NCBI GenBank assembly: GCA_905250025.1 | Contig: CAJNOJ010000160.1 | Location: 62,001-126,000, forward strand | Length of the DNA stretch: 64,000 nucleotides | Direction of reading: 5' to 3' | From: Adineta ricciae | Taxonomy: Eukaryota > Rotifera > Eurotatoria > Adinetida > Adinetidae | Position numbers and translations under genes: made by a program | The notes under the pieces: generated by a model | What the model was told of the DNA's origin: nothing | The model's database searches: none | Seen by the model: only the letters and a program-made list of their open reading frames with translations | In this document: piece after piece, positions 1 through 64,000 of the stretch | Layout of the letters: each line of letters starts with the position of its first letter | Position numbering within the stretch: the first letter of the stretch is position 1

Positions 1-173
1 TTGTCTACTCTCAATTGTCTGACTTGAACTATCGATCGATGAATGAGCCAACTTCATCATCGAATAATCATCATCCGACACGAATGAGTCCATATGCACG
101 GCAAACGTTTTATCCAATGTACACTCAACGTGATATTCATTCACCGTCTCGTACAACCGCTGATTATGCTTAG
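1..173 (+). CDS. C-terminal end of an unknown protein (5' partial)
   Basis: The window opens inside a + strand reading frame that starts at base 3 and ends at the TAG at 171-173. It gives about 56 residues rich in Ser, Asn, His, Tyr and Pro, including the segments NEPTSSSNNHHP and TFYPMYTQRD. The composition suggests a disordered, low-complexity C-terminus. No domain or catalytic motif is visible, so I do not assign a family. The gene body lies upstream of the window. Confidence 0.55.
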   Translation, partial: VYSQLSDLNYRSMNEPTSSSNNHHPTRMSPYARQTFYPMYTQRDIHSPSRTTADYA

Positions 174-906
174 AATTGGGAAGAGCGAGACAAGGACAAC
201 TTTCTGATTATTCTCTCTGTGTGTTCAATTCATTTTCTTTTAGTTTGACTCAAACAAAAAGTCGACTCTTCTTGTTGTGAGCGTTTGGTCAGATCAAAAA
301 TACATTTTTTTTTCTTCTTCTTCACTTCGTTCTTTTGCTTTGTAAAAATAAGAGAAAGCTAGAATACTGACAAATAAATTCATCTTTCGTTTTCGATTTT
401 TTTTGTTTGAATCAAAGAACAGCATGTCTCATCATTTCATCTTTACTAAATAAAATTAACTTTCTTCTTTTCTTCATCTACAATATCACACGAGCGGCGT
501 CTTCTTCCTTGATCTACATTTGTCTATCGAGAAGATAAGGAACTGAATGTGTATGTGTGTGTGTGTGTATATGTTTATGTGATGCCTATCTGTCATGATT
601 AGTACTGAAATGTGCACGCACATTGTGATGTGTTTATGTATATCGATATCATTGTGTGAGTACAAAATAGACTAGAATCAATTAGTTGGCAAGAAATCAA
701 CGTTCGATACTAATTGAAGTTTGATTATTTTTCTGTTTGATAAATAAACAATTGAAAAAATATCAAAGATGTGATTAGGAAGGAGTTCATCGAAAATAGA
801 ATGTTTATTCTTCTGCCGTCGAAAGCAAGAGCATGTCATTTTTCTTCTAATTTTTATTAACGAAAAGAGCATTTAAAAAAACATTGGAAAAAGACAACTG
901 TATTTA
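174..906. other. Intergenic stretch with a GT microsatellite
   Basis: About 730 bases between two convergent genes. It is rich in T runs (3' UTR-like) and holds a short GT/GTAT repeat near 546-570. The small frames here lack codon character or conserved motifs, so I see no gene. Confidence 0.6.
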
Positions 907-2670
907 TCACACACTAAGTTCAGCGATTGAAACGAGACACTTCGCTCGTTTATTCATTTCATTAACGAACATATTATAAGGCATAATTGTTTCAATTAAA
1001 TAATTCTGTTCGTGATTTCCCACAAAACGATTGAGAGAGTATTCGATGGGTGACGCGATCTTCCATGAACGTAAACATGGATAGTGTTCGCCAATAAAGG
1101 TGGCAGCTGCTAACTGTGTTGTCAGTGAATTTGGTCCGCGAACGCTTAAACATTTCAATGTTGACAAACGTTGACAACAAGCGATGAGCTCGAGATAGTC
1201 ATTCGATGAGAATCGATTGTAATCGAGATCTAAGACGACAAGACGTGTTTGTTTCATCAGGACGATTAGTAGTGTACGCATGAAGCGGTTTAAACGATTC
1301 GTGCCTAGATCCATATGTAGAAATTGATGGCGAGTACTTAGTTGACTTAAACTGAGCAGGTCATTTTCACAAAGAGAACAGAAATCTAAATTTAGAATTT
1401 CCAATGATTGTTCAATGGAACTTAATATCCGTTCAAGTCGGTCAGTTAATGGCGAGCCACTCAACGAGAGGTTCTTTAGATACTTTAGTTGGGACAAGAC
1501 GTGACAGAATTGATCTAAATCGTCGTGATTCAGACGAAAGTCGATGAAATTGCAAGACAGATCCAAAGTATGCAATTGCGTTAGACTAGGTAAACGGGGA
1601 AGAAAGTACTTGAAATTTTGTCGTGTTAATACATTATAAGGCACGCGGAGTGTATGGACAAACTACAAGGAAGAAGAGACAAGTTTTTCTATGGCGAAGT
1701 GTGCAGAGTTTTACTCGTTTATCAACGTGATCGAGGAAACTGCTCACGAGAGCTAAACCGATGCATCGCATATCGATTGTACAGATTTGTAGTTGAATAT
1801 TTGGAGTCGAAGAACGAAGTGCTGAGAGGAGCTCAACATAAGTTCGATAGTCTTGAATGATGCAATCGAATCGAATTATAATCTGATCGGTCGGATACGA
1901 ACTCGATTTCGTAAGATCTTCAGTCGAACGAGCTAAATTACAATCGGTAAACGTTCTTTTCCCGCGTTTTAACAAGTCTCATTCGTACCTGTATTCGTAG
2001 TGACTGCTTGTTGTTCAATTTCGTCGTCTTCTGATCGGAGAACAGGCAATAAGTGTTGGTGCTGTTGATTGTAAATATCGATCAGCTGGTTCCGTTTGGT
2101 TTCTTTTTCTGCCAACCGGCAATGCGTAGAAATGTATCGGATGATTAATTCAACTACAGGAAAGTTCGTCACGTCAAGGATACGTATATTTGAGAGAGGT
2201 TTTTCGTTGAATTGCATCTGCTGTTGGCGAATCGAATCAATAAATCGAGGGATAATAATCACGGAGTATTTGATAGCTTGTTTCGTTCGTTGTAAAGCAG
2301 TTTTCTCACAGAGTAACATTTTCAAGGAAGTTAGTTTTTTCTTCACGAAATTTTCCAAACGAAACACTCGATGTGGCCATCGTGCGATGAGAATGTTGAT
2401 GCATGAATCGTCATGTGTCGAATTCAATGCTGCACTAAATAACGGATCAAACAAGTCTTTTGGAATGATACGACATGCACGTTCTGTTAAATATTCGCTT
2501 TGTGCAATTTTTGAGCAACATATATCGAGTAATTTCTCTGGTTGAGATTCGTTTTCTTGTCGATAGGGATGATCTTCATCGTCTTGATAGTTTATCTGGA
2601 ACGATGCGCCATTACGAAAAAATAAATAGGAAAAGTCATTCGCGATTGCAGTTGATTGCTGTTGAGACAT
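907..2670 (-). CDS. LRRC14/PRAME-like leucine-rich repeat protein
   Basis: Three exons read on the minus strand: 2670-1989, 1932-1715 and 1662-907. The introns are 56 and 52 bp, and the joined frame is 551 residues. The N-terminal part has the family signature of LRRC14/PRAME proteins (IIPKDLFDPLF followed by IARWPHRVFRL, around residues 67-102), then an ILDVTNFP strand. The last exon carries irregular leucine-rich repeats such as LHTLDLSCNFID, LEILNLDFCSL and LVVLDLDYNRFS. Length is close to vertebrate LRRC14 (about 490). Family members act as substrate receptors of Cullin-2 ligases, and LRRC14 is reported to restrain IKK/NF-kB signalling; that this copy does either is inference. The ATG at 2670 is the first in frame. 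Orthology inside the LRRC14/PRAME group is not certain. Confidence 0.75.
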
Positions 2671-2875
2671 GCTTCGATCTAGTTCATTTTCAATGCGACT
2701 CTAACCATCCAGGCATTGGATTCCATCAATGATGATTCCATACTTTGTTCGATGATTTCCTATTGGCTAATAGATATTCACGGAAGGACAAGAATAGATC
2801 GTAATGGCGATGGATACCATTGCATTGTGATCGTGTTATATGTTGAGAAAAACATTCGATTTATGATTTTTTTAT

Positions 2876-4354
2876 ATGTTCCGACAGAAAATTAGTCAAT
2901 TGAGGCATTTTGGTCCTGTCATTGTTATCTTACTCATCTCATGGATGTAGGTATGAATAAATATAGACTATGTAGGATGACATTGTTCTCTCTTTTGTTT
3001 AAAACGTACTATTGATAAGAAGATTAAACACGAATGTATTTTGTACATAGAAATAATTGTCGTTCGCTGAAAGAATAAGAATGTTTACTCTTAATGTAGT
3101 GCAAGCAATGGATTCAATTGTCTCCGGAAGTGGTTTCCATGGGATTTACATAGTCCGTTGAGTGTAATCAACTTTACGATAGCTTGCTTTTGGTTTCTAC
3201 TGGTTTTATACAACTACTTTCAATGTATTTTTCTTGGGCCTGGTTTGTGTTACAATGCAATGAAGAAAACAAGAGTGAATGAATGCTTTCATAGGTTATG
3301 TACCAACCAACTGGCGACCAAATTTGATAGAACATGAAAAATATCTTCAATATTGTAAGTAATTAGTTTTTCTATTCACACGCAAACACTATCATTAACT
3401 TTCTAGGTGAAATCTGCCAAAGTTTCAAAGTACCGCGAGCCCACCATTGTCGAACGTGTCAACGATGTGTATTGAAATTCGATCACCATGTAAGTTCGCA
3501 TAGTACAGAGCACTAATCTTGTCATAGATTGATTCTAGTGTCCGTGGATAAATACATGTCTTGGGTATAAAAATCATGCTTGTTTCTGCTGGTTTTTGTT
3601 ATCATCTATTCTTGGTTGTATTCATGCTTTATTAATGATTTGTCCATGTGTTTATCGGGTGCTCTTCATGCCGTATATGCCATGGAAAAACGAACCAAGG
3701 ATTGATTTTACAACAATAAGTTTAATGTCATCGATGCTTTCAATCGGACTGGCTATTGGTGTCATTATTGCTGTTAGTATATGGATTTGCACGAACATAC
3801 TCATTTCGTGTTTCTAGTTAGGACTTCTGTTGCTGATTCAATTGAAGAATATTGCATGCAATCGAACGACGGTGGAAAATAGGATTATACGGGAAGCAAA
3901 TGACCGACATCGAGAACAATTTATTTATCCATATGATCTTGGCTTTCAAGAAAATCTTCGTCAAGTGTTCAACTGGAAAGATTGTTTTCGATTAGTTGGA
4001 GACGGTCTCACATGGCCTGTACGTTCTGACTGTGATCAGTATACATTAACACGTGAACAACTTGAACAAGAAGTAGAACGTCAACAACAAGCTGTTCGTT
4101 ACAAAGCCATCCGATCGTACGATGGATCATTCTTTCCATTAATTTACGGTTTACCTACATGTATTCATATTCCATATTCCATCGAACCACGTCTTCGAAT
4201 TAGTCAGGGTGATTATCTACTTGTGACACGTCGGCAGAACTATTGGTTGTATGGCAAATTTCTCATGGCTAACCAAACGATGACTGGATGTCGCGGTTGG
4301 TTTCCACGTTGCTGTGTTACACAACATCTTGGCACGAAGAAGAAGCTATCATAA
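2876..4354 (+). CDS. ZDHHC6: Palmitoyltransferase ZDHHC6 (DHHC plus C-terminal SH3-like domain)
   Basis: Six exons (2876-2946, 3100-3242, 3295-3354, 3407-3489, 3539-3772, 3818-4354) give 375 residues. An N-terminal membrane pair (HFGPVIVILLISW and the NFTIACFWFLL segment) precedes GPGYVP, a cysteine-rich DHHC zinc domain (CEICQSFKVPRAHHC, CQRCVLKFDHHC) with the catalytic DHHC Cys, then two further membrane segments. The C-terminal half matches the SH3-like region peculiar to ZDHHC6, with the motifs YWLYGK and RGWFPRCCV. The protein ends KKLS, a dilysine KKxx ER-retrieval signal equivalent to the KKNR end of human ZDHHC6. Role: S-acylation of ER proteins; the human enzyme modifies calnexin and is itself controlled by ZDHHC16. 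The first exon is short, so the start is the least certain part. Confidence 0.9.
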
Positions 4355-5192
4355 GGCACACAGCAAGGTATGTAATACTTTGCTCGATCAGAAGTGTTTT
4401 TTCGCCATTTTACAATTTTGATAAATTGTAAAGATGAAAAAAAAAGCGTTTAATCATCGATTTCATTCGTGAGACTTGTTCGATTCGACATAGTTATCGT
4501 AATACATATTATAAACTGTGCAAAATACGGAGCATTACCAGTGCGAGTTTCGTTTGTTAGACAAGCGTTTCGATTGCCAAGTTCTTTCAGAGATCCAAGT
4601 CGACCTCCGCCTCTTTTTAGCCATCATCATGGATCTATTCACTATGCGATCTTGTCTTCAAGACATGGTTGAAAATCTAGGTATTGATATGAACTCGATC
4701 CAATGAAACTTTGCATTTTCCATTTATTCGAACATTGTTGTTTCTCCTTATCTTCTAGCTTGCACATAATTCGCGTTCGCGTTGCGTTTACGATGTAAAT
4801 GTACATTTATTTTCGCGTCTACTTCGCGTTGACTTTACACTTTAATACGTGTTTGATCGTTACACGCAATCGCTGATGTTCATGACGATATGTACACAAG
4901 ATGACGACTAATCATGCGCTACAGACATCGACTTGATTGATTTCCACCAAAAACAACACTAATATGCGAATCATATCAATATTTGTTTTCTTATTTTTTC
5001 ATGTAATGTCGTGATTTTTTGTTTTCGTTTTATCTTTTCATATGTGATCTGCTCGTTCCGATTTCCAGCGTTTGTTACCATTGTGTCTTGAAAAGTCGAA
5101 TAACTGAACGTATCACTCTGTTGCGTTTCGCTTCTTTGATACTTTTGATATAATTGTTTTTCTATTCTGAAATGCAGATACGAACGCACACG
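4355..5192. other. Intergenic stretch, possible unassigned small frame
   Basis: About 840 bases between ZDHHC6 and the RRM gene. A strong donor-like GTATGT follows the ZDHHC6 stop at about 4368, so a 3' UTR intron is possible. A + strand frame at 4518-4706 (ending NLGIDMNSIQ) has reasonable codon character but starts with GTG, and no family is recognisable. I do not call it a gene. The rest is T-rich and shows nothing. Confidence 0.4.
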
Positions 5193-6475
5193 ATGACTGA
5201 TCCAACTAAAATAGTGAAAACCAAGTTATTTATTGGCAATCTCGATCCAGGAACACAACCAGGTATATAGTTCATAAAGATCTCGTTTATTTTAATCAGA
5301 ATTTTGAATTTGTTTTAGACGAACTAACCGAGTTATGTTCACCGTATGGTACTGTGCTCGAAGCGTCGGTGATAAAAGATTACGGCTTTGTGGTAAGGAA
5401 GATGAAAGACATTTCGTATTCGTTTACTTTGTGCGTTGAGTAGCACTATGGTTCTATGGAAGAAGCTGGAAAAGCAGCATATGCTTTAAATAACCGAGAT
5501 TTTCATGGAAAACGATTGCGTGTTGAAGTAAGTATTTCGATAGGATATTTTTGAATCTTTTACTGATTGGAATCGTTTTGCTTAGCTTTCAACGAGTACA
5601 GTGCGACATAAGCCTGGACAACCAGAACCTGCAAGTGCTTTAAAACAGTAAGATAGGCTATTTTCGAATACAGCATCTACATGTGCTAGATTTAGTTCGC
5701 GCGGTCGTTCCGGACAGAAAGGCAACAGCAACGGTGCATCTCGATACAGTTCAGGTGCACCGAGCGGTGGCGGCGGTCCGATGCGGCATGGCTCTTTATC
5801 TTGGGCTAGGAATGATGCTCGTCCATACAGCGGTTATCCAGCTAATCATGGTGCCTACGATCGACTTCGTCCATATGATATGCGACCAGATTCACGTCAT
5901 TATTATGATGATCGACGCGAGAGTAGTTATGATCCACCGGCTTACTTCGGTGGCAGTAATAGTGATTTGAATGAAGGACGTCATTATCGTGATCTACCAC
6001 ATCCAGATGACTACGGCTCAAGCCGGTAAGTTGTGGCCACTTTTGTTCATATCGACAACGATGACTACTACTCAATTTCTCATAGATCATACGATCGTCA
6101 TCCTGCCCCACCACCTATCGATCCTTATTATAGTGGTGGATTACCTCATGGTCCTCCGCCACCCATGGATCATTATCAAAACTATGACCCGTACCAAAAA
6201 TACTACGCGAGTCGACCTCGGGATCCCGAATATCCAGGTCAACGGTACGTTGTGAGTCATCTCTATTTCCTATATAGAAATTCATTGTTTGTAGTGATTA
6301 TGATCCGTATCCAAACTATCGCAATGGTCCCGGACAACTTCGACATGATTTACCTGTCAATCTACCGCCACCCCCACCTCTTCACTCGACCTACTCGAGT
6401 TCTCATCGACAACATCATTCATATGGAAATGCTTCGTCGAATCTTGATCATTATTATGGTGCCCGTCAGCGCTAA
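5193..6475 (+). CDS. RNA-binding protein with one RRM, lark/RBM4-like
   Basis: Start at the ATG at 5193, with at least six introns of about 45-65 bp. The N-terminus is a single RRM: RNP2 is KLFIGNL (residues 11-17) and the RNP1 region is DYGFVHYGS, followed by a KRLRVELS strand. The remainder is low complexity and rich in Arg, Ser, Gly, Tyr and Pro (SRGRSG, PSGGGGPMRHG, PPPIDPYYSGG, NLPPPPPL), ending YYGARQR. The first RRM resembles RBM4/lark (KLFIGNL...GYGKVLE...NYGFVH type). However, the second RRM and CCHC knuckle of that family are absent, so this is a shorter relative. Likely roles are splicing or mRNA binding in the nucleus. The arginine/tyrosine-rich tail suggests a condensate-prone protein; that is inference. 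Confidence 0.8.
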
Positions 6476-6642
6476 TCTCTAATGACTAGACTAAAATTGA
6501 TTTTAGTGTGTGTACATATATGTGTTAACTATTTGTCATTGCTTTGTTTCTTACATATCTATTCAAACAGAAAAGAAATCTATACATTGTACGATGCGCT
6601 CTCTTTAACTCATATTTTTCTTCTTGTTCATGTTTACGTTAG

Positions 6643-7688
6643 ATGACAGAAGATAAGAGATTTAGCATCTCCATCGTCTTGATTGATAACGACGGACGAC
6701 GCATCGTTCCCGAATTTGTCACTGTAAGTGTAAACGCAAAAGAAACAACACATTCTTTTTAGTATTCATTTGTCTTTTTCAGCCATTGGTTCAACAATTG
6801 AAGCCTAACAGTGAAGATGTTAATGTTGACATTCACTTCGAAGATGGTCAATTGACTATTCAACGAAATGACATATCGAAGATTTTATTTCGAGTACGTT
6901 TCATTAAACATGTCATTAGTAAGTTTGATGTTCGAACTCGTTTAGCGACCACCTTATTGTCCATTTACAAATCTTTATTTTCAAAATAATTCTTCAATCA
7001 TTTCGGTTAATCCATCAAATGCCATTATGGTGGGTGTTGTGATACTTTTTGAATGTCATGATAGTCGTGTTCTTTTAACGAGACGTGCGAGTCATATGCG
7101 AACGTATCCATCGTGCTGGGTGTGTCCTGGTGGTGGAGTCGAACGAAATGAAACAGTAAATGTTTCTCAAAAAGTGTGAAGTATTGTAATTGAACAACTC
7201 TAGTTAATCCAAGCGGGTATTCGCGAGCTGAGCGAAGAAGTTGGTATCGAAGTCAGTGAGCGTGAACTAGACACATCGCGAGTCCTGGGTTTATGGGAGG
7301 TAAAAAGAAAAAACTATCTCATTTAATCGAATTTGAGACACTGATTTCTTAGTCATCGTTTCCAGTCGATCTTTCGCATGGTCTTCCGCGTCGTCATCAT
7401 ATTGTGATATACATACACGTTCGTTCTTCGAGAACAAGCGAAGAAATCTCAGTTAAAGTTGATCCGAATGAAGTCGATGCGTATACATGGCTTTCATACG
7501 AACAGATTCATGATATTTCAAAGCGTACAAATTCCGATCCGTCTCGTACTTTTAATGCGCACATCTACACGACAGGAAGTAACGAGCTGTTGTTTGACTT
7601 ACTCGCAACCAGTGATTTCAATCAGAAGGAAAATCTTACCAGTGGTACACGTTTTGCACTTGAACAACTATACCTTCTTCAATCATAA
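6643..7688 (+). CDS. NUDT17: Nudix hydrolase NUDT17-like
   Basis: Five exons; the intron at 6894-6945 is well supported because it joins to RPPYCPF, a motif also found in human NUDT17 (RPPFCPF). The Nudix box is complete: GGVERNE, seven residues, then RELSEEVGI, matching GX5EX7REUXEEXGU with its metal-binding glutamates. Downstream segments LGLWESSFP, GLPRRHHIVIYI, PNEVDAYTWLS and SGTRFALEQL align in order with NUDT17, which makes the subfamily call firm. It presumably hydrolyses a nucleoside-diphosphate-linked or CoA-type substrate; the substrate is not known from sequence. The start ATG at 6643 directly follows TTAG, a possible trans-splice acceptor. Confidence 0.85.
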
Positions 7689-8127
7689 TCTATCTGCGTG
7701 CACTTTCTTTTTGACGCGTTACATAATTTAATATCAAATATCTCATCCCGATACATTGATGATTGCTGACAACATGAGATGCTGGTAATGTCAAAGACTT
7801 TGTCTTTTCTTATCATCAGTCTGGAGATTAACCTTCGGTTGAGAAATAGCCCGTTGCGTGTGCGTGTTGTTTTTTCCCAAGGTTAATAATCGAACCGGAA
7901 TGCACGAAAAAGAAAAAAACTGACTCATATGCATATACTATCATTATGCATTTGAGTTTGACTCTTTTGTTTAATGTTTTCTTTTTCTCCTTTCCAGATT
8001 GATAAATACGCTTTTTAGACATTTGCGCTCTAACGATTATTGATGTCATCGTTTTCAGGCGAGTAAGACGTTATTGTTTACACGAGAGAATGTAAGAAAG
8101 AAAATCTTGCCTCATTTTAGTTTTCTC
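7689..8127. other. Intergenic stretch
   Basis: About 440 bases between NUDT17 and PTRH2. T/C-rich tracts occur near 7975-7995. No coding signal beyond a TTG-led extension of the PTRH2 frame. Confidence 0.6.
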
Positions 8128-9137
8128 ATGAACCAAGGCGTTTGGTTTAGCGAAAAAAATGTTATCGCTGGCCTCTTGGCTGGATTTTTCGGAGGTACGG
8201 TGAAAGATAAAGGATGTACGATTGGAAAACACAAGATTTCCGTTTGTTTGTTCAAGGTCTGGCATTTGGATGGTTATTCAGTTCGTCATTATTCGTAAAT
8301 AATAATGTAAAAGTCGTTTCGGGTGCATTTGATTCCAAGAGAGATGAACGTGACGATGAACAGAGCGTAAGACAAGAGAATTGAACGAAGGAAAGTTTGG
8401 GAATTGTTCATATTTAGTTCGAACCCGGTTGTTCGGATGCTGATGGAGAATATAAGGTAATGATCTTTCATCCGATGGTAAACTGATGTTGTTGTATACT
8501 GGCGTCTCTAGATGGTGCTAGTAGTTAGGAATGACTTGAAGATGGGCAAAGGTAGGTTTTTATTTTCCATTTGAAAACATCTGTTTGATCTATTCATTGG
8601 TTGATGTTTTATAGGAAAAGTAGCAGCACAAGTGAGAAACTTGATGAACCGAAAGTACAACGAAGTTGATGATTATTTTTTGTTTCAAGTGTTCTCATGC
8701 GACATTAGGTTGCTTTCAAAAAGCATGTGAACAAGCTCCAAACGCCGTTGACACATGGTTTTCAGGTGGTCAAGCAAAAGTTGTTTGTAAATGCGAATCA
8801 GCTAATGACTTGTAAGATAAAAATTACGCTGAACGATTCTGTATGAACTCTTTTTGTAGAGAGGAACTACAGCGTCAAGCAAAACGAAAGGGTCTCACAA
8901 CTTGTCTGATACGTGATGCTGGTACGCATAAAACTAACTTGATGCTTGGTTTATTCTTCATTTTTTTATTGCAGGTCGAACACAAATTGAACCGGGTAGT
9001 AAAACAGTACTTGGCATTGGTCCAGGTTTGTTTAAATACCATTTTCTTACAAAAAAAGTCCAAACTTTACCTATTCACTTTTTCTAGCTCCTTCAAAATC
9101 GATTAACGAAATAACACAACATTTAAAACTCTATTGA
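8128..9137 (+). CDS. PTRH2: Peptidyl-tRNA hydrolase 2, mitochondrial type
   Basis: Eight or so short exons with introns of about 50-60 bp. An N-terminal hydrophobic stretch (VIAGLLAGFFGG..AFGWLFSSSLF) serves as the membrane anchor, as in human PTRH2. A variable acidic linker leads to the catalytic Pth2 domain: KMVLVVRNDLKMGKGKVAAQ, then CSHA after an intron, GGQAKVVCKC, and the C-terminal DAGRTQIEPGSKTVLGIGP and HLKLY motifs. These are the hallmark segments of the family, including the conserved Lys, Asp and Thr of the active site. Role: releases peptides from peptidyl-tRNA; in animals it also promotes anoikis from the mitochondrial outer membrane. The start is the first ATG; a longer frame would need a TTG. 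Confidence 0.92.
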
Positions 9138-9212
9138 TTTTGATTTTCTTTTTTTGATTTGTTTTTGACAACTGAACTACGAGGAGTCGTTTCTATTCAT
9201 ACTATTTTTCAG

Positions 9213-10361
9213 ATGAGTGACACTACCACACCTATAGTGTCATCAATCTCTGCAACAAATCGAAATATGATGACGGGACAGATCAATCACTTCGGCAAAT
9301 ACGTCAAACTCAACGTGGGAAACCATTTGTTTTTAACTAGTTTTGATACTTTAACAAAAGAAGATACAATGTTCAAAGCGATGTTCAGTGGACGAATGGA
9401 AGTTGTACAGGACAGCGAAGGTATTCGACTTTCTTGCTAGGAAAATCAACTAGAAAACTTTGTTTCTATTTAAATAGGTTGGGTATTGATCGATCGTGAT
9501 GGAAAACATTTCAATTTAATTCTGAATTATCTTCGCGATGGAACAATTAATCTCCCTGAATGTACTCAAGCATTGAATGAATTACTTCATGAAGCGAAGT
9601 TCTATTGTATTGAATCATTGATTGAACTAGTCGAGCAACAATTACGTACACGTTCAAGAAAGAATGCCGGTGATACGGATGCGTGCTGTAAAGTTATCAT
9701 GTTGACATCCGCGAAAGAATTGCCAAATATCGTTACCACAGTTCGGAAACCAATTGTTAAATTAGCCATCAATCGACATAACAACAAATATTCCTACACT
9801 GCGTGAGTAGTAAGACAAAGTCAGGAGAATCTGATCGGATACGGTTTTCTGTTTATTTAGATCATCGGACGAGATGTTGATGAAAAATATCGAATTATTC
9901 GATAAGTTAAGCATTCGTTTACATAATCGAATATTGTTCATCAAAGATGTAACTGGTAGCGAAGAAATCTGTTGTTGGAGTTTTTACGGTAATGGACAGA
10001 AGATTGCTGAAGTTTGTTGCACGTCAATTGTTTATGCAACTGAACGAAAACAAAACAAAGTACGTGAAAACGAATTCAAATCAAATTGAAAAATGTTTCT
10101 CTCTCTTAAACTTAGGTTGAATTTTTCGAAGCGAGAATCTATGAAGAAACTCTGAATATTCTTTTGTATGAAAATCGAAACGCTTCGGTGGATGAAATCA
10201 TTCGTGCAACAACACCACGTTTTGCATCAGCGGCTCTGACTGATGATGATTTAGACGAAGAACGAAGTGTAACAACTAGTACAGCATCGACAGCAACAGC
10301 GTCAACAACAACAACAACAGCAGCAGCAGCCGCAACCAATCGTTCAGCGAGAAAGCGTTAA
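9213..10361 (+). CDS. BACURD-type BTB/KCTD Cullin-3 adaptor (KCTD10/KCTD13/TNFAIP1)
   Basis: Four exons give about 325 residues. A T1/BTB domain begins with [12 protein letters not shown] and contains [23 protein letters not shown] and ILNYLRDG. The C-terminal half has [48 protein letters not shown] and [14 protein letters not shown], which are specific to the KCTD10/KCTD13/TNFAIP1 group. A single gene probably represents the three vertebrate paralogs. Role: substrate adaptor of a Cullin-3 RING ligase, known to target RhoA and others. The C-terminus is a low-complexity Thr/Ala tract (ACA/GCA codon runs at about 10275-10335) ending NRSARKR. The start ATG follows TTTTTCAG directly. Confidence 0.92.
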
Positions 10362-10579
10362 GAGAATGAAGAAATTTCTTTATATGTTTGCGTGTGTATA
10401 CCCTCTCTTGTCTATTAGATCTAAATATTTTATTTACGGTTGGATTCAGTCAGTTATTTTCTGCTTTTATTTCTAACCTCACATATTTATCTTGTGTTTA
10501 TAGTCATTTCAATAAGGATATATCAAATAAACATATTTTCACAGATAAAATACAATGAAAAATGTCATTCTCTTGCGTC

Positions 10580-11332
10580 TTATGATGTCGTATTAAATAT
10601 TATCGTTTGAGAAATAGAACCATTATTGGCGGCAGTTTTCGCTCTACTAAATCCAACACAGGCCGTATTATTTAGACAAAACGTTTGACATGTGATCATG
10701 TTACCATAGTAAGGATTTCCAGCACAATCTTGGCCAGCTGAAGAACGAATAAATATATTGCTTATGTACCATCGATTAGACCAATCAGCGGGATAATTCG
10801 AATATACTGCTAGTGTACAGCCTTGGCACTCACCGAAATTCGCCGTATTGTACGTCCAATTGCGCGGAAGATACTAACTGATAACAGATCTACTTAACGT
10901 TGGCGAAAGCGTTGTCATTTTTGTTTCGACTACATCTAACGCTACTTGGGATGAAAAATACCATTGATGTCATGTACAAAGAAAATTTGATTGTATATTA
11001 ACATTAGAAACGGAGTATTGTCTTTCAATGAACTACTTCAAAAGATTGCTATAACTTGCCTGTATCAGAATTAGGATATTCAATGGAAGGAACTCATACT
11101 TAACTTGGTCCGATTTGCGTTCTTTCTTTTGATGATCACTGCGATAGCAATCAAAATGATGATATTCACACTGACAGTCAAAAGTCGTAGTAAGATCTTT
11201 TTCGAAGAGAATCGTTGTCTAAGAAGAAAGTTTCTTGAATGAATGTTGGAGAGAGAAAAGATGCATACTTCGTTAACTTTGTTGCAACGGATGACGGATT
11301 TTTATCTTCTATTTCAGGATGCACCTGAAACA
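10580..11332 (-). pseudogene. Decayed gene for a type II membrane protein with a Cys-rich ectodomain
   Basis: Reading the minus strand from 11332, an exon begins MFQVHPEIEDKNPSS and splices into one with a basic-flanked membrane helix (KKILLRLLTVSVNIIILIAI, then KRKN). Further down, 10870-10580 gives a secreted-like segment with regularly placed cysteines (FGECQGC, QDCAGNPYYG, ITCQTFCLNNTACVGF). The two parts fit a cytoplasmic tail, a transmembrane helix and a disulfide-rich ectodomain. The frame preceding the Cys-rich part has a TAG (about 10876-10878) that I could not remove with any plausible intron, and the middle joins poorly. I therefore call it a pseudogene. A missed short intron or assembly error is the alternative. 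Confidence 0.4.
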
Positions 11333-12703
11333 TTATAGAAAAGATTGTTATTCAATGGCATATATCAACACAATCTGCGAATCGTACAGTGTTTTCAAAA
11401 TGAATATTTGGTTTCGAATTATTATTGTCATCGGTCATTATCTTACTTCACTTAGAGTCGAGTCGAACGGTGACGAAAACAATGTACCTACAATAAAATG
11501 TTCGACTTTTTTTAACATTGCCTGTCTCTTGTTGTAAATAGACTCGCACTGTTCATTGTGAAGCAAAACTACACGACGAGAAAATGTTCTGCAATAATAC
11601 AAATATAACTTCACGTAAAAATTTGTATTTGTCTAACTATTATTTGACGTGTTTTCTGATATTCGCTTGAATTGCTGATGAATTAAATGAAATGGGATGG
11701 CTCATGTAGAAACATGTTCTAGATCTGTATTCATTTAATTTCGCAGGATCTTTTACTGCGCCAATACATGTGAGTTTGGAATTTGAAATGAGATCAAGTG
11801 AAAAACTATAGGTCATTTTGGAGCCGATTTAGACAATTTTTCAAAGATTTTATCGTGACTTCTATAGAACGGGAGCGTACATATGATTTGGAATATTTAT
11901 CTTGTATTTCTCGATAGTAAATATTCTTTAAATAATATAATGTTCATTAAAACAGTCGTTTTACTCAAAGACTGAAGCACGATCTGTCGTAATAATGATC
12001 GAAATCGAATCTGATTTGACTATATGTCTTTGTTTCTGAGATATGAACAGCCGATGAACGTTATTCTTTCGCTGGCAAGACCGATTTGTCACTATAACAA
12101 TATTCTCAATTGACAGAGTGATGCTTGTAAATCAATTCATAGAAAGACTATACTATCATCAACAATCTTGCTAGTAATATCAACTGAAATCGAATATTCT
12201 AATTGTATTGCCTAGAGGAAAGTGTGAACTGTGTGAAAACTCCATACTAAACCCTCTCATGGAGAACATTGTTGCGTTGAATGTGAAACAAATGATTCAT
12301 TTTGTAAATATTCGACTGTTTATTTCAAGATATATCTATTCTTGCCAGTGAGAATCTGAAACTTCTCACTCTGTCCAGTTTATTACAATTAATTACTTAG
12401 CTGACAAAGTGCCCAGCCGCCTTTGTTTATACGGGAGTGCCAATTGCAATCGATTCTTGATGATTCGATGTAACGATTCATTTTGAATGTTTAATTTCAT
12501 GTGCATCAACTGATGTTGTTCACAGACAAAAAAGAATAATCAAACAACAACATCCTCCTATCGTCTATTTCCATTGACATGAACAAGATATAAGTTGTCT
12601 TGTCTAGTTTTTATTTCCTCCTAAAAAAAACCAGTGCTTGTTTTGACTCTTCAAATAAGATCAATTTTATTTTTCTCAACAACAATCATTAAAACATCCT
12701 CTT
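11333..12703. other. Gene-poor stretch of about 1.4 kb
   Basis: AT-rich sequence without a convincing reading frame. Around 12217-12330, + strand translation in two neighbouring frames gives cysteine-spaced fragments (KCELCENS and GEHCCVECETNDSFC). This could be a frameshifted relic of a Cys-rich domain, but it is too short to call. Confidence 0.5.
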
Positions 12704-13203
12704 CTATTGGTCCTTTTTTGGCTTTGCTTTGCGCGTGTCTTTAGGTGTAGATTTGTTTGATGAATTATTCTTATTGCCATTAGAGTCTTTCTTCGCATCA
12801 ACGGGTTTTTGCCACTCAACGGGATTATTACGGTATATAGGCCATGGTGGTATAGTCAACTATTAAAATAAAACAAATCCATATCGGATACTTTCAATGA
12901 CTTCATTCACATACAAAAGCAGAAACCAAAACTCCGAATAAAACACTGTAGATCGTCATACTGAATTGCTGCATCATGTAACCCACAATGAAACCAATGA
13001 GCTATTGATAAGAATCAAACGAAATGAAATCGAATAGAAATCAATGAAATATCTTACACCAAAAAACACTATAATAACTTGGAATAGTCGTTCAGCCATT
13101 TTCTGGCCACGAAAATCCTAAAAATTCGAAATGCTGATCAAAGTAAACAACCACCAATTTCTTTTACCATATGTGTTGCAAAAGGCCACTCGATATCGAT
13201 CAT
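12704..13203 (-). CDS. SPCS1: Signal peptidase complex subunit 1
   Basis: Four exons on the minus strand. The N-terminus MIDIEWPFATHMDFRGQK and the following MAERLFQVII match the SPCS1 pattern (MDYKGQKLAEQ in human). Two membrane helices flank a short luminal turn, ending in the diagnostic LTIPPWPIYRNNPVEW. A lysine-rich, disordered tail (KPKKDQ at the end) is longer than in human. Role: small ER-membrane subunit of signal peptidase that shapes substrate selection next to the catalytic SEC11. The stop codon is at 12704-12706. Confidence 0.9.
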
Positions 13204-13511
13204 TTTTTTTTCAATAATAACCAGAAAGAAAATCTGAGATAAAAGACCTTAGTCTCTACAAGAAAGAATCGAATCGTTCGCTCGCGTTTGATTAACTGAC
13301 ACGCCATAGGTTCGCACTATTGGTCGATCATTTCTTCCTGATGTCGCCACTGTTCGTGACTTTTCTCTCTTCCTTCGAGAGTTGTATCCATGGAAGAGCA
13401 ATAAAGTATGGTCATAAATCCATGTGATTCACCATTACTTTTCTCGCATATTGACGTCAGTAAAACGATATATTTAACTGTAACATTGTATGATTAAGCA
13501 TTATATTGCGA
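13204..13511. other. Divergent intergenic region between SPCS1 and the NEK1-like gene
   Basis: About 310 bases between the start codons of two divergently transcribed genes, so it should hold both promoters. I see no clear motif beyond short T runs. Confidence 0.5.
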
Positions 13512-16500
13512 ATGGAGAAATACAACAAGCAGAAAGTCATCGGTTCGGGTGCATTTGGTCAAGCATGGCTTGTTCAATCGAAAACCGATGGAAAGAAATT
13601 CGTGATGAAAGAAATCAAGATAGCTAAAGTAAGTTGGCATGTTCGCGTGAATCTGATCGCCAATTTTCGTTCGAATTTCATTTTAGATGGGCAAAAAAGA
13701 ACGTGATGATTCGCGGAAAGAAGTATATTAATCAATTGTTGTTGTACATGAAACATCATCGTTTTCTTATGTTTAGGTTAAAGTTCTTAGTGAAATGAAA
13801 CATCCGTATATTGTTTCGTATATCGAATCATTCGAAGGTAGCTTTTATTGAACAGATCGAAGAGATTTTTCATATGAGATTCCATTGTACTTAGATGCTT
13901 CAAGTTTATTTATTATTATGGACTTTTGTGATGGTGGAGATCTGCATTCCCGTATTCAGGCACAACGTGGAGTTTATTTCCCGGAAGAACAGATACTTGA
14001 TTGGTTTATACAAATAACTTTAGCACTTAAACATGTCCATGATCGGAAAGTACTTCACCGAGACATCAAATCACAAGTAAATCGAATTCATATTGTATCA
14101 ACGGAAATATTCGGTCATCATCGACTCATTTCAGAATGTTTTCCTGACAAGTAGTGGCTCGGCGAAGTTAGGCGACTTCGGTATTGCAAAAGTTTTAAAT
14201 ACGTAAAATTCCTATTGTGATTATTAATAATATAAATGCAATCGAATGCTTTTGTTTAGAACATGCGAATTTGCTCGTACGCAAATCGGCACACCATATT
14301 ATTTATCACCTGAAATATGTCAACAGCGACCTTATAACAACAAGTCAGATGTTTGGAGTCTGGGTTGTGTTCTATATGAATTAACGACTCTTAAACATGC
14401 AGTAAGATATTTTCGAGAGAAATTCTTGACTGAAATACGCCTTCTTTTTTTCCTGTTTAGTTTGATGCGAACAATATGAATGGCTTAATGATGAAAATTA
14501 TTCGGTACGTGTTATTCTAGAATAAATGATTCGTTTATCTGATCGAATCGATGTATAGAGGATCTTTTAATCCAGTACCACTGAAATTCAGTGCGGATTT
14601 GCGAACTCTAATCGCGCTGACGCTTCGTCGAGAGCCAAGGTATGATGGAGGTGATCTGACCCCACAGAAAACGATTTATTATTCTCTAGAGAGCGCCCTT
14701 CAATTAACGCAATTCTCAAGAAACCATTCATCAGCCGTCGTATCTCGAAACATTTACCTGACGAGGTACAACATAGTTACGTTGTAAGGCATATTTATAA
14801 GATCTATTTAGGTGCATCAAGCTGAGTTTGATCATACTGTTCTGCATGGTCAACGCTTATCATTCGATGGTGCACATGCGAATCCAGTAGCGATAGGTCG
14901 CCCGGCAGTAACTCCAAAGCCAAACGTAATTCCTCCTCCACCAGCGTCTTCACGTCCAAGTTCGGCAGCATCGAGAGCACCAGCACATGAGCCACTGAAA
15001 GTCTACCCGCGTCCATCTTCGGCCACGCCAGGCAGTGCGGCTCGGTATGTGAACATCATTTGTTTCAATGTGAAGATCATTTCTATTATGTCTTGTAGCG
15101 CATCACAAGAGAAGAAAGTCATTGAAAAGAATCCAAAGCCAGCCATAGCCGTTGACAAAGAAAGTGAAATCGAGAAAAGACGTCGTGAATTGGCCAAACT
15201 AAAGGAGCAGCGTGAAAAACAGTTAAAAGAAGAAGTGTGTCTAATAATACATATAGATTATCAGCAGTCATGCAAAAACGATTTTATTTTCTTCTACGTA
15301 GGCAGATATTTTAGTAAAAAAACAACAAAAAGCAAATATCCAACGAGATCGAGATCGCAATCGCTTTTTGTACAACAACAGCGATTCAGTAAGATTCAAA
15401 TTACTACCATATTGCTTTATGAAAGGCCGGATCATAGGAGCCAACGGACGTGAATAAACAGCGAGCTACACCACCAGTCATTGGACAACCAAAAGTAAAC
15501 CCAGTTTCCGTTCCTTCATCTGCCAGATCATCGGTACGTTGGTAAATAGAATAATCTTCCTAGAACTTTACAAGTTTGTTTAAGGCTACACCATCGCCGG
15601 TTCCAAGTGTACCTAAAGCAGGTAATTATGAACAATATCATGATTTATTGGATGGACACAAACAAAAAATGGCTGAGGGAGAAAGAAATCTGGATGAATG
15701 GAATAAGAGTAGCGATATAGATCTTTCAAATAGATTCCTATACACAATATTTCTATATTTAGTTAATCAACCGCAAAAACCGAATCCCCAAGTGCAGGTA
15801 TATCAAACACCCGTTCGTGCTAGTCATAATCTACGTCCAACGCCCGGGTAAAGTTGTTCTGAGCACACTTCCGTTTTGAATTTTCGTCTGATTATAGTGC
15901 CAACGTTGGTCGACCATCAAGCGCGAAGAATGACTATTTAGAAAATAAACAACAAGCTCAAATGAATAAAGCGCGTGGCCAAGGTGATTATGCCGGGGTA
16001 AATTTCATCTAGTAAGTTTTTCAATGACTATCATTCAATTTCATTAAGGGAGCGGCTGTTGCTCTCAGTCCAATTGGTCAATTGGCTGCCATAAACCGAA
16101 ATCTTGATGAGATTCGACGGAGAAATCTTGCCGGTAAACGTGATGTTAATCATAAACCACCAATGGCGTACAGAAAGCCATTGGTTAGCAAAGTAAATAC
16201 ACTCTTTTCGTATTCAGTTAAAGACTCTGTTGATTTTTCAGCCACCTGTCATCAATCAAGCTGATGAACGGTATCGTTCAGCTTATGATCATGATATTAT
16301 CATCGCACAAAAAGAAAAAGAAGTTTGTATCGATCGAAACGAACTATTTATGATTAACATTCGTTTCTCTATAGAAGCAAGCGGAAGAAGCATTGAAACA
16401 AATTGAACCAGGAAACAACAATCTAACCGAATTATTAAACAATATTGGTGTTCGACCTTCCAGGTTGGTATTACTTAGACTTTTATACATTGAACTTCTC

Positions 16501-17850
16501 GTACTGAATCATCTTTTTCCAGTGCAAATCAAGTACGAAAGCATACTATTCTACAAGACATAAATCGCCGAAGCGTCCAAGAGAATTGGCAAGAGAAAGG
16601 TGGTCCACCTAAAGGTCGTCCGCAATGGAACCAACAGGCACGTCTTGATTCAGCCGTTCTAAGCCGTCAATCGGTCATGAATGATTCCTGTGCACCTGAT
16701 CTAAGCATTCAAGGTCAAGCAATGAATTTAGCGAATCCAAATCCGTCAAATCGACCACAATGGGGCGCAGCTCCACGAGATACATTGATCAATGCCCTCG
16801 AACATGCCAATGCACATGAAAGCACAATTGCCAGCACTGTACAGAAGGATGCATTCGATTTTAATCTACAACCATTACCTAATCGATTGAGTTCCAGCCA
16901 GAAGAATGAAACCTATGTGATAAGTAGTCCGAAGACCAGCACTGGTGCCGCTGAGACAACAAAAGATTCGATGGAAAGTCATACAATCGGCAAAGACTTA
17001 GATAAAACTTTGACAACTCAATCAAAAGAACCTTCGAAGAAAGATGAACTTGCTGAACTTTTGACGACTGGACGTCTCGATGCTAAAAACAAACGCGTAA
17101 ATTCCATTCAATACTTCCGAGTTTTGTCGTTCGATATACCATGTTTCTTTTAGCTTCTTCGAACCGTTTCCAATCCGGAATTACACAAAATCGATGAAGT
17201 ACCTGAAGAGTCTACATTGAAGTCAACGAAGCTGAATCGAAGTTTGACCAGTATCACTGATTCCTTGGACGATCCACCGTTATTCTCCAGTACAAAAAAA
17301 GAAGCTACTCCAAGTAGTAGCAGTGATTCTAGTGCAAATGAAGATAAATCCATGTCTGATGATGGTGATGAAGATGACGACTTTCATTCGTTATCATTGG
17401 CTTACCAAAGCTTGTTAATCGAAGATGATGAAGAGGAAAATGAGAAGGAAATGAAACATGCAGCAAGTGAACCTATCTTAAAAGCGGATAAGAAAGGTAA
17501 ACGAATTCCTTCTGAAGTCAATGCAGACGATGACAATGATGATGATGATGAGATATGGTGTAATCAAGAAGATGAAGACAATCTTAAACATCGTCTTGAA
17601 CTAGATCAAGAAAAAGAAGAACAACTACGACAAATTCTCGGTAATGAAACATTCGAGATCGTCCGTGAAGCATTGAAAGTACGAACGCATCCTCATGTTC
17701 ACACCATACAAGATTGTCATTCTCGTTTAGAAAGACGAGTGTGAATTGCCGGATGTATCCAGTCTCATACCTGAAGCAAAACGTGGTCTATTCGACAGCG
17801 CTGCTCTATTTACTTTGATAACAATGAATGCAAGGTTAGCGAAAAAGTAA
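13512..17850 (+). CDS. NEK1: NEK1-like NIMA-related serine/threonine kinase
   Basis: A long gene of many short exons, roughly 1,080 residues by my estimate. The kinase domain begins [17 protein letters not shown] (glycine loop). It has VMKEI (VAIK-type Lys), [10 protein letters not shown] (catalytic loop), GDFGIAK (DFG), [10 protein letters not shown] and [12 protein letters not shown], and ends [13 protein letters not shown] after an intron at about 14639-14688. A basic coiled coil ([18 protein letters not shown]) follows, then [15 protein letters not shown], equivalent to a conserved NEK1 segment. A long disordered acidic region follows, and a C-terminal helix [20 protein letters not shown] like the NEK1 C-terminus. 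NEK1 acts in cilia, centrosomes and DNA-damage signalling. NEK5 shares the kinase type, but the C-terminal matches favour NEK1. The start is the ATG at 13512. Confidence 0.88.
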
Positions 17851-18016
17851 AAGTCATCATTGCCTAGTTTACAAAACGATAATTTGTATCTATTATTCAC
17901 TTTTTCGTGTGTTTTTTTTTGTATATTGATGTTTTCATGTTGTTAATCGGTACGTTACTTCACAATAAACTATTCATCTTTCTCATAAGTTATCCAAGAA
18001 GTTTATTTAACAAATT

Positions 18017-20425
18017 TTATCGTGTTGTTTCTTGAAAATATAACATTCCTGGTAAACGAACATTATCATATAATGAAGATAAAGGTGATGATAAAACGAT
18101 ATAGGAAACAGATGTGGATGAGAGCGTGTGCATACGAGTGCCAAAGCGGTTCAAACGATTGTGCGCAACATAGGTTGTGGAACTGATTTTATCAATCGAA
18201 TAGATTGTTGGATCAGGTTGAGCAGGAATTTGCTTGGCAGGAACGATGTAAACGAAACCTTCGGATTTTTCGAATTGTAGTGGTAAAACTTGATGTTTTC
18301 CCAAGGGAGCTGATACCGCTAGATCGCCATTTGATGTCCATTGAAGACTTGTGCCAAGTCGCTCGAAAATTCGACTTCCGCGAATGGAAACAAGGATTGG
18401 CATTGAATCACGGGTGAAATGTATTTTTGGTTGATTGAATAAGCTAACTAATGAGATAATATCTATGTTACCATACCAATCTTGTAATTGAATAGGTGAA
18501 CCAACAGCTAACCAGCATTTATCGTTACGAATAGCAAAAGCTTGTCCGAAATGTGCATGAACTTGTGTACCTTGTATTGTCATTAGAAGGCGTGGTCGAG
18601 GTGTGAAAGCATAAACATACAGTTTTCCTTGATTAGCTGGTGCACTGATAAGAAGAACTGGAGATGTTGTTAAATTACCGGTACATGATGAAGGAATTAG
18701 TTGTAAGGAATGGCCGAACTTTGATTTAGCAGATTCCCCGAAAATCGTATAAGATGCATTATTGACACTAAATTGTTTCTGTTTACTAAATTGTGAACTG
18801 AGAAAAATCCATACAGCACCTTGTTGTGGTTGATCATAACCGTTGGGTTGTGCGTAAGGACTGCTGATGATCAAATCTAGCCGAGTATCGTTATCTAAAT
18901 CTGCTGTGTGCAGGTCAAATCCGATTGAATCGTGTTCATTGACACCATCGATACGAATGAACGGTTTGCTTTGAAGACCATCTTTACTACCAGCAAAAAC
19001 AAAGACAGCACCACGATAACCATATCCATGCGATGGACTACTGACGACGAGGTCATTGAATCCATCGTTATTCCAATCCAACGAAGCTAAACTGGTTCCA
19101 AATCGATCGCCATCACAGTCAGGTGAGATTAATGTTTGATCAGCAATTTGCTCGATTATGCTAATCTTTCGTTCGGGCACTGGCTTTTGATCTTTCTTTC
19201 CGTAAATGATAAAAATCCGACCACCTTGTGAACAGCCTAAATTGTAATAATCAGGTGCGGATACGATCAAGTCGCTTAATCCATCACCATTGAAATCACC
19301 GAAGATGGCCTTGTGGCCAAACGATGCGTAACTTTGATTAGATATCACACCGGTTGAAATTTCTGTATACTGTAACGTGGGAAATGATGTTTGAGATTCA
19401 CCTGACCATGGAAGATACTTCGCAGTTTTCGAACGAACGTATGTAATCGATTGCTGCTCTTCTAAAGAAGGTTTATTCGAATGTGGAATCGTGCAGTTCA
19501 AATAGTACGGATTATTTGTTGATACATGGCATATATCAGTGCCATTTTCATACATAGCGATAATCTGATCCCAATAACGAACTGATCGATGAGCCATATT
19601 CATCAAACCTCCATGGTAATATTCATAGAGGCTGTCTAATATAAATGAATTATTATGTGCGTATTTTGGATATTCAAGACCGAGAAAAAGTGCGTCAGCA
19701 AATCGCCCGATGAACATGAAATCGGAACATATTTGAACCCGTTCGGCGGTTGCATTGTTTTCCAAAGGTGAATCATAAGCAACAGCGTAACGCTTATAAA
19801 TCTCTTCCAGTTCCTGACTGGGAATATACCATTTGTTAGTTAAACCGATATAAGCAATAGGTAATTCATAATCAATAACACTGTCACCACCAGGATCATC
19901 ACTAGAGTGCGCTTTGTCTTCATCATCATTGTAACTTTCCCAAGCAGTAGCATCGATAAATCCATTCGGACAACCAGTTAACTTTCCGTGCCACACAGCA
20001 TCGGCTATTTGATGTGATGCTGTGCCGAGAAGAAAAGCTAGGAATTTCTGACCTTGAATATTATCTGCCTGTAATGGTGGAGGATAACGCTCACGCATAT
20101 ACTCAATAGCAATTTTCATGAACGGGTACCTAGAATATATTCATTTTGAATAAATCCATGAACAAAACCTCTTATTCTCATACCAATGTGTGTCTTCAGC
20201 AATTTGATGTAAAGTTCCACGGTAACAAACACTATCGTACATAACATCAGGATAAGGCGAACCGCCTTGTAGAGCGTCTTGATGTTGTAAAACATAATTC
20301 CGATAGACAGACTGATGTAGCCAAAGATCTTGTGCGCGATGTGATACTTCAATATGTGTGGTTATTCCGCACCCGGATATAATGGACACGAATGAAAAAA
20401 CTAGGATAAGTACACTTGTTAACAT
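18017..20425 (-). CDS. GPLD1: Phosphatidylinositol-glycan-specific phospholipase D
   Basis: Two exons (20425-20184 and 20129-18017, intron 54 bp) give 784 residues; human GPLD1 has 840. A signal peptide (MLTSVLILVFSFVSIISG) is followed by CGITTHIEVSHRA, then HQIAEDTHWYP across the intron and ASHQIADAVWHG, the zinc-phospholipase-type catalytic domain with its conserved His and Asp residues. The second half is a beta-propeller of FG-GAP repeats with calcium-binding loops: DFNGDGLSDLIVSAP, DWNNDGFNDLVVSSP and DLDNDTRLDLIISSP. Role: secreted enzyme that cleaves the glycan-lipid bond of GPI anchors and releases surface proteins. It is convergent with the NEK1-like gene, with about 165 bp between stops. 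Confidence 0.92.
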
Positions 20426-20999
20426 GTTAAATCTTGCCGAATAAAATGTCGTCTGTTGTGTTTCTCAAAGTCACTTTTGTTTTATAGAGAATATTAACAG
20501 ATGAGAATGATTCTCAGGAAGAGTCAATTATATAACACATGTTAAAAACAGTCCTTGTTCGAAGCGACATCGTATCGATCACAGCCAATCGTGTTTCTTG
20601 ATTGTTGTTCAGTTTCTAATTCTAATAATAGTTTATTTTCATTATTTCGTTGTACACCTGTTTGCAGGTGACGGAGTCTTTTCTTTCTTTGACAACAGTA
20701 TTCGTTGAAATACACAACCAGTTAGAAAGAAGAACATGATCGATGTCACGCATTGCCATTACTTACTAAAATACATTTTCAACTGAAATGATTCAAATGT
20801 AGGTTGCATACTCTTATGAATCATTTTCTTTTCGTCTCTAGATAAAGAGACCTGTGGCTGAGATTACAGATGGAACACACACTTGAGATAAAAATGATTA
20901 AACACTATGCATATCTCACAAGGTACTATCAAAGGTAGCTTTGCTATTACTAATAGATCATCTATATATGCAAGATTCTAGCGATGAGTGTATCATACC
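20426..20999. other. Divergent intergenic region between GPLD1 and a small membrane-protein gene
   Basis: About 570 bases between two start codons on opposite strands. No repeat, RNA gene or clear motif seen. Confidence 0.5.
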
Positions 21000-21617
21000 A
21001 TGACATTCCAAACGAATTATCCAACTGCTCCGCGTCAAGATGCAGGGTTTCGTATCTTTGCACGTAGTGCTTATCCGGCGAAATACAATTTTGCTGTTGA
21101 TAATTACAATTATGTTTGCTCGATTCATAAACTGAACATGCGCGGTGGTCATTTGTTCTTATTTCGGTCGGTTGTTACCATCGTTTGGGCAATTTCTCTG
21201 CTTTTCGCTTTCCTTTCTCTGTTCAAGTCAATCTTTATGGTGGTGACAGTCATTTGCAGTTTATTTTACATTGTTTTCTCAATTTATAACAGCTATGTCT
21301 TCTTTCGCAACCGTGATCTTTTGAATGCGACTCGTTTGCTGGCAGCCAAAGTTCCAGCGTTGAACGGCGCTGATCACGAATGGGTAAGTATTCCCTTGAA
21401 ATCCGGACACATCAATAGTCGCTTAGCGGATATTGATCAATCATCGTTCATTCGTCTTCAAGAAGAATATCTTGGTGGTAATCAGCCTGAAGTTCCTTGT
21501 ATGATTTATACGAAAACTTATGCTGAGACATATCCAACATTTCCTAAAGAACTTTTGTTGCATTGTTTTGCGTTTTTATTGACAACTATATTCGCTTGTA
21601 TAATGGCAGCACTGTGA
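21000..21617 (+). CDS. Small multi-pass membrane protein of unknown function
   Basis: An intronless frame of 205 residues from the ATG at 21000 (an in-frame GTG lies 12 bases upstream). The first 45 residues are soluble and aromatic-rich. Two closely spaced hydrophobic helices follow (about residues 53-98: VVTIVWAISLLFAFLSLF and VVTVICSLFYIVFSIY). A polar loop comes next, and the protein ends with a C-terminal helix (ELLLHCFAFLLTTIFACIM). I recognise no family. The topology would leave a loop of about 85 residues on one side. Coding is supported by codon use and uninterrupted length. Confidence 0.6.
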   Translation: MTFQTNYPTAPRQDAGFRIFARSAYPAKYNFAVDNYNYVCSIHKLNMRGGHLFLFRSVVTIVWAISLLFAFLSLFKSIFMVVTVICSLFYIVFSIYNSYVFFRNRDLLNATRLLAAKVPALNGADHEWVSIPLKSGHINSRLADIDQSSFIRLQEEYLGGNQPEVPCMIYTKTYAETYPTFPKELLLHCFAFLLTTIFACIMAAL

Positions 21618-21711
21618 TTTTTCAAAGAAACATAATAAAAGACTATGCACGAGAATGATGCAGTGGTGGACTCATTGTTTCTTATATACACGAGGTGAGA
21701 AAAGCAGAATC

Positions 21712-22551
21712 CTATGAATTAGTTTGCCTATTTTGAATCCTTGTTGACCAGGAAAATGGCTGTTCGGAATTTGTTAGCATAGGGACTATTTTATCGACAG
21801 GTACAATATTTGTTAATACTGGTGAAGTTCTTTCAGAATCTGACGCGTCAGTTTCGTTCAAATTAACTGGAGTGATTGGACGAAATGGTGTGAAACCATT
21901 TGAATTAAAGCGTAGAGTATTCGTCGGCCGAAAAGCAGATCTCTCATGAAAACAATGTTGATTGGTAGTTATTCGATTATTCGATAAATCCTTTCGTCTA
22001 TATTGAAGTCTATTTCGATTGCAATCCAACTCAATCAAATCTTGATCTTGCATAACATGAATCAATGTATCCCAATTGATATTATTGGCTATTACCACGT
22101 GGATTTTCTCATTGACATGCGAGATTGTCTCTTTCAATTGTGTCAGTTGTGCCTTGATCTTTGTGAGTTCATTTTCTAAATAATTCTCTTCTTTCTGTTG
22201 TTGCTGCATGGTAACAGACAATTGTTCTAACTGCGTACGGATATCTTCGAGATTCTTTGTCATGATTATCGTGATATTCGATCGAATCTTATTGGCAACT
22301 TCTCGAATATGCACAATCGAATCTTGTTCCCAACGGTTGATCTCGATAAAACAGGATAGTTTCGTCTGATCTTGCGAAACCTTCTCTGCTAAATCACTCG
22401 ACTCTTTCAATTCATTTCTCATATTTAGCAATTGTTGAAATTGTTCCATGAGTTCAGTTTGATGTGTCGTCATGCACACCAAACAGAGTAACATATCACA
22501 TCCTTCGCATCTTGTACTACCCTTCTTTTCATTACACAATTGGCATTTCAT
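21712..22551 (-). CDS. B-box-like zinc finger / coiled-coil protein (paralog 1, no zinc tail)
   Basis: Single-exon frame, 279 residues. The N-terminus is a B-box-like zinc module: KCQLCNEKKGSTRCEGC, LLCLVCMTTH (CxxC...CxxC...CxxC..H). About 130 residues of heptad-rich coiled coil follow (ESSDLAEKV to KETISHVNEK), then NINWDTLIHVMQDQDLIEL and a disordered Ser/Thr/Pro-rich C-terminus. It is clearly paralogous to the next gene downstream in coordinate order: RCEGC, the INWDTLI..MQD segment and coiled-coil length all match. This protein type is expanded in bdelloid rotifers and resembles TRIM-type B-box/coiled-coil scaffolds without a RING. It may act as a ubiquitin-pathway or signalling scaffold; that is inference. 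Confidence 0.7.
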   Translation of the reverse strand: MKCQLCNEKKGSTRCEGCDMLLCLVCMTTHQTELMEQFQQLLNMRNELKESSDLAEKVSQDQTKLSCFIEINRWEQDSIVHIREVANKIRSNITIIMTKNLEDIRTQLEQLSVTMQQQQKEENYLENELTKIKAQLTQLKETISHVNEKIHVVIANNINWDTLIHVMQDQDLIELDCNRNRLQYRRKDLSNNRITTNQHCFHERSAFRPTNTLRFNSNGFTPFRPITPVNLNETDASDSERTSPVLTNIVPVDKIVPMLTNSEQPFSWSTRIQNRQTNS

Positions 22552-22718
22552 TTCAGATGTATTCTTATCTAAAATATGACAAAGAGAAAAGAAACGATGA
22601 TAGGTAGAAGTTGATCGGTATTCTCTGGAAAAAAAGGATTACGATGAACACATGCGTTAATGACAGATACGGAACTACGCTTGGGCAAAATGATTCACAT
22701 AACATTTTCCTTCTCTGA

Positions 22719-23706
22719 CTAGTGGAATCCCCTCGGTACATTATGGTTGCATAGATTACATTGATAATCAAAACTGTTTGGAATACGCTCCATGAAGGCC
22801 ATATTTTTGCAATGCGGACAGTGCATCAGTAGTGTTTGGCTAGGATCGAGTCTTGGCGAATATGTATCTTGCATGGATGAGTAAAAGTCATCACTATAAG
22901 GGAATGTAGATAGTTGGGAGTTTCGATCACATTCTGTACAAACACCACGAGATAATAAACCATTATTATAGTTTGCAGAACACGTACATCTGCCGAACCG
23001 ATCTGCATGTTGGTTAAAATTAAATTTAGCTGAAGTGCTTGATGCGCCGTTGCCATTGAGCACCCGAACCTGTACAATGTTTGATGCTGTATCATCTATC
23101 ACACGAAAACGGTGAATGTAGAACAACAAGTAGTTATGTGGATTTACCTGGCGTTAGTGTTGGCTTGGCTTCATTCGTTACTTCGTCTTGCATAATAGAT
23201 ATCAGCGTATCCCAGTCAATTTGATTTGCTTTAGAATAATCAACTCGAACTTTGGTCTGTATATTTTCGATATCATTCTTCAATTTGGTTAATTCTATCT
23301 TCATTCTCTCAATATCATCCTCGAAATAGCTTCCTTGTTTTTGTTGTTCTTGCACATCATCCGACAGTTGTTGAAATCGCACACACAGATCTTCCATATA
23401 CTTCGTCATCATCTCATTCGCATCCGTCCGAACTTTCGCCGCTATAGCTTGAATTCGCTGGATCATATCTTGTTCCCATTCGTTGACTTTCTTCAGGTAC
23501 GCTACTGAGTCTTCATTCAACGCTGACAGGCCATGAATATCAAGTGTTTGTTTGACTTCATTTCGGGCGTCCATTACTAATTGGAATTGCTGCGCAAGTT
23601 CATCATGATGTTTGTTCATACATGGTAAACAGAATAAAGTATTACATCCTTCACATCGCGTATTTCCATTTCGTTCCTTGCAAAGAGTACATTTGTTTTT
23701 ATTCAT
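22719..23706 (-). CDS. B-box-like zinc finger / coiled-coil protein with a double zinc-ribbon tail (paralog 2)
   Basis: Two exons (23706-23148 and 23095-22719, intron 52 bp) give 311 residues. N-terminal zinc module: KCTLCKERNGNTRCEGC and LFCLPCMNKHH. The coiled coil ends at QIDWDTLISIMQDE, as in the paralog. Unlike paralog 1, the second exon adds two cysteine pairs (CTC, 13 residues, CTEC) and a C-terminal ribbon (CPHC, 16 residues, CNLC). The same arrangement is found at the C-terminus of the adjacent OTU deubiquitinase. The start ATG at 23706 follows a CTTAG, so a 5' UTR intron or trans-splice site is likely. Function unknown; I infer a scaffold cooperating with the deubiquitinase. Confidence 0.7.
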
Positions 23707-23951
23707 CAATCTAAGATGGAAAAATAAAGACTTTGAATACATTTGTCTGTCATGGAGTGAATTAATTTTAGTCAATAAGAAAAATAAAAACCAAGTATAC
23801 ACGTCAATGTTGTATATCGCTGGATTCGTTGCACACAAGATTCAAATGACAAACTATACAAATGAAAATGAAAACACCTAGTATAACACATACAAAAGCA
23901 CCAATTCATCACAATCGAATTAGTTCTGTTCTTCTCAAATCGAACACACGT

Positions 23952-26247
23952 TCAATAATGATACGCAACACTCAATGGTGTTTGACAAGCAGAACACGAA
24001 AAGCCCGTATGGTGATATGCACCAGTTAGATCATTGATACTTCGACAATGTGGACATATCGTTCGGCCATTGGAAGGTATTTTCGGCACTGGTGTCAAAG
24101 CAGACGAATATCCTGGTATGTACATATTAGTTGAACCGGATCGTATCTGTGGTTTATTCGCAGGAGGATTAACAGGAGCATTATACTGCATTCTATGTTC
24201 ACAGTCTGAACAATAAACGGAAGAATGATGTCTATCTTGAAGATTGCGCTGGCATACGAGACAGTGACTGACTGTGTCGCGATGACGATCGGTACTGGCT
24301 GATTGGCGAGCACTAGCAGGTGGTGTTGCCAGTATTTTGCGCACAGGTATTTCTGTGCCACTTCGATCTAGAATAGAAATCTGAAATAGGCACTAGTTGC
24401 ACTGCGTGCACAAGCCTGAACCTGATTTGGTAAACGTATTTTGCGGATTGGTTTTGGAGACATTGACTGGTTTCTCATTATTTTTGACGTTTTGGATATT
24501 TTCGGGAATATGAGTGACGTGTAATTGCCTAGTTGCTTCCTGATTGTTCACAACTATACTTGCATTTCGGGTTATTGCTTTAGGAGGATCAACAGGCTTA
24601 TCAGAGTGCTGTACTTTTGTCGGAGACTTTTCGAAATGAACGGCGCCATTTTTCGGCACATATCCTTGTTCTTTATTATCATCTGCACGAAGACACCGTT
24701 GTTCCGTTGTCTGAGTAGTACGATTTCGTGTATGAACACTGTCAGCACCGGATGCCGTTCGTGGTGTGATCGCAGGAGAGGGAGGCGAAGGTTTCATTGG
24801 GCCTTTTCGAATCAATTGCCAACCACTGTGATCATTCGAAATTGAAGGAGATGTATAATTATTCGCGTCACGTTGTTTTTGTCGTTTTCGTTCTTCTTCT
24901 GCTACAACTGCTGGCTTTTGCACTTCGAAAAAGTCCACTAAATACTTGTGATAGACTGCAAAGAAATTATTTCGTAACGATAAATTTCTTCGGCCCAGTT
25001 CAGCGCAAACGATCATCAACGGGACTGCTTTTTTATCGAAATCGTATTTGATTGTTCGTATCCGTAAATAATCATATAATAAACTATCCGAACGATCACG
25101 ACTAATATCATCACCTAGAAATCGAATCGGCAACAGACTTTGATCATATGTATGATTGATCGATTGATAAAGAGGAAGAAAATTTTCAGCTGTTGGATCT
25201 AAATCATTGATAATCGTTTGTAATGGACAGAAATGGGAATGATCATAAACTAGAACGATTGGTTCACGTATGCATTCATTTGGAATTGATAAGATGGGTA
25301 AATAGATTCCAAATAAATCATTGACTGAGATGGGCTCGCCATTTTTATTCCGTATGACATCTTCAGCGAGAACAATTATCGGTCGGCGAAGCATGTTCGA
25401 GATGGAAAATATATGTACAGCTTCGAGGAAGTGCAAATACCGTGCTGTTTGTCCATCACCGGATTTTTCATAATGAACAAGATTGCAGACTTCATCCCAC
25501 TCCTAAAGTAAGATATACAATAGGTTTTATTAGAGAATTTCTTACATCATTCAGTTTGGAATCTTCGGAACGTATGCCGTAGCTGCGATCGGATCTAAGT
25601 CTTTCAATTCGCCAGTAGCTTTTCAAAACATCTCGATTTTCATCCATAAATTGAGCAAGACGATCTCGTAAATAGAGATTCGAATCGTGTATACCAACCA
25701 TAGCAATCAGTACCGCATGAAGAAGGCAATTACCATTACCTTAAACAAATAAACACCTATGAGAAATTATCTTTCTTTGCGATCATTTCCTGTGTTTACC
25801 TGCTGTTCGAATGGGGTGTAATTGCTTTAATGCCGGATTCCAATTGATGATGTGAGCTTCATTCATTGTCTTCAGTACGACTCGATCGATGAGATATCGC
25901 TGCAAATGATGATGATCATCGGCGTTGAAGAATACTTTTGGTATGTCACTCGTGTAACTCGTAATTTCAGTTAAATTTTCAATCAGACAACCGTGTATAT
26001 GGTTTAATAATTGTTCTGCTTCGGTTTTAATAGTTTTTGGAACAGGGAGTATATCTGTAGGTGGTGCCGTCGATGGTGTTGTTGTTGTTGTTGTCGTCGC
26101 TGCCGTTGTCGAGTCGCTTTTGCTTTCACAACAATGAGTTTGAAATGTAGTGTAGTAGTGCGGTCTCAAGCCATCGATTGATTTAACTGGTCCATTCGTT
26201 GTGTCCGTACGATTTGATGAATTCGTCATTGCGGGTATTTGAGCCAT
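23952..26247 (-). CDS. A20-like OTU-domain deubiquitinase with double zinc-ribbon tail
   Basis: Four exons (26247-25800, 25739-25546, 25502-24422, 24367-23952) join in frame to 712 residues. The 54 bp last intron removes an otherwise in-frame TAG. The OTU domain has GNGNCLLHAV with the catalytic Cys, EWDEVCNLV, LEAVHIFSISNMLRRPIIVL, FGIYLPIL, and YDHSHFCPL with the catalytic His. Order and wording are closest to the A20/Cezanne/Trabid (OTU A20 subclass) enzymes, especially A20. A long disordered linker follows, then CLVC-13-CSDC and CPHC-16-CSAC zinc modules in place of A20-type fingers. Role: removal of ubiquitin chains; A20-class enzymes dampen innate immune signalling, but that role here is inference. 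The Asn in NGNC replaces the usual Asp of DGNC. A TTG-led extension upstream is disregarded. Confidence 0.82.
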
Positions 26248-27004
26248 GAAGATAAGAAAAAAATAAGAAATTTTACATACTGACAGACATGCATATGCTG
26301 AAAACAAGATCTAAAATATCAACAATGATTCACTACATTGCTATGTCAAAGAGAGAACACGTCACTATGATAACTATTGCCTGAAAATCAAGAGCAAGCG
26401 GTAGAGGATAACGTTTAGAGGATTAATCGAAAGATTGACCTAAGTAATTCATCCTACATAATGATATTTCGAATGATCGATTCATCGAACTGAATTTCGA
26501 GGAGAAGAACTGTCGAAAGTTGGCAGTAGACAAGATTTTCAACTTGTTCTCGCCATTCAGAGTAAAAAAACCTCCGACTACCTTGTTGGTAAGATTTTCG
26601 TTCTTTCTTTTCTTTCTTCTTTTCTCTTTGGTAGATCAAGTTTTGTTCTGTTGTTTTTTTCTTTCGACAACATAAAAGATCGTTCGAAAAACGAAACAAC
26701 ATGCCTTTATTACCAGTCATCACCCTCAATCATAATGAAATGTCCATTATCAACGAGAAAAAAGATGTTCGAATCATACCGATAGTTTGCTCAACTTACT
26801 TTGACGTGTTCCTACCGTTATTTATCCGTTCTGTCACTCCTCGAAACACGTTTTTTCGTATATATAATGTATCTTTCTGCATTAATATCATATTATTACC
26901 AGCAGAGAAAATTATTCATGTGAAACGAAGCAAAATATAAATCGCAAAACAAAAAAAAACACATCGGCGTATAATATTTAGTGAATAATTTGTCGTATCT
27001 TATC
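26248..27004. other. Divergent intergenic region
   Basis: About 760 bases between the divergent starts of the OTU gene and a small + strand gene. It contains purine/pyrimidine-biased tracts (about 26590-26640) and an A-rich run before the + strand gene. Frames here have no recognisable content. Confidence 0.5.
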
Positions 27005-27397
27005 ATGGTATCACAAACATTAACAAGCAAACACTTGTTAGCACTACTTGAAAAGAGTCGAACCATTTGTGAAGCATCACGGGAATACCCTTCATCACAA
27101 CAACCATTACCTCCGCGTCATTTATGCACATCGACGACAATCTCATCGAAAGCAAACCCGAACACCATACAGAAGATACTGCAGACGTCAACAAATGAAT
27201 CTCAGCTGAAAGCTTTGAGTGAATACGCGAAACATGTGAAAGACGAAACCGAAGTGATTGAATTGCTGCCCGGTGAACAGCAGGATGAAAGAAAGAGTAA
27301 ATTCTTGCGGAAAACGCGCTCGCAATCGATGGAAACGAATGATGACGACAGTGATGAGTTAATGATCGAGACATATGACAGGTTTTCTTTTTTATAA
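27005..27397 (+). CDS. Small unknown protein, acidic-basic and probably disordered
   Basis: Frame of 130 residues from the ATG at 27005. It begins MVSQTLTSKHLLALLEKSR, a likely amphipathic helix, and has a second helical region (STNESQLKALSEYAKHVK). It ends with mixed charged sequence (ERKSKFLRKTRSQS, DDDSDELMIE). No family recognised. The stop lies only 4 bases from the stop of the convergent UBXN11 gene. A GTTTTC after GACAG near the end could be a donor, so the true C-terminus may differ. Confidence 0.5.
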   Translation: MVSQTLTSKHLLALLEKSRTICEASREYPSSQQPLPPRHLCTSTTISSKANPNTIQKILQTSTNESQLKALSEYAKHVKDETEVIELLPGEQQDERKSKFLRKTRSQSMETNDDDSDELMIETYDRFSFL

Positions 27398-27401
27398 TAG
27401 T

Positions 27402-29817
27402 TCAAACTTTATTTTTAACAAGATTCTGTTTGATCTCTCGAATACCTAATGTTGCATTCGGTACTAAATCACATTGTTCAAGAGTTGCGTTTTCATCTGT
27501 GAAGAAAAGTTTTGTTCCCATAGCAAATAAATCGAAATCAAATGTAAGTTTTCTTAAAGAAACAAAAAAGGACTTTTGTTCAAGGAACATCTCGTTTTCA
27601 TCTTCGTTACTTCTTTTTTGCAATGACTTGTTTAACATCTTTGATTGTACTTGTCACTTTCATTTTAATGACATAAGTTTGTTGACCATCGTGAGAACGA
27701 ATACGAAGTGTACTGACGGAAATATGATCATCAGCCCCGTGTTTGTGTTCGCTGATCGCACTTGAATACAAAAAAGACACGCGAATGTGTGAAACGTTCG
27801 AAACAGAAGATATTTTATACCTTTCACATCGGATTGTTGATTCCTGTTTGCCCTAGGAAAAGATACCAAAGAAGAAATTCTTAGTTTTCAAATTTCATAT
27901 GATTGATAAATGAGTATTCTCAGTTTTTTTTCTTGTTTGAGTAACCTTCGTTTCAATATTTGAAGAACTGTTCGACCGTTAACATCAGCAGATTATGTAA
28001 TACTTATCAATATTCATAGAATTAGTTGTCGTGTAATTTTTTTCAATATTCATCTCTCTATCACGAGAAGATCTCTTTGCTTACTGTTAACTGTTGCTCG
28101 ATGTTTTGACGAATATCAATCACTTGACCGTTTTTAATTACAGTCTTCGGAAGACGATTTAGAAATTGTTGCACATGAACTTTCGGCCCTAAACAAAGCA
28201 GTCTTAATAAGAGAAACGAAGTATGGTTTATTTACGTTGATCATTCGATTCTGTCTTTGCACCGTGTGGGATCGGCGGTAAATGATCTGTCGTTTGATTA
28301 CTATGTACAACACGACTATCATGCAGGACATAACCTTCGCCATGAAAGGCTTTCTGTTTACGATCATCCGTGAAGTAGACCTCTCGTCTATCCGATACCT
28401 GAAACATCAAATATCGAGGTGACGATGACTTAAATGCGAAGTTTTTGTACATGAAAAGGTACTCCATTTGGAAATCGTTTTTGTAGTTCTGATGGGAAGA
28501 ATCCATCGAGTATATCGCGAAGAAATTGCTGAGTAGATGGATCTACAACTGAGAATCCGAAGGAGAAACGAAACGTATGGAGATTCTCACCAGTAAATGG
28601 TCGAAAAGGTCCGTTGAATAGGAAAATACCATTCGCGTAAAGTGTTAACTGAATTGGCTCTGTACGTTTCAAGGTTGAGATATGTCGTTGACAGTTAGAA
28701 TTATGTGGTTCGAAATGCATTTCACTTTCTCCAGCTAAGATATTCAATTCACGAATATTTTCTAGAAGAGAGCTGTAATTAATCGGCATTATCGATGGCA
28801 CTGATTCCTCTACAAAAAAAAGTACAGTTCAAACTAGTCAATTGTGCGGTTTATTTCATACCCGGCCGCCAGGTTGATGCTGCCGATGATGTAATTGTCT
28901 GTTGTTGTTGTTGCTGTTGTTCAATACGATCAGCTTCATCGAAAGTGAGAATATTTACATTATCCGGCTCGTTTAATTCGCCGACAACTTCGAGACCACG
29001 TTCAATGAGTAAATCCTACTAGAAGCAAATCAGTCAAAGTCTGTGCAATTCAATCATAGATGTTACCGACTTCCATGCGATCGATAATGGATTGCAAACG
29101 TGCACATTTTTTCTCGAGAATTTCAATCTTATACGATTCGTTCGATTGATTTTCTAGAAGAAAAGACTTCTTTCTTTCTTATATTCTATTCTTAGCAGGG
29201 CACGTACGTAATGCTTTTTCGTAAAGTCGATTCTTCTCTTCTAGTACAGCAATACGCTGAGTCTAAAATAATATCACAAGTTATGTTGTGGTCAGATGCT
29301 TGTTCATCTTACTTTATCTTTGACTTCGCTGGTTAAATATCGAACATCTGACTCTGCTTTCTGCATGCGATTCATGGTCAATTGGAGAAGATCCAAGTCA
29401 GTTGGAGCTGTAACAAATTCAAACATTGTAAAACTTTTATCAAAAGAAACCGCCGAAATCACCTCGAATTCGTGACTCGTTTGTCGATCTATGACTTTTC
29501 ATGTTATCCAAAGCCATACGTGAAGTGACTTCGTCTATTAACTGAGCATCTTCATCTATGATAAAGTATACATGTCTTTCCCTTTCATTCAAAAACGAAA
29601 ATATTAGTTGATTTTTACTAGAATATCGGTAATTATTTGATCTTGCTGTTTGAGTGGCTGGTGTCGCGCTAGAAACATTACTAAACGTAGATCAATACCA
29701 GAAAAAGAAAGTTTTCTAATACTTTTCATCAAGTGGAATGTCGTTTAACGAAATATTCGGACTTTTCCCTACCGGAACTTTTCTGTATCGATTCAAAGAC
29801 GTATAAGGTGTCGACAT
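27402..29817 (-). CDS. UBXN11: UBX domain protein 11 (Socius-like)
   Basis: A multi-exon gene with introns of about 50-60 bp. It starts MSTPYTSLNRYRKVP at 29817. A coiled-coil region follows (APTDLDLLQLTMNRMQKAE, IAVLEEKNRLYEKAL, ILEKKCARLQSIIDRM), then a polyglutamine run (seven Gln). The SEP domain carries LYANGIFLFNGPFRPF, QQFLRDILDGFFPSEL and FPNGVPFHV. The C-terminus is a UBX domain split over two exons (STLRIRSHDGQQTYVIKM, then KLFFTDENATLEQCDLVPN and ATLGIRE). UBX/SEP proteins are cofactors of the p97/VCP segregase; vertebrate UBXN11 also interacts with Rnd GTPases. The order coiled coil, SEP, UBX identifies UBXN11 rather than UBXN2/p47. Confidence 0.85.
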
Positions 29818-30174
29818 AATTTTGGTACTTGAATGTCTTTGACAGAATCACATTCGTGAATAGCATTTAACTTTCATTACAATGTAGTAAAAAGAAATCA
29901 CTATGTGAAAACCTTGAATTTAAAAAGAATTCGAGAGATGTCAGACGCATCCATTCACTACTATCGGTATAAATTTCAATTTCCAATGAACTCTACAATG
30001 TTTGCGTATTAGATTTTTCTAATGTTCTTGTTGTATTATATATTTCTACTAGTCATATTCGATTATGAATAACCGAGATGACACACGCGCACACAAAATC
30101 GTCCAGCTGACATAGAAAAAGAAGGAAGAATAGATGAAAGAACAGATGTATGTAGTGCTACTATTAGTTATGCA
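29818..30174. other. Intergenic stretch
   Basis: About 360 bases between the start of UBXN11 and the stop of TOMM20, both on the minus strand. It should contain the UBXN11 promoter. Nothing else is visible. Confidence 0.5.
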
Positions 30175-30875
30175 TTATTCTAGATCTGGTTCAGTCAAAA
30201 TTGCGCTACCACCAAGAGCTGAAGACGATGCACCCATAACCGACTAGAAAAAAGAATAGAAAGAGAAAATAAATATCAAATCGTTGATAGCAATCGATGA
30301 ATATACTTGGGCAACTCGCGGTAAACGCATGATGATTTCTTGAAACAATTCAGGTGGTAGTGTTTGTTGAAATAGTGAAAGGAGACTTTGAGGCTGACTA
30401 CAAACAGCGACAGCTTTAGCGAGATGATCGACACCATTATCAAGATCACCTAAACGAACATTCATGAAGAATTCGACTTTGACGAAAGAAATGAGAATGA
30501 ATACTCACCTCGGGACAGACAATCTTCGCCTTGTTGAATTTGTTCAAGAAAATAGCGACGCATCTCGTCGGGATTACTGGAATCAACCTGATAGACATCG
30601 GCAATCAATCGCTAGTCATATGAAAATACAGCAGAAAACTTACTGTTAAACTGTCACTAGAAGTCGGACCATGTTGTTTCTGTTTCTTTCGTTCTAAAGA
30701 GAGTAGAGTTAAGGTTTGGTCGATGATAATCATCATACTGACTAGCTTTTAATTTTTCACGAAATTCCGGCGCACTTCGTCGTTTTTGATCGAAATAAAA
30801 GCAATAACCAACAAAACCTACACCGAGACTAACTGCAGCCACAAGTGGCCAAAATGCTTTGCTATTCGTATTCAT
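30175..30875 (-). CDS. TOMM20: Mitochondrial import receptor subunit TOM20
   Basis: Five exons. The N-terminal anchor is AFWPLVAAVSLGVGFVGYCF, followed by YFDQKRRSAPEFREKLK, equivalent to YFDRKRRSDPNFKNRLR in human. RKKQKQHG, YFLEQIQQGEDCLSRGDLDN, GVDHLAKAVAVCSQPQ, LLSLFQQTLPPELFQ and an acidic C-terminal LTEPDLE complete the receptor domain. Role: outer-membrane receptor for mitochondrial presequences, tail facing the cytosol. Stop at 30175-30177. Confidence 0.95.
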
Positions 30876-31214
30876 CTAAAATGAGAATATTGACGTACAT
30901 GAGTATATCATCGTTTATATTGATACAAAGAAAATGAAACTGATGAACAGATAAATTGTTACCATGATTTCTATGACGCAATTTGTTCAAACGAACAAAT
31001 ATGGATTGATTTTATATTGAAGTATTTCTGACAGCACACACGAGACAGTGTTTTAGTTGATTAAGAATGATTTTAAGGTATTAACGCTATAAATAGTCAC
31101 TTTCGATGACTCATACTGATACGACGTGTCACTTAAGTACAGTTTATCTCCATTTTGACGATTCTATTTAAAAGCAAAACGTCAACTTACGAAAGACACA
31201 TCTGATTATTCAAA
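30876..31214. other. Divergent intergenic region
   Basis: About 340 bases between TOMM20 (-) and the ARF-like gene (+), the likely shared promoter region. No specific element recognised. Confidence 0.5.
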
Positions 31215-31937
31215 ATGAGTCTTGATCTTCAAGGTATGTTTAATCCGTTCGCATCGTTTGGAAAAAATGATCACGCTCGAATTCTCATGCTCGGCCTCGA
31301 TGGAGCAGGTAAAACAACCATTCTCTATCGAAGCAAACTGAACGAAACGATAAATACTGAGCCAACGAATGGTATGATGTTAACGAACAAATTCTCGGAC
31401 AAATGATTTCATATTATAGGGTTTAAAATCGAAATTATCAATCCTTGTCCTGGGATGTTCTTCACTGTATGGGATGTACGTAGATAATAAGTTGCAAGTA
31501 TTTCATTTCAAATGAACGCTTTTCTCTTTACTAGATCGGTGGAGAGAAGAAACATCGCTATCTTTGGCATTATTATCATCCGGGAATGGAAGGTCTGATA
31601 TTCGTTATCGATAGTACTGATCGCGAGCGAATCGACGAAGTTCGAGAAGAATTTCACAACATTCTCACATTTCCTTACATGACCAATGTACCTGTTTTGA
31701 TCATCGCTAACAAACGCGATCTGCCTAGCAAGTAATACAGTCGACACTTTCGTTGTAATTTTTCAAATAGATGCGATGGATCGATGGGAACTAATCGATA
31801 AATTAGGCATGAAGAATATTTCTACTCAACACAAATGGTACCTTCGATCGGTGTGTGCAAGAACGGGCGAGGGCTTAGACGAAGCAATGCTGGTGATGGC
31901 TAATTTAATAAAACAAAATCGCAAGGAAAACAAATGA
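31215..31937 (+). CDS. Atypical ARF-like small GTPase
   Basis: Four exons. Walker A is GLDGAGKTT. Switch I is EPTNGF with the conserved Thr. Switch II reads [16 protein letters not shown], where the family has WDxGGQ, so the catalytic Gln is replaced by Glu. The base-recognition motif is NKRDLP, and the C-terminal [12 protein letters not shown] matches ARF. The N-terminus begins MSLDLQ, so Gly2 for myristoylation is missing. The last intron (31728-31770) uses a GC donor (GCAAGT); joining there gives [16 protein letters not shown], matching DLPNAM in ARFs, whereas the nearby GT donor breaks the frame. ARF-like proteins control membrane traffic; this one may be slow to hydrolyse GTP or rely on a different mechanism. 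Subfamily not assigned. Confidence 0.85.
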
Positions 31938-32058
31938 AAAAAGAATGTTGTTTTCTGTATATTTAAATACGTAATGAGAATAAAATTATTGTAAAAAAAA
32001 ACAAACAATATCACATAAAATATGTTTTTTCTTTTCAACAGTTGCACGTGAGAAGTAG

Positions 32059-32061
<3 letters not shown>

Positions 32062-32092
<31 letters not shown>
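32062..32092. repeat. GA dinucleotide microsatellite
   Basis: About 15 uninterrupted AG/GA units just before the end of the convergent aftiphilin gene. Confidence 0.95.
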
Positions 32093-32110
32093 CAGTTTTA
32101 TTTGACAAGA

Positions 32111-33597
32111 TCAATAGAAAACGTTTGATTCTGTATTGGCCTGTGTGGAAAGCAGTAAGGCTTTCGGATTGATAAAAGTCAAACTCGGAACGGTTTCTTG
32201 GACTACTTTTGCATCGTCAGTTATCATCGTCGTCGAGCCTGGAAAGAGATCCATCGTTTTGATCGATGTGGACTGTAGAGAAGGGTTCGGACTGGAATTT
32301 CGATGAACAATCGTGGCTAAACTGGATTGCTGACGTCGATTATTCGCCGTCGAAATCGGTGGAATGTAGTAATCCAAATCAAGGGTTTTATTCACATCAA
32401 CAACTGAGAAAACAAAAGATTCGATTAGAAGAAACATCACCGATGATTAGTGAGATATTTAGGGTAAGTTATGACGTACACCAAACTTACCGTGATTCTC
32501 ACTCCTGTTCGTATCTGTTGAAAGGAATGTACTCTGATTGTCTATATGAACAGAAGATTAGCTATGAACTTGCTTTCTCAGCTCTTTTTTCAAAGAAAAC
32601 GACTGATGATTTCTCTTACCGGTAAGAGGATTTTCAAGACCATTGGATTTCCAATCGAAACTTGGACTGATCACCGGACATGATAACTAATCGAATACAA
32701 AAATAGATGAACTAGATCTGGCGGCTTCAGTAGAGCATTACTTTTGTTTCAACATCATCGTTTGAAATCTGTTTTTCATCATCACATGGCGAATCAGCTG
32801 GAATTGTTTTAGTCTGCAAAGTTCTCATCAATTCCTTTCCTTCCTGTTAGTTAATCTTCGTGACTTACACGAAAACGTTCTTGCACGCCTAGTGCTTGAT
32901 GAAATGAACGTTCAATATTTGATTTTCGCCATTGATATTGGATTCCTAATGGATCATTTGATACATTTACCAAGACACTCCACAAGCTAAACACTGACAT
33001 TGAAATATTGTTAAGCAAACCACCAGAATAACTTACGAAAGACTATGCTGAAAGGCGGGGCTTTGTTTGATTTGTTCTTCACGTTTTGTAAATGTCGGTA
33101 ATGGAAAAGAAATGAGATTATCATTTTCGGTACATAAGCTTGGAGACTCCAATGGAAAACAAGCTGAGATCACAGCTTCAATCTGATCGTTACTAAGTGA
33201 ATTCTAAAGCAAAGAGAAATACGAAACTTGCCCCGAAATCCATGACAAATCTACCACTGAGAAAGTCGGAGATTTCGTTTTCGGACGCTCTTGTACTTCA
33301 CCATAAGCGCCGAACGCGTCATCGTCTTCTTCGTTCGATCGATCGACATGTTGAAAGTCCGCCCAATTGCTGTTCGACGCTTCTTCTTTATTATTCTACG
33401 ATTTCAATGAATTAAATCATCAAAAAATACCTTCGAAAATACCTCGGACTCTTGCTTTTCAAATGCATTGAAATTCGCCCAGCCATAATCAGTCATTGAG
33501 TCTTGTTTCCTATTTTCAGGAGACGCATCCGACGGCATCACATTATTTTCAATCTCATCATTGTTCAATGACGAAGAAGAGTCAGTCCTGTGACTCA
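32111..33597 (-). CDS. AFTPH: Aftiphilin-like clathrin-associated protein
   Basis: Multi-exon minus-strand gene starting MSHRTDSSSSLNNDE. The N-terminal half is disordered, with aromatic-acidic motifs typical of aftiphilin (GWANFNAFEKQE, NWADFQHVD, DAFGAYGEVQE). The conserved C-terminal half contains NDQIEAVISACFP, an LWSVLVNVSNDPLGIQYQW segment like the DPLGLRYQW of aftiphilin, SPSFDWKSNGLENPL (human: FDWSSSGLTNPL), and VPSLTFINPKALLL near the end. Role: AP-1/clathrin accessory factor in trans-Golgi/endosome traffic, acting with p200 and gamma-synergin in animals. Some exon junctions in the central part are approximate. Confidence 0.82.
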
Positions 33598-33859
33598 TAA
33601 CATCTATAAATAAAAACACATTTATTTGTTTTGCTCTTAAACACACGAATATAGACGAAGCCAATACGGAGTATTCCAGGTCAAATATTCGAAGTGTAGA
33701 ATGTCATCAAAAACTCTATGAAGTGTCCTATTCAATCAATAAGAAGGAAATTGTGATATAAAAAGAAAAGCTCGTTTTTACATATCGTGATGGGAATTTA
33801 CTTGTATCTCCCGAGATGATTAATTTCTATTTCTTTCATTTAATAATTACTCAATATAG

Positions 33860-33993
33860 TTTCCTGTGAGCGTCCAAAAGATTGATTCGTTGAAATTCTC
33901 TGTAGACGGAAAAGCACGAGGCGTGACCGAATTATCCCGACACGAAGGTTCAAAAGCACAAAAACAACATTCCGAGAAAATTGATCTCAGCGG
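33860..33993 (+). other. Candidate orphan exon, remotely BED/hAT zinc-finger-like
   Basis: Translation between an ATATAG acceptor and a GGGTAAGT donor is open and includes SLKFSVDGKARGVTELSRHE followed by GSKAQKQH. The phrase order (FSV.G...VT.L.RHE.SKA..QH) resembles the second half of zinc fingers found in hAT-type transposase genes, but the leading cysteines are absent. It could be the remnant of a domesticated or dead transposon gene. No partner exons were found. Confidence 0.25.
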
Positions 33994-35230
33994 GTAAGTG
34001 TCGAAAACGAACATCGGATTCTTCTTCTCACTAACGAATCAACCATGATAACATTTATAAAAAACGCAAATGCCTCGATAAGAATGGCGCTGATAGTTAG
34101 TTACACATGGACGTGCTATACCGACATCTCAAGGATGAGACGAAAAGTAAATCGAGTCTTGAAGCTTTTTCAATTCAATGTATCTTGTTCGGCATGTGAG
34201 TTTCTTCATGGAATCGAAGGTTTTCATCACGACAATTCCCTGTGCTCATCTCACATAATCTGTAGGCGTTCTTTTCCCTTGTTTGGAATTAATAATTTCA
34301 GTATGCAAATATCATGAACGATCTTTATCTTTTGGAGAGCAATACAATGAGTATTGATGCAGAAATTCAATTGAAATAAGACAATTTCCGTTCAATTTTG
34401 AGTTTGTTAGTATCATTTACAGATGGAAGAATTTTTCTAATCAATTATCCTAGGTTTGTTTCGTGTAAGCACCACATTATTTTAAGAGTTGTTGTCTCGT
34501 GTATTAGAATCTCATCTCGCTTGAGTGGAAAAGTCGAAGAAAGTTAGGTATGAAACAAAAATAACATCGGATTTAACAGATTAACAGTTATTTTCTCTTT
34601 TCTTATCATCGTCGACGTCAATCTCTAAAATGTTCAACCGTCCGCGTGGTAACCGTTGGCAGATTAATAACTAGAACAGAAATGTGTAATGTTTTTTTAA
34701 TTCTAATCACCGATTACCTAAGGAAACGCAAATCATGAAGTCTAATGTCATGCCAATGCAACGTATCGAGCATTTCAGATGATTATTTATTTATCTGTAG
34801 AAATATTCAATATTATTCCGTGGAGTGTTGAACCGTTTTGTTCCTAAAAGTAATTTTCTACTTGTTACACACGAAGGTTTTCGTTGAGATGATCATATGG
34901 AGATATGTTCGGATGTGCTGATTTAAACTGGGAAGTCCTTATTCTATCCCATGCATACCTATAGTTCAAACGAAAATAATCTAGAAAATTATCGCTAAAT
35001 GTATGATTTCAGGCTAAACGCGTAGCCATGACTTTTCAGCAAAGAAACCAGTGCATTTCTTCAAGCAGAAGACCTTAAATACTTGAGGTAGGATTAATTT
35101 CCTTCAACGTTTTTCTCAAATGCTGAGGATAATTTCAAAAGTGGTGTTGGCTTTATTCCCTGTATACATGTTTTCATAAGGTTACCCCAGTAGATTACAA
35201 TTTTCTATGTCATGGCAAATATGGAAAGTC

Positions 35231-35249
35231 AGAGAGAGAGAGAGAGAGA
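35231..35249. repeat. Short GA microsatellite
   Basis: Nine or so AG units in an otherwise AT-rich intergenic region. Confidence 0.9.
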
Positions 35250-35736
35250 AAACAATTACAGTAGGTGTTTTCTACTTATCACCAATGACGTCTGACAAAA
35301 CTAAAAAAATAAATGAAGACATATGTAAGTATTTTTTCTTCTACATTAGCGAGAACACTATATAATACGAGAGTTTTCAACAGTGTAGAGATCATTTTTC
35401 TCTGAGAGAAAGTCCAAGTAAGTCAATATTTTTTCGACTGTCAAACAGAAAAATGACTTTATTGAGTTTTTATCTAATAAGAAGTTAACTGTTCTCTTAA
35501 TTAAAAGCACTTACTCAAATACGACAATAACAACATCTTGGTAACGCACGAACTCAATATCATTCAGGGAATTCAAGCACTTAGCTACATTAAATTGTAT
35601 ATAAGTCTGTTCATGTTCATCATTTTGTTCACAGATGCGTTCGAGAGTGTTAGCATTTTATTTCTTAACAACCTCCTCCGTATAACGTGTATTTTAGATC
35701 TCTAGTTAGCATTTTAATTTTCTAAATCGACATCAA

Positions 35737-36289
35737 ATGGCATCCATCACAACCTCTCTCTTAATTTTAACCATCTCATTGGGTAAGTTTTCATTTTCGA
35801 AGATCTATGATAAAATATTTCGAATGAATTTCTTTAGCTATTCTCAGCATTCAGTTTACCAACTGTGCTCCAGTTAATTCCGACGTGCCGAATGCAATTG
35901 AAACTGTTATGAATGCAGATCAAAGCGATTCATTGAAACACAATGAACCTGTTGGAAGAGCTCCTTTGACCAAACGAGATTATCCAATGGAAGGGATCAT
36001 GCTAGGTAGACGCGAATATCCAATGGAAGGGATCATGCTAGGCAGACGAGAATATCCAATGGAAGGCATTTTACTTGGAAAACGTGACTATCCAACTGAA
36101 GGTATTCTTCTCGGTAAACGTGAATATCCAATGGAAGGGATCATGTTAGGCAGACGAGAATATCCGACGGAAGGCATTTTACTTGGAAAACGCGAATACC
36201 CGACTGAAGGGATTCTTCTAGGTAAACGTAATGTGCGATTTTCTAAACCCAAGTCATCTGGAATGGCTCATCATGGTTTCAATACTTAA
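35737..36289 (+). CDS. Neuropeptide precursor with seven amidated repeat peptides
   Basis: Two exons (35737-35782 and 35838-36289, intron 55 bp) encode 165 residues. The signal peptide is ITTSLLILTISLAILSIQF, ending at TNCAPV. A spacer ends in the dibasic site LTKR. Seven perfect 12-residue units follow without linkers, each a nonapeptide plus Gly plus a dibasic pair: DYPMEGIMLGRR, EYPMEGIMLGRR, EYPMEGILLGKR, DYPTEGILLGKR, EYPMEGIMLGRR, EYPTEGILLGKR and EYPTEGILLGKR. A short tail (NVRFSKPKSS...) ends the protein. Gly before KR/RR is the classic amidation and prohormone-convertase signal, so the products should be (D/E)YP(M/T)EGI(M/L)L-amides. I do not recognise this consensus in any neuropeptide family. 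The signal peptide, cleavage sites and tandem near-identical copies make a secreted peptide precursor the best reading. Confidence 0.9.
35978..36229 (+). repeat. Seven tandem 36-bp units in the neuropeptide gene
   Basis: Exact 36-bp periodicity: units begin at 35978, 36014, 36050, 36086, 36122, 36158 and 36194. Units 1, 2 and 5 are the IMLGRR type. Units 3, 4, 6 and 7 are the ILLGKR type. Synonymous differences between units (for example CTTGGAAAA versus CTCGGTAAA) show they are not a recent collapse artefact. The mixed order suggests duplication of multi-unit blocks. Confidence 0.95.
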
Positions 36290-36751
36290 ACATGAGATTT
36301 TTCATATGATACACTTTTATTATCACAACTATTCGTCTATCAATCATACGTTTCTGTATATGAACAAACCTTTCAATAAAATCTGATCGTCAATAAAACA
36401 AATCTAGCATCATGTCATCATTGCTTCGATTTCGTTTTTTCCTGATTTTTTTCTTATTCAATAAAATTTGAAAGAATTACAGAATTCATAAACGTGATAG
36501 GAGCACATTTGTAACAGTCGTTTTGAATAAAAGAAGAAACGATCAAGTTGTTATTAGTTTGTTTCTTTTATTGATTTTTGAATAAAATGATAACATGGAA
36601 AAAGAAAGGACAAGACAACTATTGTTTTTACAATAGAAGAATGAACAGAAAGACGATAACGTACAGAGAGACACTGAAAATATGAATTTATACGTGCAAA
36701 GAAAATAGTCGTTCGATGAAGGTCTCTATTTGATACAGCAGAAAAACATTT
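36290..36751. other. Intergenic stretch between convergent genes
   Basis: AT-rich, with AATAAA-like signals downstream of the neuropeptide stop (about 36376 and 36391). No gene seen. Confidence 0.6.
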
Positions 36752-38625
<1,874 letters not shown>

Positions 38626-39202
38626 TCTGAAATAATGTTAACAAAGAAGTAACTGAAAATAAAGATTAAGCCGATAAAATTGTGTAGTCAAAGATGAGTA
38701 AGAGCAACTTGAAAATTATCTAGTGTGATGATGACGATATAAGAAAAACAAAAACGAGATGTTTTGTTTGTTAACGTGCGTCAATCAAGTCAAAATAGAA
38801 AGAATATGGCACGGAATGATTCATCATATCAGCAACATCCATCCTGTCGTTTATCTCGAGTTCACAAGTAGACGAATAAAAAATTAACTAATTGAATATC
38901 GATAGAAAGAATATTTTTCGTAAGATTGAACGTTGGTGTAACAATAAAATATTCGATGGCGTCGACATTGTCCTCATTTCGACACGACTCACTAGATGGC
39001 AGCACTTGTCATATTTTAAGTCATTGTTTATAAATAAATACAAGAATCAGCTGTGCAATTTACTCGCCCAAACACTATGAGAACGACTGGGCAACTCAAA
39101 AACTTTTAACAAGCAATAAAATATAGACATTGAGGTTTATTATCAAAGTAATCAAAACAAAAACAAAAATGTACACTATATCAACTTTAAAGTCATTGCT
39201 TT
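38626..39202. other. Spacer between the tandem VPS4 copies
   Basis: About 580 bases, AT-rich; should contain the promoter of copy A. No other feature seen. Confidence 0.55.
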
Positions 39203-41087
<1,885 letters not shown>

Positions 41088-41666
41088 TCTTTCAATATTT
41101 ATCAAATAGAGGAATGAAAACGTTCCAGCCGTACTGGCTGATTATTCACACGCGTTGTTGTTTTCAAAATGTGAGTAATGTACAAAATACTCTACGATTA
41201 GCAATCGCAACCGAGAGAAAAGAAACAGCTTAGCAAGGTAAATGGTATACTGGCTGTTAAGCATGTCTTTTATGATGCAAAATAAAAGCTAAAAGTACAT
41301 GAATTCGACAGAATGCAGCTGATTGTTTATGATTACATTTTGGCCAACTTTTCATATGATTTGTATTAGCATTGTTTTCCTATTAAACGACTGCGTTTGT
41401 AGAAAAAAAAGTCGGTAATTTGATTACAATATAAATTTTCAAGTTTTCTCTTCATCGATAGACAGCGACACGCATGTGTCAGTTAGTTATTGGGTTAAAT
41501 TCACCTTCCAATCTGTTATTCCTTGAATTTTTATCGAGTATTCAACGAGCGAGGCTTCCCCTTCTTAAACAGAACACAGAAATGAAAAAAGTATCCTTCA
41601 ACGTTTATTTTATTGATGATCTTGAATCATTTCGAATCTTGTGTCACTATGCATTTGTTCATTTAG
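41088..41666. other. Divergent intergenic region
   Basis: About 580 bases between the starts of VPS4 copy B (-) and the acetyltransferase (+). The last bases before the + strand ATG read TTCATTTAG, an acceptor-like sequence, so a 5' UTR intron or trans-splicing is possible. A frame at 41474-41689 is not convincing. Confidence 0.5.
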
Positions 41667-42305
41667 ATGGCATCCGATACACGCACTGAAAAAGAAAAGA
41701 TGCTGGCCGGTGATTTGTACGATGCATACGTCCCAGAATTATTGAATGAACGGTTGAGATGTCGAGAACTTGTTCATGATTATAATTTAACTCGGCCAAG
41801 TGAAGAAAAACAACGCCATGAAATCTTGAAGAAATTATTCGGTACATTGGGAGCCAATTCAATCATTGAGACGCCGTTCAAATGCGACTATGGTTATAAT
41901 ATACATTGGGGCGAAAACTCATTTGGTAACTATAATTTAGTCATTCTTGATACATGTCCAGTTTACGTTGGTAATTATGTCTTAATGGGTCCCGATGTGA
42001 AAATCTATTCTGCGACGCATCCAACTGATCCACAAGCACGACTTGACGGATCAGAATACGGAAAGCCGATCCGAATTGGAAACAATGTCTGGATCGGTGG
42101 TAGTGTTGTGATTGTTGCTGGTGTAACGATTGGAGACAATAGTGTGATCGGTGCTGGTAGTGTTGTAGTCAAAGACATCCCAGCGAATGTTGTAGCTGTC
42201 GGAAATCCTTGTAAAGTGATTAAACAGTTGCAAGCACCGACACGGCCACCAAAACAGCTCCAACAATTGACGTCGTACGATCAAAAGAAGGATAATAATG
42301 CTTAA
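41667..42305 (+). CDS. Maltose/nodulation-type sugar O-acetyltransferase (NodL/LacA/Maa family)
   Basis: Intronless frame of 212 residues. The N-terminal Maa-type helical cap has EKMLAGDLYDAYVPELLNER and CRELVHDYN. The left-handed beta-helix has hexapeptide repeats: TPFKCDYGYNIHWGENSF, NYNLVILDTCPVYVGNYV, MGPDVKIYSATHPTDP (with the catalytic His in the ATHP motif), KPIRIGNNVWIGGSVVIVAG, VTIGDNSVIGAGSVV and AVGNPCKVIK. All are signatures of the bacterial/fungal galactoside/maltose acetyltransferase family. It transfers acetyl from CoA to a sugar hydroxyl. The family is standard in bacteria and fungi and scarce in animals. An intronless gene among intron-rich neighbours suggests acquisition by horizontal transfer, which is well known in bdelloids. 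The Gln-rich tail (KQLQQLTSYDQKKDNNA) is lineage-specific. Confidence 0.9.
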   Translation: MASDTRTEKEKMLAGDLYDAYVPELLNERLRCRELVHDYNLTRPSEEKQRHEILKKLFGTLGANSIIETPFKCDYGYNIHWGENSFGNYNLVILDTCPVYVGNYVLMGPDVKIYSATHPTDPQARLDGSEYGKPIRIGNNVWIGGSVVIVAGVTIGDNSVIGAGSVVVKDIPANVVAVGNPCKVIKQLQAPTRPPKQLQQLTSYDQKKDNNA

Positions 42306-42590
42306 TCGTGTGCAATGATCGTGGTTATGCAATTAATTTTTTAGAAAGAAATGATTTTTCTAATAAAAAGAATAAATTTGTTTTGGTATTTAATCTTTTA
42401 CAGAAAACCGATCTGTGCTATCTTTGAGAATTTGTAGAGTGAAGTCCGTTAAAGAAGAGTTTCTAATTTGTCCTTCATTAACTTAATTGAATAGAAGGAT
42501 CGACTGGATGGAATCAAGTTATGCTCTTCTATGTTTCGTTTACTTTTAGATTTCTTTTAAGAGCCAGTCAATCCCGTCCGACGTTTCTAA

Positions 42591-44883
42591 ATGTTCCGAG
42601 GTCGTCTGTGGCGATTTATAACATTCTTTTTATTTCTGTACATTCTATTTGTTATTTACTCCTTACACTTGTTCAGTTCGGACAACACTGATACCACAAC
42701 AACATCGCCGAAACCTCCAGTAGAAGTTAAAGGCGATGATCCAGTCAAAGTGCCGAATCCAGTCGAGCCCCGTCAGGAGGAAAATAGTGCGAGAAGTTTA
42801 GAGCCTGTTATGCGATCAGGTATCTTAGGTAATTACGAACCGAAAGATGCCGGCAAAGTATCTGGCCCAGGTGAAAACGGCGAAGGTGTACGACTAACAG
42901 ACGAAAAAGAAAAGGCATTAGGAGACAAATCTGTTGCAGAATACGGTTTTAATGAAGTTGCAAGTGAAAAAATCTCGTTGAACAGACACGCACGTGATAC
43001 GCGGTAAGATCTATTCAACTTATTTGCTGTTGACTTGAGGATTGTTTTAAACTAGACCTGATGAATGTAAATATTGGCACTATCCAACGGTAGATAAGCT
43101 ACCGACAGCATCAGTCGTGCTTGTGTTCCACGACGAAGGTTGGTCAACGCTAGTTCGAACATTTCATTCGGTGATCAATACAAGTCCGAAAGCGTTATTA
43201 AAGGATGTCATTCTCGTCGATGATTTTAGTGTGGATAGAGATATTACTGTTCGTTTGCCTGAGTATATCAAAAAATGGAACGGCCTGGTGAAATATGTTC
43301 GAACGAAAGAACGGTAATAATATATTTCTTTTCAATTAAATGAGACTTTTCTTCATTCAGTGTGGGTCTTGTGGAAGCTCGTGTTATCGGTGCACGTGCT
43401 GGTGAAGGTGATGTGATTGTGATCTTAGATGCTCATTGCGAATGCGTAAGTTTCATGTTTTCATCTGATTCTAATTTTCAACGAACTGTCATTTTCAGGT
43501 CGCAAATTGGTTACCACCATTACTTACTCGTATAGCATTGAATCGCAAGACATTGGCTGTACCAATTGTAGATGGTATTCAATGGGATACTCTACAACAC
43601 AATCAAGCTTACGGCGGTAGTACACTTTTCCGAGGTATATGGGAATGGGGATTTTTGTACAAAGAGACAGAAATACCTGAACGAGAACGCAGCCAAATGA
43701 AATATCGAACGGAACCTTACAAAAGTCCCACAGTAAATTTCTTTTTCTATGAAGAGATTTTTTTCTACGGGGAAACGTTGTTTTGCATAGCATGCTGGTG
43801 GTCTTTTGGCAATAGAAAAGAAGTGGTTTTTTGAATTAGGCGCGTATGATCCAGATATCAAAATTTGGTAAGTTCAAATACGAAAAAGTTGCTAAACTTG
43901 CTGTTGATGAAACTGTTTTCTCTTTAGGGGTGGTACGTACTAAAAGGTATTCTAATAGTCATTCATTCTTGTTCTTCTCTTGCATTAGGTGAACAATATG
44001 AACTAAGTTTTAAAGTTTGGATGTGTGGCGGACAAGTCGAATGGTTAGTTACATAGGAACATATGAATTGGTGCATCATTTTCGTTCGTTTCAGGGTCTC
44101 ATGTAGCCATGTGGGACATATTTATCGAGGACCACGTACACGAAGTATGCATCCTCATGGTGCAAATCATTTTCAGAGTCATATCAATCATTTGCGAGTA
44201 GCTGAGGTGTGACCGTAGCTCTCTACTTGACTGTAACAATGTATAATCTCTTATTTCGAATAGGTCTGGATGGATGATTACAAGAAATACTATTTACGTC
44301 GTCAACCAAGTCATGGCCATCTGGAAATCGGTGATACGAGTGCCTATAAAGCTCTCCGACAACGTTTGAATTGCTCCAGTTTTCAATGGTTTATGGATAA
44401 TGTAGCGTATGAAATGAAGGACAAATATCCTGTCCCACCTGAAAATGTCGTGTGGGGTGAAATGCGCAATGACCAGCATAGCACTTCATGCGCCGACACG
44501 CTCGGCAAAGGATTCGGTTCGATCATCGGTGTCTCAGGATGTCATTCTCAAGGCGGAAACCAATTGTTTCGTTTGAATGCAGAAGGCGAATGGTCAATGG
44601 ACGAACGTTGCTATGTTTCTCAGGGAACTTCCATTGTTTCACGGTAAGACAAACTGTTTTTTCTGACCGAGATCAGGAAACATACTCTCACAATAGATTT
44701 TGCGTGAACAATGGCAGATGGATTCCTAAAGGCGAATGGAATTACGACAACAACACTCGACAAATCCGTTCGAATACAGTCGATAAATGTGTAACAACTG
44801 ACGGCAAAACTTTATTCCTTGAAACCTGTCAAGCCAACAACACAGCACAAACATGGAAATGGAAAGAAATCTATCTAGGATAA
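42591..44883 (+). CDS. GALNT7: Polypeptide N-acetylgalactosaminyltransferase, GALNT7-like
   Basis: Type II Golgi protein. A short cytoplasmic MFRGRLWR precedes the membrane anchor FITFFLFLYILFVIYSLHLF, a disordered stem and the GT-A catalytic domain. Motifs: VLVFHDEGWSTLVRTFHSV, VILVDDFS, VILDAHCEC (DxH metal site), AGGLLAIEKKWFFELGAYDP, IWGGEQYELSFKVW and SHVGHIYRGP. A C-terminal ricin-type lectin domain ends AQTWKWKEIYLG. Wording matches GALNT7 best (WSTLVRTFHSV, YPVPPENVVWGEMRN, GGNQLFRLN). The IWGGE motif is assembled through a 5-base microexon at 43928-43932. Role: adds GalNAc to Ser/Thr to start or extend mucin-type O-glycans. GALNT7 prefers partly glycosylated substrates. Confidence 0.88.
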
Positions 44884-45128
44884 AGCTTGCAACGATGCAT
44901 CCAAATCAAAGCTCAACATTTCATGACACGATCTCAACATTGACATAGTTTTCATTCTTTGTTATTTTTGTTTTCTTTCCCATGTTCTACAATAATTTAT
45001 TTTCGAATACATTTTATATGCTATGCGGAAGCCATTCACAAACGTCCAAAAAAAAATAAGAACATATTTTTCTCTGTTTTATTTCAACAGTAACAAATAA
45101 TAAAAAGGTCAACGTGTTTTCCTGCAGC

Positions 45129-45654
45129 TCAAACTGCTTGATTCATACGATCAGCACACAGTTTTTCGATATCATCTAGACTCAAACGATCGATCACATT
45201 TTTCATTTCCTAAAAAGTAGCCACTGAGTTTTTGACGTGAAAAAGCAAAGATGATCATTACTATTTGAAACGCTGTAACAAATGCTTCGCGTTCTGTTGG
45301 ATTGTTCGCCCATTTCGAAGCAAGTATTCGTAATTCATTTATCAATGAGTTCGCAGCCATTGGTTTTGTCGGTGTACTTTGCGTGGAAATGATTAAATGC
45401 AGTTTGGCACCATCGGTTATTTGATAATCACAAATCGATCCATCATGCAATGGTTTACCTTTCAGAACAAGTTTCTGCTGATTTTCCGGAATATGTAATT
45501 GTTCCGCAAGACGAGATTTGATCTGTTGAATTGTATCATACGGTGACACCTAGGTGAACATGGTCTTATACAAGGACAAGAACAGACTTGAACATACATC
45601 CAGTTGGATTTCATTTGTTCCTGGACTGTTGAGTTGTTTTATGTAGATAAACAT
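45129..45654 (-). CDS. UBL4A: UBL4A/GET5-like ubiquitin-like protein
   Basis: Three exons. The ubiquitin-like domain starts MFIYIKQLNSPGTNEIQLD, continues VSPYDTIQQIKSRLAEQLHI, then QQKLVLKGKPLHDGSICDYQ and GAKLHLII. The C-terminus has the Tugs-type helix DRLSLDDIEKLCADRMNQAV, matching SRLTLDDIERLA of human UBL4A, which binds BAG6. Role: BAG6/TRC35 pre-targeting of tail-anchored membrane proteins. Stop at 45129-45131. Confidence 0.8.
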
Positions 45655-46068
45655 CTGAAAATGAGCGCATATGCGCGTACATACAACCGTTTATTTGAAT
45701 ATGTTTGTTCTCGCGTTCACACACAGAGAAGGAGATATACAAATGAAATTTAGTTAGATATCATTAAGTTTTCTTTCTAAAATATAGAAGTCGTTGATGA
45801 TACGTTTCACAAGTTATTCGAAATCCAAACGCACATATTGCTTGATGAAATTGTGAAGAAAATAGACAAGCAAAAAAGTGAAAGAGAGAGAGAGACAAAG
45901 ATGAAAATAAACAAAAATATTCAAGTCATATCCATAGGCGCAAGTTATCTTCATTATTAGAACGAAGAAAAATATATCGATCACAAAAAAATACAAATAA
46001 GCACGAGAGTAAGATTTTTGTATGTATATCTTTGTTAGAGAATCGAATCATTGAATATTCATTCTTCA
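45655..46068. other. Intergenic stretch
   Basis: About 410 bases between the UBL4A-like start and the MAPKAPK2-like stop, with a short GA repeat at about 45885-45896. No gene seen. Confidence 0.55.
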
Positions 46069-47895
<1,827 letters not shown>

Positions 47896-49960
47896 TAGTA
47901 AACGAAAAGTATTTGACTAGAGTGTTTCTGAAACTGACGAATCGAACGTTTATTTTCGTTATACGACACGTACTGATGGATTATTTTCCTTCACTCCGTC
48001 TTTATATAACTCGATACATACTTAAAGAATGAATTAAAGAAAGTATCATGCACTATCAGTGCGTGACGTGCGAACATTATGGACACGACCCTATAGTTTC
48101 TCCGCTTTTATTTTCAAATATTTATCATGCAATGACGTATTCTGTTGTTATCGATCTTGCCTCATACATGTGTAATATTTGCACTATTATGTATACCTTG
48201 AAAACATCAGTAGACGCTCGATAATAGACACCTATGACTTGCGTTAAAACTTGAAAAGAAAAACACGTAGAATCCTCACTCGAAACCGATTGACGACATC
48301 GCCAAAAAACAATCGGAAGCAACAGAAACCATACAAAAATCCTCTCTCAGATGTATTTTCGTGTGCGCGCGCGTTGGTTATACTCACTTTTTACTCGGTG
48401 ACGTTTTCGTATCAGTCATTATTGATCGAATTTTTTAAGTCGAATGTCCAAAGTCTAGAAAGGAAAACGATTGGATTTTGTGCCAAATTATCGGTTACAT
48501 GTTAAAAGAAACAATCGACTAAGTAATAATGATAATGCGAATAACAACAACAATAATACTGTCAGAAACGAAAGAAAAAAAAACAGAACAAACATTACAA
48601 CGACGAACCGACCAACGAATAATCATGAGCTGTCTTTTTACGATAATGTCAGATGTGTAATATTAGGTAACAAACGTTATTCCACTCGATTTTTCTTTTG
48701 AAAAAACAAAGAATTCAAAATGATTGAATATCTCAATAGGAAATGTTCATTTTTTACAACTCACAACTACAGTAAGAAGAAAATGCATATTGATCATGCT
48801 GACAGCGCTGTTTTTGTATTTGTCATTTCCGACCAATCAAAGTGTTTTTTTCGTATCAATTACTAATTTGCTTATTCCATATCATCGGAATACTTTTGCA
48901 TCAGTATCCCCGCATAAAAACACGAGAATTCAACGTTGATATAAACATTTACTTGAATACATGTCGGTGGAAATTAGTAGGTTCTATTTATCATCAAACA
49001 AGAGCCTGTCACGAATGGTAACACATTCTCAAGGACTGAAACACGTCTACGAGCGGCAATTGTGAAGTTTGATAATTTAATTGCTTTGAAGAGCATTTGA
49101 GAAGTTTAGTCGTAAACATTAAGTAAAGAGAATTTGAAATGCAATTCGAACGAACATCCTGTCCTCCATCAATCATGTTTATTGATTGGGAAAAAGAAAC
49201 TTCGTTGATATCGTCGACGTCTTTTTTGTCTGAGCATGTCGAAGTGTTCAATCGATATTATTCTTTCTTTGTTATTTGTAAATAAACAAAAGCGCATGAT
49301 AGATGATATTAAGTTTTATCTGTTTGTTTCGATCTTCTCATCGACTGTGGCGAAGACAAATGTTCACTCTGTCTATCGTATCGAGCAATCTGTTAAGATA
49401 CATTTCACCTATTCAAACTTCTTACTTTTTCACGCTGACACTAAGTAACATTTTCTCATTTGTCAAGCGTCGAAGTTAGTTTTGAAGAGCTCTTCTTCTC
49501 CTCTCTATCAGATAAAAGACAAGCTAATTAATTTTTCAATTTTCCATTCCCATCTGCTTTTTATTTCGATGTCCATTTTGATATTATCATTGAGGTGATA
49601 TCACACATAGAAATCTTGTCGCATAAAAGCTAATTGCATCTGACAGAACGAGTAACAGCATTCATTCATTCATTCATATAGATATATAAGGAAACGCCCT
49701 ATTCAATCTGTCTCTGTTTCTGACACTGNNNNNNNNNNNNNNNNNNNNNNNTCTCTCTCTCTCTCACTCCCGCTTTCGTTCTGAGGTTGATTCTTTTATA
49801 TACTGAAGAAATTTACCGCGAGACTGAAAAACGAGCTGATGATGATCAGTGTAAATTAGAGAAGAAAAGAAAGAAGCGGTAATTTCTTCATCATTATCAT
49901 CTTCTTCTTTGGACGCAGCATCACCGAACTGCACATGTTTTTATCTATATACATTGCCAG
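47896..49960. other. Gene-poor stretch of about 2 kb containing an assembly gap
   Basis: No conserved protein recognised on either strand. Several short frames (about 48250-49450) have no codon bias. The gap of Ns at 49729-49751 is flanked on the right by TC repeats. A + strand segment near 49806-49850 (translating EEIYRETEKRADDDQ) has coding-like composition but no clean splice sites. Confidence 0.5.
49729..49751. other. Assembly gap (23 N) beside a TC microsatellite
   Basis: Twenty-three N characters directly followed by TCTCTCTCTCTCTC. The gap most likely marks an unresolved simple repeat, so its length is unreliable. Confidence 0.95.
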
Positions 49961-50088
49961 TTCGCCCAATACTCGACAATGATCCGTCACTGTGGCGAGA
50001 AGTGAGGGAATGGCAACGTGTTCATAATAAAGTATATGAATTTCGGAAGGAACAACGAAACATGTTCAGATTATTAAAATCCAAATGA
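49961..50088 (+). CDS. Orphan terminal exon of an unrecognised gene
   Basis: After a TTGCCAG acceptor the + strand reads open to a TGA at 50086-50088 with strongly protein-like content: RPILDNDPSLWREVREWQRV, HNKVYEFRKEQRNMFRLLKS, K. It looks like a helical, charged C-terminus. I found no matching upstream exon in the correct phase; the upstream sequence is interrupted by the assembly gap. The family is unknown to me. Confidence 0.4.
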
Positions 50089-51125
50089 GTTAATTATCTG
50101 TCTACCAGGAATGACGTCATCTACACAGCGATAATCATCGATGAACTGTACCATAAGTATCTCTTAAACATCGTTAATAGTTAACAGACTGCTGCGCGTT
50201 GACCAGCATCGATGTATAAAAGAAAAAAAAAGAAGTTAGTCTAGATCGATGGCATCATCTCTAAACGATGCCGCTCCTCCTTCTCTGACATCGCATGAAT
50301 GAACACACGACTATAATCTAGCAAAGTAATCGTACACTTGATCCTTTTTTTATATGTATTTTCTTGTTGCATAAGTTGAAAGGAGAATGAATGATGAAAT
50401 TGTATATATTATATGAACATAGACATTAAAGAAATGAAACGAATAAAGAATTCGAAGATCTCATCTCGCGTTCGATGTGTGATCATCTTACATGAATGAA
50501 TAACTTTCGATAGCAGAAAAGAAATTTACTGATGGAACGAAATTAGATAGATCTAGTCGCAAGAGAAACAAATGTGACTCGATAGAATGTCTTAAATTAC
50601 ATTTACCACCCATCAAGCAACGACTTCAGTGCATCTTCATCTGTCTGTTGATGAAGAGATGAAAATTAAAGTGAAATTATGTCTGATTGTCTATTCTTCA
50701 CACGTAGATGATGTGGAGAACAGATCTGGAACGAATTGATATGTACGTATAGGAATACGTCATCGAATCATCAAGCTAGCAGCTTAAGTATCGACTTATA
50801 TGGCGTGTGAAGAAGAAGAATCATCATCATCATCGTATTGACACTTGATTTATATCAGAGATTTTCGAGTAAGATTAGAGAAGTTGTTGCTTTTTCTTGC
50901 GATTATATTGCCAATCGACGACGATCAACTTTCGAATTGAAGATTGTGTAATCCCAAACTTTCTTTTCATGTTTGTAAATTGTCGGTTTTCTTTCGTCAC
51001 GATTCACACTATGTAGGAATGTCTGATTTCTATTGGAATTTGTTTTATCAGATGAAAAGAAACAGGTGTAATAGACTAAGCGAAACGTCTTTTCTCATCA
51101 AGATTCTTTCACCGATAAATTCATT
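50089..51125. other. Gene-poor stretch of about 1 kb
   Basis: Mostly non-coding. On the minus strand near 50607-50648, an AG-preceded segment translates TDEDALKSLLDGW and stops. It could be a small terminal exon, but no partner was found. ATC repeats occur near 50820-50838. Confidence 0.45.
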
Positions 51126-53370
51126 TCAAATAGACGCGTAGAAGTCAGTGGGAATGTTTAGTTGCCGTTGTAAGAGTTTTCTTCGCGCATAACTCTCGCT
51201 GGTTTGCTGCCGGAGATCGAAGTTGAGAATATTTTCGAGAAAGATTCTCAATGGCAAAATGTGTTCGTCTGGTTGCATCCAGAGTGTGAGAATATTTTCA
51301 ATAATATGATGAACGCGAGCGGATGAGGTGATTGGCAGAAAACCGGATTTGATCTGATCGAAATCTGTCTCTAATTGAATGAAGAGAATTAGTGAGATTA
51401 TTTTCTATCGAAAACGATTTACCATTTAATGGTGATTGATAATAATAGAGAACAGGATGAAGAAAGTTCGATCGATCGGCGGTATGAACTGAGGCAGAAA
51501 CACGATCAAATGCAAAAACATCTCGACCTAGGCATTCGAATGCATAGAATTATTATTCAAATTAGTCAAAGAAAACAAATTCATCTCACCTGCACCTGAA
51601 TAATTCATTCCGTATTGCATATTCAATACGAGAAGACTATTTGAAGTGTAACCGGTGATTTCGCCAAGACGTGGAAGTAATCGGAGAGGAAATTCTTCCA
51701 AATATCGACATTGACGGTCAACCCTATCGATACGGCAAGTTTTTCTTTCTAATATTAATAAAAACAAACAAACTACCGATCGATAAGTATCACGTCAACC
51801 AATTGACCGAACATTTGATAAATCCCATCAGCTTCGTTCATTCGTTTGATTAAATAATTTAGTAAGTTGTGCCATGAAAGAACGATCGATGGCCATTTTT
51901 GTTGATGATAACGAAATTGAAATATGCGGTGAAGTGCTCGAGTTGTATAACGAAAGCCATGAATGAATCCACCTGATGAACGACGAAAATCAAGCGAATG
52001 AGTTAATGTACCAGCGAGATACAAATGATCGTAGTCAAAGGATTGGTAATCCGAACGAATTTTTGGATATTTTTTCGTTCGACCGCGATTTTTCTCCATT
52101 GAGACATTTCTGAAGAGAGAAATAGATAACTATAACGAGCAAATTTCGATATTTACTCATGCCAAATTGAGTTGTCAAATTGAAATCCTAAACATCGAAT
52201 GACTCGGTCATAAACTGTTGCTTCTTGTCTTTCTTGAATCGATGGGTTAGCATGAGATTGTTTGCGACTCAGTTGAAAACGACCATCACTAGACCGTTTT
52301 GATAATTCATGTTCTAACAAATCGATCTCTGCTAAAGCATCTAATGATTTCAGTTGATACGTATCCAATAATTGATTATTGATTGCCCTACAGATATCAA
52401 GGATGACAAAGAGTTTTTAATGCGGAACTGATCAACCTCAGATCACCAACATAATGTGTTGCATACGCATTACGTACACGAGATCGAGAGACCATGTGAA
52501 TGAAATTCGTTACGTCGTAGATGTGTTGAGCCACTTCGAAGGCTGAGTTACCTCGACCTAAATTTAGAATTTTCATACAGGTCAAGCATTCTGTTTCGGG
52601 AACTATAACCTAAAATTAAAACAGATTTATTTTCGAATTCTTCGACATTCAGTGAAAGATTTTCATATCCATCTGCTAATTCAATGCCAACAATTGGAGG
52701 GATATTGGGAACAGACAAGCCAGTAGCTACAACAACGATTCTAAACTAATTTCTTCGATCATTTTTATCCTCCAGTTTGCTACACGTACCCACACGTGTA
52801 ACGATTATCGTTTTGATCATTCATATGAAACCGTGTCACCGACGAGTACGAACATTCTCTCGATTGACATGTACTTGTTTGTTCAGGTAATGGATGAAGA
52901 TTCTGAATTGTCGTATTGAATTGAATACGAAGATTGTAATGACGAGAGAAATCATTGAGATAATCGATCATAAGGTCTGCTGATGGAAATAGTTGTTTCG
53001 ATCGATGAGTAAATCGGAGTTGATCATCGTCCGATAGTAATGAATTCCAGTCATGTCTATAGTTAAACTTGCGATTTCTTTCTCCAGTGAGACGCTTGTT
53101 AATGCTGATCAATCGACGGTGTCGAGGATAATCAACAAAAAACGAGCCTAGGAGAAAAATAAGAGAGATCGTGAGAGCGTATGATCATATTTTACCTGCT
53201 TGAGAACTCTTTTCGTAGATGATATAGTCTCGTTCGCTTTGCTGAAGAAAATATCCTAACTGTAAGCCACTAGGACCAGCACCGATAATACAATACTCAT
53301 GAAATTTAGTTTGATCGACATGAAGACCGTACGTAATTATAAATAGCAAAAAAAGAAGAAAAACTTGCAT
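51126..53370 (-). CDS. FOXRED2: FOXRED2 (ERFAD) flavoprotein of the ER lumen
   Basis: Multi-exon minus-strand gene. The signal peptide is [18 protein letters not shown]. The FAD site is [68 protein letters not shown] (NAD(P)H-binding GxGNSA), [94 protein letters not shown] and [11 protein letters not shown] all line up with FOXRED2 in order. Role: binds OS-9/SEL1L and works in ER-associated degradation. The frame ends IPTDFYASI without the KEEL-type retrieval signal of the mammalian protein. Either the gene has a different end or localisation differs. Confidence 0.9.
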
Positions 53371-53552
53371 TTTGAATGTGTTTTTATTGTGAAAGTAGGG
53401 TCTTTTTTGCTAGACGAGCAACTGATGATTATTATGGGAATCAACAACAGATGGTTGGTATTTCGATATGAGATATACAAGAAGTATACATTTTCAATCG
53501 TTTATTTCAAGTTCAATAAATGTCCTTTTGATCGAATTATAGTGCAAATCAA

Positions 53553-54094
53553 TCAACGTGAAAGTACTGCTTTGACGAAATCCTCGTAATTCACCATTCC
53601 GTTTTTGTCTTCAAAATCTCCAATCAGCTGTTCGACTTCATCATCCGTTAATCGTTCGCCTACATAGACAACAGCAAATTTTCATTCAAATTGCGCGTTT
53701 CGTTTTACCTAAAGTCGTTAATAAATGTCGTAATTCTGTCGCTGGTATGAGACCACTTCCGTCTTTATCGAAAACTCGCAGAGCATCGTTGAATTCTTCA
53801 GCAGACGCGACATACTCTTGCTGTCGACTTAATCGGTCGAAGATCACTTGAAATTGTTCCATGGACAAACGTTCGACGCGTTGTAAATCGGCTAGAATCG
53901 ACCGAATCTCTCTTTCAGTTGGATTCAATCCCAATGCACGAGTCGCTTCGCCTAGATAATGCTTCGGGATATGATTATCTCCACGATCATCGTATAGGTT
54001 GAAAACTAGAAAAGAAAATGAATTCCAGAATTTGAATTTCATCTCATTTACCTTCGCGAATTTCAGCGATGGTCTCATGAGTAAGTCCTGCCAT
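53553..54094 (-). CDS. Myosin essential light chain / calmodulin-superfamily EF-hand protein
   Basis: Four exons, about 150 residues. [32 protein letters not shown], then [20 protein letters not shown] with a full EF-hand loop ([12 protein letters not shown]), [20 protein letters not shown] and [12 protein letters not shown] at the end. The sequence around RALG.NPT and ELRH.L.TLGE matches MYL6-type essential light chains better than calmodulin. The first and second loops are degenerate, as is usual for light chains. Role: neck-binding light chain of a class II or similar myosin. Confidence 0.82.
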
Positions 54095-55353
54095 GTTGTA
54101 AAAATGTGTAAAAGTCAGCGATCGTGTTTACTCTGCGCGATAAGAGAGTAAATATGAGTCGATAGATAATGAATGACCTATTCTCACTGACTAACATGAG
54201 ACGAAAGAGATGGTAGAAGACAGACAGAACAAATTTGCACAGAAATCTTCCACAACGAATAATAATTGCTTAGCAGTGGATGTCACTGTTGAACAGCCGT
54301 TGAATACAGGTGGGTTTGAGGTGTCTGTGAACTATTTCACACAACGCGGATTTTCTTGGAAAGTGAAATGCAACCGGTAGAATAACATGAACTGAAAGAT
54401 GATGATAACCGACGATTCAGTATTGGAAATGGTCTTATGGATTCGCAATCAAGATCAGCAGAGATTGTCGAGCCTCGGATGCCTATATAAACATGACCTA
54501 TCGTCACATCTGTCAGTCATGTCGACTTACAAAATGTTTTTAACGTGAAATTATCACTGACAAGTTTCGTCCGTCAATACGGATGAAATGAAAAATAAAA
54601 ACCTGATCCAAAGCACAAAGTCAATATGATTATGAAAGAATAACTCAATCGAAATGACGTAGACATTCGATCTTTATTCTCTAGTTACCAACAGTTAATC
54701 TTTCGCCATTCGATCACTTCTTCCTATAACATCCGATCAATGAACACATGCGTCGTCACTTGATAGCCGCTCGTAACCTTAATCGATCTGATGAAATGTA
54801 TTTCCCGGGACTTGTTCAACATTCTCTATTTACTCTTTATGAGACAACTGTAAGTTTCCTTTGTCGTCTCGCTCATAACTCTACTGTTAAACTTATTCGA
54901 TACAAATATGATTGACATTGAATTGACATATCCTCTATGTCTGCAGCCATCTATAAACCGCAAAACATTTCTTAAATTTGATAAGCTGTTTTGTCGCTAT
55001 TTCATTTCGGATAACAAGAAAACCCGTGAACGTTCTCTTACAAATCAACTTTTCAGAAACCTTTCTGTGTTCAACTCAATAAACGTTGAGTAAATTGTCT
55101 TGATTGTCTTAGATGTTCATGTGCGCTTTGTTTTGCGCATTTCAGTAAATGGAAGAATTTCCGGTCTGAAAGTCGAATATTCACAAGTTCTCGCACGTAT
55201 AAATCATTGATTTACAATAAAGTCACGAACTGATTCCATTAGCTTAACCCAATGCTCTCATCTATCATATTTACTGACCAACCTCGTCTATTGCGTGAAA
55301 AAATTTCTTTTAACAATCGACTAAAACAATGTAGCGATCCATGAGGAGAGTTT
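54095..55353. other. Intergenic stretch of about 1.26 kb
   Basis: AT-rich, no supported frame. A + strand frame at 54908-55093 lacks codon bias and homology to anything I know. Confidence 0.55.
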
Positions 55354-57576
55354 TCATACAGCTTCCGAAGGAGGCGCTTCAATGGAATCCGCTAGTATAA
55401 TATTGATTGAATTTTTCGACTCATTTTTCGAGTCATGTTCGTCAATTGAAGTCAACATCGGATTGGGTATGACATTGACTGTTCCATTCGACGTTCGAAT
55501 CGGTGCTGACTTGGATCGACCCTTTCTCAAAGTTCTTTGATAAAATATTTGATTATCACTTTTCGCACTCGCTGTCATTGACCGGACGAATTTCTTCTTC
55601 CAGTTCTTATTCGAATCCTTCTTCAAACCCGACGAGTTTTGATAGAAATCATACAATTGAATATAGTATTTGTTCGTGGTGTTTGCTGCTAGCTGTTGTT
55701 GGTGATTATTCGTCGGCGGATTAGCCAGAGCAACTGAAGTTCGTTCAAGTGATACGAAACGTGGACGTTGACCAACTTTGACATCCGTTGTTAGACACTT
55801 TCGAAACATGATCTGCTTACATGTGCGAGCAAATTTCTCCGATAGAAAACAGTAGAGAATCAAATCGATCGATGCATTTATACAAAGAAATAGATTAGCG
55901 AAATTATTGAAAATTAATAAGATAATCCGATGTTCGTGAGACATATCTGAATAGCTTTCAATCAGTGTTTCATAGGTCAATGATAAACTTTGTGGTGTCC
56001 ATAATAGCAAAGCAACGAACAGACAAAAGATTAAGATTATAGTTACACGACGTTTCTGAAGTATTGAACGACTGTGGCGACGGAGCTGAAACGAACTTCC
56101 AGTATTGAACGAAACGGATGATATCGACGAAGATTTACGACGGTTCGTTGCAGGATAGTCGAGTTTATTTGTAATCGACATCGAAGAGCCTTGATCTGAA
56201 TCGTAGTTCGTGGTGGATTGAACATCATCATCGAAATGACGCGATCGATGGACATACCTAAAATGACAAAAATTATGTAATTCATCAAGAATTTTCACCA
56301 GTACTCAAATCTTTCGATCGTCATCGTCAACGCGATTCAATTGTCTAGCTAATGCATTTAGAATGAACATTTCCGAATTTCTAATCGAAAGCTATTGTCT
56401 TTCAAATCAAGTACATTGAGAAAATTCAATATACTACCACTATAGACCGATTCTAAAGATTGAATAGGAAAAGGCATAAGGAACTGGATTTTTTTCTATA
56501 ATTCAATCAGAGAATACAAACTGAATAGAAGTCTTTTGTCAGTCAGGTGTCCTTGCTTCGGAATGAATACTATCCTGTCAATTGACCAAATATATTGTTC
56601 TAGTCAGTGCAACAGTAAACCTTCCTCATCCAAGTTTTAAAAATAGCTTCAAATTATTCTGCTGTCGTCTTAGTACCAATTACTTATTGATTAGTCTAAA
56701 TAATTCGATAAGGCAAAAGTCTATATAATTACGATCAAGGTAACATATTTTGATCATATGTCAACTATCGAAATGTCTTTTTCGTCAGTTGAAGAAGTAT
56801 AATCTGCTCGATATCATGTGGAAAATTACCATTTCGAACATTCACACATGAATAAATCTTCTCTCATTGTCATTAGGAAACAAAGTACTCTTCACATACC
56901 AGATGAGTATTGAATTACACACACAAAGCACTGTCAATGGTATCCATATAATGACCACACATATGAAGACTAAATATGACCGATGAAGATGTAGAAAGAT
57001 TTGTTTTTTCTTTGATGCATAAGCAGAGTCAGTTAAATTATAATGAATGTCATTCGGAGAACTTTCATGTACTAAATTATGCTCGAAAAATGTAGGCAAT
57101 GTAACGAGAAAGCAAATGATTAGTAAGCTAATGATAACACGACGGGAGCGACGTACGGAGCATGTACGTTTAGCATAGATTGGTTTGGCTACGGCTAAGG
57201 TGCGTTCAAGTGTAAAACAAACGATTAACCATGTTGCTGTGTTCGACGAGAAATCAGCGAGTGGACGTAGAGCATGCGTGAAGGTTTGAGTGATTGTATA
57301 TTGAGTAAATTTCGAATGTGAAGCGATGTTCAATAGCAATGTAAAGATCAGATAACATGAATCGAACACGGCGAGAACTGTTAGATAATTATTTGTACTC
57401 GTACGTATCAATCGTCGACGTGTGAGAACGAGAATCGAGAAACAATTGCCCGTTAAACCGAAGACGACCAACAATGGCCAGATGTAGAATTTGACTATTG
57501 TGCGAACGCGTGATAACAGCACAGAATTGATTTCGACGGTTGATAATTCATAGGTGTCGATAAATGACGATGACAT
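55354..57576 (-). CDS. Rhodopsin-family (class A) GPCR, probably peptide receptor
   Basis: Two exons (57576-56900 and 56257-55354) join in phase to 526 residues; the 642-bp intron falls right after TM5. TM1 contains VFGLTGNCFSILVLTRRRL (GN motif). TM2 is NYLTVLAVFDSCYLIFTLLL. TM3 ends LIVCFTLERTLAVAKPIYA (ER at the DRY position). TM4 is RVIISLLIICFLVTLPTFF. A long third loop rich in Ser/Arg leads to TM6 (VTIILIFCLFVALLLWTPQS) and TM7 (FANLFLCINASIDLILYCFL; DLILY takes the NPxxY position). The overall style is that of invertebrate FMRFamide/neuropeptide receptors. The ligand cannot be told from sequence. The long cytoplasmic tail contains RKGRSKSAP. Confidence 0.8.
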
Positions 57577-60500
57577 TAGTTGAGAACTAGAATGAGAAGT
57601 AGATTGCTATGATTATTTCGAATTATTGACGGCGAAGAAAAACTGAATATTTATCTACATGGTCACATTATTGATTATTTATGTATTCAAATAAGTATTC
57701 GATTCGAATGTAAATCTAGTTCGATGCTTCGAATCGAAGCAGAAGAAGATCCCTCATATTCAATTATCTTACAATTCTTCTTAATAAAAATGTCTTTTGT
57801 CCGGGAATAGCCGAGAACTTGTCTCCTCTTTCATTCTTTTCTCCCTTCTGTATCAATGAAGTTCTAAGTGCTTTCTTCATAGAAAAGATATAAACAAAAC
57901 ACACACACACACACACTAGAAGATAATTTGCATGTCCTGTTTTCTCGTCTCGATGTGCTCACAAAACGAATGAAACTGACATTGCTCAGTACTGAACAAA
58001 GTAGTTAGACGATGGTTGATCGGACTATTAACCAAGAACGAGAATGTGGCGCAAGATTAAGCATTTAGCAATGATGAAACGATGTTATTAAAGCTGACTA
58101 CATAAATTTCCAAATATGATTACAAACTATGTAGTTCTTTTCCTATAGCGGCACACAGGAAGAAACTAGCAGCGCAAATAGAGTTTTTTTTTCCGCAAAA
58201 ACCCACTGGTATAATCATATCAACTTCAAGTAAATTAACATAATTGTTATTTTTCTGATGATAGCTACTATAAATTCTAAGTTTCCATCTATTTTCCAAA
58301 AATATCTCTTCTGACGAAAGTCACTTTGATTGAATGTTCTCATTCGTCTATCTACTCTCTTATCTCTGCGTAGCAAAGACTAATACTATGAGATAAATGA
58401 TGGAGAGGTACATCCCAAACATGAACATCTCCTTCCAAGACTCAGTTAAAAAGAAAACGCTTCCCTGTAGTAAGTTCGTGATTAAATTACTTTTCTCTAC
58501 CGATAAAATTATGAATTTGGACATGTCTCAGAGAATAATCTATGATTAAGGGCTAAAAAAAATAGAGAGATAAGCATCTTTGTAATGAGCCGTCTGAGTT
58601 CAACATGCGTTTTATCTGCTAAAATGAACTCGTTCGTATCGCACTAGAATAGAGAGTGAGGAGGAAAAGGAAAATTTAGAATCCTTCATTTCAACTAATA
58701 TTCATCAAAATGATATTTAATACATGCGAGCGTGTTTCTCTCACAAAATGTGACAAACACGATCTCATCTCTCGACAAAAGACTCCCTATGCAGTGCGTG
58801 AGCGCAAGAATATATTCAAAGAAAGCTGCGCAGATGTTGATACAACCTAAGAAAAAAAAAGAAAACTATTCGCAATAAACTGACACCCTTCTCACATACG
58901 ACCAAGAATTCGCTGAGTAATAATCGCTAATTAGAAAGTTCTCAACTTTACTTTGTCATATCTAGTTAATCATCTAATTACTGTCGATATACACGAACGT
59001 ACATGATTTTTAGCCAAACCCAAGAGCAGAACACAAATCTACACGCAATACGTTAACACATCTAATGTAAAAAAGAACAAATTGTTACCGAGTACAATGC
59101 TGCTTCTGACATGAACAAGGCGGAGAAGAAAGAGCTTGACATGATTGCAAAAACACAATGGAGTATACATAGCGTGCTTGACATCTGCAGTTTTGAACAA
59201 GCACTAGAGATCAGCATTCAATGCGAACGGTACCACTATGTCAAGGAATTAAAATGATGTTTTTAGATTGCGCATCGAGTGAGCGTTAGTTTGATTGAAT
59301 ACGCTCGAATCTACGTCTTATGCTTACCACCTGTGATCCTGATCTTTTTCAAAGTACCCAAAAGATCACGATCTGAGGTATGAAACATCGGCATTTTATA
59401 TGAACGTTAAAAACATGGAAAATGTCCCGCTGTGATATTTTCTTTGATTCGTTTGACTAGAAAATTGCTCTTTTCCTTTGTTAATGCGCAACTGATGACG
59501 AATATAATAAGTCGAGTGCTGTTTATTGTTAAACTCTTTGATATTGCCGGTTCGATTGATGAAAAGTAGAATACAAGTGTGCGTTCTTTTAAAAGCCGGC
59601 TTCTAAACAAAATCTCAAACTGGCTATATGTGACGAACTAAAAGTAGATATCTAACATGTCAAAATGCATGCAAGTAATTACCAATGAGATGGTACTTCA
59701 AAACTGTTGTGTGCAAGTGCTGAAATCTAAGAACAATTTATATCTGATTTCATCGAGAGAACATCTCGTTTCGCAAATAATTATAAAGCACAACCAAATG
59801 ATTTTCCTCTTAAGAGTACATACCGGTTGTTTGCACTCATACGAATGACATTGTATCGCGTACAGCTAGTTCAAATTTAGACAAACTTGCTGATAGGAAA
59901 ACTATAGTCGTTAGTGAAAATCAGCTTAGTGAAATGCGTTGCTAAAGGCGAACATGTATGTATAAATATAACTGATTATCCATCATGCAGCTGTCGAATG
60001 ATTCGAGACACTAGAAATTATTGTCTGCTGTGATATTTATTCGTCCTTAGTTTACACGAGAATTTTTCCAGGTCATCGTACTTATCATACTTATTGTATC
60101 AAAATGAAGATTTTAGAATGAATCTTCGTCTAACTATTAGGCTGGATAGAAAAGAAGTGCTGTAGTTGATCCGGGATCGAGATTTTTGTGATAGCATGAC
60201 GAGAAATCATCTAGGTTAATTGCGTGTCTACCGTTTTGAATGTTCGGATGATGATTTGTCGAGTTCAAATGCTACAATTCATTATGTCAAAGAAACTTTT
60301 ATCGCCATCTGTCATTAGTTCCAAGGTTGAAGAAGTTTCGGATATAAAACTCAGTAAGTATTTGATCCAGAAACCTTCGTCTGTTCGAATAACGAACGTC
60401 ACAATGGATAATTGTTCACCCTTTATGAAAGTTCTCTAGTTACAAGAACTTCAATGAACTCACCGAAAAAAAAAGACCGCTTTATTTGTTGTTTATTTAT

Positions 60501-60587
60501 ATGATATCCAGAGTGCATATACTTTTTAACGTTCTTATCAGTGATTCGTCAGTTATCTAAACACTTTTAATAAAACTACAACTAAAC
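57577..60587. other. Gene-poor stretch of about 3 kb
   Basis: AT-rich spacer with a CA repeat near 57899-57916. A + strand segment near 60218-60318 translates RVYRFECSDDDLSSSNATIH and stops. It may be a relic exon, but upstream there is an in-frame stop and no good partner. No transposon ends, RNA genes or long frames recognised. Confidence 0.5.
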
Positions 60588-61202
60588 ATGCATTGGAAAT
60601 TTCATCTCAACATACTGTTGTATGTTAGCGGTTCATGTCTTTTTATTATTGGTTCAGTTCTATTTCATCCGCATTTTTCTGCAGTTAGTTCTTTGTACCA
60701 AACAGGTGTTCTAACATTTACTATTGGTTCTTGTTTATTTGCTTTGGCTTCACTACAACAATTACACAACAACTTTCAATCTGTGTATTCATCTGAAAAT
60801 ATATTGTCGGATGACAATCAGTCGTTGAATATGGATTTAGCAGTATCGTTTTGTCGGAATACCATTGGAAGTGTTTCTGGATTTCTGTTTATCGTCGGTT
60901 CAATAGCATTCTGGCCTAGTTTCAGTCATGGCGGAGCACTTGTAGGCAATTGGTTGTATCGTTGCGGTGCAAGTTTAAGTCTCCTTAACTCTCTATGGGC
61001 ACTGATCCGAGAACAAATGAAATTATCAAAATATACACTCTTAAAACTAATGATACTACTATCTTTGTTCGGAGCGATTGGCTTCCTCGTCGGCGGCGGA
61101 TATTTTCTTTACGGTGGAAAATACGATAGTGAAGGAAGTTATTCTTGGTTAGCAGGATCCATATCTTATCTTTTATCGTCACTGATCATTTATAAACTCT
61201 AA
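60588..61202 (+). CDS. Intronless four-plus-helix membrane protein, YrhK-like
   Basis: A single frame of 204 residues starting MHWKFHLNILLYVSGSCLF. Two internally similar halves each carry a Gly-Ser-rich helix pair: GSCLFIIGSVLFHPHFS with GVLTFTIGSCLFALASLQ, and SGFLFIVGSIAFWPSF with YRCGASLSLLNSLWALI. The GS..F..GS..F pattern resembles the bacterial YrhK-like family. A last pair of helices follows (LMILLSLFGAIGFLVGGGY; YSWLAGSISYLLSSLIIYKL). Function unknown. The lack of introns and the bacterial-like family suggest possible horizontal origin; both points are inference. Confidence 0.6.
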   Translation: MHWKFHLNILLYVSGSCLFIIGSVLFHPHFSAVSSLYQTGVLTFTIGSCLFALASLQQLHNNFQSVYSSENILSDDNQSLNMDLAVSFCRNTIGSVSGFLFIVGSIAFWPSFSHGGALVGNWLYRCGASLSLLNSLWALIREQMKLSKYTLLKLMILLSLFGAIGFLVGGGYFLYGGKYDSEGSYSWLAGSISYLLSSLIIYKL

Positions 61203-61832
61203 AATTCTATCAATCAGTGTCGTAAGGTATGAAGAGAAATGTATTAAAATCAAACTTCTTCTCTCACATAATGGCTAATGGCACATTAACCTTAGTAGTG
61301 ACACATTTTGCATGTGTGTTTTTGATTCGTTTTCTTCATTCTTTACAAATATCTATGACATAAATATTATTTGCTTTCGCAATGTATATGTTCTGTACGA
61401 AGTTCGTAGGTGGAAAAAAACAACTACACCATGGGCTTGAAAATAAAATGACGAACGTAGTAAAAGTACGAACGAAAGAAACAAATATTTTTATACATGC
61501 ATCATTAGAAGAAAGAGACTACCCTAAACATACCTTTTGTCTTCCTTTCTTCTAACTATCAACAAAACAACATAGTTAGATTAATAATTAAGTAGGATAG
61601 ATTACTCTTAGAACCAATCATCGAGTACTTTGTTTTGTTCTGGTTGAGACTCGCGTGGCGCAAAATCTTGTTTTAGACGGTGAGTTTCATGCGTATATTT
61701 ACATAGGAATTGCAATTAGTCAATATTTATTATGTGCATACATTTAGCAGAAAAACGAGCGTGTGCGAAGAGCGATGTGTTTCTTTGAATGAAATTCACC
61801 TTTGACAGGAGCGCCTTTCGTTAGTTTTAGAT
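61203..61832. other. Intergenic stretch
   Basis: About 630 bases. No supported frame; an AG-rich acceptor-like TTTTAG precedes the next start codon. Confidence 0.55.
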
Positions 61833-62465
61833 ATGAAAAGTTTATTTCGTTCGCGTGTTCCGCCACCTTTAGATGCCAATCAATTGGATAAACTAAGTCG
61901 ACAATGTCATTTGCCGAAAGAAGATGTTGAAGAATGGTACGAACGTTTCAATCACTGCTATCCTCGTGGTCTTTCTTATAAAGAATTTCTCTTTTATCTA
62001 CAGCAAATTCAGTCGAAAAACACTGCCAACGGCAAACGACCGGCAAAATCCATGATGAAACGATTGTTTCGTTTGTTAGATGTAAATCAAGATAAACAAT
62101 TAGATTTCGAAGAATTCTTTGTATTTAATATTCTTATTAATCAAGGTTTCGTTGAAGATAAATTACGATTGATTCTGAATCTCTACGACAAAGACAAGGA
62201 GAAATATTTAACCAAAGAACAATTGAATAATGTTCTCAATGACATGTTCGATCTATTGGATATTCCAACAGCTAAAGAAGATTTACTGCAACGGATTGAA
62301 ACGATCTTAACACGTGCAAATTTCAATACACAGAGTAGCAAATTCAGTTGGCATGCATTTAGTTCGCATGTTCTCAACAATCAATCTCTATTCAATCTTC
62401 TCATATCCAACCAGACAGTTGCCGATTTCGATGATAATTTCGGTTATATAATAACACGATTTTAA
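61833..62465 (+). CDS. EF-hand calcium-binding protein, neuronal-calcium-sensor-like
   Basis: Intronless frame of 210 residues. MKSLFRSRVPPPLDANQLDK begins a recoverin/KChIP-like N-terminal helix pair (LPKEDVEEWYERFNHCYPRG). The second EF-hand is canonical (DVNQDKQLDFEE). The third is partial (DKDKEKYLTKEQ, with Gln at the twelfth position), and the fourth is degenerate. MKSLF lacks Gly2, so no N-myristoylation as in recoverin. It probably binds one calcium ion. The target is unknown. Confidence 0.7.
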   Translation: MKSLFRSRVPPPLDANQLDKLSRQCHLPKEDVEEWYERFNHCYPRGLSYKEFLFYLQQIQSKNTANGKRPAKSMMKRLFRLLDVNQDKQLDFEEFFVFNILINQGFVEDKLRLILNLYDKDKEKYLTKEQLNNVLNDMFDLLDIPTAKEDLLQRIETILTRANFNTQSSKFSWHAFSSHVLNNQSLFNLLISNQTVADFDDNFGYIITRF

Positions 62466-62730
62466 ATACTTTGCTCTTTTCTGTTCAGACAAATCATCTC
62501 GGTGTATCGATTTTTTTTCTTTCGCACAGTGATAATATAAGCTACATTACCTGAATTCTATCTCACCAAACACATATCAAAGTCCTTGCTACTAGTCGTA
62601 CTTTTCTTTCTCCCTCCGCTAATACAATGAACGAAAAACACACATGTGTGAATCGATGCATATCACTCTTATCCATGATATATACGTACATACTTCATGT
62701 GTGTTTCCTTCACTAATCAATAAAGTCGAC

Positions 62731-63469
62731 ATGTCTACGCCGTCGTCCATGAAAAAACTTATTGATACTGCACATATTATCGAGCCGATGGGAACACATC
62801 TCCATTCGATCATTTGGTTCCATGGATTCGGCGATAGTTCAGAGGGCTGTAAAGACATCTTTAGTCAAATTCAACCTCCGAATACAAGAATTGTTCTGCC
62901 AAATGCACCTAAACGATGGCATACGATTCAAGGTCAACAACATTTCGTACAAAGTTGGTATGGGGAAGAGGCAGCAACTGTCGAACACGGTTTGCCCATC
63001 GTGAAATGGATCAATGAATTAATCGATGGTGAGATCGAGCTCGTTAAAGATTCAACACAGCTTATTATCGGTGGTTTCAGGTATTTGTCTTCGATAAAAG
63101 GAAACATTCGGTTCAAAAAGTTTGCATTTCTTTTTTTGTAGTCAAGGCGCTTGCTTAGCATTAATGACTGGTCTGAGATTTCCGAAACTATTGGGCGGAA
63201 TCATTTGTTGTAGTGGTCATGTTGCATATCTCGATAGAATTCAAGAATTTCTAGGTGAGCATGCACGACAAGTGCCGATTTTAGTCTTACATGGTAAGGA
63301 TGATGATCGAATCTGCTGGGACGAAGTCAAACCAGGTTTCGACCTATTGCGACAACATGGCCTTCAAGATAATTTACAAATTGTTGTCGAAGATCGAGTT
63401 GGACATATAATTAGTCGACGAGGATTTAATCAAATTATCATGTTCTTTGTTAAACAATTTAAATTATAG
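62731..63469 (+). CDS. Acyl-protein thioesterase (LYPLA-type serine hydrolase)
   Basis: Two exons with an intron at about 63080-63140 that splits the nucleophile motif. Start chosen at 62731 (MSTPSSMKKL); an in-frame ATG at 62644 would add 29 residues. Motifs: IIWFHGFGDSSEG (oxyanion region), IVLPNAPKR, SWYGEEA, GGF/SQGA across the intron giving G-F-S-Q-G with the catalytic Ser, LLGGIICCSGHV, VLHGKDDDRICW with the catalytic Asp, and VGHII with the catalytic His. Role: removes palmitate from cytosolic proteins. It may counteract DHHC enzymes such as the ZDHHC6 in this window, though nothing links them beyond chemistry. Confidence 0.88.
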
Positions 63470-63586
63470 AAAGAAAGACTTTTTGACGATATTGTTTTAT
63501 CTTTGCTTCATCATAATGAGTCATGTTTTATTTGAAAATAAACAAAGATAAAAAATACGACTAGCACCGACGTTTTCATTTCATGT

Positions 63587-64000
63587 ATGACATTTTCAAA
63601 GATTCCGACGCCTCGGGTCGATCCCGTAACCGGTGAAACGTATTACACCCGAGAAGATGCGATGAATTTAAGTCCTCAGCAATACGAAGAATGGGTTTAT
63701 TCAAATAAAACAGTACATGTGAACGAAGTTCGTTTGTACGAACAGAAATTTTGGAATATTCTACTAACAAAATCTCCGCCATTCCTACCGTTACTATTTT
63801 GGCCGTTCGTTATTTACTATCTGACAACACCAATGACATTCCTTCGATTCATGTGGATATGCACCGGATTGCTCCTTTGGTTTCCAATGGAATATGTATT
63901 TCATCGCTTTCTTTTTCATCTACCAGTCGTCGGCATCCGTTCCCAAAAATTTCATTTTTTCCTACACGGAATTCATCATGTTGCCCCAACTGATCTCTGG
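63587..64000 (+). CDS. Fatty acid 2-hydroxylase-like protein (3' partial)
   Basis: Starts MTFSKIPTPRVDPVTGETYY and runs off the window. EEWVYSNKTVHVNEVRLYEQ, two hydrophobic helices (FLPLLFWPFVIYYL; FMWICTGLLLWFP) and the histidine motifs EYVFHRFLFHLP and FHFFLHGIHHVAPTD identify the FA2H/Scs7 di-metal hydroxylase. It hydroxylates the acyl chain of sphingolipids in the ER. The N-terminal cytochrome b5 domain of human FA2H and yeast Scs7 is absent here, as in plant enzymes, so a separate cytochrome b5 is presumably the electron donor. Confidence 0.85.
   Translation, partial: MTFSKIPTPRVDPVTGETYYTREDAMNLSPQQYEEWVYSNKTVHVNEVRLYEQKFWNILLTKSPPFLPLLFWPFVIYYLTTPMTFLRFMWICTGLLLWFPMEYVFHRFLFHLPVVGIRSQKFHFFLHGIHHVAPTDLW

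Follow-up and report, generated by a model that had tools for sequence, protein, structure and literature searches.

The gene at positions 35737-36289 (+) of the window, by which we mean the whole 64,000-nucleotide stretch of Adineta ricciae DNA analyzed here, carries seven nearly identical tandem units, and it raises the question of what kind of product is made from them and whether that product belongs to a described family. We consider it highly probable that the gene encodes a multi-copy precursor of secreted, amidated regulatory peptides, and that it is a member of a rotifer family that has two bdelloid lineages and probably reaches the Brachionus-type precursors.

Gene layout and predicted peptides

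The precursor gene has two exons and a product of 165 amino acids, and the splice model and the translation returned exactly the limits that had been given in an earlier, sequence-only reading. Exon 1 (35737..35782, 46 nt, + strand, as are all features of this gene) contains the start of the predicted signal peptide, MASITTSLLILTISL plus one nucleotide. It is followed by a GT-AG intron of phase 1 (35783..35837, 55 nt) that lies within the signal-peptide coding region, and by exon 2, which includes the stop codon (35838-36289). The remainder of the putative signal peptide (35838..35866) extends to ...SIQFTNC|APV, a cleavage point predicted by the -3,-1 rule. The N-terminus of the protein is hydrophobic (MASITTSLLILTISLAILSIQFTNC) and relatives have similar leaders, consistent with a signal peptide. 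In the translation, the pro-region APVNSDVPNAIETVMNADQSDSLKHNEPVGRAPLTKR (35867..35977) ends in LTKR and leads into seven 12-codon units without linkers (35978..36229), a non-amidated C-terminal tail of 19 residues, NVRFSKPKSSGMAHHGFNT (36230..36286), and the stop codon TAA (36287..36289). Sequence matches outside the coding region include a TATA-box-like TATATAA (35598..35604) and two AATAAA polyadenylation-like signals at 36375 and 36392 (36375..36397). TATATAA is found no more than 300 bases 5' of the start codon in three of the four A. ricciae genes described below (also at 941 in L002 and at 1167 in L003; L004 is without it). Scans of the whole window for tRNA genes and Rfam families found nothing.

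Each unit is exactly 36 bp long and follows the consensus [DE]YP[MT]EGI[ML]LG(K/R)R, and the order along the gene is DYPMEGIMLGRR, EYPMEGIMLGRR, EYPMEGILLGKR, DYPTEGILLGKR, EYPMEGIMLGRR, EYPTEGILLGKR, EYPTEGILLGKR. Tandem Repeats Finder reported a period of 36 with 7.1 copies, which, together with the translation, bears out the earlier description of an exact 36-bp periodicity and seven linker-free units. The leader, the KR, the G-K/R-R repeats and the intron of that description were likewise found, the intron being placed in the leader, and the same layout recurs in relatives. All seven units end in G-[KR]-R, preceded in every case by a nine-residue core with Pro at position 3 and Glu at position 5, and KR stands before the first unit. 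The number of peptide variants, put at three or four in the sequence-only reading, has to be raised, since five distinct nonapeptide amides are predicted: DYPMEGIMLa, EYPMEGIMLa (two copies), EYPMEGILLa, DYPTEGILLa and EYPTEGILLa (two copies). All seven nonapeptides carry two acidic residues and lack basic residues. Pairwise comparison of the seven units showed 171 base differences, 125 of which fall at third codon positions; this bias indicates that the peptide sequence is under constraint.

In the processing scheme that we propose, the signal peptide would be removed, a proprotein convertase would cut after KR or RR, a carboxypeptidase would trim the basic residues, and an amidating enzyme would convert the terminal Gly. 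The products would be seven amidated nonapeptides with five different sequences, [DE]YP[MT]EGI[ML]L-NH2, and they would be stored in neurosecretory granules and act through a G-protein-coupled receptor. The genome encodes amidating-monooxygenase-like and furin-like stretches. The exon-sized pieces on C94 and C371 matched peptidylglycine amidating monooxygenase chains in 13 of 13 solved-structure matches each (best 5e-15 and 9.6e-19), and the best of the 13 P-domain matches, again an exon-sized piece, on C9, matched furin best (3e-17). The strongest of the 16 genomic PF03712 matches, on C18 (5.7e-55), was rejected as an amidating enzyme, being a relative of dopamine-beta-hydroxylase instead (3.7e-103).

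Paralogues and the bdelloid family

A search of the 130-Mb genome (1033 contigs) of A. ricciae, a bdelloid rotifer, with the repeat regions identified four loci, on C160 (the window), C20, C39 and C2. The window gene is one of four in the genome and part of a family, which lay beyond the view of the sequence-only reading. Three minus-strand matches were discarded as reverse frames of the same family loci, and a match on C7 (E 0.005, 24% identity), where only 100 bases of the locus were read, was left out. The phase-1 intron inside the leader is present in all four genes (the window gene, L002, L003 and L004). Among A. ricciae database proteins, P0065 matches the spliced C2 product (L004) residue for residue, and the spliced C39 product (L003) is included in P0082, which indicates that both paralogues are spliced at the equivalent intron. 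The C2 copy (L004, C2:1261231-1261386) has four units, one of which is decayed (NYLAERNLSGKH) and lies between intact units, which points to a relaxed constraint on individual repeats. In the C39 copy there are four nonapeptide units, and the protein ends at ...EAVLLG, as does the A. ricciae protein P0077.

The four loci form two pairs with shared flanks. The window and C2 loci have a VPS4-like neighbor in common, and the flanks of C20 and C39 are similar to each other; when the 9.9-kb piece of C2 was compared by blastn with those of C20 and C39, nothing was found at 1e-4. Bdelloid genomes are degenerate tetraploid, and this pairing is what would be expected if two genes were each kept in two homoeologous copies. 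The neighbor in the window (36753..38546, - strand) has an AAA domain and an MIT match below the Pfam cut-off, a combination that we take to be VPS4-like, and its counterpart flanks the C2 copy. Two stretches of the window, 36753-38546 and 39202-40660 (both - strand), align at 68-69% to one and the same VPS4-like region of the C2 piece, so that the VPS4-like gene seems to be tandemly duplicated beside the peptide gene.

The sequence-only reading had proposed a database search for relatives. The search with the window precursor returned 71 proteins at E<=1, and a lineage-B profile search, in which scoring was confined to the 7,995 candidates with the most words in common, returned 102. The union of the bdelloid-type proteins comprises 104 (P0001-P0104). 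An organism is named for 23 of them, and all 23 are bdelloid (Rotaria, Adineta, Didymodactylos); a functional name is attached to none of the 104. Three of the 102 profile matches were set apart: P0105 (mayfly), P0106, which is counted with the Brachionus-type set below, and P0107 (E 0.32), which was excluded because it is a repeat that lacks the precursor layout. P0071 (E 0.076) and the fragment P0101 were retained. The window gene's own protein was absent from the 71 matches, the highest identity being 77% across 44% of the query. As the database does contain the paralogues from C2 and C39, the window gene may lack public annotation.

Two lineages can be distinguished in this set. Lineage A, to which the window and C2 genes belong, encodes YPxEGILL-amide peptides, and lineage B, with the C20 and C39 genes, encodes [RD]LPxEAVLL or LPSESILL-amide peptides. 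A text pattern divided the 104 proteins into 49 A and 55 B, a division in which A includes at least two evident misassignments, P0076 and P0101. Alignment of the two lineages by hhalign gave 2.9e-27; the profiles were built from 13 proteins plus L002 and L003 (A1), from 15 of the 48 Brachionus-type proteins described below (A2) and from 17 lineage-A proteins (A3). Lineage-B precursors often have one longer N-terminal peptide, for example TFSNSDIPDGYVGIML-amide, and the motif IP[DE]GYVGIML occurs in the longer first peptide of 20 of the 104 bdelloid-type proteins. Lineage-B precursors end in ...LLGK or ...GKRR (...VLLG in L003), as expected if the terminal Gly is the amide donor. A tail that starts with N-x-RF (or N-x-x-RF) after the last dibasic site was found in 27 of the 104 proteins. 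Gly does not follow RF in the window tail, NVRFSKP, or in any of these 27 tails, as it would in an RFamide. The non-amidated N-x-RF tail of the window gene (36230-36286) might itself be a bioactive peptide.

Four of the relatives (P0005, P0006, P0040 and P0043) run straight across the intron position, which suggests that they are transcript assemblies or cDNA; P0003, P0015 and P0022 enter intron-like sequence. The processing layout is common to the bdelloid relatives, and on the evidence of these sequences the interpretation of the gene as an amidated regulatory-peptide precursor, already put forward in the sequence-only reading, is well supported.

Probable reach to Brachionus-type precursors

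The weak profile match P0106 (4.1e-5) led to a set of 48 proteins (P0106 and P0108-P0154) with ALPFETLNYGKR-type units, which read xLPFETLNYGKR. The sole member named to an organism is P0133, from Brachionus calyciflorus. By E-value the link to these proteins is weak, because the mayfly GSEFLGKR precursor P0105, which served as a control, outscored P0106 in the same profile search (2.5e-6). Alignment of the bdelloid with the Brachionus-type profile by hhalign gave 8.1e-13 and 2.4e-12, values that are not to be taken at face value because the control reached 1.2e-8.

The core statistics are restricted to cores of nine residues, which make up 393 of the 651 pattern matches among bdelloid-type proteins and 157 of the 322 among Brachionus-type proteins (overlapping readings inflate these totals). 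Pro was found at position 3 in 366 and 154 of these cores, and Glu at position 5 in 375 and 143, respectively. The column order was equaled or exceeded by 1,667 of 362,880 permutations, computed on 147 + 62 distinct nine-residue cores chosen by their length. Most Brachionus-type proteins have a final AYIPIDGYIMGKR-type peptide (a loose pattern matches 33 of the 48), and the likeness of this second peptide to the bdelloid one reached its observed score in 5 of 500 shuffles, in a comparison of 6 bdelloid and 20 Brachionus-type peptides that were picked by pattern and include a few off-type ones. When P0133 was compared with the 130-Mb genome at E<=1, only the four family loci were returned, with best values per locus from 4.7e-6 (C20) to 0.26 (C2). 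The control P0105 reached one of the four (C39, at 8.5e-5) plus two unrelated places, on C9 and C474. Neither of these is a family member: the C9 match (L030) is a Thr/Gly-rich repeat protein, and the C474 match contains 9 stops.

The Brachionus-type proteins resemble the bdelloid precursors in that nine residues is the commonest core length before GKR, with Pro at 3 and Glu at 5, and in a second amidated peptide, YIPIDGYIM-amide for example, which ends in IPxDGYIM and resembles bdelloid SDIPDGYVGIML. They differ in a C-terminal NY rather than LL, in a Cys-containing N-terminal domain that is present in the longer members and was seen in none of the bdelloid precursors, and in the position of the second peptide, which is at the C-terminus in the Brachionus-type proteins and at the N-terminus in the bdelloid ones. 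Taken as sequence comparisons, these results make homology between the bdelloid and Brachionus-type precursors probable. With similar, moderately strong confidence we propose a rotifer-wide (possibly gnathiferan) neuropeptide family, in which xLPxE nonapeptide amides would be encoded together with an IPxDGY..IM(L)-amide. Such a family would predate the split between bdelloids and monogononts, would have given rise in bdelloids, by duplication, to YPTEGILL and LPNEAILL genes that were kept in both subgenomes, and would have its own rotifer receptor.

Known families, other readings and significance

Several described families were considered as possible homes for the gene. Myomodulins end in ...ML-R-L-amide (RL-amide); the window peptides share the hydrophobic ...L-amide with them but lack RL-amide, and the units end in GI(M/L)L with no Arg within the peptide, in keeping with the judgment of the sequence-only reading that a likeness to myomodulins was insufficient. 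Tachykinins end in FxGLM-amide or FxGxR-amide, which the lineage-B YVGIML-amide superficially recalls (FVGLM-amide); membership was rejected, as the defining motif is absent from the window units and the long lineage-B peptide ends in YVGIML. EFLamides end in ...EFL-amide, a motif that is likewise absent from the units; the GSEFLGKR precursor was a profile match but reaches a single family locus, and this assignment was also rejected.

The precursor is like multi-copy amidated precursors in general, with a putative signal peptide and a spacer ahead of head-to-tail copies separated by G-K/R-R. It is unlike the named families in its core, [LY]PxE(G/A/S)(I/V)LL-amide, which has no Pfam match above cut-off. 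Pfam returned no family above cut-off for the four A. ricciae genes or for P0133, P0129, P0113, P0009, P0014, P0005 and P0105, and the window protein, searched against PDB sequences, had a single match, at a chance-level E of 1.3. The strings LPFETLNY, IPIDGYIM, PFETLNY, EYPTEGILL, RLPSESILL and PTEGILLG were in no paper of the literature searched, a negative result that has figures and supplements outside its scope and does not extend to PNEAILL, DGYVGIML, PNEAVLL, EGILLamide or MEGIML.

The passages available from De Oliveira et al. (2019; PMC6425005) report precursors of FMRFamide and of RYamide in seven phyla, Rotifera among them. They also report, from three Rotaria species, an "FCAP-related" precursor whose peptide has a fixed length of 11 residues and is present in 8, 8 and 9 copies. 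That precursor is multi-copy like ours; its reported peptide has 11 residues, compared with our 9-residue amides. The R. sordida lineage-B protein P0014 has 8 units, and LPNEAILLGKR counts 11 residues; judged from those passages, the "FCAP-related" Rotaria precursor may therefore be the lineage-B sister gene. The description of the precursor as unrecognised, made in the sequence-only reading, holds in that there is no Pfam match above cut-off, no PDB match beyond chance and no functional name among the database relatives, and is qualified by this possible sister gene. Published FCAPs read GLDSLGGFQVHGGW (PMC8735849, in the portion available). They matched none of the 154 proteins collected (best E 0.9), and against the genome at E<=10 they gave one match, at E 0.22. 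Membership in the FCAPs was rejected: peptides of the GLDSLGGFQVHG(G)W type are not present, and molluscan FCAPs share no motif with the window family.

These comparisons bear on the proposal that the gene is a divergent rotifer form of a known neuropeptide family (FCAP, EFLamide, tachykinin or myomodulin). The naming of the 8-9-copy Rotaria precursor, the 8 units of P0014 and the profile match of the mayfly precursor with its hit on C39 are in its favor, but the failure of FCAPs to match any family protein and the scattered genomic matches of the mayfly control make it a rather unlikely explanation. Less probable still is the reading that the product is a structural secreted protein built of repeats, or that the frame has stayed open by chance. 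Slippage can generate an exact period of 36 bp, which counts for such an origin; against it stand the third-position bias, the G-[KR]-R ending of every unit and the recurrence of the unit in bdelloid proteins of other genera, and because of this bias and recurrence we do not regard the repeat as a product of chance.

A more substantial alternative, although still an unlikely one, is that the gene encodes non-neuronal secreted peptides (of a gland, the gut or a surface secretion, or antimicrobial ones) that use the same processing route. In its favor, these convertase and amidation signals are shared by glandular peptides, and sequence alone carries no cell-type information. However, the nonapeptides are short and acidic, unlike typical cationic antimicrobial peptides, and the units are nearly invariant, as for a receptor ligand. 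For the regulatory-peptide precursor that we prefer, we infer neuronal expression, processing and a receptor of the window peptides. The family is conserved in bdelloid rotifers and is apparently undescribed, new though of a known kind.

Few spiralian branches have been sampled as little for neuropeptides as the gnathiferans, the rotifers and their relatives. In the sections available from Thiel et al. (2021; PMC8557429), a survey of gnathiferan neuropeptides is called the next frontier, and the one study that included bdelloids, that of De Oliveira et al. (2019), is said to have found very few precursors. The family described here offers EYPTEGILL-NH2, DLPNEAILL-NH2 and ALPFETLNY-NH2 for receptor deorphanisation, antibodies and assays of rotifer behavior, and it opens a way to test how neuropeptides evolve where a lineage keeps duplicated copies.
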